Below are positions 1 through 64,000 of a stretch of DNA of 64,000 nucleotides, one piece after another. The translations under genes and the position numbers were made by a program. The stretch spans positions 124,001-188,000 of the forward strand of contig NZ_JAPQNS010000012.1 of the NCBI RefSeq assembly GCF_028867935.1, given 5' to 3'. Below the pieces are notes generated by a model. It made no database searches, was not told the origin of the DNA, and was given only the letters and a program-made list of their open reading frames with translations. The DNA is from Flavobacterium sp. SUN052. Lineage in GTDB: Bacteria > Bacteroidota > Bacteroidia > Flavobacteriales > Flavobacteriaceae. Position 1 is the stretch's first letter; every line of letters starts with the position of its first letter.

Positions 1-362
1 GTTGTCGAAATGGTGTATTCCCCATTATCGGGACACGATTTCATCACTAATTGATAGGATGTGCGCCCTGCGAGCGAAGGCGTACCGTCTGCTGTTCCGA
101 AGGATTCGCGAATGAGTACCTCGGCAGTGGGCCCCGAACACGATTGGGCAACACTTCGCTGACTGACGGTACAGGCGAAAACCATAAACCCGCCAGCAAC
201 AAAACGCAACGATTTGTAAAGTCGTTTTGCCAATGTCAATAACGTTATTAATGAGGCAGGCATAACGTCTATTTGGACGCGGTCATATATAAGTCGTCAC
301 CCAACTTGTCAGGCAGATTAAGTAGTCGTTTTCTATAAAACAAATCCCATTATTTTTGTCCC
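1..362. other. Left-edge region without a supportable gene
   Basis: The first ~115 bases could hold the 3' end of a gene entering from the left. One plus frame is open from base 1 to a TGA at 52-54, and another from base 2 to a TGA at 113-115. Neither piece is recognisable, so no call is made. The remainder up to the phosphopantetheinyl transferase start is probably its upstream region. A short palindrome (AATAACGTTATT) lies at 238-249. No RNA gene or clear TAnnTTTG promoter is seen. Confidence 0.4.
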
Positions 363-1127
363 ATGCCGACTACTACCGTTACCTGTTTACCTCAGCTCAC
401 TATTCACTGGCAACTTTGGGATAAAAGCCCGATAGAAGCCAATCGTGTAACGATTTTTCGACTCAAGCTACCCGACAATGAGCAACTGGTAAGCAACTGG
501 CATGCGCTTCTTCAAGCTCGGGAACAGCAACGAGCCGCCAAGTTTCGCCAACTCGCCAACCGCAATGCGTTTATTCTGGGGCGCGGGTTGTTCCGAATCA
601 TTGCGGGTCAACTTATTGGCCAACCTCCCCAACAGGTAACTATTGACACTTCTTATACCGGAAAACCATATCTGGCTCATGCCCCTAACTGGCATTTAAG
701 CGTTTCGCACACGGGTGATTGGGTCGTGGTAGCGGTAGCTCAAGTACCGGTTGGTATTGATGTGGAGTACGTCAATCCACGGTTTATCATCGACGATCTG
801 ATTCCCGCCGTCCTAACGCCCGATGAGCAACGAACAATGACCAAAAGTACTAATGCGCGTCTATTGTTTTATGAGCTCTGGACCAGGAAAGAAGCGCTTG
901 TGAAAGCAACAGGTAAAGGAATGGACGACGATTTCATAAATGTTCCCGGCTTGGAGGGTCGCCATGTTGTCGACAGTGATCTGATTGGCGACATGGGGCC
1001 CTGGCAGGTACAGCCTTTCGTAATAGCCGATTCATACCAGGCTGCTCTTGCCTATGTCTACGAACCGCCCATGCAATCGCACCAATTTTACGATGTCAGC
1101 TCGGCAATTATTCCTATTTCTCAGTAA
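363..1127 (+). CDS. 4'-phosphopantetheinyl transferase superfamily protein (Sfp type)
   Basis: This enzyme family moves the phosphopantetheine arm of coenzyme A onto a serine of carrier proteins, in the cytoplasm. The 254-residue length fits the Sfp/Gsp class. The two diagnostic motifs are present: GIDVE (about residues 131-135), which supplies magnesium-binding acids, and WTRKEALVKATGKG (about 173-186), the W-x-x-KEA signature. The stop codon overlaps the start of the next glycosyltransferase gene by one base (TAATG), so the two are probably translationally coupled. No carrier protein, polyketide or peptide synthetase is in the window, so the target could be the housekeeping acyl carrier protein or a distant pathway. 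Its place at the head of a glycosyltransferase operon is unusual. Confidence 0.88.
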   Translation: MPTTTVTCLPQLTIHWQLWDKSPIEANRVTIFRLKLPDNEQLVSNWHALLQAREQQRAAKFRQLANRNAFILGRGLFRIIAGQLIGQPPQQVTIDTSYTGKPYLAHAPNWHLSVSHTGDWVVVAVAQVPVGIDVEYVNPRFIIDDLIPAVLTPDEQRTMTKSTNARLLFYELWTRKEALVKATGKGMDDDFINVPGLEGRHVVDSDLIGDMGPWQVQPFVIADSYQAALAYVYEPPMQSHQFYDVSSAIIPISQ

Positions 1128-2251
1128 TGGTGAGACGAAAAATTCGGGTACTGGAAACCATTCGGCAAGGGCAAATTGGTGGTGGCGAAACCCACCTGCT
1201 CGACTTGGTAGAACACCTGGACAAATCTGAATTTGAACCCGTTGTCCTGTCGTTTACCGATGGGCCCATGATCGATCGGTTGCAACAACTCGATATTCCC
1301 GTACATATTATTCCCACTACCTGCCCCTTTGATCTGACCAAATGGGCAACAGTGAAAGCATTTATCGAGCAACAACGCGTCGACTTGGTCCATGCGCATG
1401 GCACCAGAGCTTGTTCCAACGTTTTTTGGGCATCCCACAGACTTCATCGGCCACTCGTGTACACCATTCATGGGTGGAGCTTCCACGACGATCAAAACCC
1501 CATTGTCAGAACAATTCGGACCAAAGGCGAACAAGTACTCACCCAACGCACTGATGTCAATATTTCGGTATCGGCATCTAATCAGGCAACCGGCTATTCG
1601 AGGTTAAGCAATTTTCAGTCGGTGGTGATAAACAATGGGATTAATCTCCAGAAGTTCGATCCGTCCCGGTCATTTAGTAATCTACGGTCTGAGTTAGGCA
1701 TTTCACCTGAATCCATTGTGGTTTCGTTTGTGGCTCGGTTTACGCACCAGAAACAACCAATTACGTTACTCAATGCGTTTGCTCAGGCCGTCAAAGAGAA
1801 TCCACAATTACATCTATTGATGGTTGGCGATGGCGATCAACGCGCCGATGTTGACGCCTTGGTCAGTCAGCTTGCCTGCCAAGACCGGATTACGCTAACT
1901 TCCTTCAGGCAGGATGTGCCGGCAGTTTTAGCGGCAACTGATATTTACGTACTTCCTTCACTTTGGGAAGGTCTATCCATTGCGTTGCTGGAGGCAATGA
2001 GCATGGGAAAAGCGATTATCGCTACCCGAACAGATGGCACTAAAGAAGTCATCAGTCATCAGAAAAATGGTTTTCTAATTGCATTGGATAATCTGGAAGC
2101 TGATTTAACCAGCGCCCTTGTTACGCTCTCCAGAAATGCACAACAACGGCAAAAACTGGGAAATGAAGCCCGGCAAACTATTGCTACGGGCTTCGATGCG
2201 GCTACAATGACAAATAATGTAGCCGCTATTTACCGACAACTCGTCCGTTAA
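1127..2251 (+). CDS. Glycosyltransferase family 4 protein
   Basis: A retaining GT-B glycosyltransferase of 374 residues, a normal length for GT4. The N-terminal acceptor half begins with a basic strand and a glycine-rich loop (QGQIGGGETH, about residues 14-23). The C-terminal half carries the donor-binding pattern with glutamates at about 281 and 289 (WEGLSIALLEAMSMG), the E-x7-E signature. It likely adds one sugar from a nucleotide donor to a lipid-linked glycan at the inner face of the cytoplasmic membrane. It overlaps the upstream transferase gene by one base and is four bases from the next gene, so it belongs to a plus-strand polysaccharide operon. Sugar specificity cannot be read from the sequence. 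Confidence 0.9.
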   Translation: MVRRKIRVLETIRQGQIGGGETHLLDLVEHLDKSEFEPVVLSFTDGPMIDRLQQLDIPVHIIPTTCPFDLTKWATVKAFIEQQRVDLVHAHGTRACSNVFWASHRLHRPLVYTIHGWSFHDDQNPIVRTIRTKGEQVLTQRTDVNISVSASNQATGYSRLSNFQSVVINNGINLQKFDPSRSFSNLRSELGISPESIVVSFVARFTHQKQPITLLNAFAQAVKENPQLHLLMVGDGDQRADVDALVSQLACQDRITLTSFRQDVPAVLAATDIYVLPSLWEGLSIALLEAMSMGKAIIATRTDGTKEVISHQKNGFLIALDNLEADLTSALVTLSRNAQQRQKLGNEARQTIATGFDAATMTNNVAAIYRQLVR

Positions 2252-2255
2252 CCGT

Positions 2256-3209
2256 ATGCAACAACTTTTCCTGAAATTCCTGTATGCTGTAGCAGCCATT
2301 CGTTACCCCAACTACAAGGGTGATTTGCGGTATTTTGTGCGCGATAACTGGTATGCACGGTTGTATCAAATACGCTTTTGGGGGAACGACTATCTTACCA
2401 AGAAGCCATATAAAGTGATTGAATTTCAGGGAGAATTTGATCAGGAGTTACGCTATGTGATACCGTTTGCTTATTGGCATCACCTTAATGGAACATTAAA
2501 GCAAACTATCTCCTGCTCAAACACGAAGCCATTTTATTTCTTTAGTGAAAATCACGACGAACGACACTCGCAGCGTATCTGGCAAAAGGCTTATGGCAAC
2601 TACAACATGCCCAATATGACCCATAGCCCCGCATTCGATTATTCGAAGTGGACGCCAGTACCGTTCAAAACGCATTATCGGAATCAGCAGTTTGTGTATG
2701 AAAAACCGCTGTTAGTGATTGCCAATAAATACAATATCGAGTGGGATAAGCCTCCTGTAAACTTCCTGAGCATTGACTCGTTGGACCGGCTTATTTCCGC
2801 ATTAAAACCCACCTATCAGATTGTTTATAACCGGCCGCTAACAGGGCAGATTGTGCTGGACAACAGCGAGATAATGGACTTAGGCGAACACGCCTGGATT
2901 CGGGCGAAACACCCGGAGGTGCTGCTGATGAACGATCTTTTTGACCAGAATCAGAGTGAGGTCAGCAATTATAACCACCTACAACTAATGGTGTATGCCA
3001 ACTGCGACCGGTTTATTTCGATGCATGGCGGCACCGCAGCGTTGGCCAGTCATTTCGGAGGCATCAACGTGATTCTATCACACCCAGGCGGTGGCTGGGA
3101 GCACGCTTTTAACGAGTACGAAACGATTTTTCCCGCTTTTTCAGGGGCCAGAATTCTCCATGCGCGAAACGTGGAGGAGGTATTTACGTTTGTAGAAGAC
3201 AATTTCTGA
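2256..3209 (+). CDS. Unrecognised protein in polysaccharide operon, possible glycosyltransferase
   Basis: A 317-residue protein with no family I can name. It has no signal peptide; a short hydrophobic start is followed by many aromatic residues. The C-terminal third, with FISMHGGTAALASHFGG (about residues 249-265) followed by SHPGGGWEH, resembles the nucleotide-sugar-binding end of GT-B or GT61-like enzymes, where a His-Gly-rich loop closes over the donor. It is packed between a GT4 and a fucosyltransferase gene with gaps of 4 and 10 bases, which supports a role in glycan assembly. The transferase idea is an inference; a methyltransferase or structural role is not excluded. Confidence 0.6.
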   Translation: MQQLFLKFLYAVAAIRYPNYKGDLRYFVRDNWYARLYQIRFWGNDYLTKKPYKVIEFQGEFDQELRYVIPFAYWHHLNGTLKQTISCSNTKPFYFFSENHDERHSQRIWQKAYGNYNMPNMTHSPAFDYSKWTPVPFKTHYRNQQFVYEKPLLVIANKYNIEWDKPPVNFLSIDSLDRLISALKPTYQIVYNRPLTGQIVLDNSEIMDLGEHAWIRAKHPEVLLMNDLFDQNQSEVSNYNHLQLMVYANCDRFISMHGGTAALASHFGGINVILSHPGGGWEHAFNEYETIFPAFSGARILHARNVEEVFTFVEDNF

Positions 3210-3219
3210 AAGGCAGACT

Positions 3220-4089
3220 ATGATTATCAGCAAAATCACCAGCGGGCTTGGTAACCAACTGTTTCAGTACGCACTGGGCCGACATCTGGCTATTCAGAAC
3301 AACACACGGCTTTGGTTTGATCTTCGCTACTATCACCAAACGTACGAAACAGATACCCCCCGACACTTTAAACTCGACCGTTTCAGCATCGACTACGATC
3401 TGCTCGATTTTTCTCCCTGGCTCTACGTTTCTAAAGCGACGCGCTTGCTGCCTGGTCGATCGTTACGGCCTTTTTTTGATACACGCAGAGAGAAGCATTT
3501 TCACCTCGACCCAAGTGTTCCACAAACAAAAGGAACCTTCGTCACACTGGATGGCTTCTGGCAGTCGGAAAGCTATTTCATTGATAATGAGCAAACCATT
3601 CGGAAAGAATTAACCTTCAATCGCGTTGTTGGGCCCGATTTCGACACGTATCGTCAGCAGATTGAACAGGCTCATACACCTGTATCTGTCCACATTCGGC
3701 GGGGCGACTATGTGAATCATCCCGAATTCAGCAAATCATTTGGCACGCTGGGGCTCGACTATTACGAAATGGCTATCAAGCGGGTGGCTGAGCAATTTCC
3801 GGAAAGTACATTATTCGTTTTTAGCGACGATTCTGACTGGGTTCGACAGAATATGCGTTTTGACTTACCCCACGTATTTGTGACAACCACTGGTATTGAT
3901 GCTGACGTTGATGATCTGCAACTAATGAGTCTGTGCCATCATCAGGTTATCGCCAACAGTTCATTCAGCTGGTGGGGAGCGTGGCTCAATCCACGATCGC
4001 AGAAGCTAGTGATTGCGCCCAAGCAATGGTTTTTAAATAAACCCTGGAATACGGCGAATTTAGTGCCTGAACGTTGGCTGAAACTGTAG
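3220..4089 (+). CDS. Alpha-1,2-fucosyltransferase family protein (GT11)
   Basis: Inverting GT11 enzymes transfer L-fucose from GDP-fucose to the 2-OH of a terminal sugar. The N-terminus carries the glycine-rich SGLGNQLFQYALG block. The family motif I, HIRRGDY, is at about residues 158-164, with the arginines expected to bind GDP-fucose. A later NSSFSWWGAW block at about 246-255 is also typical. The 289-residue length matches bacterial members. It is the last gene of the plus-strand operon and overlaps the convergent glycosyltransferase gene by 30 bases. GT11 enzymes with other linkages exist, so the linkage is provisional. It suggests fucose, or a related GDP-6-deoxyhexose, in the surface glycan. 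Confidence 0.9.
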   Translation: MIISKITSGLGNQLFQYALGRHLAIQNNTRLWFDLRYYHQTYETDTPRHFKLDRFSIDYDLLDFSPWLYVSKATRLLPGRSLRPFFDTRREKHFHLDPSVPQTKGTFVTLDGFWQSESYFIDNEQTIRKELTFNRVVGPDFDTYRQQIEQAHTPVSVHIRRGDYVNHPEFSKSFGTLGLDYYEMAIKRVAEQFPESTLFVFSDDSDWVRQNMRFDLPHVFVTTTGIDADVDDLQLMSLCHHQVIANSSFSWWGAWLNPRSQKLVIAPKQWFLNKPWNTANLVPERWLKL

Positions 4090-5262
4090 AGTATCAAAAA
4101 CAGCTTCGAATTCTTCGGCCCGGTGTTCCCATGAGTTAGCCCGCGCCATTTCGACCCGGCCATCGATTCGCTCTTGACTTTTATCAGATAGCGCTTGGCG
4201 CAACGCCAGAGCAAAGGTTTCGGGGGTATCTGCTAACTCGATAACTCCATCAAAATCGTCCAGAATAGAAAATGGCGTTGACACAACGGGTAATCCAACC
4301 GCCAGATATTCATTGATTTTCAGAGGATAAATTGTGTAAGTGTGTTCGTTACACACAAACGGAATCATGGCCGCCGAGAGTTTAGCCAATAAAGGAGGCA
4401 GATTAACTGGCTGGTGGGGCGGAGTAAACAGCACGTTGGTGTAGCGGGATAGCCGCTCTGTAAGAGCTGGCTCTTTGATTTCGCCAATAAACTGGAACAT
4501 CACATCGGGCATATTTCTGGCGCAATACTCCACAATATCAACGTTAACCCGGTCATCGGCAGTACCCAGATAACCAACAATAGGCCTCGTCGGAGGTTCG
4601 TTTTTGGCCAATTGCCGAGCCTGATTGAACAACTCGAAATTGACCCCATTTTTCACGCAGAACGCGTTGGGCTGCAACTCCGACTTGGTCCGCCGTAGGG
4701 TTTCAGAAGTGGTCACCACGGCATTGACCCGGCGGAGATATTCCTCTTCATATCGGCCACCGTGTCGACTCATCCAGCGAGCAATCTTAATCTCATCAAA
4801 ACAATAATAAATTGTTCCGGCCTCATTCAGCTTTCCCAGCATTGGCAATCCAAAAACCGGGTTCATTCCATTAATAATCAGCGGTCTTTTCATACCTAGC
4901 TCCCCCATCACGCTCCGCAAACTTTTCACTAACCGGCCTACATTCCATTCCACCAGTTGGTCATGAGTTTTTGGCGACAACCAATTGATAGGCAACATTG
5001 TAGGTGGGTGCCAGACATAAACTTCGGTGCCATTTTTACCGGGTTTTCGCACGAGTTGATCCGTCAGATGCATCATTGTTCTGACAGGTACACCACGCTG
5101 CCCAACCACACCCATTACAAGGTCTTTATACGTATGCTGATAATCTACGTAAAGTACCCGATGGCGTACCGAAAACTCACACATTAATTGTACAACAGCC
5201 TTTTGAAAGTCGCCTTCCCAAGTTGTCTGACCAACGCAAATAATACTATCGAAAGGCTCCAT
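4060..5262 (-). CDS. Glycosyltransferase, GT4-like
   Basis: A 400-residue GT-B type protein. The C-terminal half shows a donor-domain layout: a strand with PIVGYLGT, then a PPLLAKLSAAMIPF segment, then KINEYLAVGLPVVSTP, which corresponds to the E-x-x-A-x-G-x-P-V-V block of GT4 enzymes. It begins inside the last 17 bases of the upstream polymerase gene and is the last gene of the minus-strand operon. Its 3' end overlaps the convergent fucosyltransferase gene by 30 bases, with no terminator between them. It probably adds a sugar to the lipid-linked repeat unit. The start ATG is clear. Confidence 0.85.
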   Translation of the reverse strand: MEPFDSIICVGQTTWEGDFQKAVVQLMCEFSVRHRVLYVDYQHTYKDLVMGVVGQRGVPVRTMMHLTDQLVRKPGKNGTEVYVWHPPTMLPINWLSPKTHDQLVEWNVGRLVKSLRSVMGELGMKRPLIINGMNPVFGLPMLGKLNEAGTIYYCFDEIKIARWMSRHGGRYEEEYLRRVNAVVTTSETLRRTKSELQPNAFCVKNGVNFELFNQARQLAKNEPPTRPIVGYLGTADDRVNVDIVEYCARNMPDVMFQFIGEIKEPALTERLSRYTNVLFTPPHQPVNLPPLLAKLSAAMIPFVCNEHTYTIYPLKINEYLAVGLPVVSTPFSILDDFDGVIELADTPETFALALRQALSDKSQERIDGRVEMARANSWEHRAEEFEAVFDTLQFQPTFRH

Positions 5263-6772
5263 GAATGGGGTAGGATGGAACTTTGGCAGGAAACAAATCC
5301 ATTACATGTGGTTTAGACTGGGTTTCCCATCGATTAGCCGTTGAGAACAGAATCGACGTTATGTAGAGTACTGTGCTAGTGGGAAACTGAGCTAGAATTG
5401 GATTGGAATAACTAACTACGGCAATGCCAATAAATTCGGCCAGTAACGCAATCATCATCGTAAACAACCATGGATCTTTGATCTGCCAAAGTCGGTAAAT
5501 ACCACATAAAATCATGCCCGCTATCATAAACAGGTAGATTACAAGCCCAACGATACCTGTCTCGATCCAAAGTTGTACATACCAGCTATCGGGCGGGATT
5601 TGAGAAGCCCAGTGATTGGGCGAAAACCGCACCCCCGCTGCTGACGACGTGCCTAAACCAACCCCAAAAGGCAAGTCTTTCATATATGTTCGAATGCGTC
5701 GCTGGTTTTCCAAACGTACCAGAAAAGATTCATCCTGGGTTGGTTTGAGGGCTGTTCGGATGCGATAAATATGATAAACATTGTTGCCAATATTTGTGAA
5801 CAACAACAAGGCTAGTATGGGTGTAGCCATCATAACACCTTGCAGTATTGGCAATAGTTTACGTTGTAAAACCAGATAAGCAGGATAACCAGCCAGAATA
5901 ACAAACAGCGATGAGCGTGTTCCTGAAACCGCAAAACCCCAGAACAGTACCAAGATCAATACCAAATAAATGGCCTTGCTGCTAATTTTTTTAGACCGAA
6001 AAAACAAGATTATACTGACCAGCGTAGCGCCAGCCATTTCAGAACCAAACTGCCCTGCGTCCGAGTAAAACGAGAAACTTCTCAATTGGCCCCATAATAT
6101 GTGCGTTCGGTCATTACCAGCCGCCAGCCAGGCAACCTCGGCGGGCGTTAGTCCAATATATTGTTGCTTAAAAGCCCAGAGTGCCGCCAGAACCGACCAA
6201 ACAAGCCACGTTCGTATTAGCAACAAAATGTTTTCCTTGGTAATGGGGGCTACTGAAACAATAACAGCCAGCAAAAACCAACTCAGCGAAAACGAGCGGG
6301 CATGGTAAAACCAGGCTGGTGCATAGGGTGCATTAGGATTAAAATATTCCAGAATTGTGTAGCAAAGCCATAGTATGAGCAAGTAAAAAGCGGGGTTCCG
6401 AAGCCGCTTCCAGTTCATGCGCTTGCCGTTCAGCAATGTACTAACTAATGTCAGCACCAACAATCCATCCAACCCCGTACCAACTGGTATATCCGCATCT
6501 AAAAAGCGTGTTGCTCCTACTAAAAAGCTGAGATTGAGATAGATGTATAAACCGATACGGGGTTCCAATAAAACACCCAACACTATGGCTAAAACAACAG
6601 GTAACCCTACTGTCATGAGCCCCCCTTTCACACCCATCGTTCCGATTAACCAACCGCCAGCCAACGCCATAGCCACTCCCAATACGCCAACCAGCCAGCT
6701 CTTTTCACGAAGCCGATCCATAAGTGATTCGGTAAAGGAATAGTTACTCTGCATTTGAAAACTAGTCAGCAT
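5246..6772 (-). CDS. O-antigen polymerase/ligase family membrane protein (Wzy/WaaL-like)
   Basis: A polytopic inner-membrane protein with about 10-12 hydrophobic segments and a large hydrophilic loop in the second half (the FLVRLENQRRIRTYMKDLPF region), the layout of the O-antigen ligase/polymerase superfamily. It probably joins repeat units, or ligates the glycan to its carrier, at the periplasmic face. I chose the ATG at 6772 (508 residues). The frame is open to 6856, but that would add residues overlapping the upstream gene. An ATG at 6754 is equally plausible. Polymerase and ligase cannot be told apart from sequence alone. No flippase gene is visible nearby. Confidence 0.82.
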   Translation of the reverse strand: MLTSFQMQSNYSFTESLMDRLREKSWLVGVLGVAMALAGGWLIGTMGVKGGLMTVGLPVVLAIVLGVLLEPRIGLYIYLNLSFLVGATRFLDADIPVGTGLDGLLVLTLVSTLLNGKRMNWKRLRNPAFYLLILWLCYTILEYFNPNAPYAPAWFYHARSFSLSWFLLAVIVSVAPITKENILLLIRTWLVWSVLAALWAFKQQYIGLTPAEVAWLAAGNDRTHILWGQLRSFSFYSDAGQFGSEMAGATLVSIILFFRSKKISSKAIYLVLILVLFWGFAVSGTRSSLFVILAGYPAYLVLQRKLLPILQGVMMATPILALLLFTNIGNNVYHIYRIRTALKPTQDESFLVRLENQRRIRTYMKDLPFGVGLGTSSAAGVRFSPNHWASQIPPDSWYVQLWIETGIVGLVIYLFMIAGMILCGIYRLWQIKDPWLFTMMIALLAEFIGIAVVSYSNPILAQFPTSTVLYITSILFSTANRWETQSKPHVMDLFPAKVPSYPIHGAFR

Positions 6773-6828
6773 TGCGGTACCCCAAGGTCTATTAACTATT
6801 ATACGTACGACAGGCCAATAAGTAACGA

Positions 6829-8037
6829 TTAGACCGCTCGTTTTGATTTTTCCCACACGCCTGACAAGTTGCCCCGGTTAAACCGGACAAACCCTAGTAA
6901 AACACACCAGTTCATAAACACGAAGTAAAATGGCACAAATGTGAGCTTCCATCGAGTCTGGCGATTCTCCAGTACATAGCCTACGTAGGCAGCCGCATAA
7001 AAGATGCTTTGTGCCAGTAAAACAAGCCACCAAACGAACTCAGCAGTAGAATGCTGATTTTCAAAATGGATAACAATCAGAATCAATGCGTTTAGGATCA
7101 ATAAGAGCGGTAAACAAAAGGGAGTCACTGCCCAACGCAACACTCGGTGCGATACGTACTGAAAACTGAGCCAGCCGTATCTCGACACATTCAACAAATA
7201 AGCGAGTCGTTTCATGGCCTGAAACCCGCCGGTAGCAATGCGAACTTTTCGTTTTTTCTCCTCGCCCACTGAGTGCGAAGGTCGCTCAAGTGCATAAGCA
7301 TCCGGTGCATATTCAACCCGGTAACCGCGCCCGGCAATTCGCAGCGAAATCACAAAATCATCGAGCAATGTATCTGGCTCAACTAGTTCATATAAATCAG
7401 TCCGAATAGCGAATAACTCCCCGGCAGCGCCAACAATTGTATGTAATTCAGCATCCAGCTTTTTCAGAAACGACTCATAGCGCCAATACAGTCCCTCTCC
7501 GCTGCCCGCTGCCGACTCAGCATCATCAACCTGAATCCGTTTTTCCCCCGTCACTGCGCCGACACCTTCTGTAAATCGACTCACTAAACGACTTACAGCC
7601 TCAGGGTTCAGTTGGGTATTGGCATCTGTAAAAATGGTAATTGGCGTTTCTACCTGCTTCATAGCCCGATTCATGGCGGCAATCTTACCTAATCGTTCCG
7701 TTCCTGATAAAATACGCAGGTTAGGCAAGTGTTGCTGTTCCAGAAACTCCGCCGAGCCATCCGTTGAGCCTTCAATCACAAACAATAAGTGAAGTTTATC
7801 TGCTGGATAGTTTTGTGAAAGGCAGTTTTTGAGCTTTTCGGACAGGTAATCGCGCTCATTGTAAGCTGGTACAATCATAGTTACATGGGGCAGCTCGGTC
7901 AAGGCAACGGCGGCCTGACGACGGCCTTTCAGCTTCACCAATAGCCAGGCAACAAGTCCATAGCCAACGTAAGTATAAAAAACCACAAAACTCAAGCCTA
8001 CAAAAGCACTCACCAGCATGTAATAAAGTGTAATCAT
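6829..8037 (-). CDS. Membrane-anchored GT2 glycosyltransferase
   Basis: A 402-residue processive-type family 2 enzyme. An N-terminal membrane helix (about residues 5-30) is followed by a GT-A domain with MIVPAYNE, a donor-binding FTDANTQLNPE block (the D-x-D equivalent) and TLLDDFVISLRIAGRG, which includes the catalytic-base acids. The usual Q-x-x-R-W helix is represented by KRKVRIATGG. Three or four C-terminal membrane helices follow, as in cellulose- and hyaluronan-synthase relatives. It sits 20 bases downstream of another GT2 gene in the minus-strand operon. It likely works on the cytoplasmic side of the inner membrane. Product unknown. Confidence 0.88.
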   Translation of the reverse strand: MITLYYMLVSAFVGLSFVVFYTYVGYGLVAWLLVKLKGRRQAAVALTELPHVTMIVPAYNERDYLSEKLKNCLSQNYPADKLHLLFVIEGSTDGSAEFLEQQHLPNLRILSGTERLGKIAAMNRAMKQVETPITIFTDANTQLNPEAVSRLVSRFTEGVGAVTGEKRIQVDDAESAAGSGEGLYWRYESFLKKLDAELHTIVGAAGELFAIRTDLYELVEPDTLLDDFVISLRIAGRGYRVEYAPDAYALERPSHSVGEEKKRKVRIATGGFQAMKRLAYLLNVSRYGWLSFQYVSHRVLRWAVTPFCLPLLLILNALILIVIHFENQHSTAEFVWWLVLLAQSIFYAAAYVGYVLENRQTRWKLTFVPFYFVFMNWCVLLGFVRFNRGNLSGVWEKSKRAV

Positions 8038-8057
8038 CAGAATCAGGCAAAAGTGAG

Positions 8058-8984
8058 TTAAACCGGCGATGCACTGGCCGATGTTAGGTTCCAGACTACT
8101 CCCCGGGTAAATGCTTTGGCGTGCGTCAACTGACCTTTAATAAGAAAGTTAAGCAAATGCTTGGGTAATACCGCTCCCACAAAATAGCTATAAAAAACCA
8201 ACCGCTGAACCGGTGAGCAATGCCGGCGCATATATAGAATTCGGTTGCGAGTCATGTAATACGTTTTCAGTGTACTGTGTCGCCCAACTGATACCGATTC
8301 TTTGTGCAAAATAGTGGCCGATGGTTGGTAGTATATTTGAAAGTGAGCATTCTTAATCCGTTGTGACCAGTCTAACTCCTCATAATACAGAAAAAATCGT
8401 TCTGCAAAACGCCCTACTTTCTCAACAACCCGGCGGCTTACCATCATAGCACAACCATGTGCAAAGTTTGTTGGTCCTGGTCGATCAAACTGACCTTTAT
8501 CGAGCTGGTCAAAACCAACGATATGGGCTGTTCCAGTTAGCATATTCATGGGGTTGTATCCCGCATATTGTACTAACGATGGATCGTCAAAATACTTTAT
8601 TTTGGGACACACAACACCAATTTGGGCGTTTTCAGTAAATGGCCGGAGCAACTCATCAAGTAAATTGGGCGTGAGTTCAGTGTCGTTGTTGACGATAAAA
8701 AAATACTCTCCTCTGGCCTCCTGCATACCCAAGTTATTACCACCCGTAAAACCCAGGTTATTTTCACTCCGAATAAACCGAGCTTTCGGATACCGTCTCT
8801 GATCAATCAGCGTATCGAGTCTCCATTCGGAGGCATTATCAACAATGATGATCTCATAATTTTGGTAGTCCAGAGTCAGCGATGAGTCCAAAAACTGACG
8901 AGTTACCTCAGCTTGGTTGTAGTTGATCGTAATGAGCGATATCAACGGCTGGCGCCCCCCCCCTAAACGTTCTCCTTCTGCCAT
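8058..8984 (-). CDS. GT2 glycosyltransferase, rhamnosyltransferase-like
   Basis: A 308-residue GT-A enzyme of the WbbL/rhamnosyltransferase-like type. ISLITINYNQ opens the Rossmann-like fold, IIVDNAS follows, and FFIVNNDTELTPN holds the metal-binding NDTE. The FFLYYEELDWSQRIK segment is the expected catalytic-base region. The only ATG (8984) overlaps the upstream sugar-transferase gene by 22 bases, and the first ten codons contain a run of nine G (coding Gly-Gly-Gly). Any change of that run by one base would shift the frame. The family fold begins just after the run, so translation could also start at a non-ATG codon there. Confidence 0.88.
   Translation of the reverse strand: MAEGERLGGGRQPLISLITINYNQAEVTRQFLDSSLTLDYQNYEIIIVDNASEWRLDTLIDQRRYPKARFIRSENNLGFTGGNNLGMQEARGEYFFIVNNDTELTPNLLDELLRPFTENAQIGVVCPKIKYFDDPSLVQYAGYNPMNMLTGTAHIVGFDQLDKGQFDRPGPTNFAHGCAMMVSRRVVEKVGRFAERFFLYYEELDWSQRIKNAHFQIYYQPSATILHKESVSVGRHSTLKTYYMTRNRILYMRRHCSPVQRLVFYSYFVGAVLPKHLLNFLIKGQLTHAKAFTRGVVWNLTSASASPV
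8955..8963 (-). repeat. G9 homopolymer (C9 on plus strand) at 5' end of GT2 gene
   Basis: Nine consecutive C on the plus strand read as GGG GGG GGG near codons 8-10 of the GT2 gene. The run directly follows the stop codon of the upstream sugar-transferase gene. Long G runs in glycan genes are known phase-variation switches in other phyla; here that role is an inference. Confidence 0.95.
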
Positions 8985-10168
8985 AAGCTGAATAAAGTCT
9001 TCCAGATGATGTAGAGGTCTGTTTTGAACGAAAAAGTCCGGGCATAATCTATATCAAGTTGGGTCCGCTCCTTTTCCGACATTGGCCCCTGCCCTTTGGC
9101 GCGCTTTTTAACTTGCCACAGGCCCGTCAAGCCAGCTGGTCCGGCAAATCGCTCGGCGAATTCGTCAACCGTTAGTTTCTCCGCTTCATATAAGGGGAGC
9201 GGTCGATTCCCTACCAGCGACATATCGCCCAATAGAATATTTAACAGCTGTGGTAATTCGTCAATGCTACTGTTACGAAGGAATTTTCCAAGGCGTGTTA
9301 TGCGTGGGTCATTCCGAAACTTCATGAACTTGGCACCCTCTTCGTTCTCACGCAGATATAGCATCTCACAAACAGGTTGATACTCATCGAAAAGTGGGCG
9401 CTGACAGGATACCCCTTTCTCGCGGCATGCTGAACATAAGAAAGATGCATTTTCCACAGTCTCAGCGTCCACGGCCGAAGGCTTCTCATCTTTGGCATAG
9501 ATATTGTACGCGACCAAATCTTTAAGTTGTTGGTCTGCCCGAACCTTCATGGTCCTGAATTTCAACATTCCGAACACGTAAAAATTTGTTCCGGCCCGAG
9601 GAGACCTATAAAAAATTGGGCCTTTCGAATCTAGCACAATTAGTATAGCAACCACAATTAAAAGTGGCATCAACGCGATTAAAGCGCACAACGAAACAGC
9701 AATATCAATAGCCCGCTTCCACCAGGGAAGTCTGAACGCATAGCGAGCAGTTGGCTTATGCTCCTGTTCGATCGAGCGCAATTCGGCACTGAGATTCATA
9801 TAATATTGAAGTTTCGTCTGGATAGTATAAGCCTCTTCATTCACGTCAATAACATCGATGACTTTGGTAGTTGAAATAGCTTTTTGAGACCTGAAACTGC
9901 TATTTTCGAGAACAATAAGGATTGGGGTTAGCTTGTATTTACCCTTGCCTTTTATCCTACTAACCAAGTCATTTACACTAGCTGGACTAACAATAATCAT
10001 ATCAGCCTGTGCATCACTATCAAGCCATACCTCTGCACTTTTTACGTTTCGGAATCGACTAATTGCAAATTCGTTGTCTGTTATGGCCGTTAGCCACGAG
10101 ACAACTGAATCGTCATCGTCAATCAATAAAATGCGAAGCGCAAGAGTACTATCCACAAGACGGGTCAA
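8963..10168 (-). CDS. Receiver-like domain fused to initiating sugar-phosphate transferase
   Basis: The C-terminal part (about residues 150-401) is a bacterial sugar transferase (WcaJ/WbaP C-terminal type). It has one membrane helix (155-178), the KFRTM motif (203-207), the catalytic-type SIDELPQLLN block (301-310), GDMSLVGNRP (314-323) and PAGLTGLWQV (344-353). It would transfer a sugar-1-phosphate to undecaprenyl phosphate and start glycan assembly. The N-terminal ~125 residues fold like a response-regulator receiver (LLIDDDDSV at 14-22), but Ser61 occupies the phospho-Asp position and the conserved Lys is absent. An insertion at 245-267 carries four cysteines (C245, C248, C255, C267). The first codon is TTG; a GTG lies four codons later. 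It heads the minus-strand operon. Confidence 0.88.
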   Translation of the reverse strand: MTRLVDSTLALRILLIDDDDSVVSWLTAITDNEFAISRFRNVKSAEVWLDSDAQADMIIVSPASVNDLVSRIKGKGKYKLTPILIVLENSSFRSQKAISTTKVIDVIDVNEEAYTIQTKLQYYMNLSAELRSIEQEHKPTARYAFRLPWWKRAIDIAVSLCALIALMPLLIVVAILIVLDSKGPIFYRSPRAGTNFYVFGMLKFRTMKVRADQQLKDLVAYNIYAKDEKPSAVDAETVENASFLCSACREKGVSCQRPLFDEYQPVCEMLYLRENEEGAKFMKFRNDPRITRLGKFLRNSSIDELPQLLNILLGDMSLVGNRPLPLYEAEKLTVDEFAERFAGPAGLTGLWQVKKRAKGQGPMSEKERTQLDIDYARTFSFKTDLYIIWKTLFSLWQKENV

Positions 10169-10285
10169 GAAAATAAAAAGAGATGTAAATACTGTCTTGT
10201 TTTTGGCACAGAATTTGCCCCCTATTCTTATTAAACTATCTTAGTTAATGTGCAGTAAAGGCAGTGAAATTTTTTTACCAATTCT

Positions 10286-10795
10286 TTACGCACTCTGAGA
10301 TACACTGTACCCTCTGAAAAGCATAGATAGAATGCGCGATTTTGGTTGCCATAGTGGTTTAGTCTCTGCGAAAAGCTGTTGGGAGAACGATCGTTCTTCA
10401 ACGGTCTCTACTGGGGTAGCCACGCGACGCAACAACGCATGTAATTTAGCTTTGACTTCAAGTGGGTTGAATGGCTTAGCAATGTATCCGTCAACGCCCT
10501 GCTCCAAGCACTCGATCCGAGTATCGCTGTCAGTAGCGTTAGAAAGTACAACGACAGGTACTTTGGCCTGCAACTTGCTCATTCGAATGAGCTTGGTGAG
10601 GTCAAGGCCACTGAAGAAAGGTAAGTTGAGTTCTGTTAGCACACAGTCAAAGCGGTGGCCTTGTATAAGCATTTTGGCTGCATCTTGACCACTGTTCGCT
10701 ACGGTGACATCGAAGTCTTTCTTAAGCGTTTGCACAAGGATACCAGCCACATAAGGATTTTCATCCACTATGAGCAAGTGAAACTTTGATTTCAT
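10286..10795 (-). CDS. Stand-alone response regulator receiver protein with Glu at phospho-site
   Basis: A 169-residue protein made of one receiver domain (residues 5-125) and a short tail with no DNA-binding output domain. LLIVDENP supplies the acidic pocket (D11, E12), LSNAT the conserved Ser/Thr (S85) and AKPFNP the Lys (K107). The position expected to hold the phosphorylated Asp is Glu55 (CVLTELNLP). Such a residue often mimics the phosphorylated state in other receivers, so this protein may be locked on. I chose ATG 10795 because it places the first receiver strand at the N-terminus; the frame stays open upstream. It lies upstream of, and on the same strand as, the receiver-fused sugar transferase. 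Confidence 0.85.
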   Translation of the reverse strand: MKSKFHLLIVDENPYVAGILVQTLKKDFDVTVANSGQDAAKMLIQGHRFDCVLTELNLPFFSGLDLTKLIRMSKLQAKVPVVVLSNATDSDTRIECLEQGVDGYIAKPFNPLEVKAKLHALLRRVATPVETVEERSFSQQLFAETKPLWQPKSRILSMLFRGYSVSQSA

Positions 10796-11078
10796 TTTCT
10801 TTATGTTTAAAGATGGGTTAGATCTACCCCGTTTAGACTCTCTATTTGCTTTCCGGTAACGACATATGTAAAGCAAACTCTCATAATTAACCAAACGGAG
10901 AGTTAAGATATGGTTAATTACATAGCAAACCGTCTATTTACTAGATTTAATAAACCATAGTTGCATGATTTTTGCTTTATTTTGAGATTTTTTTCTGGAT
11001 TTTAATCTTCTATTCATAACAAACCTTATACATACTCATTCTTATAGCTCTATTAGTATTATTTTTATCGCCTTTATG
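10796..11078. other. AT-rich intergenic region upstream of receiver gene
   Basis: An AT-rich stretch between the receiver gene and the terminator that follows metG. It should contain the receiver gene's promoter, but no clean TAnnTTTG element was found. A near-palindrome centred on TAGATCTA lies around 10814-10829, within the probable leader. No gene or RNA is recognised. Confidence 0.5.
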
Positions 11079-11130
11079 ACACAAATCAAAACCCCGATAA
11101 ACAGATGTTTATCGGGGTTTTGATTTGTGT
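11079..11130 (-). terminator. Intrinsic terminator of metG
   Basis: A perfect 25-base inverted repeat (11079-11103 and 11106-11130) with a two-base loop, containing a CCCCG/CGGGG core and A/T-rich flanks. It lies 24 bases beyond the metG stop codon. The symmetric A/T flanks would let it work in both directions. Confidence 0.9.
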
Positions 11131-11153
11131 AGAGAAACCTTAAGCTTGGCCTT

Positions 11154-13250
11154 CTAACTTACAGTTCCGCCATTCCAGACAGGCTTGCCAGGAGGTAACA
11201 GTGCCAGCGTTCCATCACGATCTTCTGCCATCAGAATCATACCTTGTGACTCCATACCCATCATTTTTCGAGGGGCCAGATTAGCTAAAAACGTAACCTG
11301 CTTCCCAATTAACTCCTCAGGAGTAAAATGTTTGGCGATACCGCTCAGGATTTGACGCCCTCCCATGCCATCGTCAACGCGCAGCTTAAGCAGCTTATCG
11401 CTTTTGGGAACGCGTTCAGCCTCCGTGATCGTGCCAATCCGGATATCCATCTTCACAAAATCGTCGTACGTAATTTCGCCCTTTGGCTCTGGTGTTGCTT
11501 TTGCCGGAAGGCCGGCCCCCGGATCGCCAGCCGCTACTAACTCGTTCATTCGTTTTGCGTCGTGTAATTTTTGTATTTGTCGATTTATTACGTCGTCTTC
11601 TAATTTCTCAAACAGCAGGCTACTTTGACCTAATGTATGTCCTTCTGTCAGGAGATCAGACTTGCCAGCATTGAGCCAGGTTAAAATATCCTTGTCCAGC
11701 GAATCAGCGTTGAGTTGACGCCGGAGCTTTTGAGCCGTAAATGGCAAAAAGGGCTCACACAACACGCTGAGGTTCGCTGTAATCTGTAGGGCAATATGCA
11801 AGATTGTATTAGCCCGTACCGGATCGGTTTTCACAACCTTCCAAGGTTCATTCTCAGCTAGGTATTTATTCCCTAATCGGGCCAGATCAAGAAGATGCAT
11901 TAAACCCTCCCGGAAACGATACTGCATAATAGACTGACCAATACGGTCGGGGAACTGCGCCAGTTCGTCAAGCACCTCCCGGTCGTAATCAGTTATGTCG
12001 CATAAAGCGGGCACCCGGTTGTCACAAAACTTTTGGGTCAGTACCACGGCTCTGTTCACAAAGTTGCCGAAGATCCCCACCAGTTCGGCGTTGTTCCGAG
12101 TCTGAAAATCTTTCCAGGTGAACTCCGAATCTTTGGTTTCAGGCGCATTAGCGGCTAACACATACCGTAACACATCCTGCTTATCGGGCATCTCTTCCAG
12201 ATACTCATGCAGCCAGACAGCCCAATTCCGTGATGTGCTGATCTTATCGCCTTCGAGGTTCATAAATTCGTTGGCAGGCACATTGTCAGGCAAAATATAC
12301 CCACTGCTATCGTGCATCAGCATCGCTGGGAAGATGATACAGTGAAACACAATGTTATCCTTGCCAATGAAATGCACCAGTTTTGTGTTATGGTCTCGCC
12401 AGTACAATTCCCAATCGCGGCCCTGCTCAGCAGCCCACTCTTTGGTCATTGAAATGTAGCCGATGGGTGCGTCGAACCAAACATAGAGCACCTTGCCTTC
12501 GGTATCAGGCAAGGGGACACTAATACCCCAATCGAGGTCGCGAGTCATAGCGCGGGGCCGCAGCCCTTCTTTCAACCACGACTGGCACTGGCCAAACACA
12601 TTGGTTTTCCATTCAGGATGGCTATTTACAAAAGCCTCAATTTTCGGCTGCATCCGATCAAGAGGCAGATACCAGTTTTTGGTGGCCTTTAATACAGGCT
12701 TAGAGCCAGATAACATTGACCGCAGTGGCTCAAGCAATTCAGTAGGACTGAGTGTAGATCCACAGCGCTCACACTGATCACCGTAGGCGTTTTCGTTGCC
12801 ACAAACAGGACAAACCCCAACAATGTAGCGGTCAGCTAGAAACTGCTTAGCGGTTTCATCATAATATTGCTCAGTTACCTCTTCCGTGAAATTACCTCCC
12901 TCATTCAGGTTCAGGAAAATCTCCTGAGATGTCTCGTGGTGTACCTTGTTTGAGGTGCGCGAGTATATATCGAATGAGATACCGAAGTCTTCGAACGACT
13001 TCTTTATCTGGCCATAGTATTTATCAACAACTTGTTGAGGTGTAATACCTTCTTTTTGAGCACGAATAGTAATAGGAACGCCGTGCTCATCGGTGCCGCT
13101 GATAAAAGCTACATCTTTCCCCGTTGCCCGGAGGTAGCGCACATAGATGTCGGCAGGAATGTAGCAGCCCGCTAAATGCCCAATATGGATAGGACCATTG
13201 GCATAAATGAGCGCTGCAGTGACGGTATATCGTTGGGGGTTTTCTAACAT
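11154..13250 (-). CDS. metG: Methionyl-tRNA synthetase
   Basis: Charges tRNA-Met with methionine in the cytoplasm. At 698 residues it is the long dimeric form. The class I HIGH motif (HIGH in [10 protein letters not shown]) is near residue 20. A zinc knuckle CPVC...CERC follows. The KMSKS loop is represented by KISTS. The C-terminal ~110 residues are an EMAP/Arc1p-type tRNA-binding domain beginning [13 protein letters not shown] chose the ATG at 13250; the frame is open to a TTG at 13268, but the family begins at [21 protein letters not shown] promoter element lies 31 bases upstream and a strong terminator downstream, so it is probably monocistronic. Confidence 0.97.
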
Positions 13251-13280
13251 AGTCTGGAGTGCCAGCAACTGATTTTAGCA

Positions 13281-13288
13281 CAAAATTA
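13281..13288 (-). promoter_or_regulatory. Bacteroidota -7 promoter element for metG
   Basis: Reads TAATTTTG on the minus strand, an exact match to TAnnTTTG. Initiation would be about 26 bases before the metG ATG. No clear -33 TTTG is seen at the usual spacing. Confidence 0.55.
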
Positions 13289-13440
13289 GCAATTCAGGAC
13301 CTAGGATTGTTAAGTTTACGCAAACAGGGTTGCATTACTATGGATAACACAAAAGAGGATACTAGTAATTTCCTCAACTGGGTTGAAATCATTTTTTTTA
13401 TTGATGGCTTCCAGCCTGTCGCTTTTCAACTCCTCTTTGA

Positions 13441-14472
13441 ATGAATTCCCTCCTACCTAAAAAGACTGTTTTCATCACCGGAGCTACGGGCTTCATTGGT
13501 TCTCATATTGCACGGCGCTACTTGGCGGCTGGCTACCGGGTAGAAGCACTGACGCGCACCATTGGGCATACTGGCTTATTGGCCAATGTGGCAGATCAAA
13601 TCCACTGGCATGAAGGCGACATAATGGATATTCCATCACTGGAAGCAGCCATTGGAGCTAATCGCGGCCCTATTGGCATCGACGTAATTCATGCAGCTGC
13701 CATAGTATCGTTTGTGCCGAAAGACCACGAACGCATGGGACAAGTTAATGCTGAAGGAACAGCCAATCTGGTGAACGTTTGTTTGAAAGCAGGTATTCGG
13801 AAACTTGGTTATGTAAGCTCCGTAGCTGCGCTGGGCCGACCAGATAATAAGGGAACATCTTCTGAACCAGTTCTCATCAATGAAACCCAGAAATGGGAGG
13901 ACTCGCCCAACAATTCGGAGTACGCCAAAAGTAAGTACAGGGCCGAACTAGAGGTTTGGCGGGGTGCGGCTGAAGGGCTTGCGACGGTAATGGTAAATCC
14001 GACCATTGTACTGGGCGAAGGCGACTGGAATCGGAGCAGCGTACAGCTATTTAAGTACGTGTTCGATGAAAAACCCTTTTATCCGGCAGGTTTAGTCAAC
14101 TACGTAGATGTCTTAGACGTAGCAGAAAGCCTTCTCCAGCTTATGGAGGCCGATTCTATTACCAATGAACGCTTCATCCTGAACGCTGGCACCATTCCAT
14201 ACAAAGAATTGTTTGAACAAATGGCGGCTGTGTTGCACAAACAGCCACCCCGAAGGCGGCTCTCTCCTACCCTTACGAACCTGCTTTGGCCAGTAGAAGC
14301 AGTAAGGGCCTGGCTCACGGGTAGCAGCCCTCTCATTACGCGCGAAACGGCACAGTCGTCGAGTTCGCGATATGCGTATGACGGGCAAGCAATCACGGAG
14401 AGGATTGATTTTCAGTATCACCCGCTTTCACAGACACTCGCCCGTTCGGCTCGTGCTTATATTGGGTTGTAA
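13441..14472 (+). CDS. NAD(P)-dependent epimerase/dehydratase, extended SDR
   Basis: A 343-residue extended short-chain dehydrogenase/reductase. The Rossmann signature GATGFIG is near residues 14-20, the N-A-A-type segment reads VIHAAAIVSF, and the catalytic Tyr-Lys pair is in YAKSKY. Overall it resembles dihydroflavonol-4-reductase/NAD-dependent epimerase proteins common in Cytophagales. The substrate is unknown. It is divergent from metG and separated from the following TPR gene by about 120 bases, so it may stand alone. A short CTTTG just before the ATG does not make a convincing promoter. Confidence 0.85.
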   Translation: MNSLLPKKTVFITGATGFIGSHIARRYLAAGYRVEALTRTIGHTGLLANVADQIHWHEGDIMDIPSLEAAIGANRGPIGIDVIHAAAIVSFVPKDHERMGQVNAEGTANLVNVCLKAGIRKLGYVSSVAALGRPDNKGTSSEPVLINETQKWEDSPNNSEYAKSKYRAELEVWRGAAEGLATVMVNPTIVLGEGDWNRSSVQLFKYVFDEKPFYPAGLVNYVDVLDVAESLLQLMEADSITNERFILNAGTIPYKELFEQMAAVLHKQPPRRRLSPTLTNLLWPVEAVRAWLTGSSPLITRETAQSSSSRYAYDGQAITERIDFQYHPLSQTLARSARAYIGL

Positions 14473-14591
14473 TTTTTTAGGCCGACGCGTTGGGAGTGTC
14501 AAATTTGTGCTTATATTTCTTACAGTTTTTGGATAGTTCGCACCTGTGGTGCGGCCCCTATCCCAGCAACATAACCCATTGAGGACTCAAC

Positions 14592-16007
14592 ATGGAGCAA
14601 GAGTTTGACGAACGAGAAGGTGATATAAACGATTCTCTCCAGCGCTTTGAACAGATGCTGGTTCGGCAGGAGCGTCAATTTTTCGACCTCGATGTCTATG
14701 AGCGTTTCGTTGAGCATTATTTGGGTGAAGGAAACCTTGAAAAAGCATTTCAGGCGGCCGAAGCTGGCCTTGAAAACTTCCCCTATGCTCTTGAGCTAAT
14801 GCTTGATAAGGCTCAAATTCTGGCTAATTTCAATCGCTTTGACGAATCGCTCGAACTGCTCGACCGGGCTGGGTTATTTAATCCCGGCGATCTCGATGTA
14901 CAATACATGCAGGGAACGGTGCTGAGTATGGCTGGCCGGTTCGAAGAGTCTGTTCAGGTGTTAGAAGAAATGCTCGACAACACCGACGATAAAGACGACA
15001 TTTATTTCCAGATCGGGCAGAGTTATCAGAACTGGGGCAAATACGACGAGGCTATCAGTCAGTACAAAAAGGCGATTGCGCTGAATATGGATAATGAGAA
15101 CGCGCTGTATGAGCTCTCGTTTTGTTATGATGTGACAGGTGAACTGGAAACGAGCCTGCCCTACTATAAGCAACTCATTGATAAAGATCCGTTCTCCTAT
15201 AATGCGTGGTATAATCTCGGCATCGCTTACAGCAAACTGATGCGGTTTGAAGACGCGGCTGAGGCTTACGAATATGCAACCCTGATTAAAGAAGATTTTG
15301 CCTCGGCGCACTTTAACTGGGGTAATACGCTCATGAATCTGGGTCAGTTCGATAAAGCGGAAGAATGCTATCGGCTGACGTTGAAATACGAAGAACCTAC
15401 CGCTGATACGTTCTGCCATCTGGGCGCCAGCTTAGAGAAACAGGACCGCTTGCCCGAAGCCATTAAGGAGTACCGCGAAGCTGTCAAACTCGACAACTTG
15501 TGGGATGAAGCTTGGTATGGTATTGGCGTATGTCTGAGCGAGTCGGGAAAATGGTACGAAGCACTGCCGTTTATCCAGAAAGCAATCAAACTCAACGACA
15601 ATAACGCGGAGTATTACCTTGCTTTGGCAGAAACAGAATACAAAATCGGCAACGTGATCTCCAGCGTTGAAGCGTTTGAAAAGGCTGCGGAGGTTGAGTC
15701 TACCAATCCTGATGTTTATCTGGTTTGGTCACTGGTTCCGTTCGATCAGGGGAACTTCGATAAGGCTAACGACATCATTCAACTGGGTATCAATGAGTCG
15801 CCCGAAGATGCCGATTTGTATTATCGCTCTGCCGTTTATTTGATTCATGCTGGGCTGTATCGCGAAGCACTCCTTCAACTGGAGGTAGCGCTGACGCTCG
15901 ATTATGACGCCCACGTGCAATTATTCGAATTTTTCCCCGAATTGGAAAAACAGAAAGCGTTGTACAAGATCATTCAGCAATATAAGAAGAAAGAAGAGGA
16001 AGAGTAA
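14592..16007 (+). CDS. Tetratricopeptide repeat protein
   Basis: A 471-residue protein made almost entirely of TPR units. At least nine are visible from about residue 35 to 440, each with the W/L-G-x-x-Y-x-x-A...P pattern, for example IGQSYQNWGKYDEAISQYKK and NLGIAYSKLMRFEDAAEAYE. There is no signal peptide or membrane segment, so it is probably a cytoplasmic scaffold; the acidic N-terminus and Lys/Glu-rich C-terminus fit this. Its last 38 bases overlap the convergent bioA gene. Similar proteins are widespread in Bacteroidota without a firm function. Confidence 0.9.
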   Translation: MEQEFDEREGDINDSLQRFEQMLVRQERQFFDLDVYERFVEHYLGEGNLEKAFQAAEAGLENFPYALELMLDKAQILANFNRFDESLELLDRAGLFNPGDLDVQYMQGTVLSMAGRFEESVQVLEEMLDNTDDKDDIYFQIGQSYQNWGKYDEAISQYKKAIALNMDNENALYELSFCYDVTGELETSLPYYKQLIDKDPFSYNAWYNLGIAYSKLMRFEDAAEAYEYATLIKEDFASAHFNWGNTLMNLGQFDKAEECYRLTLKYEEPTADTFCHLGASLEKQDRLPEAIKEYREAVKLDNLWDEAWYGIGVCLSESGKWYEALPFIQKAIKLNDNNAEYYLALAETEYKIGNVISSVEAFEKAAEVESTNPDVYLVWSLVPFDQGNFDKANDIIQLGINESPEDADLYYRSAVYLIHAGLYREALLQLEVALTLDYDAHVQLFEFFPELEKQKALYKIIQQYKKKEEEE

Positions 16008-17274
16008 GCTTATGGACAAGTCCCAAAACGGTCTCGTATGCTTCTTCTAACTGTTCATCTGTTGTGCAATAGGGTGGCAAAAAGTATAATACATTACCCA
16101 GAGGCCGCATTAAAACTCCCCGGTCGAGGAGGTAGTTATAAGCCAGATCGCGGATGCTGCTAAAGTATGAACTGCTTTCTCCGGCCACTTTAAGATCAAA
16201 TGCCAGAATAGTGCCAAGCTGCCGGACGTTCTCCACAGCTTGGCATTTTTTTAGAGTATCTGCGAACAGTTCGTGACGAGCCGCAATCCGCTGGATGCTA
16301 GCTTGGGTTTCGGCGCTTAGCAATAGGTCTAAACTAGCTAAAGAAGCGGCACAGGCCAATGGGTTAGCCGTAAAAGAATGGCCATGAAAGAGCGTTTTAT
16401 AAGCACTATCCGACAGAAAAGCGTCGTAAACAGTCTCGGTGCAGGTAGTCACGCCAAGCGCCATAGTCCCTCCCGTAAGCCCTTTCGATAAGCACATCAA
16501 ATCTGGCTGTATAGTCAAATAATGGCTGGCGAATAACTTACCCGTCCGTCCAAAACCCGTCATTACTTCATCAGCGATGAGTAGCGCCCCTTGCTTACGA
16601 GCCATTTCCATAAGCGTATTCAAGATCTCCGGCGCATACATAACCATACCCCCAGCTCCCTGAACCAAAGGCTCAACAATAAAGGCGGCTACGTCATCCG
16701 CAAACAGGGTTTCGGCTAGGGCCAGAACGGTTGATTCCTGACCGGGCACCGGAACTGGCAAATAGTCGACATCAAATAAAAAAGGGGCGAACGGAGCAGA
16801 AAAAGCCGACCGTCCTCCCACCGACATAGCGCCGAATGTGTCGCCGTGGTAAGCGCCTTCCAATGCAATTACCCGACGACGTGGCTGACCAATGTTATGC
16901 CAGTACTGAAACGCCATTTTCAAAGCCACCTCAACAGCCGTCGATCCATTGTCAGAATAAAATACACGACGCTGGTTAGCAGGCAGTATAGGCAACAGCC
17001 GTTCGGCTAATTCAACGGCGGGCTCGTGCGTAAAGCCGGCAAAAATAACGTGTTCGAGGATTCGGAGCTGCTGACTTACGCGCTCAGCAATGTAGGGGTG
17101 CGCATGGCCGTGGAGGTTTACCCACCACGAGGAAATCATATCCAGGTACGAACGGCCATTAACATCGAACAAAAGGCTACCCTCACCTCGCGAGATCGGG
17201 ATGGGAAGTGGAGCAGTATGCATCTGTGTGAACGGGTGCCAGATCACAGCAGCGTCACGGTTTGGTAAAGTCAT
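15970..17274 (-). CDS. bioA: Adenosylmethionine-8-amino-7-oxononanoate aminotransferase
   Basis: Biotin pathway enzyme that aminates 8-amino-7-oxononanoate using S-adenosylmethionine, with PLP as cofactor. WHPFTQMH at the N-terminus and SSWWVNLHGHAHP are BioA-specific. DEVMTGFGRTG binds the cofactor and LSKGLTGG carries the Schiff-base lysine. At 434 residues it is of normal length. I chose the ATG at 17274; the frame is open 40 codons further, but those residues are outside the family and would cross the promoter. Its 3' end overlaps the TPR gene by 38 bases. Other biotin genes are not in the window. Confidence 0.95.
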   Translation of the reverse strand: MTLPNRDAAVIWHPFTQMHTAPLPIPISRGEGSLLFDVNGRSYLDMISSWWVNLHGHAHPYIAERVSQQLRILEHVIFAGFTHEPAVELAERLLPILPANQRRVFYSDNGSTAVEVALKMAFQYWHNIGQPRRRVIALEGAYHGDTFGAMSVGGRSAFSAPFAPFLFDVDYLPVPVPGQESTVLALAETLFADDVAAFIVEPLVQGAGGMVMYAPEILNTLMEMARKQGALLIADEVMTGFGRTGKLFASHYLTIQPDLMCLSKGLTGGTMALGVTTCTETVYDAFLSDSAYKTLFHGHSFTANPLACAASLASLDLLLSAETQASIQRIAARHELFADTLKKCQAVENVRQLGTILAFDLKVAGESSSYFSSIRDLAYNYLLDRGVLMRPLGNVLYFLPPYCTTDEQLEEAYETVLGLVHKLTLPLLSSYIAE

Positions 17275-17278
17275 AGGG

Positions 17279-17286
17279 CAAAGGTA
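17279..17286 (-). promoter_or_regulatory. Bacteroidota -7 promoter element for bioA, near-leaderless
   Basis: Reads TACCTTTG on the minus strand, an exact TAnnTTTG, with only four bases between it and the bioA ATG. Transcription would begin at or next to the start codon. A TTTCTTTG element facing the other way lies at about 17309-17316, upstream of the PfkB kinase gene. Confidence 0.6.
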
Positions 17287-17344
17287 CGGCTGTGACACGC
17301 CTTTTTCGTTTCTTTGCACCCGTAACCAACCACAATCCTCTTTT

Positions 17345-18343
17345 ATGAGTCCGGTTCTCGATATGTCCATCAGCGAACTTTTTGATGCGTTCAATAACCT
17401 CCGTGTACTGATTATTGGCGACGTTATGCTTGATTCCTACGTGTGGGGGCGGGTAGAGCGTATCTCGCCCGAAGCGCCCGTGCCGGTGGTGAACGTCATT
17501 CGGCGGGAGTTGCGCTTGGGCGGAGCCGGAAATGTATTGTTAAATGTGCAGGCATTAGGTGCTGAAGCTATTATCTGTTCAGTAATTGGCACCGATGAAC
17601 CGGGCGACCGACTGGTGGGGGAACTTACGGAGAGATGCCTGACTTGCAACGGTCTGATTCGAAGCCAATCACGAATCACTACTATCAAGGAACGTATCAT
17701 TGCCGGGTCCCAACAGGTTGTACGCGTAGATACAGAAACTGACAAGCCCATCACTGCTGAGGAACGTACCCAGCTCATCAACAAAGCCAAAGAATTAATC
17801 CCAACCTGCCACGTGGTTGTTTTTGAGGATTACGACAAAGGTGTTCTTGATGCCCATGCTATTGCTGAAATCACTTCCTTTGCCAATGAACAAGGCGTAC
17901 CCACGGTTGTAGATCCAAAAAAACGAAACTTTCTGCATTACAACCACACAACGCTTTTCAAGCCGAACCTAAAGGAATTGAAAGAAGGGCTCAAAATAGA
18001 ATTTGACGTTGATGATCCTGATCAGTTTCAACAGGCCGTGGATACGTTGAAAAATCATTTACAGATCAAAGGAGCATTGATTACCCTTTCAGAACGGGGC
18101 GTTTATATTGATTTTAATAGCGAACAATACCGACTGCCCGCCCATCTACGCAAAATCTCAGATGTGTCGGGGGCGGGTGACACCGTAATTAGTATTGCAG
18201 CCTGCTGTGTGGCCCTCCGACAAGCGCCCCAGTTGATAGCGGGCCTGTCAAATTTAGGCGGAGGGCTGGTTTGCGAGTCAGTTGGGGTGGTTCCGATTGA
18301 CAAAGCACGGCTGCGCGAAGAGGCCATCCGTTTAGACTTATAA
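17345..18343 (+). CDS. PfkB-family sugar kinase, heptose-7-phosphate kinase-like (HldE kinase domain)
   Basis: A 332-residue ribokinase-fold protein. LIIGDVMLDSYVWG at the N-terminus, RISPEAPVPV and LRLGGAGNVLLN are characteristic of the kinase half of HldE/RfaE, which phosphorylates D-glycero-D-manno-heptose 7-phosphate for LPS core or glycan precursors. DVSGAGDT near the C-terminus is the PfkB GAGD anion hole. The nucleotidyltransferase half of bifunctional HldE is absent, so this is the split (HldA-like) form. I chose ATG 17345 because upstream open sequence overlaps bioA. It is divergent from bioA by 70 bases. Another PfkB substrate is possible. Confidence 0.85.
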   Translation: MSPVLDMSISELFDAFNNLRVLIIGDVMLDSYVWGRVERISPEAPVPVVNVIRRELRLGGAGNVLLNVQALGAEAIICSVIGTDEPGDRLVGELTERCLTCNGLIRSQSRITTIKERIIAGSQQVVRVDTETDKPITAEERTQLINKAKELIPTCHVVVFEDYDKGVLDAHAIAEITSFANEQGVPTVVDPKKRNFLHYNHTTLFKPNLKELKEGLKIEFDVDDPDQFQQAVDTLKNHLQIKGALITLSERGVYIDFNSEQYRLPAHLRKISDVSGAGDTVISIAACCVALRQAPQLIAGLSNLGGGLVCESVGVVPIDKARLREEAIRLDL

Positions 18344-18444
18344 GCAAATAAATTTACTGCAAAATGCTTCATTAAGTCAAACATATGAAGCTTTCGGAGT
18401 CCCGTTCCCTCAATAAAACCGAACACCATTGCAAAAGCGAGGGT

Positions 18445-18470
18445 TAGTTTTGTGTAGACAACCAAAACTA
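18445..18470 (+). promoter_or_regulatory. Promoter -7 element inside an inverted repeat (possible operator)
   Basis: TAGTTTTG (18445-18452) is an exact TAnnTTTG. It is also the left arm of a perfect 8-base inverted repeat whose right arm, CAAAACTA, is at 18463-18470. The expected start of transcription falls in the loop. This geometry would suit a dimeric repressor, but no regulator is known here. Confidence 0.5.
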
Positions 18471-18490
18471 TAGACAAACCAGCTTTCGTT

Positions 18491-19063
18491 ATGAAAAAGG
18501 TAATTATGATGGGAGTTATGCTAGCAGCTGGCGTAGCTCTGAACACTCAGGCCCAAACAACTAATTCGACGCAAACTCCTACTGGAACAACCAATACCGG
18601 GACAACCGGAACAGGAACAACCAACTCGGGTACGATGAGCAATCCATCGAACACGGGCACAAACTCAGGAACGTACCAGACGCAGCCACCAACCACAGGT
18701 AGCCAAACGGGAACATACCAGACGCAGCCAACCACCACAACTGGTCAATACGGAACTGGTACAACCAACACGCAACAGCCAACAGGCACGTACCAAACGA
18801 ACCCTCAGAACTCGAATACGGGTAACATGAATACGCAGGGAACAACTGGTACTGGCACCACTGGTACAAGTACAACGAACGGTACGTACTCAACCGAGCA
18901 GGACCGGACAATGCAACAAGGCAATACTCGTCGGAGACAGAATAGAAACCGTTCAACAGACCGTACAACTAACCAAACAATGGATAGCATGCAGAATGGC
19001 TCTATGAATCGGTCTAGCGGTAGCGGTACAACGACAACGCCACGTAGCCGTACCAATCAGTAA
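18491..19063 (+). CDS. Secreted Thr/Gly/Asn/Gln-rich low-complexity protein
   Basis: A 190-residue protein with a clear signal peptide (MKKVIMMGVMLAAGVALNTQAQ, cleaved after about residue 22). The rest is almost entirely Thr, Gly, Asn, Gln, Ser and Pro, with repeats of GTYQTQP/GTYQTNP and GTTGTGTT. The C-terminal 50 residues are richer in Arg and Asn (RRRQNRNRSTDRTTNQ). It has no recognisable fold and is likely disordered and exported. Part of the repeat could expand or contract by recombination. It precedes another small secreted protein, from which it is separated by a terminator. Confidence 0.75.
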   Translation: MKKVIMMGVMLAAGVALNTQAQTTNSTQTPTGTTNTGTTGTGTTNSGTMSNPSNTGTNSGTYQTQPPTTGSQTGTYQTQPTTTTGQYGTGTTNTQQPTGTYQTNPQNSNTGNMNTQGTTGTGTTGTSTTNGTYSTEQDRTMQQGNTRRRQNRNRSTDRTTNQTMDSMQNGSMNRSSGSGTTTTPRSRTNQ

Positions 19064-19118
19064 TATTAGTGATCGATAATCGATCGGTATTAATCCATAA
19101 ATGTGAACCCGTGATAGC

Positions 19119-19150
19119 AAAGCCGGATAGAGCACGTCTCGTCCGGCTTT
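19119..19150 (+). terminator. Intrinsic terminator after low-complexity protein gene
   Basis: Inverted repeat AAAGCCGGA (19119-19127) / TCCGGCTTT (19142-19150) with a 14-base loop, followed by a T-rich stretch. Confidence 0.75.
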
Positions 19151-19171
19151 ACTTTTAAACTATACTCAGCC

Positions 19172-19432
19172 ATGAAAAATGTTCTTATTGCTGCATTTGG
19201 CTTGCTGTTAGCAGGCAGTGTGGCCCAGGCGCAAAATCAGTCGCCAACTATGCAGCAATCGACCTCAACGCCAAACACCCGGCAGTCGAACCCGGTGAAG
19301 CCACAAGTAAAGCCTGTTAATCCAAACCAGAATCGTGAAGTGCCCCGAGACACAGCCCGACGGACTGGTCAGCGGCTCCGGCCCGACTCGCTCCGGCGCG
19401 GGGGAGCGGTGAAGGTAGATACCATCCGATAG
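19172..19432 (+). CDS. Small secreted Pro/Arg-rich protein
   Basis: An 86-residue protein with a signal peptide ending at VAQAQ (about residue 21). The mature ~65 residues are rich in Pro, Asn, Gln, Arg and Val, with VKPQVKPVNPNQNREVP and a basic end. No family is recognised. It lies between two terminators, so it is likely its own short transcript. The codon usage and the clean signal peptide argue that it is a real gene. Confidence 0.6.
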   Translation: MKNVLIAAFGLLLAGSVAQAQNQSPTMQQSTSTPNTRQSNPVKPQVKPVNPNQNREVPRDTARRTGQRLRPDSLRRGGAVKVDTIR

Positions 19433-19444
19433 TTGTATATTGTT

Positions 19445-19476
19445 GCCAAAATCCGCCAATGGATTTTGGCTTTTTT
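19445..19476 (+). terminator. Intrinsic terminator abutting the next start codon
   Basis: A perfect 10-base stem GCCAAAATCC (19445-19454) / GGATTTTGGC (19461-19470) with a six-base loop, followed by six T (19471-19476). The next gene's ATG begins at 19477, directly after the T run. Confidence 0.8.
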
Positions 19477-19908
19477 ATGCAAAAACTACTTGTCGCTTTT
19501 ATTCTTTTGCTGGCATTTAGCCAGACTCATGCCCAGACAGCCGCCGACCGCCGGACTATTCTGGCCATTCTTGACCGCCAAACAGCCGACTGGAATGCGG
19601 GTAAGGTTGAAGAATTTATGAATGGATACTGGCAATCAGATTCCCTTACGTTTGTGGGTAAAGTAGGCGTCACGAAAGGTTATGCCGGAACATTGGCCAG
19701 TTATAAAAAACGGTATCCCGACCGGGCAACAATGGGTACCCTCAAGTTCGATATTCTTAAACTAGAGTTTCAGGCACCGGGGGTAGCTTATGTGATTGGT
19801 CGCTGGCACTTAACCCGCCCCCAGGTTGGCGATGCAGGGGGTCATTATACGCTTCTATGGCGCAAAATTAAGGGACAGTGGGTGATCGTGAGTGATCATT
19901 CGAGTTAA
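19477..19908 (+). CDS. Secreted NTF2-like (DUF4440/SnoaL-type) protein
   Basis: A 143-residue protein with a signal peptide (MQKLLVAFILLLAFSQTHAQ) followed by a single NTF2-like alpha+beta barrel. The opening ILAILDRQTADWNAGKVEEFMNGY helix pair and the closing GGHYTLLWRKIKGQWVIVSDHS strands are typical of DUF4440. Family members are ligand-binding or enzymatic; no catalytic residues can be assigned. I chose ATG 19477 because it begins the signal peptide; an in-frame ATG at 19459 lies in the terminator loop. The 3' end overlaps the convergent acyltransferase gene by 41 bases. Confidence 0.85.
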   Translation: MQKLLVAFILLLAFSQTHAQTAADRRTILAILDRQTADWNAGKVEEFMNGYWQSDSLTFVGKVGVTKGYAGTLASYKKRYPDRATMGTLKFDILKLEFQAPGVAYVIGRWHLTRPQVGDAGGHYTLLWRKIKGQWVIVSDHSS

Positions 19909-21109
19909 CTGCTTCGGTGATATGCGGCTCCCGTTTCGACAGGCGGTCACGGAGCGAAGTCATGGGAAGTTCGTAGTATTTATACAACAACGTTGACAGC
20001 CCAATGCTAACTACCCAGAACAACGCTATTTTAGCATAACCTGCCGCAAGCGAGGTTGTCGGTATATGCTCAACCAGCAGGATCATGATAGGCGATAGGT
20101 TCAGTAGGTAGAGCGAGTATGAAATCAGGCTGATATGCGTGATGGCACGGGGAATCAACCCCGAAGCCGTGCGCCAGTTATCCATTCGTGGAATCAGCAA
20201 CATCATACTCAGGCCAATGACTGCGAAATAGAAGGTTCGTTTGTAAAAAACGTAACTTGGGTAGATACCGGCGTCAACATAAAATGCCAGTACTAAAATA
20301 GACGCTGTAAAAGCTGTCAGGATAGTCATGGTCAGGCCAACCCAGAAGGCGTTATGCTGGGCCAATGGGCCACGCCAGAACATGGGATGATACTGTTTTG
20401 TGTAAGCAGCCAGTACCCCATAAGCAATTGCATCGAGCCGGGTAACAACAATTCCCCGAAAGCCTAACTCTCCCTCTGTAATCGGGTGTTGTATAGCCAG
20501 TATTAACCGAAACAGGTTGGTGCCTAGAATCACTGTTAAAATTACCGCCAGCACAACATTTTGCCGCGACCAGCTTGCCGGGCGAAATGAGTGCCAGCCC
20601 AATAATAACAGTGGTATGATTAAATACGACCACTCTTCGATGGCCAAACTCCAGGTTTCAGGGAAAAAATCGGGGACGTAATGAGAAAAGTTTTGCAGGA
20701 AAACAAAATAACTGGCCAAAGTCCGTTTACCCGGTAATGTGTTAGCTAGCCCGCTTCGCCAGGCTCGTAATAGGTTGGCACTAATGAGCAGAATCAGGAC
20801 GAAGTAATAGGTAGGCAATGTTCTAAACCAGCGCCGAGCCCAGAAATTCAGAATAATAGGACCGCTTATTTTTTGCTCCTGCTCGTAGATCCGAATTAGA
20901 ATCCCTCCAATTAAAAAGCCACTCAGCACAAAAAATAACTCAACCCCATCAGGTAAAAATTGATGCAGCAAACCACCTTGGCGATATTGCCCAAGCGCTA
21001 CACCAGAATGTGCATCCACAACAATTAAAATAGCAGCTGCCCGGAGGACATCAAGCCCAAATACGCGCTTTTGTGAAGCGATATTCAACGAAAACAAACC
21101 GTTCAGCAT
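19868..21109 (-). CDS. Acyltransferase 3 family membrane protein (OafA/YrhL type)
   Basis: A 413-residue inner-membrane protein with about ten hydrophobic segments. The N-terminal GLDVLRAAAILIVVDAHS contains the family R-x10-H pattern (the catalytic-type histidine in DAHS), and ELFFVLSGFLIGGIL follows. Such enzymes O-acylate sugars of LPS, exopolysaccharide or other surface molecules on the periplasmic side. It is isolated from the polysaccharide operon by about 10 kb but could decorate its product. It overlaps the convergent NTF2-like gene by 41 bases. Confidence 0.88.
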   Translation of the reverse strand: MLNGLFSLNIASQKRVFGLDVLRAAAILIVVDAHSGVALGQYRQGGLLHQFLPDGVELFFVLSGFLIGGILIRIYEQEQKISGPIILNFWARRWFRTLPTYYFVLILLISANLLRAWRSGLANTLPGKRTLASYFVFLQNFSHYVPDFFPETWSLAIEEWSYLIIPLLLLGWHSFRPASWSRQNVVLAVILTVILGTNLFRLILAIQHPITEGELGFRGIVVTRLDAIAYGVLAAYTKQYHPMFWRGPLAQHNAFWVGLTMTILTAFTASILVLAFYVDAGIYPSYVFYKRTFYFAVIGLSMMLLIPRMDNWRTASGLIPRAITHISLISYSLYLLNLSPIMILLVEHIPTTSLAAGYAKIALFWVVSIGLSTLLYKYYELPMTSLRDRLSKREPHITEAVNSNDHSRSPTVP

Positions 21110-21231
21110 ATATAAACAGACCCGTCTAGGGCGGGCTTTCTGGTTACAAAGCTACGGGCTAAATCGTAAGAGCCCGTAGAATCTTATTTAGATGCCGTAA
21201 TTTGCCGATTGGTTCTAAACTCATAGTTAGT

Positions 21232-21645
21232 ATGACTCCAGAATTTGCCCTTCAGGCAACGCATAAACATGCTTTTCGATTTTCTCAGACCGACGTGGAA
21301 GCCTTTGCCCGTGTTACCGGCGATAACAATCCTTTGCACTTAGATGCAGACTTTGCGGCCAAAACCCCTTTCAAACGCCCTATCATCCACGGTATGCTAG
21401 GAGCCAGTATCTTCACAAAAGTATTGGGTACGGAGTTTCCAGGCTATGGCTCGATTTATATGTCGCAAACGACGGAGTTTCTTAGGCCAATGTTTGTGGA
21501 TACGGACTACGAGGCCACGTTTACGGTGCAAACTATTAATCCCGAAAAACACGTTGCCGAAATTCTCGGCGAAATCCGGGACAAGCAAACCGGTAAAGTG
21601 ACCACACGAGGCATGGCGACATTGATGCATCGGGAAAAGATTTGA
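21232..21645 (+). CDS. MaoC family dehydratase, (R)-enoyl-CoA hydratase-like
   Basis: A 137-residue hot-dog-fold protein. The hydratase-2 motif with catalytic Asp and His is seen in VTGDNNPLHLDADFA (D-x4-H), and RPIIHGMLGASIF follows. It probably hydrates trans-2-enoyl-CoA or a related thioester. I chose the ATG at 21232; the open frame extends to a TTG ten codons upstream, outside the family. A strong bidirectional terminator follows. Possible links to fatty-acid or branched-chain CoA metabolism are inferred from the family only. Confidence 0.88.
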   Translation: MTPEFALQATHKHAFRFSQTDVEAFARVTGDNNPLHLDADFAAKTPFKRPIIHGMLGASIFTKVLGTEFPGYGSIYMSQTTEFLRPMFVDTDYEATFTVQTINPEKHVAEILGEIRDKQTGKVTTRGMATLMHREKI

Positions 21646-21649
21646 ATGC

Positions 21650-21681
21650 AAAAGGCCCGCCGATTAATCAGCGGGCCTTTT
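21650..21681. terminator. Bidirectional intrinsic terminator
   Basis: An 11-base stem AAAAGGCCCGC (21650-21660) / GCGGGCCTTTT (21671-21681) with a ten-base loop, lying between the convergent MaoC and Hc1-like genes. Confidence 0.9.
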
Positions 21682-21706
21682 GCTTAGTGTAGAACAAACG
21701 GGGCTC

Positions 21707-21889
21707 TTATTTAGCAGCCGTGTTCTTGGTTTCCTGAACTTCCGAGCGAATCTGCTGGGCCAACGTCTTCAGGTCTTGCATGCCTTTGCGTACACGCGTG
21801 CCGGCAGCCTGGTTGTTCTTGTCGTAGAATTTGTCGAAATCGCCCTCCAGTGACATCACCAGATTTTTTACTTCATCGAATCGTCCCAT
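21707..21889 (-). CDS. Short histone H1-like (Hc1 family) protein
   Basis: A 60-residue, helix-rich, charged protein (GRFDEVKNLVMSLEGDFDKFYD, then GTRVRKGMQDLKTLAQQIR). It resembles the short Hc1-like proteins annotated as histone H1 in many Cytophagales. Unlike chlamydial Hc1, it lacks the long Lys-rich tail and is only weakly basic, so DNA binding should not be assumed. It is flanked by terminators on both sides and is likely monocistronic. Confidence 0.7.
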   Translation of the reverse strand: MGRFDEVKNLVMSLEGDFDKFYDKNNQAAGTRVRKGMQDLKTLAQQIRSEVQETKNTAAK

Positions 21890-21915
21890 GATAGTACGGA
21901 TGAGGTTTAGTTGTT

Positions 21916-21970
21916 AAAAAAATGCCCTAAATCCGCTAGAAACGCGGTTTTCGGCTGAAATTTAGGCATT
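21916..21970 (-). terminator. Intrinsic terminator after the PLP acyltransferase gene
   Basis: On the minus strand, AATGCCTAAAT and ATTTAGGGCATT pair with one bulge and enclose a second small CCGC/GCGG hairpin. A run of seven T follows. It lies downstream of the gene ending at 22036 and just upstream of the Hc1-like gene. Confidence 0.7.
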
Positions 21971-22035
21971 CTTACATACAACGCAATAGGGAAGGCAAAA
22001 AATTACCCGAAAAATGCAAAATTTGTTACTTAACC

Positions 22036-23340
22036 TTATTCAGCGGATGATTCTGTCGATACTTCCAGAGCTTCTTCGAGGGTCGGAGCAGCTACAACCT
22101 GCTTATACACGCCATTTTTGAGGTTTTCGGCCACTTCGCTGAAAACGTTCAGTGTATACTCAACATCATCGAGCGAATGAGCCGAGGTTGGAATTACTCG
22201 TAGCATAATAACGCCTTTCGGAACAACTGGGTAAACGACGATCGAGCAGAACACGCCATGAGTTTCGCGGAGGTCGCGCACCATAGCCGTTGCTTCGGCC
22301 ACACCACCCTCGCTTTGGAGCAATACCGGTGTCACCGGGGAGGTTGTATCGCCAATGTTGAAACCACGTGCCCGCAATCCATTTTGTAAAGCCCGCACAT
22401 TCTCCCAGAGCTTCTCCCGAAGTTCCGGGTGTTGCTGAATTATATCGAGCCGTTTCATGGCACCGGTCACATACGGCATTGGCAGCGCTTTAGCATAGGT
22501 CTGTGAGCGCATGTTATATTTCAGGTACATGATGATGTCGCGATCACCAGCGATAAACGCGCCAATGGCCGCCATCGACTTGGCAAACGTTGAGAAGTAC
22601 AAATCGATGCCATCCTGGCAACCCTGCATTTCGCCTACGCCTGCACCGGTCTCGCCCATGGTGCCGAAACCATGTGCATCGTCGACCAATAACCGGAATT
22701 GATATTTTTCTTTCAGGGCTACAATTTCGTTCAGGCTACCTACTTTGCCCGACATACCGAAAACGCCTTCGGTAATAACCAGAATACTCCCCCCCTTTTC
22801 GGCGGCTTTCCGTTCGGCCCGCTGAAGATTTTTCTCCAGGCTGGCCATATCGTTATGGTTGAATTTATAGTACTCGCCTAACTTGGCTTTGTGCAACCGG
22901 ATGCCATCGATCAAACAAGCATGACATTCGGCATCGTACACAATTACGTCACGGTGATCCACAACGGCTTCAATAGCCGACATCACGCCCTGATAACCGT
23001 AGTTGAGTAAAAACGCATCTTCTTTACCAACAAACGTGGCTAACCGCTGCTCTAGCTCTTCGTGCAGATCGGAATTACCCGACATCATGCGAGCGCCCAT
23101 TGGATAAGCCAAACCCCATTCCGCAGCCGCTTCTGCGTCAACTTGCCGTACTTCGGGATGGTTTGCCAAACCTAAATAGTTATTTAAACTCCAGTTCAGC
23201 ATTCGTTTTCCCCGAAATTGCATATGCGGACCGAGGTCACCCTCTAATTTCGGAAAAGCAAAATAATGGTGTCCACTAAACTCTTTCGCCGAGGAGCCAA
23301 TAGGGCCGGGGTTCGTGCGTAGTTTCTCAAATAAATCCAC
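22036..23340 (-). CDS. Alpha-oxoamine synthase family PLP enzyme (serine palmitoyltransferase/KBL/BioF-like)
   Basis: A 434-residue fold-type I enzyme that condenses an amino acid with an acyl-CoA thioester, releasing CO2. NNYLGLANHPEV, DAECHACLIDG, LLVDDAHGFGTMG (D220/D221, H223) and the lysine in FSTFAKSMAAIG (K254) are all present. Candidates are serine palmitoyltransferase (sphingolipids are made by many Bacteroidota), 2-amino-3-ketobutyrate CoA ligase or 8-amino-7-oxononanoate synthase. Sequence alone does not decide, and bioA is 5 kb away. The start is GTG at 23340; a stop lies a few codons upstream and no ATG is available before residue 40. Confidence 0.88.
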   Translation of the reverse strand: MDLFEKLRTNPGPIGSSAKEFSGHHYFAFPKLEGDLGPHMQFRGKRMLNWSLNNYLGLANHPEVRQVDAEAAAEWGLAYPMGARMMSGNSDLHEELEQRLATFVGKEDAFLLNYGYQGVMSAIEAVVDHRDVIVYDAECHACLIDGIRLHKAKLGEYYKFNHNDMASLEKNLQRAERKAAEKGGSILVITEGVFGMSGKVGSLNEIVALKEKYQFRLLVDDAHGFGTMGETGAGVGEMQGCQDGIDLYFSTFAKSMAAIGAFIAGDRDIIMYLKYNMRSQTYAKALPMPYVTGAMKRLDIIQQHPELREKLWENVRALQNGLRARGFNIGDTTSPVTPVLLQSEGGVAEATAMVRDLRETHGVFCSIVVYPVVPKGVIMLRVIPTSAHSLDDVEYTLNVFSEVAENLKNGVYKQVVAAPTLEEALEVSTESSAE

Positions 23341-23616
23341 TTTCCAGGACTGTTTAATAGGTTATATGCTTGTTTCTAAGCGAAATAGGCGCGTCGTATA
23401 GTCGATAAGTGCAAAAATACAGCAAATGTTCCCAACGGACAATGGTAGTTTCTAAAATTCAATGCAACGAACAATTCAGCCCGTTTGACTAATTTGCAGC
23501 CTGTACAACGAACCGGGTCGCCAGCGCTCTGGCACTCCGTTGAGCCGTCGGGCTAAAATTTATTGAGCATCGATTCGCCTAATGGCCCAACGACACAGCG
23601 CTCTTTATACATCAAT

Positions 23617-25113
23617 ATGCCAAGCATCCGCAAACTACTCGTTGCTAACCGGGGCGAAATCGCTCTTCGTATTATGCGCACCTGCCGCGAAATGGGTATC
23701 CAGACCGTGGCAATCTATTCTGAAGTCGACCGCCACGCCCTGCATGTTCGCTATGCCGATGAGGCCGTATGCGTAGGGCCAGCTCCTTCATCAGAATCCT
23801 ATCTTAAGGCCGATGTAATTATTGATGTCTGTCGGCAGTTGGGAGTCGATGCAATTCACCCCGGCTACGGGTTTCTGTCAGAGAACGCCAATTTTGCTAG
23901 GCTGGTACGCGAGGCCGGATTGATTTTTGTTGGCCCCTCACCTGAAAGTATCGAGGTAATGGGTAGCAAATTGGCCGCAAAAGCGGCCGTAGCCACCTAC
24001 AATATCCCAATGGTGCCCGGAACCCCGTCGGCCATTACCGACAGGGCCGAAGCGAAAGTGATTTCTGCCCAGATTGGCTACCCAATTCTGATAAAAGCCA
24101 GCGCGGGGGGCGGGGGTAAGGGGATGCGGATTGTAGAACGTGACGAGGAATTCGACGAACAGATGGACCGAGCCGTAAGCGAGGCCATTTCGGCTTTTGG
24201 CGACGGGTCCGTATTTATTGAGAAGTACGTTACCTCACCCCGACACGTCGAGATTCAGGTGCTGGGCGATCAACACGGCAATATCATTCATTTATTCGAG
24301 CGGGAGTGCTCGGTGCAACGTCGGCACCAGAAAGTGATCGAAGAGGCCCCCTCGGCGGTGCTGACACCCGAAATCCGGGCCGAAATGGGCCGGTGCGCGG
24401 TGGATGTGGCCCGTGCGTGTGGCTATTATGGAGCTGGTACTGTGGAATTCATTGTCGACAACGATCTGAATTTCTATTTCCTCGAAATGAACACCCGTTT
24501 ACAGGTAGAACATCCGGTCACGGAGCTGATTACAGGGGTCGATCTCGTAAAACAGATGATCTATATTGCTGAAGGAAAAACCCTCCCGATAAAGCAGGAA
24601 GATTTGCACATAAAGGGTCACGCGGTAGAGGTGCGGGTATACGCCGAAGACCCAGCTAACAACTTCCTGCCCGATGTGGGGACTTTACAAACCTACGTGC
24701 GGCCGCAGGGCAACGGTGTTCGGGTAGACGATGGCTTTGAGCAAGGCATGGAAATTCCGATTTATTATGATCCAATGATTGCCAAACTTATTACCTACGG
24801 CAACGACCGCCCTGAGGCTATCGACAAGATGGTTCGGGCCATTGACGAATACCAAATCACGGGTGTTCAGACAACCTTGCCCTTCTGTCGTTACGTGATG
24901 AAGCATGAAGCGTTCACATCGGGGAATTTCGATACGCATTTTGTGAGCCGCTATTTCACACCCGACGTGTTGAAAACCATGCCCGACGAAATGGAAACGC
25001 AACTAGCGGCTGTGTTGGCTGCGAAATTGTTTCAGGATCATAAGCCCACAACGAAAGCAATTGGTAGCCAGCCCGAGGGAAGCCGGAGTAGATGGCGCGA
25101 ACGCTCCCGTTAA
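23617..25113 (+). CDS. Biotin carboxylase subunit of an acyl-CoA carboxylase
   Basis: An ATP-grasp enzyme that carboxylates biotin on a carrier protein, the first half-reaction of acetyl- or propionyl-CoA carboxylase. KLLVANRGEIALRIMRTC opens the N-terminal domain. KASAGGGGKGMRIV is the ATP-binding glycine loop, and FLEMNTRLQVEHPVTE holds the metal- and bicarbonate-binding residues. At 498 residues it exceeds the ~450 of E. coli AccC and better fits the propionyl/acyl-CoA carboxylase biotin carboxylase subunits. No biotinyl domain is attached; the C-terminus ends in a basic tail (SRSRWRERSR). I chose ATG 23617; the frame is open upstream to a TTG. Carrier and carboxyltransferase subunits are not in view. 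Confidence 0.93.
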   Translation: MPSIRKLLVANRGEIALRIMRTCREMGIQTVAIYSEVDRHALHVRYADEAVCVGPAPSSESYLKADVIIDVCRQLGVDAIHPGYGFLSENANFARLVREAGLIFVGPSPESIEVMGSKLAAKAAVATYNIPMVPGTPSAITDRAEAKVISAQIGYPILIKASAGGGGKGMRIVERDEEFDEQMDRAVSEAISAFGDGSVFIEKYVTSPRHVEIQVLGDQHGNIIHLFERECSVQRRHQKVIEEAPSAVLTPEIRAEMGRCAVDVARACGYYGAGTVEFIVDNDLNFYFLEMNTRLQVEHPVTELITGVDLVKQMIYIAEGKTLPIKQEDLHIKGHAVEVRVYAEDPANNFLPDVGTLQTYVRPQGNGVRVDDGFEQGMEIPIYYDPMIAKLITYGNDRPEAIDKMVRAIDEYQITGVQTTLPFCRYVMKHEAFTSGNFDTHFVSRYFTPDVLKTMPDEMETQLAAVLAAKLFQDHKPTTKAIGSQPEGSRSRWRERSR

Positions 25114-25158
25114 TTTTTTATTTTTCACAACAATAGACCCGTAACCCTACAAACGTTG

Positions 25159-25166
25159 TACCTTTG
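25159..25166 (+). promoter_or_regulatory. Bacteroidota -7 promoter element for the aminotransferase gene
   Basis: TACCTTTG, an exact TAnnTTTG, 40 bases before the ATG at 25207. No good -33 TTTG at the usual distance. Confidence 0.6.
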
Positions 25167-25206
25167 CGGTCAGTTTATTGTCATTTTACCAATAACATTT
25201 CCTGTC

Positions 25207-26424
25207 ATGTCTGCAATGCTCGAAGCCACCCATCAGTTAGCTGATCGGATCAATGCGCTGGAGGAGTCCTCCACGCTGGCGATGACTAAAAAAGCTCGTG
25301 AGCTGGCCGCTCAGGGCCATGCCGTAATCAGCCTCAGTGTTGGAGAGCCTGATTTCAAAACGCCAAAACACATTTGCGACGCAGCCAAAAAAGCCATTGA
25401 TGATGGTTTCCACGGCTATTCGCCTGTACCAGGCTATCCTGATCTCCGTAAAGCTATTGCAGACAAGTTTAAACGGGACAATAATATCAACTGGAAACCC
25501 GAAAATATTGTGGTTTCTACAGGTGCCAAGCATTCACTGGCCAACGTAATCAGTGTATTGGTGAACCCCGGCGATGAAGTAATCATTTTTGCACCATACT
25601 GGGTTAGCTACTCCGAAATGGTGAAGCTGGCCGAAGGACATTCGGTTGTGTTGGAAGGTGCCTTTGATAACGAATTCAAAGTGACTCCAGAGCAATTCGA
25701 GGCCGCCATTACCGACCGGACTAAAGTGGTAATGTTTGCTTCGCCAAACAACCCGACGGGATCAGTATATACCGAAGCCGAACTCCGCGCTATTGGAGAA
25801 GTAGTAGCCCGGCACGAGAACGTGTATGTGCTAGCCGACGAAATCTACGAATACATTAACTTTACCGACGAAGGCCATTTCAGCATCGGTTCTATCCCTG
25901 AAATTTCAGATCGGGTTATCACAGTCAATGGTGTCGCAAAAGGCTTCGCCATGACGGGCTGGCGCGTTGGCTACATTGGTGCAGCCAAGTGGATTGCCGA
26001 TGGCGTTGACAAGCTTCAGGGCCAGGTTACTTCAGGCACAAACTCGATTGCTCAAAAAGCGACCGTGGCGGCTCTTACCGGTCCTATGGAGCCAACCTAC
26101 GCCATGACCGAAGCCTACAAGCGTCGGCGCGACTTGGTAGTTGGCTTACTTAAAGAAATTCCAGGGTTCAAAGTCAACGTGCCAACAGGTGCGTTCTATG
26201 CGTTCCCCGACATCAGTGCCTACTATGGCAAATCGGATGGAAACACAACGATCAACGATTCCGACGATTTTGCCGAATGGCTCCTCAATACGGCTTATGT
26301 TTCTACAGTGGCCGGATCAGGTTTTGGCGCTCCCAACTGTCTTCGTATCAGCACGGCCGCTGCTGATGAAAATTTAGTAGAAGCCGTTCGTCGAATCAAG
26401 GAAGCTGTAGCTAAGTTGAATTAA
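25207..26424 (+). CDS. Class I/II pyridoxal-phosphate aminotransferase, aspartate aminotransferase-like
   Basis: A 405-residue fold-type I aminotransferase of subgroup I-gamma. SVGEPDFKTP binds the substrate carboxylate, FASPNNPTGSVY and LADEIYEYINF hold the PLP-contacting Asn and Asp-x-x-Tyr, and the Schiff-base lysine is in NGVAKGFAMTGWRVGY. It most likely interconverts aspartate and oxaloacetate, though prephenate or other acceptors occur in this subgroup. I chose ATG 25207; the frame is open through the promoter to a TTG. It has its own promoter element and a perfect terminator. Confidence 0.92.
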   Translation: MSAMLEATHQLADRINALEESSTLAMTKKARELAAQGHAVISLSVGEPDFKTPKHICDAAKKAIDDGFHGYSPVPGYPDLRKAIADKFKRDNNINWKPENIVVSTGAKHSLANVISVLVNPGDEVIIFAPYWVSYSEMVKLAEGHSVVLEGAFDNEFKVTPEQFEAAITDRTKVVMFASPNNPTGSVYTEAELRAIGEVVARHENVYVLADEIYEYINFTDEGHFSIGSIPEISDRVITVNGVAKGFAMTGWRVGYIGAAKWIADGVDKLQGQVTSGTNSIAQKATVAALTGPMEPTYAMTEAYKRRRDLVVGLLKEIPGFKVNVPTGAFYAFPDISAYYGKSDGNTTINDSDDFAEWLLNTAYVSTVAGSGFGAPNCLRISTAAADENLVEAVRRIKEAVAKLN

Positions 26425-26443
26425 TACAGTCAGTTGACTCATT

Positions 26444-26485
26444 GCACAAAAAAAGCCCAGCCTGATAGCTGGGCTTTTTTTGTGC
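26444..26485 (+). terminator. Intrinsic terminator of the aminotransferase gene
   Basis: A perfect 18-base stem (26444-26461 / 26468-26485) with a six-base loop. The GCCCAGC core is flanked by seven A and seven T. Confidence 0.95.
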
Positions 26486-26593
26486 GGTGCGTGCCGTTTA
26501 TGTTCTCTTTTACCGTAAATTGAGGTGAAGTAAATGAACAAGGCTGACTATAAATAGTCCCCTGTTGTTTGCACCCTCGAAGCAAACCAAACG

Positions 26594-27253
26594 ATGAAAG
26601 GAAACGACCTCGATTTATATTTGAGCTTAGGCTATTTCCGAATGCAGCAGGATATGTTTACGTGCCGTTACGTGGTTTTCGACACTACGTTTAGCGCCGT
26701 GCATTGGCTCCGTATCGACTTGGCAAAGGCTCAACTTGGCAAAAAACAACGCGCACTACTCCGAAATAAAGAGAAATTCTCTGTTCAGATAAAGCCCCTC
26801 GTATTATCGGAAGAAATTGAAGCGCTCTACGCTTTGTACCGGGGTTCAGTAGATTTTGATGCTCCCCCAACGGTAGATGCCTGTCTGTTTAACGGTGCCA
26901 CCTATAATGTATTCGACACCTATGCTGTTGAAATACGAGATAACAATCAGTTAATTGCAGTCGGCATTTTTGATAATGGAAGCGAAAGCATTGCTGGTAT
27001 CATGAATTGCTACCACCCAGCTTACTATAAATATAGCTTAGGCAAATGCCTCATGCTGCTGAAGATGGAATATGCCCAGCAACAGCAAAAAGCCTATTAC
27101 TACCCCGGCTATTTAGCCAGCGATTACCCAAAACTTAACTACAAGCTATTTGCCTGCGAAGCTGCTACTGAGGTCTACGATGATAATACGGGTGACTGGT
27201 ACCCATTCTCGTGGGAACGAGTCGCCATGCTACTAGAAGGCAATGAGAGGTAA
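26594..27253 (+). CDS. Arginyl-tRNA--protein transferase-like protein (ATE C-terminal type)
   Basis: A 219-residue protein resembling the C-terminal, GNAT-like domain of arginyltransferases, which add Arg or Leu from tRNA to protein N-termini to mark them for degradation. Supporting blocks are YAVEIRDNNQLIAVGIFD, YHPAYYKYSLGKCLMLLKME and AYYYPGYLASDYPKLNYK, matching the ATE order of a central sheet, a Ser-Leu-Gly helix and an aromatic-rich end. The N-terminal Cys-rich ATE domain is reduced to about 30 residues (FRMQQDMFTCRY). It could instead be another GNAT enzyme. It ends at a strong bidirectional terminator. Confidence 0.6.
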   Translation: MKGNDLDLYLSLGYFRMQQDMFTCRYVVFDTTFSAVHWLRIDLAKAQLGKKQRALLRNKEKFSVQIKPLVLSEEIEALYALYRGSVDFDAPPTVDACLFNGATYNVFDTYAVEIRDNNQLIAVGIFDNGSESIAGIMNCYHPAYYKYSLGKCLMLLKMEYAQQQQKAYYYPGYLASDYPKLNYKLFACEAATEVYDDNTGDWYPFSWERVAMLLEGNER

Positions 27254-27273
27254 TTCAACAAAGCTTGCCAGTA

Positions 27274-27319
27274 AACCGAAACGGGCCCCACAACATCAAT
27301 TGTGGGGCCCGTTTCGGTT
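27274..27319. terminator. Bidirectional intrinsic terminator
   Basis: A perfect stem of at least 19 bases (27274-27292 / 27301-27319) with the core CGGGCCCCACA/TGTGGGGCCCG, lying between convergent genes. Confidence 0.95.
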
Positions 27320-27350
27320 ATATCAGTAAGTGGCGACCGCTTGTCGCGCG

Positions 27351-27572
27351 CTAGTATTCGTCTTCATTAAAGAAGAAATCATCCTTGGTGGGATAATCCG
27401 GCCAGATTTCCTCAATACTTTCATAAGGCTGCCCATCGTCTTCCAATTCCTGAAGGTTTTCCACTACTTCGAGAGGAGCACCTGAGCGAATTGAGAAGTC
27501 AATGAGTTCGTCTTTGGTAGCAGGCCAGGGGGCATCTTCCAGATAGGACGCCAGTTCGAGAGTCCAGTACAT
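27351..27572 (-). CDS. DUF2795 family small acidic protein
   Basis: A 73-residue, highly acidic protein (MYWTLELASYLEDAPWPATK, then SIEEIWPDYPTKDDFFFNED). The whole sequence matches the well-conserved DUF2795 proteins of Bacteroidota, of unknown function. It has a TACTTTTG promoter element 39 bases upstream and a terminator beyond its stop, so it is a monocistronic unit. Confidence 0.9.
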   Translation of the reverse strand: MYWTLELASYLEDAPWPATKDELIDFSIRSGAPLEVVENLQELEDDGQPYESIEEIWPDYPTKDDFFFNEDEY

Positions 27573-27610
27573 ACGTGTTGCTCGTTTTAAAGTCTAAATT
27601 TATAAGGGTG

Positions 27611-27618
27611 CAAAAGTA
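27611..27618 (-). promoter_or_regulatory. Bacteroidota -7 promoter element for the DUF2795 gene
   Basis: Reads TACTTTTG on the minus strand, an exact TAnnTTTG. The predicted leader is about 34 bases. Confidence 0.6.
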
Positions 27619-27744
27619 AAAAAATTTGCATATCCAAGTGCCTTTTCTTAAAATTCTTCGATTTGGTGCACTGGATGCTATTCAGGCCATTAACTGAACC
27701 AGTTACCATTTGTTTACTTTGCCCCGAAATAACGATTTTTTGTC

Positions 27745-28488
27745 ATGCAAATTGAAGTTTGTTGCTATTCTTTAGCCGATTGTTTTGCCGCTCAACAAGC
27801 GGGTGCTAACCGGATCGAATTATGTGGTGGCTTAAGCGATGGTGGCCTTACACCAAGCACCGGTCTAATCCGGTTGGTTAAACAGCAAATTTCATTACCC
27901 GTCTACACGATGATTCGCCCACGTGGGGGCGATTTCGTGTATGATAAATCCGAAGTAGCTGTAATGCAAGCCGACATCCAGTTGGCCAAAGAAGCAGGCG
28001 TCGATGGCGTAGTTTTGGGATGTCTAAATCCCGACGGAACCGTTAATGAACAACTTACCCGTCAGCTCATCGACATAGCCTCTCCCCTACCCGTAACGTT
28101 CCACCGCGCTTTCGACCTTACCCGCGACCCATTCGAAGCATTGGAGGCAATCATCCGCACTGGTGCAGTCCGTATCCTGACGTCTGGTCAGCAGCCCTCC
28201 GCCGATTTAGGAGCCGATCTGTTTCGGGAGTTAGTAACACAAGCCGCCGACCGAATCGAGATTATGGCGGGGGCCGGTGTGAATGCCCGAAACGCCCAAC
28301 TGCTGGCCCAAACGGGTGTCGATGCCCTCCATCTGAGTGGGCAACAAACAACACCCAGCCCTATGCAATTTCGCTCACCTACCGTTCGAATGGCCTCGGC
28401 CGTTCAGGGCGAGTACGACCGGCTTGGAACAAGTGAAGAAAAGGTTCGAGGAGTTGTTGTCTGCGCTTCGAGCAAGGCCTCAGCGTAA
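27745..28488 (+). CDS. cutC: CutC family protein (copper homeostasis)
   Basis: A 247-residue TIM-barrel protein. The N-terminus IEVCCYSLADCFAAQQAGA is followed by NRIELCGGLSDGGLTPS, with later MIRPRGGDFVY and VTFHRAFDL blocks that define CutC. CutC has been linked to copper tolerance in E. coli, but its biochemical role is unsettled. The last 85 bases overlap the convergent GH1-like gene. The family-conserved ending (SPTVRMAS, GEYDR) lies largely within or just before that overlap, so both coding ends look real. Confidence 0.93.
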   Translation: MQIEVCCYSLADCFAAQQAGANRIELCGGLSDGGLTPSTGLIRLVKQQISLPVYTMIRPRGGDFVYDKSEVAVMQADIQLAKEAGVDGVVLGCLNPDGTVNEQLTRQLIDIASPLPVTFHRAFDLTRDPFEALEAIIRTGAVRILTSGQQPSADLGADLFRELVTQAADRIEIMAGAGVNARNAQLLAQTGVDALHLSGQQTTPSPMQFRSPTVRMASAVQGEYDRLGTSEEKVRGVVVCASSKASA

Positions 28489-29597
28489 GGCTCATACAAC
28501 ACTCGTCTGGGTGGTCCATCACCAGTTAGGTCGGCATCCCACAGGCCGGAATGGTGCCAGTTGACTAAATTATCCCAGTCGGGCCGATCAACAATCGGGT
28601 ACAGGCAGATACCCCATAAGGGAATTCCCTGGGCAAGAGTAGCCGCACATTCGTTCGCGACAAACCGCATCCAGCCGGGCCGGTCAATGCCGGGGTGGCT
28701 CGTTTCAGTAAGGGCGATGGGACGTTTGTAGCGCCCGTACGCTTCGAGCAGTAAACTTCGAAGTGGCCGCCACCGATGATCGTTGCCCTCGTTCAACCAC
28801 GGCAAAAATTCGAACGTTGGCACAACCCACTGATTATTGTAATAATAATTGAAACCCAGAATATCCAGATTAGCTTCTGAACCACCCAGTTCTGGGCAGA
28901 GCCGCCCTGCTAGTATGTCTACCGATTGAAACTGGTTGTTATGAGATTCAGCAGCATCCCGAATCTGCTTTCTGCTGGCGTTATGAGGGGGTACCATACT
29001 GACCAAGGGTTCAGTAGTAAGAATTCGAACACTGGGGTCTACTTCACGCATGGCTGCAATACCTTCGATGTAGGCCCGCATTAGCCCGTATTTGACCTCC
29101 CACCCCTGTTTAGTGGTGTAAGGTTGTGTTCCGCGAGCATCGCCCCCCAACCATGAAATGAAGCTTACTTCATTGATTGGCGTCACAATAAGGGGTTCAT
29201 CGGGGAAACGGTCGCGGTACATAGTGACAAAAGCCCGGCAAACAGCCGCAAAACGGCGGGCAAACATAGGATGCAGCGGATGCAGATCATCGGGATACCC
29301 AAAGTGGCAAATATCCCAAACCTGCTGAATACCGTGCGCTCTTCCACGCTCAAGCATGTGCTGCACCGTCGACCAGTCGTATTGGTACGCCCGTTTTTCA
29401 ACCTGACTCCATCGAATTCCTTCGCGAACCGTATGAAGGTTGAATTCTTTAATTAACTCGTAGTCATGATCCAGCAAATCGGAATGGCCGGTAATCTGGA
29501 GAAAATCAACGCGATTACCGAAGCAGTTCATTTGGTCGGTACACTCGAACCCAGCCCACCAAAAAGATTGAAATGGGTTTTCAGACGATAATAGCAT
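28404..29597 (-). CDS. Glycoside hydrolase, clan GH-A, GH1-like
   Basis: A 397-residue TIM-barrel glycosidase. The acid/base is expected in TPINEVSF (N142-E143) and the nucleophile in ALTETSHPG (E298), the two positions typical of clan GH-A with beta-glucosidase-like enzymes. FWWAGFECTDQ at the start is the first barrel strand. There is no signal peptide, so it is probably cytoplasmic. The substrate is unknown. I chose the ATG at 29597, which lies within a perfect hairpin; the frame extends only to a TTG ten codons earlier. It follows glpK on the same strand by about 80 bases and overlaps cutC by 85 bases. Confidence 0.82.
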   Translation of the reverse strand: MLLSSENPFQSFWWAGFECTDQMNCFGNRVDFLQITGHSDLLDHDYELIKEFNLHTVREGIRWSQVEKRAYQYDWSTVQHMLERGRAHGIQQVWDICHFGYPDDLHPLHPMFARRFAAVCRAFVTMYRDRFPDEPLIVTPINEVSFISWLGGDARGTQPYTTKQGWEVKYGLMRAYIEGIAAMREVDPSVRILTTEPLVSMVPPHNASRKQIRDAAESHNNQFQSVDILAGRLCPELGGSEANLDILGFNYYYNNQWVVPTFEFLPWLNEGNDHRWRPLRSLLLEAYGRYKRPIALTETSHPGIDRPGWMRFVANECAATLAQGIPLWGICLYPIVDRPDWDNLVNWHHSGLWDADLTGDGPPRRVLYEPYAEALLEAQTTTPRTFSSLVPSRSYSP

Positions 29598-29642
29598 CTG
29601 GTTTTGGTGATGGTGAATACATAGCAACCAAAACCAGATGCT
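29593..29642 (-). promoter_or_regulatory. Perfect hairpin enclosing the GH1-like start codon
   Basis: 16-base arms at 29593-29608 and 29627-29642 pair perfectly with an 18-base loop. In the minus-strand transcript the 3' arm contains the ATG of the glycosidase gene (29595-29597). It also lies 37 bases past the glpK stop, so it could act as a terminator, though no T run follows. Confidence 0.7.
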
Positions 29643-29678
29643 TACGGCCCGATTACTTATTAAACCGCCTATCTTTTA

Positions 29679-31175
29679 TTACTCTTCCCACCCAAAAGAC
29701 CGTTCCACAGCCTTTGACCAACCGCGCAGCAGTTTGGCCCGCGTTGGTTCGTCCAAATTTGGCTGGAATGTTTTATCAACACCCCAGTTCTGGCGTAAAT
29801 CGTCGAAGTTTTTCCAATAGCCCACGGCCAAACCAGCCGCGTAAGCTGCACCAAGGGCGGTTGTTTCGGTGATAGTAGGCCGAACAACGGGCACGTTCAA
29901 AACATCGGCCTGAAACTGCATCAGCAGGCTATTGTGAGTCATGCCTCCATCAACCCGCAGCGAACTCAGTTCAATTCCTGCATCCTGTTCCATAGCCCGT
30001 ACCACATCGTTGGTTTGGTAGGCCGTTGCTTCCAGCACCGCACGAGCAATGTGGCCTTTATTGACGAACCGGGTCAGGCCAGCCACCACCCCCCGCGCGT
30101 CGGCTTTCCAGTAAGGTGCATACAAGCCCGAAAAGGCAGGTACAAAATAAGCTCCACCGTTATCATCGACGGTTTTGGCAAGCGTCTCTACATCTGAGCT
30201 ATTTTTAATCATACCCAAATTGTCGCGGAGCCACTGTACCAACGCACCCGTGATCGCCACGCTTCCTTCGAGCGCATAGTTGACTGGCTCGTTGCCAAAC
30301 TTGTAGGCGATAGTTGTAAGCAACCCACAAGTCGACTCACGCAGAACAGTTCCGGTATTCAGGAGCAGAAAGCAACCCGTTCCGTAGGTGTTTTTGGCCT
30401 GTCCCGGTTCAAAGCAAGTTTGACCCACCAAAGCGGCATGCTGGTCGCCCAAAATCCCAGCTAATGGCACACCCGGCAACACCTCCGATGATACCGTCCC
30501 GTATACTTCGCTGCTCGACCTGATAACAGGCAGCATAGCACGGGGTACTTCGAAAGCGGCCAATAGTTCGTCGCTCCAGTCGAGTGTACGCAAATCCATT
30601 AGTTGTGTCCGGCTGGCGTTGGTAACATCGGTGAGGTGCAGGCCACCCTGCGGGCCGCCTGTGAGGTTCCAGGTCACAAAGGAGTCCATGGTGCCGAAAA
30701 GCGCGTCGCCCCGCTCAGCGTCGGCGCGGAGGCCCTTAACGTTGTCTAAAAGCCAGCGGAGCTTGAGTCCACTGAAATACGTGGCCAGTGGTAAGCCCGT
30801 TTGGGCGCGAAAACGATCCTGTCCGCCGGTTTCGGCAAACTTATTAACCAGATCGCCCGTGCGGGTATCCTGCCAAACAAGGGCATTGTAGTATGGCTTG
30901 CCTGTTCGGCGGTTCCAGACAACGGTGGTTTCGCGTTGATTGGTAATACCGATGGCCGCAATATCACCGACCTGGAGTTTCGCGTTGATGCGTGCCAGGG
31001 CAATTACTTCGAGCGTATTTTTCCAGATTTCTTCGGGATTATGTTCCACCCAGCCTGCCTGGGGGTAAATCTGCTGGTGTTCTTTTTGGGCCACGGAAAC
31101 AATGGCACCCTGGCGGTTGAATACAATGCACCGGGTACTGGTAGTCCCCTGATCGATGGCAGCAACGTAAGTCAT
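29679..31175 (-). CDS. glpK: Glycerol kinase
   Basis: Phosphorylates glycerol to sn-glycerol 3-phosphate with ATP in the cytoplasm. It belongs to the FGGY fold. [15 protein letters not shown] is the phosphate-1 loop, [17 protein letters not shown] and WQDTR bind glycerol, [10 protein letters not shown] and [14 protein letters not shown] are nucleotide-binding segments, and [14 protein letters not shown] is the FGGY C-terminal signature. Its 498 residues match the family length. No glycerol facilitator or G3P dehydrogenase is adjacent. Confidence 0.97.
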
Positions 31176-31344
31176 GGTTTTAGGTTAGTTCTGAAAGTAC
31201 AAACATGCCGATTGTTTGGCAGAATTCAAGGCAATTATTGCACCAATGCAAGACTAAAACCAGCTTAAGATATTCATCGGGTAAGATGAAGACACGCCCG
31301 TTGCTACCGGCTGCTCAACCAATACCACCGACTCACTCATAAGC

Positions 31345-31992
31345 TTACCGCAGATCTTCCGGCGTGGTGATTTTGATGTTGGCGTAGTCGCCGTCGATGA
31401 GCGTAATGGGGAAACCAGCATGCTCTAACACGCTGGCGCAGTCGGTGAAAAACGGTTGTTCGTCTCCAGCGAAAGCTTGCCTGAACCAGTCGAGACGGAA
31501 TGTTTGGGGAGTCTGCACCAGTCGTACCCGGCTTCTATCAACGGCTTCACTTCGACCATCCGTGCCAATAAGCCGAACAGAATCTTTGGCGGGGACGCAC
31601 GTAACGGCACTGCCTACACGAGCAGCAGTCTCGAAGCCATTGCGGATTATTTCGGTAGAAATATAAGGGCGAACCCCATCATGAACAGCAACTAGGCCAT
31701 CGGGCGAATCGATAACGGCAAGCCCATTACGAACAGATTGAAACCGGGTTTCCCCGCCAACAACCGTCTGGGCTGGCCTATCGAAATTATGATGTTGGCA
31801 GAGAGTGGCCCACGTATTGAGATCGCGGACAGGAAGAACCAGAATCAGCTGAATATCAACTGAATAAGCCTGAAACTGTTCGAGGGTATGCTGAAGAATT
31901 GGCTTGCCGTTGAGGATCAAAAACTGTTTCGGCACCGCCGACTGCATTCGGCTTCCGCTTCCTCCGGCAACGATAATGGCGAATTGGGTCAT
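31345..31992 (-). CDS. ispD: 2-C-methyl-D-erythritol 4-phosphate cytidylyltransferase
   Basis: Third step of the MEP isoprenoid pathway: it joins CTP and methylerythritol phosphate. The GT-A-like nucleotidyltransferase loop IIVAGGSGSRM is at the N-terminus, followed by PKQFLILNGKPIL, VAVHDGVRPYIS and LVQTPQTF, all family motifs. I chose ATG 31992 (215 residues), which puts the loop at the usual position; ATG 32016 is also in frame. It lies downstream of queA on the same strand, with an inverted repeat between them. Confidence 0.95.
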   Translation of the reverse strand: MTQFAIIVAGGSGSRMQSAVPKQFLILNGKPILQHTLEQFQAYSVDIQLILVLPVRDLNTWATLCQHHNFDRPAQTVVGGETRFQSVRNGLAVIDSPDGLVAVHDGVRPYISTEIIRNGFETAARVGSAVTCVPAKDSVRLIGTDGRSEAVDRSRVRLVQTPQTFRLDWFRQAFAGDEQPFFTDCASVLEHAGFPITLIDGDYANIKITTPEDLR

Positions 31993-32014
31993 TGGCTTCG
32001 CGTCATGAATTGTC

Positions 32015-32061
32015 ATTAGTGGTCATTATATATTTCGTACTCGCAATTAATGACCACTAAT
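32015..32061 (-). repeat. Inverted repeat between queA and ispD
   Basis: Arms of 14 bases at 32015-32028 and 32048-32061 pair perfectly around a 19-base loop. The pentamer GTCAT also recurs three times at exact ten-base spacing (starting 32003, 32013, 32023), just upstream of the chosen ispD start. It may be a weak terminator, an mRNA hairpin or a protein-binding site. Confidence 0.6.
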
Positions 32062-32083
32062 AACAATCAATAACAACTAATGA

Positions 32084-33127
32084 CTAGATAATCAACATCG
32101 CGTCGCCGTAGCTGAAGAAGCGATATTTTTCTTTGATAGCAACTTGATACACATCCTTCATAAACTCGTGACCACCAAAAGCCCCAGCCATCATAATTAG
32201 AATAGACTCAGGCAGGTGGAAACTTGTTAATAAAGAGTTGGCAATCTTAAAGTCGTACGGCGGAAAAATGAATCGATCTGTCCAACCTTCAACGGGCTTC
32301 AACCGGCTATTGGCCGACACCGACGATTCGAGTGCTTTCAACGAGGTTGTACCGATAGCACATACCCGCTTGCCCGCATCAAGCGCTGTATTGACAATAG
32401 TGGCCGACTCGGCCGGAATCTTATAGTTTTCCGAATCCGTTTTGTGTTTCGTCAAATCTTCTACATCTACCTGACGGAAGGTGCCAAGGCCAACGTGCAG
32501 TGTGATCGGGGCGAAATGAACGCCTTTGATCTCCATCCGCTTCATCATCGCCTTTGTGAAGTGCAAGCCTGCTGTTGGTGCAGCTACCGCGCCTACATGC
32601 TGCGCAAACACAGTCTGATACCGCTCGCGGTCAGCATCTTCAGTTTCGCGTTTGATCTCGCGGGGGAGGGGCGTTTCTCCCAGTTCGTCCACCGCTTTCA
32701 TGAACTCCTCGTGTGAGCCATCGAACAAAAACCGGATTGTCCGGCCACGTGAGGTGGTGTTATCAATAACTTCGGCTACCAGATCACTGTCGCCAAAATA
32801 GAGTTTGTTGCCAACACGAATTTTGCGGGCGGGGTCCACCAGCACATCCCACAGTTTCATCTCGCGATTCAATTCACGCAGGAGGAAAACTTCAATTTTT
32901 GCCCCAGTCTTCTCTTTATTGCCGTACAGTCGGGCCGGGAATACCTTGGTATTGTTGATTACCATGACATCGCCATCGTCGAAATAGCTCAGCAGGTCAG
33001 AGAACATCTTGTGTTCAATTTGCTTGGTCTTACGGTGAACCACCATCAACCGTGCTTCTCCGCGCTCTGCCGGATACTTGGCAATTAGACTTTCAGGCAA
33101 GTCGAACCTAAATTCAGATAGCTTCAT
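32084..33127 (-). CDS. queA: S-adenosylmethionine:tRNA ribosyltransferase-isomerase
   Basis: Makes epoxyqueuosine on the tRNA wobble base by transferring the ribosyl part of S-adenosylmethionine. The opening [20 protein letters not shown] and the blocks [36 protein letters not shown] and [18 protein letters not shown] are family signatures. At 347 residues it is of normal length. A TATATTTG promoter element is found 46 bases upstream. It probably heads a transcript that continues into ispD. Confidence 0.97.
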
Positions 33128-33172
33128 AAGCGTATTAGCCGCAAAAAATCAACCCGTTATAATAAAAGTCCG

Positions 33173-33180
33173 CAAATATA
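33173..33180 (-). promoter_or_regulatory. Bacteroidota -7 promoter element for queA
   Basis: Reads TATATTTG on the minus strand, an exact TAnnTTTG. Transcription would start about 40 bases before the ATG. Confidence 0.6.
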
Positions 33181-33187
33181 CTACGCA

Positions 33188-33219
33188 AAAACCCGGATGA
33201 TTCTTTTTCTCCGGGTTTT
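33188..33219 (-). terminator. Intrinsic terminator upstream of queA
   Basis: AAAACCCGGA (33188-33197) / TCCGGGTTTT (33210-33219) with a 12-base loop. It ends the minus-strand transcript of the short protein gene at 33259, directly before the queA promoter. Confidence 0.85.
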
Positions 33220-33258
33220 ACTTGCAATTTTCACAATTATGTTCTAAACGTTGCCTTT

Positions 33259-33612
33259 CTAGTGCATCGGCTCAATAGGTTGAACAGATCCTTCCGTATT
33301 AACAGTTGGCCGTTCGCCTACGTTAAATTTAGCCATCAGCTCACTGGAAACTTCGTTTGAATAGGTACCCTGGGCTGCAACAAATACTCCTTTCTTACCT
33401 GTTTTTGTGGTGATAGCATACAGTGTCATCTCATCACCGGGGTCTGATGTGCCTTCAAAACGGTGGAACTCATCAACCATAAACTCATCACCTTTCACTT
33501 TTGTATCGGTGCCGGAGATTGTCAAATAATCTTCGTGGGGAGAAAATTCGTAGGTGTATCCGCGCTCACGGAGGTTTTCCATCGCTTCAGTGAGGGTCGT
33601 GAAATGGTTCAT
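33259..33612 (-). CDS. Short conserved protein, often labelled phosphoribosylpyrophosphate synthetase
   Basis: A 117-residue protein (TTLTEAMENLRERGYTYEF, then FEGTSDPGDEMTLYAIT and TGKKGVFVAAQGTY). It matches a family of ~100-residue Bacteroidota proteins that databases often call phosphoribosylpyrophosphate synthetase. It is far too short for that enzyme and lacks its PRPP-binding motif, so the label looks wrong. No signal peptide. The function is unknown. It is flanked by its own terminator and is likely monocistronic. Confidence 0.75.
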   Translation of the reverse strand: MNHFTTLTEAMENLRERGYTYEFSPHEDYLTISGTDTKVKGDEFMVDEFHRFEGTSDPGDEMTLYAITTKTGKKGVFVAAQGTYSNEVSSELMAKFNVGERPTVNTEGSVQPIEPMH

Positions 33613-33712
33613 AACGTTAGTTGGTTTTGGTTTAAGACATAACTAATTGGAATCGGGATAGTTTGTCTGGCTTAGCTAGTGGTCGTTGCTGCTCTTTATT
33701 ACGTATTAGGGG

Positions 33713-34621
33713 CTAAAAAAGCGACCCCTGCACCACCTGGGGCTGAATATGTGGTTCGCGAAGGTTCAGACCGCAGTGTTCGTTAAGTTGCCGAACCCAG
33801 TAGCGAATCAGTTCGGGAGCGGTATCGTTCTCACCTCCGCCGTGCACAAACAGGTAGGCTGTTTGTAAGCCTTTATCAAACCAGGTTTTTAAACGTTGCA
33901 CCCACGCATCCGTACGGCTATAATCCGTAGGATGGCCTTCACTAGCAATAAAGCGCAGCGTTAACACGGGGCTGCTCAACCCCATATGAAGCACATCGCG
34001 ACGACCCGCTACATCGGAAATAACCACATGACGGTGCAAATCGTGAAGCTTTTCAAGCGTTGCGGGCCAAACGTCTTTACGAAACCAGTCGGGATGGCGA
34101 AACTCAACAGCTACGTCAAGTTCGTCGGGCAAGTTTTTAAGGTATGTTTCCAACACTGGCCATCTGTCGGGACCAAAGTTGGGCGGCAATTGCAAAAACG
34201 ACATGCCGAGGTATTCTTCCAGGTCCAGGATGGCATTGACAAACTCGTCGGTTACCCCACCTGCCCCCGCCAGCATCCGCTCGTGGCTGATGATCTGCGG
34301 GAATTTAGGGCAGTATACAAAACCCGACGTAGCCTCAGTCCGCCATTTATCAATCATACCCGGCGTTGGAATCTGGTAATGCGTCAGATTCAGCTCGATG
34401 GTGTTGAACTGTCGGGTATAATAATGCAGGAAGTCACGTTCCTTAGCCACCGAGGGGTAAATTTTACCCACATACTGTTTGTTGGCCCAGATTGGTCCAC
34501 CAATAAAAACAGTCGGGGTAGCAGTCGGCGTTACATGGCTCCAAACGTGCGCATTGAACGCCTGACCGGGTGGCAAGGCGAAGTTAACCAGATCGACATT
34601 TACTACTTTCCCGAATTCCAT
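33713..34621 (-). CDS. DUF72 domain-containing protein
   Basis: A 302-residue protein with the DUF72 TIM-barrel pattern: FIGGPIWANKQYVGKIYP, FNTIELNLTHYQIP, FLQLPPNFG, VAVEFRHPDWF and FVHGGGENDTAPELI. DUF72 resembles UV-endonuclease/xylose-isomerase barrels and is of unknown function. It is divergent from the HEPN gene across a 66-base gap. Confidence 0.9.
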   Translation of the reverse strand: MEFGKVVNVDLVNFALPPGQAFNAHVWSHVTPTATPTVFIGGPIWANKQYVGKIYPSVAKERDFLHYYTRQFNTIELNLTHYQIPTPGMIDKWRTEATSGFVYCPKFPQIISHERMLAGAGGVTDEFVNAILDLEEYLGMSFLQLPPNFGPDRWPVLETYLKNLPDELDVAVEFRHPDWFRKDVWPATLEKLHDLHRHVVISDVAGRRDVLHMGLSSPVLTLRFIASEGHPTDYSRTDAWVQRLKTWFDKGLQTAYLFVHGGGENDTAPELIRYWVRQLNEHCGLNLREPHIQPQVVQGSLF

Positions 34622-34687
34622 GACTGTAGTGATGAAGCAGTTATGCTTTTCTTGTAATAATCAGAAATTTACGACATTTGTTTTTAG

Positions 34688-35140
34688 ATGCCTACCGTTC
34701 TTCAGCTACAGCAATTATCTCAGCAACGCCTGGATGAGGCCAACGATTTGATTCGGATTAATCGAGTTGATGCCGCTTTTTATTTAGGTGGTTATGCCAT
34801 TGAAATGGCCTTGAAAGCCGTCATTTGCAAGACACTCGACCAACCCGATTTTTACAAGCCCGACAGAACCTTAAAAGGTTCTCGGGTTGTTCAGGATAAA
34901 GTATTGAGAGAATTCAAAACGCATAACTACAGCGATTTGCTGGTGTTATCGGGTTTGTCGAATAAATTGGATGATGCTATGACTACCGATGGTACGTTGG
35001 AGAAAGCATGGCAACTTATTGGCCGACTCAAATGGTCTGAGAATGACCGATATGAAATAGGGCGTGTTTCTTCAAGTGAAGCATTGGATTTTGTGGACGC
35101 TGTTAAAATCCTAACTACATGGATAAGCAAATATTGGTAG
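34688..35140 (+). CDS. HEPN domain-containing protein
   Basis: A 150-residue, all-helical protein. The core AAFYLGGYAIEMALKAVIC (about residues 29-47) is the common HEPN helix. R74-E-F-K-T-H79 fits the Rx4H ribonuclease motif, although in related non-toxic HEPN proteins the His belongs to a conserved His-x-x-Asp-Leu turn, so activity is uncertain. HEPN proteins are often RNase toxins or substrate-binding partners. It overlaps the next gene by 22 bases in another frame, so the two are coupled. Confidence 0.8.
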   Translation: MPTVLQLQQLSQQRLDEANDLIRINRVDAAFYLGGYAIEMALKAVICKTLDQPDFYKPDRTLKGSRVVQDKVLREFKTHNYSDLLVLSGLSNKLDDAMTTDGTLEKAWQLIGRLKWSENDRYEIGRVSSSEALDFVDAVKILTTWISKYW

Positions 35141-35445
35141 AAGAAGCCATTCAGAAAATAAAACGTGACTTTATAAGTCAGGGCTTTATTGTAAGGGAGC
35201 ATCGTATAATTCCTACGTACGTAGGGTTCAGAACATTCCCGGTTCAACTTGGCTTAGTAATGCCCCAGGCAAAGTGGTCCTCGTTAAAAGAGGAAGTTAA
35301 CTTTATAGTTGATCGTAAGCGTGCTGTTCTTACCGATGAAGAACGGGCATTAATTGGTACGATTCTCCTTTATCCAACCGCCGAAGCTATGAACGAAGAC
35401 ATGGACGAGCGGATGGGCCAACACTTGGTCGTCAGCGATTGGTAA
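35119..35445 (+). CDS. Uncharacterised partner of HEPN protein
   Basis: A 108-residue protein with no family I can name. It begins with a helix (EEAIQKIKRDFISQGF), continues with likely strands (RIIPTYVGFRTFPVQLGLV) and ends acidic. It lacks the GS-x10-D-x-D motif of the minimal nucleotidyltransferases that usually pair with HEPN proteins. The 22-base overlap with the HEPN gene and a shared terminator indicate a two-gene unit. An antitoxin-like or complex-forming role is inference. Confidence 0.6.
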   Translation: MDKQILVEEAIQKIKRDFISQGFIVREHRIIPTYVGFRTFPVQLGLVMPQAKWSSLKEEVNFIVDRKRAVLTDEERALIGTILLYPTAEAMNEDMDERMGQHLVVSDW

Positions 35446-35471
35446 ATACCGGTCGTCGTGCTTGATTTATA

Positions 35472-35505
35472 AAGCCCCTTCCGGTAATTTGACCGGAAGG
35501 GGCTT
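35472..35505 (+). terminator. Intrinsic terminator of the HEPN module
   Basis: A perfect 14-base stem (35472-35485 / 35492-35505) with a six-base loop, followed by ATTTTTG. The T-rich tail doubles as the likely -7 element for valS. Confidence 0.9.
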
Positions 35506-35512
35506 ATTTTTG
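35505..35512 (+). promoter_or_regulatory. Bacteroidota -7 promoter element for valS, overlapping a terminator
   Basis: TATTTTTG, an exact TAnnTTTG, formed by the last base of the terminator stem and its T tract. Transcription would start near 35517, about 60 bases before the valS ATG. Confidence 0.5.
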
Positions 35513-35578
35513 CAACCTATTTCCATTTCAGATTGGGAATTTCGCAGCAACAAATCCCCAATTCCAATTTCACTGCGC

Positions 35579-38227
35579 ATGATCGCCAAAACCTATAGTC
35601 CTCAGGACATCGAAGAAAAGTGGTACCAGTATTGGATCGATAACCAGTTTTTCAAGTCAACCCCCGATGAGCGGGAGCCATACACCATTGTGATTCCTCC
35701 CCCTAACGTGACGGGCTTGTTGCACATGGGCCATATGCTCAATAATACTATTCAGGATGTACTGGTGCGGAAAGCCCGTATGGAGGGCAAAAACGCCTGT
35801 TGGGTTCCCGGCACCGACCACGCCAGCATTGCAACGGAAACCAAAGTGGTGAACATGCTCAAAGAGCGTGGTATCCAGAAAAATGACCTTACCCGCGAGG
35901 AGTTTCTGGCCTATGCCTGGGAGTGGAAAGAGAAGTACGGCGGTATTATTCTCCAGCAACTCCGCAAACTGGGAGCTTCCTGCGACTGGGACCGTACCCG
36001 ATTCACTATGGAGCCAGATCTGTACGATTCCGTAATAGACGTGTTTGTTGACCTCTATGAAAAGGGACAGATTTACCGGGGCGTTCGCATGGTGAACTGG
36101 GACCCGCAGGGCCTCACTGCCGTGTCGGACGAGGAGGTAATCATGAAGGAGGTTCAGCAGAAGCTGAGCTATATCCGGTATCAGATCAAAGGCGAAGATG
36201 ATTACGTGACAGTGGCAACCGTTCGGCCGGAGACGATTATGGCTGACTCCGCTATCTGCGTAAACCCCAACGATGAGCGGTACACACATTTGCACGGCAA
36301 ATACGCTCTGATTCCACTTATCAATCGGGCCATCCCGATCATTACCGACGAGTATGTGACAATGGACTTCGGAACGGGTTGCCTGAAGGTAACGCCCGCT
36401 CACGACCCAAATGACTACGAACTGGGCGTGAAGCACCGTTTGCCGGTTGTTGATATTCTGAATGATAACGGCACGTTGAACGAGAAGGCGCAGATTCTGG
36501 TCGGAAAAGACCGGTTTGCTGCCCGGAAGGAGATTCTGGTGTTGTTGGAAGAGTCAGGAAATCTGGTAAAGACCGAAGAATACAAGTCGAATGTGGGGTA
36601 TTCGGAGCGGACGAATGCGGTTATCGAGCCGAAACTGTCGTTGCAGTGGTTCCTGAAAATGGATCAACTGGCCAAGCCCGCCCTCGACAACGTAATGAAT
36701 GACGTGGTGCAGTTGGTACCGCCCAAGTTCAAGAACATGTACCGGTCGTGGATGGAGAACCCGCATGATTGGTGCATTAGCCGCCAACTGTGGTGGGGCC
36801 AGCAGATTCCGGCTTTTTACATGAAAGACGGAACTATCATTGTGGCCAAAAACAAACGCGAAGCCCTTCGTAAAGCCCAGCGTGAATACCAACTCTTTGC
36901 CCTGACTGAAGTTGACCTGACGCAGGACGAAGACGTGCTCGACACCTGGTTCTCGTCGTGGTTGTGGCCTATGTCTGTGTTCAACGGTATTAAGGAGCCC
37001 AACAATGCAGACATCAATTACTACTACCCGACCAACGACCTCGTAACGGGCTTCGATATTATTTTCTTCTGGGTTGCCCGGATGATCATTGCGGGTTACG
37101 CATTCCGGAATGAGCGCCCTTTCGAACACGTGTATCTCACGGGGATGGTGCGCGACAAGCAGGGCCGCAAAATGTCGAAGCAATTGGGCAACAGCCCCGA
37201 CCCGCTCGACCTGATCGCTGTTTTCGGGGCCGATGGTGTTCGTACGGGTATGCTGTTCAGTTCGGCAGCGGGCAACGACCTGCTGTTCGACGAAAAACTG
37301 TGCGAACAGGGCCGTAATTTCAACAACAAACTCTGGAACGCCTTCCGCCTGGTAAAAGGCTGGACGGTACAGGAGCAGTCGGCAGGAGCAGTTGGCAGTC
37401 CCAGTACAGGATCGCAGCAGTTACCCATCCAATGGTTCACCGCCAAATTGAATACGACCCTTGCCGAGGTAGAAGATCATTTCAGCAAATTCCGGATTTC
37501 GGATGCGCTGCAAAGCATCTACAAGCTGATTTGGGATGATTTCTGCTCGCAGTATCTGGAAATGATTAAACCGCCCTACGATCAGGAAGCGGGAGCCTCG
37601 TTGCCGATTGACGCCGATACGTATGAGGCCACGGTCAATTTCTTCGAACAGATTGTGCAGTTGGCTCATCCATTTATGCCATTCATCACGGAAGAAATCT
37701 GGCAGCAACTGCGTGAACGCGAAACAGGAGCCAGTATTTGCGTGGCTCCGTTCCCCAAAGGTGGCTCAGTAGATAGCCAGATTCTGGCTGATTTTGCGGT
37801 ACTAACCGAAGCCGTTACTATGATCCGAAATCTTCGGTCGGCCAAAGGCTTGTCGCCGAGGGTAGAGTTGCCACTGGCAATCCGCACCGAACAACCAGAC
37901 CGGTTCCGACCGCTCGAGGGCTTGTTTAACAAACTCGCCAACGTGGTTGATTTCCAATACGTATCGGAGAAAGTACCCGGTACCCCTTTCCTGATCAAGA
38001 GCGACGAGTTTTTCGTGAACATTGCGGGCGAGGTAGACGAAGAAGCTGAACTGGCCGAAGCGCAAAAAGAACTGACTTATTTAATCGGCTTCAAGGAGTC
38101 GATCCAGAAAAAACTGTCGAACGAGAAGTTTGTGACCAACGCCAAAGCCGACGTGGTTGACCGCGAACGCCAAAAGTTGGCCGACGCCGAAGCCAAAATC
38201 AAAGCGTTGGAGGATCGGTTGAAATAG
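35579..38227 (+). CDS. valS: Valyl-tRNA synthetase
   Basis: A class I synthetase of 882 residues, the usual size. The HIGH motif appears as HMGH (residues 49-52, in PPNVTGLLHMGH), and KMSKS as KMSKQ (in GRKMSKQLGNSPDPLD). The editing domain has the TVRPETIMADSAICVNP block. The last ~65 residues form the coiled-coil arm typical of ValRS. I chose ATG 35579; the frame is open further back through the terminator, which cannot be coding. It is followed by prmA after a hairpin. Confidence 0.98.
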   Translation: MIAKTYSPQDIEEKWYQYWIDNQFFKSTPDEREPYTIVIPPPNVTGLLHMGHMLNNTIQDVLVRKARMEGKNACWVPGTDHASIATETKVVNMLKERGIQKNDLTREEFLAYAWEWKEKYGGIILQQLRKLGASCDWDRTRFTMEPDLYDSVIDVFVDLYEKGQIYRGVRMVNWDPQGLTAVSDEEVIMKEVQQKLSYIRYQIKGEDDYVTVATVRPETIMADSAICVNPNDERYTHLHGKYALIPLINRAIPIITDEYVTMDFGTGCLKVTPAHDPNDYELGVKHRLPVVDILNDNGTLNEKAQILVGKDRFAARKEILVLLEESGNLVKTEEYKSNVGYSERTNAVIEPKLSLQWFLKMDQLAKPALDNVMNDVVQLVPPKFKNMYRSWMENPHDWCISRQLWWGQQIPAFYMKDGTIIVAKNKREALRKAQREYQLFALTEVDLTQDEDVLDTWFSSWLWPMSVFNGIKEPNNADINYYYPTNDLVTGFDIIFFWVARMIIAGYAFRNERPFEHVYLTGMVRDKQGRKMSKQLGNSPDPLDLIAVFGADGVRTGMLFSSAAGNDLLFDEKLCEQGRNFNNKLWNAFRLVKGWTVQEQSAGAVGSPSTGSQQLPIQWFTAKLNTTLAEVEDHFSKFRISDALQSIYKLIWDDFCSQYLEMIKPPYDQEAGASLPIDADTYEATVNFFEQIVQLAHPFMPFITEEIWQQLRERETGASICVAPFPKGGSVDSQILADFAVLTEAVTMIRNLRSAKGLSPRVELPLAIRTEQPDRFRPLEGLFNKLANVVDFQYVSEKVPGTPFLIKSDEFFVNIAGEVDEEAELAEAQKELTYLIGFKESIQKKLSNEKFVTNAKADVVDRERQKLADAEAKIKALEDRLK

Positions 38228-38239
38228 AACGCCACGTAT

Positions 38240-38274
38240 AGCGATGACATCTCTCGGAACGAGATGTCATCGCT
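38240..38274. terminator. Hairpin between valS and prmA
   Basis: A perfect 14-base stem (38240-38253 / 38261-38274) with a seven-base loop. No T run follows, so it may be a weak terminator, an mRNA-stability hairpin, or a spacer within a valS-prmA transcript. Confidence 0.6.
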
Positions 38275-38289
38275 GTGAAATCCTAACTT

Positions 38290-39171
38290 ATGAACTATAC
38301 TGAACTACGCCTGACGCTTTCGCCCGATTACGCCGACATCCTGACTGCCGAACTGGCCGAGTTGGGTTTCGAGTCGTTTGTAGAAACCGACGAAGGCCTG
38401 AATGCGTACATTACAGAGCCCGATTTCGACGAGGAGGCCGTGCGCGAAGTCGTAGCCAAATACGCTGAGCAAACCGCAATAGCCTATGAGGTTACTTCGT
38501 TAGAAAAAAGGAACTGGAACGCCGAATGGGAACAGAGCTATCAGCCAATTGAAGTAGGTCAGATTGTGCGGGTTAGGGCTTCATTTCACGAGCCCAATCC
38601 GGCTTTTCAATATGACCTGGTCATTAACCCCAAAATGTCGTTTGGAACGGGCCACCACGAGACCACGGCCATGATGCTCGAACACCAGTTGGGCATCGAT
38701 CACGCTGGAAAAGGGGTGCTGGACGTGGGGAGTGGAACGGGGATTCTGGCGATTCTGGCCGCCCGGATGGGTGCCGCCGACGTGCTGGCTTTCGACATTG
38801 AGGAGTGGGCTGTTGAGAATGCTCAGGAAAATGCCGAACTGAACGACTGTTCCCAGATACGGGTGTTTCAGGGAACAATTCAGGATGTAGACTCCAAGAG
38901 CCGATTCGACATTGTGCTGGCCAACATCAACCGAAACGTGCTGCTGGCCGAAATTCCTACCTATGCAAGCTTAATGCGCGAAGGCGGGCAACTGCTGGTT
39001 AGCGGCTTTTACGAACACGATGCCGTAGACATAGAACATAAAGCTAAGGAAGCGGGACTGTCGCCTGTTCGGGGAATGTCGGTAAACCATTGGTGCTCAC
39101 TGGTTTACCAAAAAGATGATGGTTCGGTGGCAACCAATATAGCCACAATGGCCGCTATGGGGCTCGTTTAA
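38290..39171 (+). CDS. prmA: Ribosomal protein L11 methyltransferase
   Basis: Methylates lysines and the N-terminus of ribosomal protein L11 with S-adenosylmethionine. The methyltransferase domain shows DVGSGTGILAILAARMGA (SAM-binding motif I), preceded by NPKMSFGTGHHETTAMML, and LANINRNVLL as the catalytic N-x-x-N-type loop. The N-terminal ~90 residues are the L11-recognition domain. At 293 residues it is slightly long, with a short Ala/Met-rich C-terminal extension. Confidence 0.95.
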   Translation: MNYTELRLTLSPDYADILTAELAELGFESFVETDEGLNAYITEPDFDEEAVREVVAKYAEQTAIAYEVTSLEKRNWNAEWEQSYQPIEVGQIVRVRASFHEPNPAFQYDLVINPKMSFGTGHHETTAMMLEHQLGIDHAGKGVLDVGSGTGILAILAARMGAADVLAFDIEEWAVENAQENAELNDCSQIRVFQGTIQDVDSKSRFDIVLANINRNVLLAEIPTYASLMREGGQLLVSGFYEHDAVDIEHKAKEAGLSPVRGMSVNHWCSLVYQKDDGSVATNIATMAAMGLV

Positions 39172-39184
39172 AACAACAAGACGA

Positions 39185-42100
39185 ATGAAACGCATTTCTT
39201 TTTTGCTGCTTATGGCCCTGCTGGCCACGTTTTCAGTGCATGCTCAGGTCGTGAAAATCTCCGATAACCCGGAGCAGTTTCTGGCCGACGTACAAAAACT
39301 GATGGCTACCGGTAGTCCCGTGTCTGTTCGGGCCGGAACCAACCTGCAGGCGTTATGGTCGGAGAACCGTTTGAGCCAGCCTCAGCGCGACCGACTAATG
39401 GCGCTAAGCCGCAAAATGAATGCGAAACGCTACCAACCCGTAGCTCACTTTGCTCCACTGTTTGAGACATTCTATAACGCAGCGTATTCACAGAAACCTT
39501 CGGCGCAACCTGTCAGCATGGATGATCTGTTGACGCTCGCCGAAAAACAGTTTGCCAATGGTGATGCCAAAACGTTTGGCCAGGTAATGACCGCAACCCG
39601 CCAGTTTCTGGATCGCCGACTGCTTTACACTGGAACGTACAACAAGCTCTACGCCGAAGGGGGCACGTTCTCGTTTCGCTACCTCGACCAGCCACAAGCT
39701 GGTTCTGGCGGAGATACACCTCCTGCCAACAGTACAGCTGCAAGCTCGACGGCAGCTGTAGCCACTTCGGGCAACTTCGACGGATGGGACGACCCTGTCC
39801 CCGGTGACTCCGCCAAACCGAAGCCGCTAGGCCGCATTTTTATCCCTCAAAAACGGCCCATTCCCGCTGTAGTGGGGCCAGTACTGACCATCAAAGACGT
39901 ATTTCTGACAATGGTTGCCAATGGCGATTCAGTTGTTATTCCAAATACGGGTGGTGATTTGATGCTGAACTCCGGCATCTTCGTGGGTAAAGGCGGCAAG
40001 TTCACGTGGGAAACGGTAGGTAGGCCAGACATTTTCGTCACGCTCGGCGACTATTCAATGAATGTGATGAACCCTCGCTTACAGGCCGACGATGTGACAC
40101 TTACGCACCCATCCTCTCCCAAGCCAGTAAAGGGTGTTTTTGAGTACATCAGTCGGAAAAAAGGAACCGCCCAAGCGGCTCAATTTCCCCGGTTTATGTC
40201 GTGGCAAAACGACGTGGCTTTACCTGATTTGGGGAAAGACGTGAAATATCAAGGCGGGTTTGCTCTTGCCGGGTCGCGCGTTGTGGGGGCATCGGCAAGT
40301 GGGCAACCAGCCGTTATCACGGTGATGGATAACGGTAAACCATCATTCCGGGTCAAGAGCAACCGGTTTGAGTTTGCCGATGTAACCACCAAAGGAACCG
40401 CGCCCGACTCTTCGTTCACGGGTGGTCTTTTGCCCGGTGAGTCGCTTGGGGGTACGAGCGGACGAACGGCCTCACTCATTACAGCCACAGCAGCTCAGTT
40501 TTCGGGGTACATCGACGCGGATTCAATTACGCACCCTTCCGTGCAGTTTCGGTATGACAAAAACGCCCGCGTTGCCTGGCTGAACCGGCAAGAACGGTCG
40601 TCGTATGCGCGGGTGCCCTTCACCGATACATACCACAAATTCTATATTCAGCCGGAGGTGATGCGCTGGGATGTGAGCCGCCGAAAAGTTGATTTTTATC
40701 AGGTCGGTGCTAAACGAGAAGTACCCGTCAGGCTCGAATCGTTCGATTATTTCATTCCTGAACGCTACTCCGACATCACCGTCGACTACGGGTTCCACCC
40801 GTTGCAGATTGCCGCCAACTACATCTCAAAGAATAAAACCCAGACGTTTCTAGCCGACGACTTGGCTCAGGCTGCCCGCCTGAACCCAACTACCCTCAGT
40901 GGAGCGCTGGACCGGATGGTTATTGAAGGCTATTTGGATAAGGATCCCAACACGGGCATGATGCGCCTGAGCCGCAAAGGAATCCTGTATGTGCTGGCCT
41001 ATAACAAACAGAAAGACTACGACAATTTTCAGATTCAGTCGCAGTTTGTGTCGAACGACAGCGTTAAAAACGCGACCATTAACTTGAATGATAAGTTCTT
41101 GCTGGTGCGTGGAGTACGCACGTTCACCATCAGCGACTCGCTAAAAATCTACGGTGTCCCAACAGACAAAGTCCTCAAAATTGGTAAAGGCCGGGCCTTC
41201 ACGTTGAATGGTCAACTAAAGTCGGGCAACTTCCGGTATTCGGGTCGCGACATGGCGTTCGATTACGATAAGTTTGCCATGAACCTCAACAAAATTGACT
41301 CGATCACCTTTACGCCCCAAAAACTGGCGGCTCAGGGCAAGACCGAAGAAGTAGGGGGCGACATTAAGTACGACAAGCCGGGAATGGTTTATTTCGGCGC
41401 ACCTGATAATAAGTCAGGTAAGGTAAAAGATAAAAAAACCACCCAGCGTCTGGTGATGCCTGAGGGGATGACGGTCTATTTTAACCAGCCGATGCGGGGA
41501 AATCTGGCTTACAATGACAAGGTATACTTCAAAATCCCGGCTATCGATAACGACAGTTTAGGTAAAGGCGACATCTCGTTCGTTGGGACATTTTACTCCG
41601 ACGGTATTTTTCCGCCTTTCAAAGCAGAACTGAAAACCATGCCCGACAATACGCTTGGGTTCGTTCACAAAGCACCGGCGGGTGGTTATCCTGTTTATGG
41701 CAGCAAACCCGGCACGCCCGGCGCGTCGAACGTGAAGTTTGCGGGTGAGCTGAGCATGGATAAAAGCGGCCTTCGTGCCGACGGGGTGCTGAACCACCTT
41801 ACAGCTAGCCTGACAACGGGTGGCATGTTATTTATGACCGATTCGCTGCTGGCATCGGGCAGCAAGGGCGAGATCAAGGAAGGCGTTTCGGGAAAACCTG
41901 GCCCTAAACAGGTGTATTTTCCGGCCGTCCAGGTGAACGATTACAGCCTGAAATGGTGGCCAAAAGCCGACAGCATGGTCATCATGACCCAGAAGGGCAA
42001 CTTCAATTTCTACAACGGCAGCACCAAACTCGAAGGCAATCTGGTGTTACGAACAAGCGGTCTGTTTGGTAATGGTACCCTTCGCCGGGCTGATTCAGAA

Positions 42101-44392
42101 GCTCTTTCAACCAGTATCAAATTCAACAAAGACGGCTTCCTGGCCGAAGATGCTCAGTTTAAAATTGAGTCGGCAGGGGCGCAGAAGGGCATTGCCAACA
42201 AGCCTATCTTGCTTGGTACGGGCCTCGACGTAGACTTTAATCAGGTGAAGGGCATTGTTGGCCTGGCCATCAACGCACCTAAGAACCAGGCAATCAGTGA
42301 TACTCTGAAAGCGATAATGGAATTCCCCTACGCAGCCTACAAAACAAGCATCAACAGAGCGCAGTGGAACATCAACGCCAAAACCATTGCAATGAAGGGC
42401 GATGTAAAAACATCCACCTTCACGGCAACGGGCGAAGAACAGGAAGGCCTGACTTTCAACGGTGCAGCTGCTTTGTATGACGTTGAGAAAATGGCGCTTA
42501 ACATTAGTGGTGTTCCCTTTGTGACATCAGCTGATGCCCACATTATTCCCGACAAGGGGCTGGTCTCAATCAAGCGTAACGGTGAAATGATGCCATTCAA
42601 GAATGCCCGACTCGAACTGGACACCGTGTCGTTACACCACAAACTCAAAAACGGCAATATTCAGGTGCTTTCGCGGACGCGCTTTGCGGGTGATGCCACA
42701 TACCAGTTTGCGACCGCAGCTGGCGATACGGCTAGTATCAAAATGGGTAGTTTCGAATTTAAAGAATCGAAAGTGGCACCGGCCTTGGCCTCAACTCAGG
42801 CAACCCCTGACCTGTCGACTCGCGCTCCCGCAAAAGGTCGGCGTAAGTCGGGGTCTCAGCAGTCAGAAACAACTTACTTCACGGTTGCGCGTGCCGAAAT
42901 CGACGAGAACGACAAGCTGCAATTAGCTCCTCGCATGATGTTTAAGGGCGATATTGTGATGCAGGCCCCTGAAAAAGACCTTGGTCTGGATGGTTTTATT
43001 AAACCGTCGCTCAAAAAACGGCCTGACCTGATTGGGGGCTGGATTCCATTCAAAGAAAAAGTAGTAGAGCGCATCGAGATTAAGGTTGATAAAAATCTAA
43101 AAAATGAAGGCGATCAACCACTCGTTGCGGGTATTCATTACCGGGGTGGTCAGGGTGGCTTGTATCCAACTTTCCTGTCCCCGAAAGAAGACCAACGCGA
43201 CGATGATATTTTTACGGTTACTGGTCTAATGCGTTACGATGAGAAGGACAAGGTGTTCCGCATTGTGCAGAAGGGTGCTGACGGGTTGGAAGACATCGAA
43301 AATGCGTTCACCTTCAACGACCCGAAAGGCAGCATGACGTATAAGGGGCCGCTTACCCTCATGAATACGGGCCAAAATCCGTACCTGCTTGCTTCCGGCT
43401 CGGCTAATATCAATATCGATAGCACCAAGTACCGCTTGAATACCCTGTTAGCATTCACCTTCCCGGTTCCAGAATTGATCACAGCCGAGATCGGCAAAAA
43501 GCTGGTGGAAGCTAACCTCGAAGAACAAAACGACGAACCTGCTGATGACGATCTAAACGCCCTATCTGACAAACTGGTGCCATTGATTGGTCAGAAAGAC
43601 GTGGACGCTTACCGCACGAAGGCCCAAAATCAGCACGTTTCGCTGGCACTTGCTTCGCCCAAACTAGCGGTTCCTATCGTCTTTTCTAACGTTGAACTGC
43701 GCTGGTCCGAAAAAGCCAATGCTTTTTACAGCATCGGCCCACTGGGTGTTTCGAATATGGGAGCTGCCGACATTAACGCACAGATGAACGGTTTTGTAGA
43801 GATCAGGAAAACTGCCAACGGCGATGAAGCGACGATCTACGTAGAATCGTCAGACGAAGTGTGGGCGTTTTATGAATTCAAATCGAGCGGAAACGGGGGC
43901 GGTCAATTAGCGATTACTACTTCGGATCAGGCAATCAACGACAAGTTGCTAGCCGGTTCTAAGAACTCGGGTAAATCGCCAGTTGAAATTATTGCTGCTA
44001 CACCCGACGAGAAAGAGCAGTTTGTATCGCTGTACCAAAGTCAATACAAGACACGAGTTCGTCCGGCACCAGCTCCCAAGCAAAGCACTATCGCTACGCC
44101 TAAAGCCACAACACCAGCGACCAAATCCGGTTCAACTGCTCCCGCTTCAACAACCCTGTCTGAAAAGGCTGTTGCTACCGACGCGGCTACACCAACCGAT
44201 AGTAAATCAACTCCGACTGACAAAGCAGGTGCTGTCCCTACAATCACTAAACCCGGTTCAACAACAGCGCCCGGCGTAGCGACGCCCGGCGTGAAAACCC
44301 CAGCCGACAAAGCCGTTGTGAAAAAAGAAGCCGTGACGCCAGCAGAGAAAGAGAAAAAGAAGGTGAAAGAAGAAGAGAAAGAAGGGTTTTAA
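39185..44392 (+). CDS. Giant exported beta-rich protein, unknown function
   Basis: A 1735-residue protein with a signal peptide (MKRISFLLLMALLATFSVHA). After an N-terminal helical region (to ~150) and a Ser/Thr/Ala linker, the rest is mostly predicted beta-strand. Successive blocks read like stacked jelly-roll or beta-taco units, with patterns such as LNGQLKSGNFRYSGRDMAF and FTATGEEQEGLTFNGAA. The last ~120 residues are a Thr/Pro/Ala/Lys-rich tail ending in KKVKEEEKEGF. It resembles periplasmic bridge or OstA-like proteins only in general look; no family is assigned. It starts 13 bases after prmA and is probably cotranscribed. Confidence 0.75.
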   Translation: MKRISFLLLMALLATFSVHAQVVKISDNPEQFLADVQKLMATGSPVSVRAGTNLQALWSENRLSQPQRDRLMALSRKMNAKRYQPVAHFAPLFETFYNAAYSQKPSAQPVSMDDLLTLAEKQFANGDAKTFGQVMTATRQFLDRRLLYTGTYNKLYAEGGTFSFRYLDQPQAGSGGDTPPANSTAASSTAAVATSGNFDGWDDPVPGDSAKPKPLGRIFIPQKRPIPAVVGPVLTIKDVFLTMVANGDSVVIPNTGGDLMLNSGIFVGKGGKFTWETVGRPDIFVTLGDYSMNVMNPRLQADDVTLTHPSSPKPVKGVFEYISRKKGTAQAAQFPRFMSWQNDVALPDLGKDVKYQGGFALAGSRVVGASASGQPAVITVMDNGKPSFRVKSNRFEFADVTTKGTAPDSSFTGGLLPGESLGGTSGRTASLITATAAQFSGYIDADSITHPSVQFRYDKNARVAWLNRQERSSYARVPFTDTYHKFYIQPEVMRWDVSRRKVDFYQVGAKREVPVRLESFDYFIPERYSDITVDYGFHPLQIAANYISKNKTQTFLADDLAQAARLNPTTLSGALDRMVIEGYLDKDPNTGMMRLSRKGILYVLAYNKQKDYDNFQIQSQFVSNDSVKNATINLNDKFLLVRGVRTFTISDSLKIYGVPTDKVLKIGKGRAFTLNGQLKSGNFRYSGRDMAFDYDKFAMNLNKIDSITFTPQKLAAQGKTEEVGGDIKYDKPGMVYFGAPDNKSGKVKDKKTTQRLVMPEGMTVYFNQPMRGNLAYNDKVYFKIPAIDNDSLGKGDISFVGTFYSDGIFPPFKAELKTMPDNTLGFVHKAPAGGYPVYGSKPGTPGASNVKFAGELSMDKSGLRADGVLNHLTASLTTGGMLFMTDSLLASGSKGEIKEGVSGKPGPKQVYFPAVQVNDYSLKWWPKADSMVIMTQKGNFNFYNGSTKLEGNLVLRTSGLFGNGTLRRADSEALSTSIKFNKDGFLAEDAQFKIESAGAQKGIANKPILLGTGLDVDFNQVKGIVGLAINAPKNQAISDTLKAIMEFPYAAYKTSINRAQWNINAKTIAMKGDVKTSTFTATGEEQEGLTFNGAAALYDVEKMALNISGVPFVTSADAHIIPDKGLVSIKRNGEMMPFKNARLELDTVSLHHKLKNGNIQVLSRTRFAGDATYQFATAAGDTASIKMGSFEFKESKVAPALASTQATPDLSTRAPAKGRRKSGSQQSETTYFTVARAEIDENDKLQLAPRMMFKGDIVMQAPEKDLGLDGFIKPSLKKRPDLIGGWIPFKEKVVERIEIKVDKNLKNEGDQPLVAGIHYRGGQGGLYPTFLSPKEDQRDDDIFTVTGLMRYDEKDKVFRIVQKGADGLEDIENAFTFNDPKGSMTYKGPLTLMNTGQNPYLLASGSANINIDSTKYRLNTLLAFTFPVPELITAEIGKKLVEANLEEQNDEPADDDLNALSDKLVPLIGQKDVDAYRTKAQNQHVSLALASPKLAVPIVFSNVELRWSEKANAFYSIGPLGVSNMGAADINAQMNGFVEIRKTANGDEATIYVESSDEVWAFYEFKSSGNGGGQLAITTSDQAINDKLLAGSKNSGKSPVEIIAATPDEKEQFVSLYQSQYKTRVRPAPAPKQSTIATPKATTPATKSGSTAPASTTLSEKAVATDAATPTDSKSTPTDKAGAVPTITKPGSTTAPGVATPGVKTPADKAVVKKEAVTPAEKEKKKVKEEEKEGF

Positions 44393-44409
44393 CGGGATGT
44401 ATAGGTGTA

Positions 44410-44431
44410 GAGACGCAAGATTTTGCGTCTC
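44410..44431. repeat. REP-like palindrome copy 1
   Basis: GAGACGCAA / TTGCGTCTC with a four-base loop (GATT), in the gap between the giant protein gene and the RAYT gene. Confidence 0.85.
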
Positions 44432-44434
44432 CTG

Positions 44435-44497
44435 TGCGTCAGCCATCAATTACCCCTATTTTCAACCTGATAATGATTATACCAAATGGCTGACGCA
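44435..44497. repeat. Inverted pair of TGCGTCAGCCAT arms between REP copies
   Basis: TGCGTCAGCCAT (44435-44446) is the exact reverse complement of ATGGCTGACGCA (44486-44497). It places REP copies 1 and 2 in inverted orientation, as in a REPIN doublet. Confidence 0.75.
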
Positions 44498-44500
44498 AAA

Positions 44501-44544
44501 AGAGACGCAAAATCTTGAAAAGAGACGCAAAATCTTGCGTCTCT
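44501..44544. repeat. REP-like palindrome copy 2 with an extra half copy
   Basis: A half copy AGAGACGCAAAATCTTG (44501-44517) is followed by a full palindrome AGAGACGCAA / TTGCGTCTCT (44521-44544, loop AATC), preceded by the TGACGCAA motif shared with the other copies. Confidence 0.85.
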
Positions 44545-44606
44545 ACGTAAACCGGATGGTTTTGTTTTTGCAATTTTTGTAGGTTGCCAGCAAAACCACC
44601 GTTTCC

Positions 44607-45146
44607 ATGACAGAAACCCATTATCGGGCTCAATACCGAATTGATTCGGCGCGGTTGGCCGAATACGATTATGGGTCAAATGGAATGTACTTTGTCACTA
44701 TCTGTACTCAAAATCGCGGACACCATTTTGGGGAAATTGCAGAAGAAAATAGCGACTGCACCTTGACCCCAACAAATATTGGTCAACGAGCCATTGACTG
44801 TTGGTTATCCATTCCAGCCCATTTTCCATTTGTTCTGCTTGACGAGTTTCAGGTTATGCCCAACCATGTCCACGGGATTCTGTGCATCAACAAACCGGAT
44901 TATGATGATTGGCAACCCAACACCTTCGGACCACAACGCCGAAATTTGGCATCAATCATACGTGGTTATAAGGTAGGCGTGACAACGTTTGCAGGGCGGC
45001 AGCAAATAGAATTTGGCTGGCAAGCCCGTTATCATGACCGGGTGGTGCGCAATGGGGATGAACTAGACCGTATTCGCCGATACATCATACAGAACCCCGC
45101 TAACTGGCCCAAAGATCAGGACAATGTAGCGGGGTTATATATGTGA
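44607..45146 (+). CDS. REP-associated tyrosine transposase (RAYT, IS200-like Y1 family)
   Basis: A 179-residue single-strand DNA transposase-like protein. YDYGSNGMYFVTICTQNR opens the HUH fold, and MPNHVHGIL supplies the metal-binding His-x-His (H87, H89). WQARYHDRVVR and RIRRYIIQNP at the C-terminus hold candidate nucleophile tyrosines Y142 and Y159. RAYTs are domesticated, usually single-copy relatives of IS200/IS605 that recognise and spread REP palindromes. Matching palindromes lie on both sides within 150 bases. It looks intact. Confidence 0.9.
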   Translation: MTETHYRAQYRIDSARLAEYDYGSNGMYFVTICTQNRGHHFGEIAEENSDCTLTPTNIGQRAIDCWLSIPAHFPFVLLDEFQVMPNHVHGILCINKPDYDDWQPNTFGPQRRNLASIIRGYKVGVTTFAGRQQIEFGWQARYHDRVVRNGDELDRIRRYIIQNPANWPKDQDNVAGLYM

Positions 45147-45173
45147 TTAGATCGCGTTGCTGACGCAAACGTA

Positions 45174-45195
45174 GAGACGCAAAATCTTGCGTCTC
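45174..45195. repeat. REP-like palindrome copy 3
   Basis: GAGACGCAA / TTGCGTCTC with loop AATC, 27 bases after the RAYT stop, preceded by TGACGCAA. Confidence 0.85.
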
Positions 45196-45240
45196 ACCGC
45201 CGGATGGCCGCATCGCCAGATGGTTTTAGGTGACGCAAGA

Positions 45241-45264
45241 AGAGACGCAAAATCTTGCGTCTCT
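45241..45264. repeat. REP-like palindrome copy 4
   Basis: AGAGACGCAA / TTGCGTCTCT with loop AATC, preceded by TGACGCAA. It lies 24 bases from the end of the protease gene and may also act as its transcript end. Confidence 0.85.
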
Positions 45265-45288
45265 ACACATACAATACCTTATCATGTC

Positions 45289-46995
45289 CTACTTCTTCAC
45301 CGCGCTCAGTGCTTCACCCCGCTCCAGTTGTCGAGCCCGGTCAAACAAAGTCAGGCTCTTGCGGAAGGTTTCATCAGAATCACTCATTACCCGGAAGAAC
45401 TCGTTGTTTTGACCACTCCGATTGTTGCGCTGATAAACATACCGGGCTACGTATGCCTTCAGTTGGGTTTGAAGGTATTTTTTCGAGCGGGCAAAATCAG
45501 CTTCGTTGTATTTAACGCCTTGTGCAGTGGCCTCTTTAACCAGTTGAGCCATCTGATCATCGCCAAAGTTCACCGATTTGTTGAACTCAGCAAACGGCAT
45601 CTTCTCCAGCGATTTCCGATTCTTGTTAGCGTATTCCAGGGCGTATTCCCGGATTATGTTCTTCCCGAACAACTGCACCAGATAATTGGTCTGCCAGGTT
45701 GTATCGCGGGGAATAAAATAGTCGGGAGTTATCCCGCCACCACCATACACGACGCGCCCCTGATCTGTTTTGAACTTCAGCTTGGGATCATTTTTGATTG
45801 AGTCGGCAATGAAATATTCACCGCGTTTTGAGCGGGCTTCCAATTCCTGCTCATAATCGCCTTCGCGACCGGGCACATAAGGCTTCTGAATACTGCGGCC
45901 ACTTGGCGTGTAGTACCGTGAAATGGTCAGGCGTAATTCAGACCCATCGGTCAACTGAACTGGCATTTGCACCAGACCCTTGCCAAACGATCTCCGACCA
46001 GCAATCAATGCCCGATCATGATCTTGTAAAGCCCCGGCCACGATCTCCGATGCGGATGCACTACCCTCGTCGATCATCACCACAATGGGTCCTTCCTCAA
46101 ACAGACCTGGAATTTTAGCAAACGTCTGCCGGTCGTAGCGCGTATCTTTTCCATTCGTATAAACCAGCATCTTATTACCCGAAATCAGCTCATCGACCAG
46201 GTTTGTAGCCCGATCCATGTATCCGCCGGGGTTGTTCCGCAAGTCGAGCATGAGTTGGGTCATGCCTTGTTGCTTCAAATGCCCAAGCGCAGTTTTGAAC
46301 TCATCATAGGTAGTCTCAGAGAACCGGTTGACTTTGATGTAGCCCGTTTTGTTATCAATCATATACGATGCATCTACCGAATACGTCGGAATCCGGTCAC
46401 GCATTACAGTCACCACTCTCGGTGCCTTATCGCCTTTGCTCAGAATCGTCAGCTTCACTTCAGTGCCTTTCTTGCCACGCAACGCTTGAAACACCGAGCC
46501 GTTATCTACTTTGCCACCAGTCAGGGGCGTTTCGTTTACTTTAATGATTTTATCACCACTCTGAATCCCTGCCGTTTCCGACGGTCCACCGGCCAGGGGT
46601 GTAACTACATAAACGGTGTCTTTATAAATATTGAATTCTACGCCGATGCCATCGAAGCCCCCTTCCAGTTGCGAACGGGCAGCCACTGCATCGTTAGGAT
46701 TCATATAGGCAGTGTGTGGGTCAAGCTTCTCCAGCATCTTGGAGATCGAATAATCAACCAGATCGTCTGTATTTACAGTGTCAACGTAGTTATTTTCAAT
46801 CAGTTGCAAAATTTCCTTGTATTTGGTATAACCGCGGCCGATATTATTTACGCTTTTGGTACCTCCAAAAAAAGTAGCCCCTATCAGCATTCCTCCTGCC
46901 AGTGTAACGCCGAGCAACATAGGCAGGCGTACCGTCGCTTTGTCATTTTGGATAGGCGGGTCCTGCCGCCGTCCAAAGCTGTTCTCCTCTCCCAT
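45289..46995 (-). CDS. C-terminal processing peptidase, S41 family
   Basis: A 568-residue periplasmic protease of the CtpA/Prc class, which trims or degrades proteins from the C-terminus. One membrane anchor (about residues 24-44), a PDZ domain (about 115-200, GVEFNIYKDTVYVVTPL and SGDKIIKVNE), and the S41 core with LDLRNNPGGYMDRA follow. The catalytic pair is Ser314 in DEGSASASEI and Lys339 in RSFGKG, 25 residues apart as expected. I chose ATG 46995 because residues upstream are outside the family. Its 3' end faces REP copy 4. Confidence 0.95.
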   Translation of the reverse strand: MGEENSFGRRQDPPIQNDKATVRLPMLLGVTLAGGMLIGATFFGGTKSVNNIGRGYTKYKEILQLIENNYVDTVNTDDLVDYSISKMLEKLDPHTAYMNPNDAVAARSQLEGGFDGIGVEFNIYKDTVYVVTPLAGGPSETAGIQSGDKIIKVNETPLTGGKVDNGSVFQALRGKKGTEVKLTILSKGDKAPRVVTVMRDRIPTYSVDASYMIDNKTGYIKVNRFSETTYDEFKTALGHLKQQGMTQLMLDLRNNPGGYMDRATNLVDELISGNKMLVYTNGKDTRYDRQTFAKIPGLFEEGPIVVMIDEGSASASEIVAGALQDHDRALIAGRRSFGKGLVQMPVQLTDGSELRLTISRYYTPSGRSIQKPYVPGREGDYEQELEARSKRGEYFIADSIKNDPKLKFKTDQGRVVYGGGGITPDYFIPRDTTWQTNYLVQLFGKNIIREYALEYANKNRKSLEKMPFAEFNKSVNFGDDQMAQLVKEATAQGVKYNEADFARSKKYLQTQLKAYVARYVYQRNNRSGQNNEFFRVMSDSDETFRKSLTLFDRARQLERGEALSAVKK

Positions 46996-47194
46996 TTTTC
47001 TATACAGTATTTGTGTTGGACCACCGAAGCGGTTATATCTATCGGCATAACGTATAGGCCATACTATAATGTTTGCCAAATTCGAGCGAAAACAGAAAAA
47101 TAATTGGTCATACAAATCAGAAGTTGCAAAACAATGATAATCAGTGCAGTTCTGGTGGCGCTGAATTGCAAGACAGCTTTATTTTTGGGGTATA

Positions 47195-47249
47195 CGTACC
47201 GGGTAAATCAAGATACGAATAAAGCCGAAATCCTGATTTATCCGGTACG
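47195..47249 (-). terminator. Imperfect hairpin downstream of the S9 peptidase gene
   Basis: 16-base arms (47195-47210 / 47234-47249) with one mismatch (G-U in RNA) around a 23-base loop, 15 bases beyond the peptidase stop. No strong T run; the function as a terminator is tentative. Confidence 0.45.
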
Positions 47250-47263
47250 CTAAAAAGAGGTTT

Positions 47264-49192
47264 TTATTGAGCCGTTGCCAGCAAATACTTATCTAAAAAC
47301 TCGCGGATGGCTTTGTACGCTGTTATTTCGTTTTCCTTCTTCACGAATCCGTGTCCCTCATTGGGGAACGTGACGTATTCTACAGGGATACCGTTCTTCT
47401 TCACGTTTGCCACAATCTCGTCAGATTCGATTTTCAGTACACGTGGATCATTAGCCCCCTGGATCACCAGCAACGGCTTTTTGATGCGAGCAGTATGAAA
47501 CAAAGGCGACTTGTTGTACAGAGCCACCGAATCGGCTTTGGGATGACCAATTTCCTTAAACATGGCCTCGCGCTGCGGTCCCCACCACTCGGGCATCGAA
47601 CTGAGCGTGCGGAGCCAGTTGGCAACGCCAAAAATATCGACACCCACGGCAAACTCGTCGGGTGTAAAGGCCAGCCCCGCCAACGTCATGTAACCACCGT
47701 ACGACCCACCCATGATGCCTATTTTAGCCGGATCAACGTAGCCCGTCTGAGCCAGAAACTTCTTCGATTCAACGCAATCACGGAGATCAGCCTCGCCATG
47801 TTTACGATCATCGGCACCGTAGAACGTTTTGCCATAGCCCGAACTTCCCCGGTTATTTACGGCCAGAATCACGTAGCCTGCATTGACCAGATACTGGATT
47901 TGACCCGAATAATTCAGGCGGGTTTGTCCACCGGGTCCACCGTGGATAAACAGCATTGCCGGGCGTTTTTCACCTGGCCGGAGCCCTTTCGGTTTGTAAA
48001 GTAGCGCCGGAACTTCCATCCCGTCGAATGATTTGTACCGGATCACTTGCCCCTGAACCAAGTCTGTTGGGTTGATTTCTGGATTGATACCTTTTACTAG
48101 GGGCATTACCTTGCGGGTTTTGAAATCGTATCCATACAAGGCAGACGGCGCGTTGGAGCTATTGACAAAAAAGATCATCCGTCCTTCGCTTTTGCCCATA
48201 CTTAGACCGGTAATATCACCGGCCGGTAAGCCCGCCAACGGTACGGGTTGATTGGTTTTATTGTCGATCAGGCGCAGTTCAGTGCGGGCATCATTATTTA
48301 CAGACACAATCCGGTACGTACCCTTATACGACAAGTAATCGTCCATAATATCCCAGTTGGCCTTGTCCATAACCGACAGTTGGCCCGACGCCAGATCATA
48401 AGCTTTAACATATTTGTACTCGCTTTTTTCGTCGGTCGAGATCAGCAACTTGCGGCCATCGGGGGTAAAATCACCGGCTCCATTATCCACTTCGCCCGAG
48501 TGTTTGGTTAATAGTTGAGTGGTGTTAGCCTGCGTGTCGTACAAATAAACATCGCTTTCTGAATTGGTAACGGGCTTCGTAAGCGCTATGTACCGACGGT
48601 CGGGCGACACGTCACCGGGGAAAATTCCACCGGGATTCTGGTAGATCATCCGCGAAGTCATTGTCGCCAAATCCATTTCGTACAAATCGAAAGCGGCTTT
48701 GTTGCGAGCATTCGACTGGTAATAAAACGACTTTCGATCGTGACTCAACCCAGCAAACTGGAATTTGGCTTTGTCGCTCGGGGTTAGATCAGTAACTGAG
48801 CCATTCTGCTCGCGGAGGTAAATGTGGGTGAGTTCGTTCCCTCCCTGATCGCTGCTGTACAAGATCCGGCCATCGGGTAAATAGCCGATAGCGAAAATGG
48901 CGTTTGTTTTCGATTGGGTGATTTGCTTGGGCGTGCCCCCCGCAAACGGCATTTCGTAGAGGTTAAATACACCATCCTGGTTGCTGCTAAACAACACCGT
49001 CTGCTCATCGGGTGAAAGACTGGCCCCGCCAAAACGGATTGTCTTCATGAACTGTTCGATAGTGTATTGTTTTACCGCCATTGGAGCGGCAGTGGATTCG
49101 TTTCTCCGCGCTTTGGGCGGAAGGGTTGCCCCTTCGCTGACGCTCATCAGGAGAACACCGACCGAGGCAAAGAGTGTGACTAGCTGTTTCAT
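47264..49192 (-). CDS. S9 family (prolyl oligopeptidase-type) peptidase, exported
   Basis: A 642-residue serine peptidase. Signal peptide MKQLVTLFASVGVLLMSVS is followed by a beta-propeller with repeated WD/PD40-like strands (GGASLSPDEQTVLFSS, LSHDRKSFYYQS, VSPDRRYIALT). The C-terminal alpha/beta-hydrolase domain has the nucleophile in GGSYGGYM, the acid in GANDPRV and the histidine in NEGHGF. It likely degrades oligopeptides in the periplasm. I chose ATG 49192, which starts the signal peptide. Confidence 0.93.
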   Translation of the reverse strand: MKQLVTLFASVGVLLMSVSEGATLPPKARRNESTAAPMAVKQYTIEQFMKTIRFGGASLSPDEQTVLFSSNQDGVFNLYEMPFAGGTPKQITQSKTNAIFAIGYLPDGRILYSSDQGGNELTHIYLREQNGSVTDLTPSDKAKFQFAGLSHDRKSFYYQSNARNKAAFDLYEMDLATMTSRMIYQNPGGIFPGDVSPDRRYIALTKPVTNSESDVYLYDTQANTTQLLTKHSGEVDNGAGDFTPDGRKLLISTDEKSEYKYVKAYDLASGQLSVMDKANWDIMDDYLSYKGTYRIVSVNNDARTELRLIDNKTNQPVPLAGLPAGDITGLSMGKSEGRMIFFVNSSNAPSALYGYDFKTRKVMPLVKGINPEINPTDLVQGQVIRYKSFDGMEVPALLYKPKGLRPGEKRPAMLFIHGGPGGQTRLNYSGQIQYLVNAGYVILAVNNRGSSGYGKTFYGADDRKHGEADLRDCVESKKFLAQTGYVDPAKIGIMGGSYGGYMTLAGLAFTPDEFAVGVDIFGVANWLRTLSSMPEWWGPQREAMFKEIGHPKADSVALYNKSPLFHTARIKKPLLVIQGANDPRVLKIESDEIVANVKKNGIPVEYVTFPNEGHGFVKKENEITAYKAIREFLDKYLLATAQ

Positions 49193-49439
49193 ACGGAAAA
49201 ATAGCACAGATTAGCCGGGTAAGGACATTTTTTTGGATAAACGGATTGAGGCTGGGAAGCCAAAGTGAACGGATTGAACCGGATTTGCATTAATTTATTA
49301 ACTAAGCTGTACCAATATGGCTTAATATGTTTAATATGAATTTTGCCTCCAAATTGAACATTAAAAAGATCAATGAGCCACAGGACTCTTAATACACATT
49401 AATAAATTGTAAAAATCTGGTTTTCAGCATATAATTTCG

Positions 49440-49447
49440 TACCTTTG
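49440..49447 (+). promoter_or_regulatory. Bacteroidota promoter for typA
   Basis: TACCTTTG (exact TAnnTTTG). TCTG at 49416-49419 matches three of four bases of the -33 TTTG, with 20 bases between. The ATG is 20 bases after the element. Confidence 0.7.
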
Positions 49448-49466
49448 CGGCCAGAAATACAGCAAC

Positions 49467-51281
49467 ATGCAGTCTATCCGAAATATTGCTATTATTGCCC
49501 ACGTTGACCACGGCAAAACGACCCTAGTCGACAAGATCATCCATGCGTCGAAAATCTTTCGCGACAATCAGGAATTTGGCGAACTGATTCTCGACAACAA
49601 CGATTTGGAGCGGGAGCGCGGCATCACGATTACCTCGAAGAACGTATCCGTCCGTTATAAAGACGTGAAAATCAATATCATCGACACACCTGGTCACAGC
49701 GACTTTGGGGGTGAGGTGGAGCGCGTGCTCAAAATGGCCGATGGCGTTTGTCTGTTGGTCGATGCGTTTGAAGGTGCCATGCCTCAAACTCGTTTTGTAC
49801 TGGGCAAAGCCCTTTCGCTGGGCCTGAAACCAATTGTGATTGTGAACAAGGTCGACAAAGAAAACTGTCGCCCCGATGAAGTTCACGAACAAGTGTTCGA
49901 CTTGATGTTTAACCTCGGTGCTACCGAAGATCAGCTTGATTTCCCGACCGTTTACGGCTCGTCGAAACAAGGCTGGATGGGCCCCGACTGGAAAACACCA
50001 ACCGACAATATTACGTATCTGCTCGACACGATTGTAGAGACCATCCAGCCTGCTCCTACGGTTGAAGGTACTCCGCAAATGCAGGTGACATCACTCGACT
50101 ATTCGGCTTTCGTAGGTCGGATTGCTATTGGTCGGGTTAGCCGTGGAACGCTGAAAGAAGGTGCTCAGATGGCCCTTGTGAAAGCTGACGGAACGCCTAA
50201 GCGCGTGAAAATAAAAGAACTTCAGGTGTTTGAGGGTCTTGGCAAAGTAAAAGTTGCTGAAGTTCAGTGTGGTGATATTTGTGCCATTACTGGCCTTGAA
50301 GATTTCGAGATTGGCGACACCGTCACTGACCTCGAAAACCCAGAAGCACTACCTCGTATTTCGGTGGATGAGCCAACCATGAACATGTTGTTCACGATCA
50401 ACAATTCGCCGTTCTTTGGCAAGGAGGGTAAATTCGTAACGTCGCGCCACTTGCGGGATCGGCTTATGAAAGAAACCGAGAAAAACCTCGCTCTGCGCGT
50501 AGAAACAACCGACCGTGAAGACCAATTCCTGGTGTTTGGCCGGGGAATTCTTCACTTGTCGGTACTGATCGAAACAATGCGCCGGGAGGGTTACGAGCTT
50601 CAGGTTGGTCAGCCACAGGTATTGTATAAAGAAGACGAACAGGGTCGCAAACTCGAACCCGTCGAAACACTCGTTGTCGACGTACCTGAGACCACAGCTG
50701 GTAAGGTGATCGAATTGGCGACGCAACGTAAAGGCGAACTGCTGATTATGGAGCCTAAAGGCGACTTGCAGCATCTTGAGTTTGAAATCCCGTCGCGGGG
50801 CCTTATTGGTCTGCGTTCTAACGTGCTTACCGCTACATTCGGTGAGGCTGTTATGAACCACCGTTTCAAGAGCTTCGAGCCCTACAAAGGAGCTATTCCA
50901 GAGCGGATCAACGGATCACTGATCTCGATGACCAGCGGTATGGCCACTGCCTACTCGATTGATAAATTGCAGGATCGGGGTGTTTTCTTTGTCGAGCCCG
51001 GCGAAGAAATCTACACAGGTCAGGTAATTGGTGAGCACAACCGCCAGAACGATATTGTTGTAAACCTACAGACCGCCAAGCAGTTGACTAACATGCGGGC
51101 ATCTGGTTCGGATACCAACGTAAAAATTGCGCCAAAAATTAGCTTCTCTCTCGAAGAGTGCATGGAATACATCCAGAAAGATGAGTATCTGGAAGTAACA
51201 CCAAAGTCGATGCGGATGCGTAAGATTTACCTCGACGAAAACGAGCGGAAACGCAATCAGAATAAATTTGAAATGGCGTAA
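49467..51281 (+). CDS. typA: Ribosome-associated GTPase TypA/BipA
   Basis: A translational GTPase that helps 50S assembly and stress adaptation. The G1 loop AHVDHGKTTL, switch RGITI, G3 DTPGHSDFGGEVER and G4 NKVDK are present, followed by the beta-barrel domain, the EF-G-like domains III and V and the TypA-specific C-terminal region (LTNMRASGSDTNVKIAP). At 604 residues it is of normal length. It has a good promoter and terminator. Confidence 0.98.
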   Translation: MQSIRNIAIIAHVDHGKTTLVDKIIHASKIFRDNQEFGELILDNNDLERERGITITSKNVSVRYKDVKINIIDTPGHSDFGGEVERVLKMADGVCLLVDAFEGAMPQTRFVLGKALSLGLKPIVIVNKVDKENCRPDEVHEQVFDLMFNLGATEDQLDFPTVYGSSKQGWMGPDWKTPTDNITYLLDTIVETIQPAPTVEGTPQMQVTSLDYSAFVGRIAIGRVSRGTLKEGAQMALVKADGTPKRVKIKELQVFEGLGKVKVAEVQCGDICAITGLEDFEIGDTVTDLENPEALPRISVDEPTMNMLFTINNSPFFGKEGKFVTSRHLRDRLMKETEKNLALRVETTDREDQFLVFGRGILHLSVLIETMRREGYELQVGQPQVLYKEDEQGRKLEPVETLVVDVPETTAGKVIELATQRKGELLIMEPKGDLQHLEFEIPSRGLIGLRSNVLTATFGEAVMNHRFKSFEPYKGAIPERINGSLISMTSGMATAYSIDKLQDRGVFFVEPGEEIYTGQVIGEHNRQNDIVVNLQTAKQLTNMRASGSDTNVKIAPKISFSLEECMEYIQKDEYLEVTPKSMRMRKIYLDENERKRNQNKFEMA

Positions 51282-51300
51282 GAATGTAGAAAACGCTAGT

Positions 51301-51336
51301 AAAAACGCCCCTTCAGCAATGAGGGGGCGTTTTTTA
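51301..51336 (+). terminator. Intrinsic terminator of typA
   Basis: AAAAACGCCCC (51301-51311) / GGGGCGTTTTT (51324-51334) with a 12-base loop, followed by T. Confidence 0.9.
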
Positions 51337-51396
51337 TTGCACTCCCACCAGAAGCATATAATCAGATTAAAAACCAGCCGTAGCCGTCAGCCCGTT

Positions 51397-53271
51397 ATGA
51401 GTGATATACTGTCCCGAAATTCGCAAATGGAATCGTCGCACCCCAATCATAACTTAACAACGGCTAGCCAACCTGCATCTGCCCACCCACAATCTGTTAA
51501 CCCGCTTCCCCGTGCTGTATTGCGTCCTAACTCTTACATGCTCCTCGATGGCGACTGGCATTTTGCCCTTGACACCGACGATCAGGGCCTGCGCGAACGA
51601 TGGTATCTAGGCCATACATATGAGCGCACGGCGCAGTGGCCCGGCTCGGTTGAAGATCACCTTCAGCAAGCGCATGAACACGTTCAGGCAACACCCTGGC
51701 AGGACAAAGTGGTAGTTTGGTATGAACGCGATTTTGTCCTGCCCGAACGCGACCTGAATGGCACGGGTGTGGCCCAGTCAATATTTCAGTTAACGTTTGG
51801 GGCGTGTGGCTACGAAACACAAGTGTGGCTTAACGGTCGGCGACTAAGTACAATTGAAGGCGAAGAAGTACATTACGGCGAGTACACCTCGTTTTCGTAT
51901 GAGTTAGACGAAAATCTGCTCCGCCCAACCAATCGTCTGACAGTCCGTATTGCTGATACTATGGACGCCGATATTCCAAGGGGCAAACAGGAATCGCTGG
52001 TTTATAAACGCGGAGGCATCTGGTACCAGACGCAAACGGGTGCCGTGCGGTCGGTCTGGCTCGAAGTAGTGGAACGAAATCGGTTGCGTTCGCGGGTTGG
52101 TGTGGTAAGTATTATTGAGGACGATCTGATCCGGTTTAACCTAACAACCCGTATCCATGACCCAGGCAGTTATATCATCCGGCTCCGAGTTTTTGAACGC
52201 GATACTACCGGTTTAGATAATCCACTGGCTACTGAAGATTTTCCGATTCGCTTGAAAGTTGGCCAGAAAAATCAGCGGGTCGTGGTTGAATTACCAGGCG
52301 CAACACTCTGGTCACCCGAGAATCCATACCTGTACAGGCTGGTTGCTCAACTTATTGACGAACAGGGTCATATATCACAAATAGACGCGCATTTTGGTCT
52401 TCGCAAGGTGGAAGCCCGTGGGTGCTGCGTGTATCTGAACGGTAAATCAGTTTATCTAGACGGCATACTATATCAACCCGGTACGGCCACGTTCGACGAG
52501 ATGAAGCGGCATTTTTACGCCATGCAGGAACTCGGCTGTAATCTCGTCCGGGTGCATATTGCGGGAATAGATCCGCGTATATACAATCTGGCAGACGAAC
52601 TGGGTTTGTTGCTGTGGGTTGAAGTGCCCAGTCCGCACCGCCCCAGTGCGTTGAGTCGCAAAAACCACCGTGCCGAACTACAGCGGATGCTGGCCCTGAT
52701 CGAAACGCATCCGTCGGTAGTTATCTGGAGCTTGTACAACGAAGATTGGGGCGCCGAAGACATCGCTACCAACCCTGAAACGCAACAATATATTGTGGAT
52801 ACCTACCACGATATGCTCATTAATCATCCCCAGTTTCTGGTTGTGGACAACGATGGCTGGAAACATATCTCACTCGAAGGTCGCCTGAAATCGGACTTGC
52901 TCACGGCCCACCTCTACACACCAGATCTAGGTCACTGGCAAAACCAACTCGACCGTCTTGTTCGGGGTGATAACGAGGGTGTGGCAGCTTTCCCGATGGT
53001 AGTGGGCGATCCGTTCTTTTTCCGGAAGCAGGTGCCGCTGGTGGTCAGTGAGTGGGGCGGGTTTGGCTTCGCTAACTACGGTGGCCCCTCCGACTCCGAT
53101 GACCGAACGGAACGCATCCGGCAATTCAAGCGAGAACTCAGGTCACGACCAATCGCTGGCGATGTCTACACGCAAGCCACTAACATCGAAGATGAACGAA
53201 ACGGCCTGATCGACTTCCATACGGGTGAGTTAAGCGTTCCGGCAGGCTTGCTCCGATCAGAGGGGCGGTGA
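51397..53271 (+). CDS. Glycoside hydrolase family 2 protein
   Basis: A 624-residue enzyme with the GH2 order: sugar-binding jelly roll (about 40-220, WYERDFVLPE, GACGYETQVWLNG), Ig-like domain (about 225-335), then a TIM barrel. The acid/base is expected at E449 in SLYNEDWG and the nucleophile at E552 in VVSEWGGFG. There is no signal peptide, so it may be cytoplasmic. It could act on beta-galactosides, glucuronides or mannosides. I chose ATG 51397; ATG 51427 is also possible. The frame opens upstream through the typA terminator, which is unlikely to be coding. Confidence 0.9.
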   Translation: MSDILSRNSQMESSHPNHNLTTASQPASAHPQSVNPLPRAVLRPNSYMLLDGDWHFALDTDDQGLRERWYLGHTYERTAQWPGSVEDHLQQAHEHVQATPWQDKVVVWYERDFVLPERDLNGTGVAQSIFQLTFGACGYETQVWLNGRRLSTIEGEEVHYGEYTSFSYELDENLLRPTNRLTVRIADTMDADIPRGKQESLVYKRGGIWYQTQTGAVRSVWLEVVERNRLRSRVGVVSIIEDDLIRFNLTTRIHDPGSYIIRLRVFERDTTGLDNPLATEDFPIRLKVGQKNQRVVVELPGATLWSPENPYLYRLVAQLIDEQGHISQIDAHFGLRKVEARGCCVYLNGKSVYLDGILYQPGTATFDEMKRHFYAMQELGCNLVRVHIAGIDPRIYNLADELGLLLWVEVPSPHRPSALSRKNHRAELQRMLALIETHPSVVIWSLYNEDWGAEDIATNPETQQYIVDTYHDMLINHPQFLVVDNDGWKHISLEGRLKSDLLTAHLYTPDLGHWQNQLDRLVRGDNEGVAAFPMVVGDPFFFRKQVPLVVSEWGGFGFANYGGPSDSDDRTERIRQFKRELRSRPIAGDVYTQATNIEDERNGLIDFHTGELSVPAGLLRSEGR

Positions 53272-53291
53272 GGTTTTCTTTCTAAAACCTC

Positions 53292-53323
53292 TTTGCCATT
53301 CAGGCCATTTTTTCGTAACTTAG
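53292..53323 (+). promoter_or_regulatory. Bacteroidota -33/-7 promoter for uvrB
   Basis: TTTG at 53292-53295, 20 bases, then TAACTTAG at 53316-53323 (seven of eight bases of TAnnTTTG). This is the best-spaced -33/-7 pair noticed in the window. Confidence 0.65.
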
Positions 53324-53376
53324 CCTGATTGCACCCGCCGATTGAAAGCGGGTTTTACGAACGCCAAACAACGCTG

Positions 53377-55398
53377 ATGAACTTTGAATTAACCTCCGAA
53401 TTTCAACCCACCGGCGACCAGCCAAAAGCCATTGCCGAACTTGTAAAAGGCATCAATCAAGGCGAACAGGGCCAGGTTTTACTAGGGGTCACGGGATCAG
53501 GTAAGACGTTCACGGTTGCGAACCTTATTGCCCAAACCAACCGCCCAACGCTTGTTCTGAGCCACAACAAAACCCTGGCAGCCCAGCTGTATGGGGAGTT
53601 CAAGCAGTTTTTCCCGAACAATGCCGTCGAGTACTTTATCTCGTATTACGACTACTACCAGCCCGAAGCTTACATCGCAACTACGGGAACATATATTGAG
53701 AAAGACCTGGCCATCAACGAAGAGATCGACAAACTCCGTCTGGCGGCTACTTCAGCCTTGATGAGTGGGCGACGCGATGTGATTGTAGTTGCTTCCGTGT
53801 CGTGTATCTATGGCATGGGTAACCCCGAAGAGTTCAAAAACAATGTTGTTCGAATTGGCGTGGGGGAAACCATGAGCCGGAATAACTTCCTGCACAAGTT
53901 GGTTAGTATTCTCTATAGCCGTACCGAAGGCGAGTTTCAACGGGGAAACTTCCGCGTGAAAGGCGATACTGTCGATGTATATGTAGCCTATGCTGATTTC
54001 GCCTACCGCATCATTTTCTTTGGTGAAGAAATCGAGACTATCCAGCGTATAGATCCCGAAACGGGCAAAAGACTATCCGAAGAACGACTGGTAACCATTT
54101 TTCCTGCAAACCTATTCGTAACGGGTCGGGACACCCTGAACCGCGCTATTACCGAGATTCAGGATGATCTGGTGTCACAGATTCGGTATTTCGAGGGTGA
54201 GTTTCGGGAGCAGGAAGCTGAGCGGATCAAAGAACGCACGGAGTTCGATTTAGAAATGATGCGTGAGCTAGGCTACTGCTCCGGTATTGAGAATTACTCC
54301 CGCTATTTCGACCAACGCAAGCCTGGTCAACGTCCCTTCTGTTTACTTGATTATTTCCCTGACGATTACCTGCTGGTAGTAGACGAAAGCCATGCCACTT
54401 TGCCTCAAATTCGGGCCATGTGGGGCGGTGACCGCTCCCGCAAAACCGCCCTTGTCGATTATGGGTTTCGGCTTCCGTCGGCAATGGACAACCGCCCGCT
54501 CACATTCCAGGAATTTGAAGATTTAGCCGGGCAAACAATTTACGTATCGGCGACACCCTCAGACTACGAACTTCGTAAAAGCGAGGGCGTAGTGGTAGAA
54601 CAGTTGATTCGGCCAACGGGTCTGCTCGATCCCGAAATTGAGGTTCGGCCCAGCTTGAATCAGATTGATGATCTGCTTGAAGAAATCGATACGCGCATTA
54701 AGCGGCAAGAGCGGGTTCTGGTCACGACCTTAACTAAACGCATGGCCGAAGAACTGAGCAAATATTTAGACCGGGTAGGCATCAAAACGCGCTATATTCA
54801 CTCAGAAGTCAAAACCCTCGACCGGGTCGAAATTCTGCGCGATCTCCGCTTAGGTACGTTCGATGTACTCGTGGGCGTAAACCTGCTCCGCGAGGGGCTC
54901 GACTTACCCGAAGTCTCGCTCGTTGCCATTATGGATGCCGATAAAGAAGGCTTTTTGCGGGATATCCGTTCGCTGATTCAGACCATTGGTCGGGCTGCCC
55001 GGAATTCCAATGGTAAGGTGCTGATGTATGCAGATACCATTACGGGTTCAATGGCCAAAGCGATTGACGAAACAAACCGGCGTCGGGAGGTGCAGAAGGA
55101 GTACAATATCGATCATGGTATCACGCCCAAAACAGTATTCAAATCACGTGAAGCTATTATGGGTCAAACCAAAGTAGCCGACTCTAAGCCTAAGCAGTTC
55201 TACGTGGAACCCGACGAAATTCGTATTGCAGCGGATCCCGTTGTGCAATACATGGGCAAAGGTGATTTGGAAAAAATGGTTCGCGAAACGCAGAGCCGTA
55301 TGGAAAAAGCGGCCAAAGAACTCGACTTTATGGAAGCAGCGCGACTGCGCGACGAGTTGTTTCAGTTACGGGACAAGTTGAAGAAAGAGAAGGTGTAG
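53377..55398 (+). CDS. uvrB: Excinuclease ABC subunit B
   Basis: DNA-damage recognition helicase of nucleotide excision repair. Walker A GVTGSGKT, the damage-probing beta-hairpin region YYDYYQPEAYI, the DEAD-type DESHATLPQ, helicase motif VGVNLLREGLDLPEVSLV and the Q-x-x-G-R-x-x-R box TIGRAAR are all present. A C-terminal UVR domain (MEKAAKELDFMEAARLRDE) contacts UvrC. At 673 residues it is of normal length. I chose ATG 53377; the frame is open upstream only to a TTG. Confidence 0.98.
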   Translation: MNFELTSEFQPTGDQPKAIAELVKGINQGEQGQVLLGVTGSGKTFTVANLIAQTNRPTLVLSHNKTLAAQLYGEFKQFFPNNAVEYFISYYDYYQPEAYIATTGTYIEKDLAINEEIDKLRLAATSALMSGRRDVIVVASVSCIYGMGNPEEFKNNVVRIGVGETMSRNNFLHKLVSILYSRTEGEFQRGNFRVKGDTVDVYVAYADFAYRIIFFGEEIETIQRIDPETGKRLSEERLVTIFPANLFVTGRDTLNRAITEIQDDLVSQIRYFEGEFREQEAERIKERTEFDLEMMRELGYCSGIENYSRYFDQRKPGQRPFCLLDYFPDDYLLVVDESHATLPQIRAMWGGDRSRKTALVDYGFRLPSAMDNRPLTFQEFEDLAGQTIYVSATPSDYELRKSEGVVVEQLIRPTGLLDPEIEVRPSLNQIDDLLEEIDTRIKRQERVLVTTLTKRMAEELSKYLDRVGIKTRYIHSEVKTLDRVEILRDLRLGTFDVLVGVNLLREGLDLPEVSLVAIMDADKEGFLRDIRSLIQTIGRAARNSNGKVLMYADTITGSMAKAIDETNRRREVQKEYNIDHGITPKTVFKSREAIMGQTKVADSKPKQFYVEPDEIRIAADPVVQYMGKGDLEKMVRETQSRMEKAAKELDFMEAARLRDELFQLRDKLKKEKV

Positions 55399-55443
55399 GA
55401 ATATATCTAACTTGCTGACCGTAAACCAAAACCATTCCGTACA

Positions 55444-55971
55444 ATGAAAAAAGTCCTCCGAATTGTTGCTATTGTAGTTGCCGTATTGCTGGTAGCCTTC
55501 TTTGGCCTCCGCACATTTACAAAGTCAAAAAGCCCTGAAGCCGTTGTTGAAAATACGCACAACGGATTAAATGTAAAGGTCACTTATTGCCAGCCATCCA
55601 AGAAAGGGCGCGTTATTTTTGGCGAACTATTACCTTTTGGCAAAGTATGGCGGACCGGAGCCAATGAAGCCACCGTCATCAGCTTTGGTCAGGATGTAAG
55701 TATTGCCGGTAAGCCGTTGGCAAAAGGTGACTACTCCTTGTGGACTATCCCTGACCAGAATGGCTGGACCGCGATCTTCAATAAAGAAACGGGGCAATGG
55801 GGAACAATGTATGACGAAAAACAAGATGCGCTGCGAGTTCCAATCGTTTCGCGGAAGCATTCTCCTATGGCAGAGCAATTCACGATGACGTTTGCGCCAG
55901 ACAGTGCCGGAACCAACCTAATTCTGTTTTGGGATGAGACTGAGGCTGTTGTCCCAATCAGCAAACAGTAA
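55444..55971 (+). CDS. DUF2911 domain-containing protein
   Basis: A 175-residue protein with one N-terminal membrane anchor or signal (IVAIVVAVLLVAFFGLRTF). The DUF2911 core is clear: VTYCQPSKKGRVIFGELLPFG, VWRTGANEATVISFG, GDYSLWTIPD and ILFWDETEAVVPI. The family is common in Bacteroidota and faces the periplasm; its role is unknown. It lies 45 bases after uvrB and may be cotranscribed, ending at a perfect terminator. Confidence 0.9.
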   Translation: MKKVLRIVAIVVAVLLVAFFGLRTFTKSKSPEAVVENTHNGLNVKVTYCQPSKKGRVIFGELLPFGKVWRTGANEATVISFGQDVSIAGKPLAKGDYSLWTIPDQNGWTAIFNKETGQWGTMYDEKQDALRVPIVSRKHSPMAEQFTMTFAPDSAGTNLILFWDETEAVVPISKQ

Positions 55972-55998
55972 AATAACGTATTTTAGACTATTCATTTT

Positions 55999-56041
55999 AA
56001 ACCCGACTTATCCACAGTTCTCTTGTGGATAAGTCGGGTTT
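55999..56041. terminator. Bidirectional intrinsic terminator
   Basis: A perfect 18-base stem (55999-56016 / 56024-56041) with a seven-base loop, between the convergent DUF2911 and MDR genes. Confidence 0.95.
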
Positions 56042-56075
56042 ATGTGCAAAACTTATAATATATTCCTTGATAATA

Positions 56076-57089
56076 TTATTCAATGGCCAAAACAATTTTA
56101 CCGAACTGTTTTCCTGAGTCAATTTTGCGTAAGGCTTGTTCTGCGTCGGCTAACGCAAACACTTCATCAACAACGGGTTTTAGCTGGTGCTGATTGACAA
56201 AAGCGACCATGTTAGCAAATTCTAAATCGCTGCCCATTGTGGTACCGAAGATGTTTAGTTGCTTAAAAAATACCTTTGATGGCACCACATTAGTGATGTT
56301 ACCGGTAGTACCTCCAAACACAGCTATTCTCCCCCCAGGCGCAGATGTATCCATCAGTTTAGCAAAGTCTGGACCTGATGCGCTATCGATAGTCACGTCG
56401 AAATAACCGACTTTACCCCCTCCCGTTGCTTTCATTAAGTTTCGATGCCAATCTGGGTCTTTGTAATTGACACCGCCTTTAGCCCCAAGCGCAACGGCCC
56501 GCTCAATCTTGTCCTCGGAACCAGATGTTACCCAGACCTCGGCTCCAGCTGCCACCGCAAACTGTAGCGCAAACAAAGCGGCTCCCCCACCAATACCCGT
56601 GATAAGCACTTTTTCACCAGGTTTTAAAGCAGCTTTAGTCATTAATGCACGCCATGCAGTAAGGCCAACCAGAGGCACGGCGGCCGCTTCAATAAATGAC
56701 AAGTGAGCTGGTTTGGCATACACATACTTCGCCGGAATAGCAATGTATTCGGCAAAAGTACCGTCGTCGGGCATCCCCAGAATCCTGAATGAGGGTTGGT
56801 AAAACCGTGGATCTTCGCCCCAATCTAAGCCCGGATTAATAATGACTTCCTGGCCAATTAACGTTGCGTCAACTGATTCGCCCACGGTTTCAACAACACC
56901 GGCACCATCCGAACCAAGTACCACAGGCACAGCGATACCAGGATATAAACCTTTTTGTACAAATACATCGCGGTGATTCAGAGCAGCCGCTTTCAGTTTA
57001 ATGAGTACATCTCCGGAACCAGCAACAGGTTGATCAACATCGGTCAGCGCAACAGGTTGATGCAGTTCAGTTAAGCGTATTGCTTTCAT
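56076..57089 (-). CDS. MDR-family NAD(P)H oxidoreductase (zinc-alcohol dehydrogenase/quinone reductase-like)
   Basis: A 337-residue medium-chain dehydrogenase/reductase. The GroES-like N-terminus has LNHRDVFVQKGLYPG and VLGSDGAGVVETVG; the cofactor fold has ITGIGGGAALFALQFAVAAGA. The structural zinc-binding cysteine cluster is absent, as in quinone oxidoreductases. It probably reduces quinones or alkenals with NADPH. I chose ATG 57089, at the family start MKAIRL; the frame is open to a TTG at 57122. Confidence 0.88.
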   Translation of the reverse strand: MKAIRLTELHQPVALTDVDQPVAGSGDVLIKLKAAALNHRDVFVQKGLYPGIAVPVVLGSDGAGVVETVGESVDATLIGQEVIINPGLDWGEDPRFYQPSFRILGMPDDGTFAEYIAIPAKYVYAKPAHLSFIEAAAVPLVGLTAWRALMTKAALKPGEKVLITGIGGGAALFALQFAVAAGAEVWVTSGSEDKIERAVALGAKGGVNYKDPDWHRNLMKATGGGKVGYFDVTIDSASGPDFAKLMDTSAPGGRIAVFGGTTGNITNVVPSKVFFKQLNIFGTTMGSDLEFANMVAFVNQHQLKPVVDEVFALADAEQALRKIDSGKQFGKIVLAIE

Positions 57090-57235
57090 AGAATAGTCTT
57101 CGTAGGTTTTGTGTACGTGCAAATTACAACGGCTTCCGTCGTTATTAACGGACTAACGGTTCAATTCTCTGATAGATGAATTAATCTACTGAGGTTAAGC
57201 GTTGTCTAAGCTATAAAAACAGCGTACCCCCAATC

Positions 57236-57856
57236 ATGAAAAAAAACCTTGGTCTGGCACTTTTTGCTTGTATGTTCATTGCCTCGCTGGCTATTCAGGC
57301 CCAGACCCCTGCTGCCAAAGGTTATGCCGTTGGCGACGCCGTTGCTGAGTTTCAGGTTCGGAATATCGACAATCAATTTGTGAATCTGACCAACTACACC
57401 AACCAGAAAGGTGTAGTAGTGGTTTTTATGGCAAACCATTGTCCGTTTTCCAAAGCCTACGAAGACCGATTGATGGCTATTCATAACAAGTTTGCCACTC
57501 AGGGTTACCCAGTTTTGGCTGTGCAGACCTCCGACGTAACTATTTACCCCGAAGATGCATATGAAGTAGTGCAAAGCCGCTCGCGGGATCGGGGATTTCC
57601 ATTCCCTTATACCATCGACGAAAGCCAGTCGGTAGCGCGCGCCTTTGGAGCAATTCGTACCCCCCAGGTATTTGTGTTGACCCGCACTGGCGGAAAATTC
57701 GTGGTGCAGTACATGGGTGCTATCGACGACAATCCGCAGGATGCTGCCGGCGTACAGAAACATTATTTAGACGATGCTCTTGTTAGTCTCACAACAGGAC
57801 GGGCTATCCTCACCAGCACCACTCGGCCAATTGGTTGCGCCGTGAAATGGAAATAG
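57236..57856 (+). CDS. Exported thioredoxin-fold (redoxin/AhpC-TSA-like) protein
   Basis: A 206-residue protein with a signal peptide ending at AIQAQ (about residue 22). The thioredoxin fold is seen in VVVVFMANHCPFSKAYEDRL, where a single cysteine (CPFS) replaces the usual CxxC, and in IRTPQVFVL (cis-Pro). A conserved C-terminal cysteine lies in IGCAVKWK, which could be the resolving partner. It may be a thiol-disulfide or peroxide-type enzyme of the periplasm. It is 21 bases inside the open frame of the next gene, which has a later true start. Confidence 0.85.
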   Translation: MKKNLGLALFACMFIASLAIQAQTPAAKGYAVGDAVAEFQVRNIDNQFVNLTNYTNQKGVVVVFMANHCPFSKAYEDRLMAIHNKFATQGYPVLAVQTSDVTIYPEDAYEVVQSRSRDRGFPFPYTIDESQSVARAFGAIRTPQVFVLTRTGGKFVVQYMGAIDDNPQDAAGVQKHYLDDALVSLTTGRAILTSTTRPIGCAVKWK

Positions 57857-57906
57857 TGGCATCTGATTTGCAAACGTTCATGACAGTATCAAACTACACA
57901 ACAATT

Positions 57907-58467
57907 ATGAAACGGATTACCCTTGTCATGAAGCAGATTAAAAATGTAGCCGGTATCACCATGATGGTGGCCTCATTGGCCCTATTGCAGGCCTGCGGTT
58001 CTGACAACAAGAACGAGTCGCGCACCGAAGATGCATTGGAAAACACTGGTGACGCCATGAAAGCCGACGCTAAGGATGCTACTGCCGAAGCTCGTGAGGA
58101 CCTTGATCAAGCTGGCGACAAAGCCGAAGCTAAAGCAGACGAAGCCGCTGCCGATTTCAAGCGTGAACGCGATCAGGCGGTTGCCAATTTGAGAGAAGAA
58201 CGCGATAAATTAGACGTTAAGCTGGATAAAATGCGGGCTGACATTAAAGCACAGGGCAACAAAGTGAAGGCTGAAAGCCGTGAGCAACTGGCAGAGATGG
58301 AAGAAAAACGCAAAGAGCTGGGCAACGATATTGACAAAGCACAGAACGCTTCGGCGGCTGCCTGGCAAGATATTAAAGCAGGATTCAAGAAAGCGGGACG
58401 GAACATTGGTGATGCTTTCGATAAGGCTGAAGACAAAGTCGATCCTGACGGTAAAGACGATCAATAA
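57907..58467 (+). CDS. Helical lipoprotein with coiled-coil region
   Basis: A 186-residue lipoprotein. The lipobox LLQAC puts the lipidated Cys near residue 29 from this start (ATG 57928 is also possible). The mature part is very rich in Ala, Lys, Asp and Glu with long heptad-like helices (EAREDLDQAGDKAEAKADEA, then REERDKLDVKLDKMRADIKA). It resembles the apolipoprotein/YtxH-like stress-associated helical proteins. It likely lies at a membrane surface. Its role is unknown. Confidence 0.75.
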   Translation: MKRITLVMKQIKNVAGITMMVASLALLQACGSDNKNESRTEDALENTGDAMKADAKDATAEAREDLDQAGDKAEAKADEAAADFKRERDQAVANLREERDKLDVKLDKMRADIKAQGNKVKAESREQLAEMEEKRKELGNDIDKAQNASAAAWQDIKAGFKKAGRNIGDAFDKAEDKVDPDGKDDQ

Positions 58468-58487
58468 CTCATTTAGTGGTGGTTTTC

Positions 58488-58522
58488 AAACGCCGGTTTG
58501 CTTTGCGAGCCGGCGTTTTTTT
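58488..58522 (+). terminator. Intrinsic terminator after the lipoprotein gene
   Basis: AAACGCCGG (58488-58496) / CCGGCGTTT (58510-58518) with a 13-base loop, followed by four more T. Confidence 0.85.
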
Positions 58523-58741
58523 ACAAATTCGGCTGTAGAAAAGAAACCACAGTACTGTAGAAAGCTTGTCAAACAAACTGCCTGTTCTTCAGCAGCTACA
58601 ATAAATTCGATTGAAAAAGACACATTTTTTTACTGCTTCATAGACTGTGGCTAACAGGCTATCTGCCGAGCTCAAAAGATGGCCCATTAAACATTTTAGT
58701 GTGAACAGTTCGTTTGATAAACACTGGTTTATTTTCAAAGT

Positions 58742-59431
58742 ATGTCTGTTGTAACAGTTACAGTTCTGCATTATCGCCCTGAAGCTCGTTTCCGGGCGTT
58801 TGCCAACATGGGTCGGGCACTAATGACACCCTTTGTAGCAGCAGGACTGACGTTCCAGAAGCTCTTAGGTAGTGGTCATAACTTCGGCTTGCTTCCTAAT
58901 TTCTCCACGTATGTTTTTTTGGGCGTTTGGGATACCGAAATACAGGCAAATCAATTTCTAACGTCTCCTGACTTCAGCGTAATAACGAAAGGCACCGATA
59001 CCGTTCGTACACTGTATCTCGAACCTTACCAGTCTCATGGTCTTTGGGATGGTATTGATCCATTCGGTCAAACCATTACGTCGGTCAAAAACGAAACAGC
59101 GAAGGCAGACAGACCAATTGCCGTGTTGACCCGCGCAACGATCCGTTCGGGCGCATTACTTGATTTTTGGCGACACGTACCGGCAGCCCGGCAAAAGTTA
59201 ACCGAGCATAAAGACAATCTGCTATTTGCCATCGGAGTAGGCGAAAAACCCATTGTGCAACAATGCACCATCAGCGTTTGGCGTAGTCGGGAAGCAGTGG
59301 AGCAGTTCGCCTACCGACAGAGCGGTCACAAAGAAGTAGTTCGCCAGTCGCGTGACCGCCATTGGTTTAACGAAGAGTTATTCGCTCGTTTTGCGGTAAT
59401 TAAGGCAGAAGGCTTTGGTTTCCTCTTGTAA
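58742..59431 (+). CDS. Spheroidene monooxygenase (CrtA)-like protein
   Basis: A 229-residue protein of the CrtA family, which in phototrophs adds keto groups to carotenoids. FANMGRALMTPFVAAGLTFQKLLGSG and the C-terminal RHWFNEELFARFAV block match the family; HRRFAN-like aromatic residues in between fit a ferredoxin-like dimeric barrel. Heme has been proposed as cofactor. No carotenoid genes are nearby, so a carotenoid role here is inference, although pigmented Cytophagales are common. It is followed after 52 bases by the PpiD-like gene. Confidence 0.75.
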   Translation: MSVVTVTVLHYRPEARFRAFANMGRALMTPFVAAGLTFQKLLGSGHNFGLLPNFSTYVFLGVWDTEIQANQFLTSPDFSVITKGTDTVRTLYLEPYQSHGLWDGIDPFGQTITSVKNETAKADRPIAVLTRATIRSGALLDFWRHVPAARQKLTEHKDNLLFAIGVGEKPIVQQCTISVWRSREAVEQFAYRQSGHKEVVRQSRDRHWFNEELFARFAVIKAEGFGFLL

Positions 59432-59483
59432 TCCAACGGGAAAAATTGTTATTTTGCGGGTCAAAATTTCGTGTATACAGGAC

Positions 59484-61586
59484 ATGGCATTAATTACTAA
59501 GATTCGAGAACGATCTGGATTGACAGTGGGCATTATTGCAGTTAGCTTAATACTGTTCATTGTAGGAGGGGATTTGCTGGGAGGACAGAGCACGCTCTTC
59601 GGTGGAAATAATCAGAAGGTCGGCGAAATTGCCGGTCAAGATATTGAGTATCAAGATTTCAACCTCAAGGTTGACGAACTCCGCGCTCAGTTTGAGCAGC
59701 AGGCAGGTCGTGCTCCTGGTGAGGAAGACATGACTCAGATTCGGGAGCAAGCCTGGAATCAGTTCCTGTTCGATATAGCTTACCAGAAAGAGTTTGATAA
59801 GTTGGGTCTGAAAGTGTCGCCTGAAGAATTGGTCGACATGGTACAGGGAAGTAACATCAGCCCACAGGTTCGTCAGGCATTTACAAATCCCCAAACGGGC
59901 GTTTTCGATAAAAATCAGATTATAAATTACCTAAAAGGGTTGCGCAACCTGCCACCGCAGCAGCAGGCAGCCTGGGCTAATTTTGAAAAAAATCTGAGCC
60001 AGGACCGGATGCGTGAGAAATACGAGAACATGCTTCGTGTTTCGGTATTCGCTACCTCGGCCGAAGCTCAGAAAGAATACCAGGCGCAAAACAGCAAGGC
60101 CGATGTGAAGTTCCTCTTCGTACCTTACTACGCCATCAACGATACCACGGTGAAAGTATCAGACTCGCAACTGAGCGACTATCTGAGCAAGCACAAAGAC
60201 GAATATCCTGGTGCCGACACTCGTTCGCTCCAGTACGTAACCTTCTCGGTTGCTCCTTCGAAAGAAGATAGTGCATCGCTCTATGCCGAGATTAAAACAT
60301 TGGCTCGTGGCCTTGGTGCCGCCCAAAGCGACTCTTCGTTTGCTCAAATCAATAGCGATGTTCGGGTTCCTTTGTATATGACTCTTGGCGAAATGCCAGA
60401 GCAGTTGCAGCAATCGGTTAGCACATTCTCTCCGGGCGGTATTTACGGTCCCTTCCGTGAAGGCAACACGTATTTCATCTACAAGTACGGCGGCACCAAG
60501 CGCGATACTAGCTTTACCGTTCGTGCCAGCCACATTCTTATCCGGAGCGGTGCTGACTCATTGCAGGCTGAGCAGAAAGCTAACGATCTGTTGAAGCAAA
60601 TTCAGGGTGGTGCCAGTTTCGAGGCTTTGGCGCAGGCCAACAGTGCTGATGGCTCAGCTCAAAATGGTGGCGACCTGGGTTATTTCAAGAATAACGGACA
60701 GATGGTGAAGCCTTTCGAGAAAGCTGTATTTGATTTCAATGGCGAAGGTCTGATTCCCCGCGTTGTTAAAACGGACTTTGGCTACCACATTATCAAAATC
60801 ACCGAGCCAAAAACAAACCTGCTGTATCGTATTGCCGGTATTGGCAAAGCTATTACACCAAGTCAGGTAACTCGCGACGAAGCCCTCCGCAAAGCCGATC
60901 AGTTTGCTTCAGAAGCCCGCACAAAAGCAGAATTTGAGGCAAAAGTGAAAGAAGACAAGTCGATGGTGATGGCAACGGCGGAACGTATTCCTGAAGGAGC
61001 CAACAACATCAATGCTCTCACCGAAGCCCGCCAACTAGTTCGCTGGGCCTTTGATGACAAGCAGAGTGTTGGCGATGTATCGGAACCATTCGAAGTAGGC
61101 GACCAGTATGTGGTGGCCGTGTTGACTGGTAAAACGGAGAAAGACAATGTAAAGGCGGAAGACTACAAACAGGAGTTAACTGCCAAAGTACGTAATGACC
61201 TGAAAGCAGAGCAGATTATTGCGAAATTGGGCAGCGCTAGTGGCTCTTTAGAAGCTATTGCTCAGAAATACGGTGCCGGTGCTTTGGTTGAAACCGCAAC
61301 CGACATCAACCTGGCAACGGGCTTCCTTCGCAGCGCCGGTGTTGACCCCACTGCATTAGGTACAGCCTTTGGATTAAAGCCCGGCAAACGCTCGAAACCA
61401 TTCGCGGGCGAAGCAGGAGTCCTCATTATGGAAACGACCAAATTGACTCCCGCCGGAACTGTTGCTGACTATGCTCAGTACAAGAACTTAATCCAGCAGA
61501 ACACGGCCTCGCGCACCAGTTTCTACATTAATGAGGCCATTAAAGAGGCTTCTAAGGTAGAAGATCGTCGGGCGAAGTTCTTTTAA
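59484..61586 (+). CDS. PpiD/SurA-type peptidyl-prolyl isomerase, inner-membrane anchored
   Basis: A 700-residue protein: one N-terminal membrane helix (about residues 13-33, LTVGIIAVSLILFIVGGDLL), a SurA_N/PpiD-like helical chaperone domain (about 45-240), then a parvulin rotamase domain (about 345-450: VRASHILIRSG, GASFEALAQANSAD, GGDLGYFKNNGQMVKPFEKAVF, VKTDFGYHIIKI). It helps fold exported proteins. I chose ATG 59484; the open frame extends back into the CrtA-like gene. A TATTTTG element 28 bases upstream may be its promoter. Confidence 0.93.
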   Translation: MALITKIRERSGLTVGIIAVSLILFIVGGDLLGGQSTLFGGNNQKVGEIAGQDIEYQDFNLKVDELRAQFEQQAGRAPGEEDMTQIREQAWNQFLFDIAYQKEFDKLGLKVSPEELVDMVQGSNISPQVRQAFTNPQTGVFDKNQIINYLKGLRNLPPQQQAAWANFEKNLSQDRMREKYENMLRVSVFATSAEAQKEYQAQNSKADVKFLFVPYYAINDTTVKVSDSQLSDYLSKHKDEYPGADTRSLQYVTFSVAPSKEDSASLYAEIKTLARGLGAAQSDSSFAQINSDVRVPLYMTLGEMPEQLQQSVSTFSPGGIYGPFREGNTYFIYKYGGTKRDTSFTVRASHILIRSGADSLQAEQKANDLLKQIQGGASFEALAQANSADGSAQNGGDLGYFKNNGQMVKPFEKAVFDFNGEGLIPRVVKTDFGYHIIKITEPKTNLLYRIAGIGKAITPSQVTRDEALRKADQFASEARTKAEFEAKVKEDKSMVMATAERIPEGANNINALTEARQLVRWAFDDKQSVGDVSEPFEVGDQYVVAVLTGKTEKDNVKAEDYKQELTAKVRNDLKAEQIIAKLGSASGSLEAIAQKYGAGALVETATDINLATGFLRSAGVDPTALGTAFGLKPGKRSKPFAGEAGVLIMETTKLTPAGTVADYAQYKNLIQQNTASRTSFYINEAIKEASKVEDRRAKFF

Positions 61587-61610
61587 CAGTACGCACTACC
61601 AAGAAGCGAA

Positions 61611-61647
61611 AGCGCCCCTCATCAGCAATGGTGTTGGGGCGTTTTTG
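61611..61647. terminator. Intrinsic terminator between ppiD-like and rdgB
   Basis: CGCCCC (61614-61619) / GGGGCG (61637-61642) with further pairing in the loop and a run of five T. It lies between convergent genes. Confidence 0.7.
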
Positions 61648-61658
61648 TTACAGAGCTT

Positions 61659-62228
61659 CTACGTCAGAAACTCTACTAACGCCCGCACTGCTTTGGCCCG
61701 GTGACTCATGCTGTTCTTTATTTCCATACTTAATTCTCCGAACGTCTGATCATAGCCTTCGGGAATAAAGATCGGATCATAACCAAAGCCCTCTGCGCCA
61801 TGGATTTCCGTGGCAATCCGGCCTTCAACAATGCCCTCGAATTGATGTTCGTTGCCGTTTTGGATCAGGGTAATAACCGAACGAAAACGGGCTCGGCGAT
61901 CCGTAACGCCGTCCAGCTTGGAGAGCAAAAAAGCCATGTTTTTGGCGTGATCGCGACTACCGGAATAGTAGGCCGTATCAACACCGGGTTCACCGTTGAG
62001 CGCATCGACCTCCAGGCCAGAGTCGTCGGCAAAACAATCAATCTCGAAATGATCAGTGACGTAACGGGCTTTCTGGCGTGAGTTGCCGGGGATTGTACCC
62101 GTCGTTTCGGGCAGCTCATCCATACAACCGATTTCGGCTAGAGTTAGAATCTCAAACGCCCCACCCAACGAGAAAGCGACTTCTTTGATCTTGTGGGCAT
62201 TATTAGTAGCAAAGCAAAGTTGTTTCAT
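61659..62228 (-). CDS. rdgB: XTP/dITP pyrophosphatase (RdgB/HAM1 family)
   Basis: Removes non-canonical purine nucleoside triphosphates. LCFATNNAHKIKEV is the phosphate-binding start; CFADDSGLEVDALNGEPGVDTAYYSG, with the metal-binding Asp, and EGFGYDPIFIP and MSHRAKAVRAL are family signatures. It has 189 residues. I chose ATG 62228; the frame is open upstream, but those codons lie in a terminator. This start is only five bases after the terminator T run. Confidence 0.95.
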   Translation of the reverse strand: MKQLCFATNNAHKIKEVAFSLGGAFEILTLAEIGCMDELPETTGTIPGNSRQKARYVTDHFEIDCFADDSGLEVDALNGEPGVDTAYYSGSRDHAKNMAFLLSKLDGVTDRRARFRSVITLIQNGNEHQFEGIVEGRIATEIHGAEGFGYDPIFIPEGYDQTFGELSMEIKNSMSHRAKAVRALVEFLT

Positions 62229-62233
62229 AATGC

Positions 62234-62267
62234 AAAAAAAAGCCGTTCGGCAATAAGACGAACGGCT
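62234..62267 (-). terminator. Intrinsic terminator of FKBP gene, directly before rdgB start
   Basis: A 9-base stem AGCCGTTCG (62241-62249) / CGAACGGCT (62259-62267). On the minus strand it is followed by a run of T ending at 62234, five bases before the rdgB ATG. Confidence 0.85.
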
Positions 62268-62289
62268 AGACATAATATTTTGTGATTTG

Positions 62290-63231
62290 CTATTTCACAC
62301 TCGTTATGGTGACATCAAAAGCCAGAGGTGAATATGGAGGCACAGTGTACACGCCACTTGAGTTTCGGCTACCAGCTATTCCATAACCAAGGGCTGACGG
62401 AAAAATAATGGTCGCTTTCTCACCTTGCTTAAGCTTTGAAAGGCCTTGGTCAAAACCAGGCACAACACTATTTGCTCCTATTTGAGCTGATATTGGCGAG
62501 GCCCCTGAATCAAAGACTTTACCATTCAGAAAATAGCCTTTGTAGGTCGCCGTAACTGTTTTACCGGTAGTGATCTGCACCGAATCGGGTTGCGCTTGTG
62601 TCACGATCACCCGCACACCTGTGGTCTCTGAAAAAGTTGGCGTCAGCTTGCCAGCCGCCAAAAATTCCTGAATCTGCTGTTCTTCAGTTCGCACATTTAC
62701 TACCGTAACGTCGTACCGAACAGGTGAATACTGTGGTAACAACAACGTACCTGCCCGACCACTATTCAGATAGGAGGGAATCAGCAGGGTAGCGCTTTCG
62801 CCTTTCCGCAAACCAACTCGTTCTGTTCCGCTTTTTACAGCTCCAGAATTAACGATACCGTCGTATAGGCCCGCTGCCATGTTCAAATACACTCCCCTAG
62901 TAAAAATAAGGGGCACGTTAGCCGCAATATCAGTGCTGTCAACAATGAGGTTATCGAATAACCTACGGAGAACATAATGATACTTGACCTCATCGCCAAC
63001 GTTAGCAGCCTGCCCGGTTGGGTTAGCTTTTGTAATTATGTACGACGTGCCATTATCGGTTGTTTGAACTTGGCCAGTAAGGTTATTCGTCGCGATATAC
63101 TGCGCAATCTCGGCCTCATTCTCACGCCTTTTACGGTCCGTGAGCGCTTCACCCGGCTGGGTGCAGCTACCAAGGCCGACTAGAGCAAGGCAACCAATCA
63201 AAAACCAATTTTTTAGTGATACTCGATTCAT
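62290..63231 (-). CDS. FKBP-type peptidyl-prolyl isomerase lipoprotein, two-domain
   Basis: A 313-residue lipoprotein (lipobox LGSC near residue 23) with two FKBP-like modules. The first (about 75-180) is degenerate; the second (about 215-313) has VTATYKGYFLNGKVFDSGAS, VVPGFDQGLSKLKQGEKATIIFPSALGYG and YSPLAFDVTITSV, close to canonical FKBP. It resembles GldI-type lipoproteins of gliding Bacteroidota, but no other gliding genes are in view. It likely folds or stabilises exported proteins in the periplasm. Confidence 0.88.
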   Translation of the reverse strand: MNRVSLKNWFLIGCLALVGLGSCTQPGEALTDRKRRENEAEIAQYIATNNLTGQVQTTDNGTSYIITKANPTGQAANVGDEVKYHYVLRRLFDNLIVDSTDIAANVPLIFTRGVYLNMAAGLYDGIVNSGAVKSGTERVGLRKGESATLLIPSYLNSGRAGTLLLPQYSPVRYDVTVVNVRTEEQQIQEFLAAGKLTPTFSETTGVRVIVTQAQPDSVQITTGKTVTATYKGYFLNGKVFDSGASPISAQIGANSVVPGFDQGLSKLKQGEKATIIFPSALGYGIAGSRNSSGVYTVPPYSPLAFDVTITSVK

Positions 63232-63297
63232 GCTACGATTGATACATGCCGTATTGGCATTGAGAAAACGCGATTCTGTACTTGTCCTAAATACAAC

Positions 63298-63331
63298 AAA
63301 CCTGTAAGGCTTTTAGAAACCTTGCAGGTTT
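63298..63331 (-). terminator. Hairpin between the two FKBP genes
   Basis: AAACCTGTAAGG (63298-63309) / CCTTGCAGGTTT (63320-63331) with one G-U pair and a ten-base loop. A second hairpin lies closer to the FKBP stop. Confidence 0.65.
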
Positions 63332-63412
63332 TTAAACAACGCGATTTTACACGATTTGGTGTCCAGAGCGCGTTGGGACGAGCGTGTTAAAAAAGCTTAA
63401 CAGCCCAAAATA

Positions 63413-63442
63413 CGTGTGGCACCCAAGAAAGAGTGCCACACG
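63413..63442 (-). terminator. Hairpin directly after the right-edge FKBP gene
   Basis: A perfect 10-base stem CGTGTGGCAC (63413-63422) / GTGCCACACG (63433-63442), eight bases past the stop codon. Confidence 0.7.
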
Positions 63443-63449
63443 AGAAATT

Positions 63450-64000
63450 TTATGGTTGCGGTTGTTGCGGTTGCTGAGGCTGTTGTGGATTCTTGCGAAC
63501 GTCGAGCAGGCTCACATCGAACAGCAGAACAGCATTGGCTGGAATCACTGGTGGTGACCCCTGAGCGCCATAAGCCATTGTTGACGGAATAATCAATGTG
63601 GCTTTTTCGCCTTTGTGCAGTTTCAGAATAGCATCGTCCCATCCTGGAATCACCTGACCTACGCCAATAGGCAATTCAATAGGCTGCTTGCCCACAGATG
63701 AATCAAACGTTTTACCGTCGAGCAGTTTGCCAGTATAATCAACTTTAACAAGGTCTCCCCGGTTTGGTACGGCACCGGTTCCGGGTTGTGTAATCACGTA
63801 ATACACGCCCTGCTCAGTTTTTTGAGTCTTGCCGGTCAAGCCGTTTTTAGCGATGTAGTCAGCGATAATTTTTTCGTCAACGCCCTTTTGTTTGCCGGCA
63901 GCGGCTGTTTCAGCCTTGCGGTATTCTTCTTCGTTCTGTACTTCGAGTACTTTCACGTTAAAGGTAATGTCGGAGCCTTTCACCACGCCCGGAGGCATTT
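63450..64000 (-). CDS. FKBP-type peptidyl-prolyl isomerase, partial at right edge
   Basis: The frame is open to the right end of the window. The first visible residues (MPPGVVKGSDITFNVKVLEV) are the end of an upstream FKBP domain, so the gene starts beyond the window and encodes at least two domains. The visible second domain has VKVDYTGKLLDGKTFDSS, VIPGWDDAILKLHKGEKATLIIPSTMAYG and NAVLLFDVSLLDV, canonical for FKBP. The C-terminus is a Pro/Gln repeat (NPQQPQQPQQPQP). It is a likely paralogue of the neighbouring lipoprotein. Confidence 0.9.
   Translation of the reverse strand, partial: MPPGVVKGSDITFNVKVLEVQNEEEYRKAETAAAGKQKGVDEKIIADYIAKNGLTGKTQKTEQGVYYVITQPGTGAVPNRGDLVKVDYTGKLLDGKTFDSSVGKQPIELPIGVGQVIPGWDDAILKLHKGEKATLIIPSTMAYGAQGSPPVIPANAVLLFDVSLLDVRKNPQQPQQPQQPQP

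Follow-up and report, generated by a model that had tools for sequence, protein, structure and literature searches.

RAYTs (TnpA-REP proteins) are tamed transposases that have long been kept, and the reasons for their retention are puzzling. The published RAYT biochemistry consulted here concerns groups 2 and 3 (PMC8266576). E. coli TnpA-REP (subclass 2.2; 4ER8) binds and cuts single-stranded REP DNA, for which GTAG is crucial, and a bulge is needed for activity (PMC8266576); E. coli BIMEs are inverted doublets made from two kinds of REP (PMC6006769). The REPINs of Pseudomonas fluorescens, of which 430 doublets were reported, are inverted doublets capable of folding into a single hairpin, with the doublet as the likely mobile unit (Bertels and Rainey, 2011; PMC3116915). 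Subclass 2.4 of TnpA-REP holds all 100 sequences of RAYT group 4 (defined by Bertels et al., 2017, as cited in PMC6006769) and is abundant in Cyanobacteria and Bacteroidetes; it has double-foot REPs, as well as in-frame REPs within the gene, which are said to predominate but, being worded as "can be found", are no requirement (Quentin et al., 2018; PMC6006769). The insertion sequences IS608 and ISDra2 (IS200/IS605) have a Y1 HUH fold in common with RAYTs and move their own gene.

The locus described here lies in a window of 64,000 nucleotides (the whole stretch of DNA that was analysed) from a soil-type bacterial genome and is very probably a REPtron, that is, a RAYT with flanking REPINs that it probably mobilised; this judgement covers both its identity and past dispersal of the repeats. 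The kind of system is known and was described in 2018: the preliminary description stated that RAYT-REP pairs are best described in gammaproteobacteria and thought a well-defined set in a Cytophagales-like genome worth characterising, but the setting is less novel than this implies, as pairs of this type had already been described for Bacteroidetes (PMC6006769). Among the literature matches listed, none was a paper devoted to a RAYT/REP pair in Bacteroidetes, Cytophagales, Spirosoma or Hymenobacter, and those listed for the palindrome sequence have titles on unrelated topics. Modest additions are the two-tailed doublet and the comparison with a sister genome, in which the RAYT is fixed and the repeats shift.

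As judged from its motifs and repeats, the window RAYT best fits subclass 2.4, equivalent to RAYT group 4, although subclass 2.7 is also possible; the fit to 2.4 is based on the HUH and WQ motifs, the GTAG feet, the taxonomic company and the in-gene palindromes of relatives. The window locus resembles subclass 2.4 in having HUH and WQ motifs, GT[AG]G REPs that flank the gene, some double-foot REPs, and a place in Bacteroidetes, but differs in that a palindrome scan of the window found no REP inside the RAYT gene, and in its Tyr motif (YIIQNP, not YIxNNP). With E. coli TnpA-REP it has in common the predicted fold, the guide-reading residues and the GTAG foot, and with BIMEs the inverted doublets from two kinds of unit (PMC6006769), whereas its palindrome arms pair without the bulge of E. 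coli REPs (PMC8266576). The doublets are also like those of P. fluorescens, which belongs to another phylum and has many more than the 11 found here (PMC3116915).

Structure of the Locus

The features of the locus and its neighbours are as follows; G597 and G728 are the genomes with which the site was compared.

39185..44392, + strand: upstream neighbour gene, encoding a large protein of 1735 aa; alignable over its 3' part in G597 and G728
44407..44546: upstream REPIN, 140 bp, GTAG-palindrome ... palindrome-CTAC
44410..44431: REP palindrome 1, exact copy
44435..44446, + strand: type A inner tail TGCGTCAGCCAT in the upstream REPIN (left arm)
44486..44497, + strand: type A inner tail ATGGCTGACGCA in the upstream REPIN (right arm)
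44502..44517: half copy of the REP palindrome, within the upstream REPIN
44522..44543: REP palindrome 2, exact copy
44607..45146, + strand: RAYT (TnpA-REP) gene, a 179-aa HUH/Y1 ORF
45171..45266: downstream REPIN, 96 bp, GTAG-palindrome ... palindrome-CTAC
45174..45195: REP palindrome 3, exact copy
45199..45207, + strand: type B inner tail GCCGGATGG in the downstream REPIN (left half)
45231..45238, + strand: type A inner tail TGACGCAA in the downstream REPIN (right half), differing from the tail A motif at one position
45242..45263: REP palindrome 4, exact copy
45289..47115, − strand: downstream convergent neighbour gene, orthologous in G597 and G728

Judged by its sequence, the downstream neighbour is presumably carboxy-terminal-processing-protease-like. 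The REP palindrome is GAGACGCAA-N4-TTGCGTCTC, and its four exact full copies in the window compare with 0.03 expected in shuffled windows. Two REPINs flank the RAYT gene, and the repeat unit is GTAG-palindrome-tail, present twice per REPIN in inverted orientation. The preliminary description had reported four full palindromes and one half copy, a 12-base inverted pair (the two type A tails of the upstream REPIN), and an arrangement of the upstream copies as in REPIN doublets; all of these are present, the last as two inverted GTAG-palindrome-tail units. It had not reported the GTAG/CTAC feet, which were identified by reading outward from the palindromes. It had also proposed TGACGCAA as a motif that three of the full copies follow: the 8-mer does occur at 44491, 45161 and 45231, preceding three full copies, but the copy at 45161 falls outside the GTAG foot, and TGACGCAA is therefore not one constant prefix. 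We dropped it as the REP prefix, given that it is not enriched (four in the window vs. 2.6 expected for the 8-mer alone) and is elsewhere part of one of the two inner tails; the conserved prefix is GTAG.

Folded as DNA, the + strand of the upstream REPIN is predicted to form a single long hairpin (z about −12 vs. shuffles). For the downstream REPIN (z about −6), the best predicted fold is two palindrome hairpins on the + strand and one long hairpin on the − strand. Both REPINs are predicted to fold strongly as RNA as well, well above shuffles.

The RAYT Protein

The 179-aa ORF bears out the preliminary assignment to a single-strand HUH-type transposase: it retains the TnpA-REP residues of the HUH and Tyr motifs and those that read the guide, among them H87 and H89 (HUH), W138/Q139, D144, R148, Y159 and N163. 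The HUH motif NH[IFV]H is matched by MPNHVHG, and the WQ pair precedes the Tyr helix. The best match of the predicted structure is E. coli TnpA-REP (4ER8), and in a fold test on the structure model the Y1 HUH fold is nearest to TnpA-REP. The Tyr motif YIIQNP is one position off the YIxNNP of subclass 2.4, which is also the consensus of 44 relatives, and equally one position off the YI[LR][NQ]NP of subclass 2.7, a comparison made by motif rather than with a 2.7 reference sequence. The protein scores 45 bits against NF047646, below the NCBIfam cut-off of 80, which is a threshold for naming and not a biological feature; its Pfam score is also under the cut-off.

Across the 8.1-Mb window genome (G000), there is one strong RAYT match, that of the window, and one weak, distant match at C12:97385. 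The latter (L017, ORF 1156-1788) is a RAYT-like ORF of 211 aa by the first possible start and begins within a 34-nt stem-loop.

Dispersal of the Palindrome in the Genome

The palindrome is scattered across the window genome, with 22 exact copies, against none for a control in which the palindrome was read backward. At up to two mismatches there are 33 copies, and at up to three there are 38 places, against one in the control; counts of feet, cores and tails use the 33 copies and leave out the five places with three mismatches. The genome count suggested in the preliminary description thus shows a dispersed repeat accompanied by one strong RAYT gene, rather than a palindrome confined to the RAYT locus.

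Twenty-two of the 33 copies form 11 doublets, and the other 11 stand alone. Every doublet has outward feet (left end GTA, right end TAC; 11/11), whereas among the single copies three have a foot at both ends (double-foot REPs, with GTAG and CTAC ends), seven at one end, and one, which lies inside a larger palindrome, at neither. Tail A (GCGTCAGC, at up to two mismatches) is found in 12 of the 22 doublet half-units, tail B (CCGGATGG) in seven, and neither in three; the two motifs were picked from the same copies that they classify, and 5% of random 30-mers are classed as A or B. By type, six doublets are A+B, two are A+A, none is B+B, and three have one half unclassed, including the upstream REPIN of the window, the right half of which is unclassed because the half copy sits between tail and palindrome.

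A second palindrome class, GTAGAGACCGGTCCGCCGGTCTCTAC, is present in the same genome at C7:110882 and C36:129802, and two copies, in L061 and L063, appear chimeric between both classes. At L010 and L060, palindrome copies are located inside long open frames and would encode the peptides ETQNLASL and KTQNLASL.

Association of RAYTs With Palindrome Classes

A scan of named genomes yielded at least 80 RAYT loci. Among the matches listed, 44 of 80 loci have two or more related palindromes in the gene or within 1.2 kb, compared with 2 of 50 control stretches of equal length at locus starts. Six near RAYTs among these matches (three from Hymenobacter, one from Pontibacter, and two from Mucilaginibacter; 49–51% identity) have the window class of palindrome at five loci and a shortened form at the sixth. 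The equally near RAYTs of L072 and L073 (51 and 54% identity) are accompanied by a different core, with one and zero window-class copies, respectively. In a protein tree of the relatives collected here, the three Hymenobacter RAYTs form the sister group of the window RAYT, with a support of 96 (quick method).

Palindromes were counted genome-wide in 50 of the 80 listed genomes and in the window genome, and RAYT loci were sorted into classes by visual inspection of a listing restricted to palindromes with a related partner. The 12 genomes with the window class at the RAYT locus have 28, 16, 29, 26, 10, 1, 15, 92, 1, 2, 1, and 11 copies, that is, eight with 10–92 copies and four with 1–2 copies, which may be the very ones at the RAYT locus. 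Of the 38 genomes with another class or none at the locus, 36 have 0–3 copies; the two exceptions are Hymenobacter armeniacus, with 48 copies and the shortened form at the locus, and a Kuenenia MAG (L078), with 10 copies and no palindrome at its RAYT locus in the filtered listing. Window-class copy number thus differs according to which class the RAYT locus has (Mann–Whitney p 2.3e-6), as does that of the GTTGC class in the reverse test (p 4.6e-5; counter-example: Westiellopsis, outside that class, with 18 copies); both counts include the locus copies, and both tests ignore kinship. High copy numbers of the palindrome class are thus found mainly in genomes that have it at the RAYT locus. A statement of 2013 that transposase genes and REP families have no obvious correlation speaks against a simple pairing (PMC3733652).

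Two further sets, referred to as "genus" and "family," are of doubtful kinship to the window genome, because the genome sizes of the former (1.7–6.5 Mb) and the GC content of its 29 RAYT loci (31–43%) fit badly with a window genome of 8.1 Mb and 49% GC. With the window locus as a DNA query, 306 of 390 genomes in the order of Emticicia gave matches, the best being G597 (75% over nearly the whole query); sequence similarity thus makes a Cytophagales kinship the likelier, in an asymmetric comparison for which the query was run on Emticicia's order only. A 16S search gave no match in the window genome, against matches in 9 of 14 control genomes. The exact palindrome class occurs in 7 of 150 "genus" genomes, with one copy each outside the window genome; four of these six have a RAYT match and two have none. 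In the "family" set, for which only the palindrome was counted, it occurs in 8 of 299 genomes, seven of them besides the window genome, with 1–5 copies. Equal occurrence in genomes that lack the RAYT, which the preliminary description named as evidence against a pairing, was not seen across these sets of doubtful kinship and the named genomes; the observations that bear on it are the two "genus" genomes with one copy each and no RAYT match, the seven other "family" genomes with 1–5 copies, and the Kuenenia MAG, which has a RAYT but no palindrome seen beside it. Among the "genus" genomes, double-foot REPs are present in 19 of the 36 with a RAYT match and in 16 of the 114 without one (p 7e-6). 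The difference is supportive but was set aside: the pattern also counts copies at RAYT loci, and the RAYT cut-off of 1e-10 misses distant RAYTs.

Comparison With Sister Genomes

In G597, the same two neighbour genes enclose a 179-aa RAYT orthologue (79% identity) that is flanked by two REPINs. Between window and G597, the RAYT has a dN/dS of about 0.08 (its dS is close to saturation) and the neighbour gene one of 0.03; the RAYT is under purifying selection. The G597 sample comprises 1,918,355 of about 6.7 million bases, and its repeat count is accordingly partial: at least 11 palindromes at up to two mismatches. The core common in the window genome (18 of 29 oriented copies) is found in none of 10 oriented copies in the G597 sample (Fisher p 6e-4), a count that leaves out one double-foot copy without orientation.

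Among 20 repeat sites of the window genome outside the window, five have an adjoining match in the G597 sample; one of these (L010, in an open frame and with a one-sided match) was left out, and the other four, alignable to orthologous G597 sites, are all without the repeat there (4/4). This absence could reflect loss or divergence rather than lack of insertion, since the intergenic DNA hardly aligns and there is no clean empty site.

No RAYT match is present between the two neighbour genes in G728, in which GTAGAGACCGGTCTCTAC is located directly 3' of the upstream neighbour gene (L222:1785-1802), where the window has the REPtron; it is possibly a scar or another REP class. G723 has a related RAYT and the window palindrome core at a different genome place. 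When the peptidase gene was inspected at 30 loci of relatives, a GAGAC-N8..14-GTCTC palindrome was found only at the G597 locus (L191), the one with the syntenic RAYT. A peptidase-gene search of 18 genomes matched many paralogues and was hence uninformative. Near a relative's peptidase gene in G826 (L202:1386), there is a long palindrome that contains GCTGACGCAT and is tail-A-like.

Origin and Proposed Mobilization of the Repeats

The palindromes might simply serve the neighbours as transcription terminators or as hairpins at mRNA ends, with the RAYT among them by chance. The placement of the gene between convergent neighbours and the strong folding of the REPINs as RNA are consistent with this, and roles of REPs in termination and mRNA stabilisation have been hypothesised (PMC3733652). 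We consider this improbable in view of the identical sequence at scattered genome sites, the constant GTAG/CTAC feet with two tails, the single palindrome-bearing locus among the 30 at the peptidase gene, and the occurrence of the same palindrome class beside related RAYTs in other genera; a terminator role may be a side effect of REPINs. It is more improbable still that the locus is an autonomous IS200/IS605-like insertion sequence of which the flanking hairpins are the ends and which moves as a single unit. The shared enzyme fold and the related RAYT and palindrome of G723 at a different place would suit it, but the multiple near-identical copies, gene included, that are expected of IS200/IS605 were not found in the window genome, which has one full gene copy (a single strong match) while repeats are scattered without the gene; the syntenic orthologue in G597 and the purifying selection on the RAYT also argue against it.

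A reading that is compatible with REPtron identity, and overlaps the judgement given for it, is that the REPINs spread in the past, whereas the present RAYT serves a host function and has ceased to move them. The low copy number, the variation among repeat copies and the conservation of the RAYT point this way, as does the description of RAYTs as more like housekeeping genes than IS transposases (PMC6006769). We hold it to be rather unlikely, as there are many exact copies, and the sites and cores differ between the sisters, which together point to activity after the split but not to activity today. The modest copy number counts against the REPtron, as do the family scores below their cut-offs, the four genomes with 1–2 copies, the Kuenenia MAG and the different core beside the RAYTs of L072 and L073; its dispersal, outward feet, class association, predicted fold, purifying selection and sister comparison argue for it.

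For binding, cutting, the step at the replication fork, and movement by the RAYT, we infer the following course for a REPtron. The REPIN would fold while its strand is single, most likely on the lagging-strand template at the fork; the RAYT would recognise the GTAG foot at the hairpin base, cut beside it with Y159, aided by H87/H89 and a metal ion, and join the excised or copied REPIN unit elsewhere. The RAYT would remain at one place, kept by selection, while the REPINs disperse. Either strand could serve as substrate, since the palindrome arms are perfect and the doublet starts with GTAG on both strands. Tentatively, the REPIN may be two-ended, with type A and type B halves that share the GTAG-palindrome but have different roles, like the left and right ends of IS608-type elements; the RAYT, fixed at one locus, would renew the repeat sequence. 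RAYT and REP would then change together under vertical descent, a reading suggested by the sister genomes, in which the RAYT is at the same site, the core has shifted, and the dispersed copies are at other sites. The locus is a clean pair, probably of group 4, with a short protein, perfect palindromes, few repeats, and a sister in which the gene keeps its site while the repeat has shifted; with that sister genome, it would suit a direct look at the co-evolution of RAYT and REP sequences.

Repeats Within and Beside Other RAYT Genes

A palindrome lies inside the RAYT gene at 28 of 80 named loci among the matches listed, and in 23 of 28 ORFs of the "genus" RAYT loci (the 23 include a broken copy, L020, and L043 is absent from the count). 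In-gene REPs were considered as a new discovery and set aside as such, having already been published (PMC6006769). In L027 (G028:C37), ORF 1492-2577 encodes a 361-aa RAYT, the middle of which is a repeated peptide where ETRLIA(S/Y) recurs twelve times in frame; exact 20-nt palindromes encode three of the twelve, an in-gene REP array. In L080 (a Bacteroides MAG), about ten tandem 14-nt units (some of 29 nt), half-REP-like, are located directly 3' of the RAYT gene (653-863). In L127, four palindromes 5' of the RAYT are spaced exactly 43 nt apart as a tandem REP-like array.
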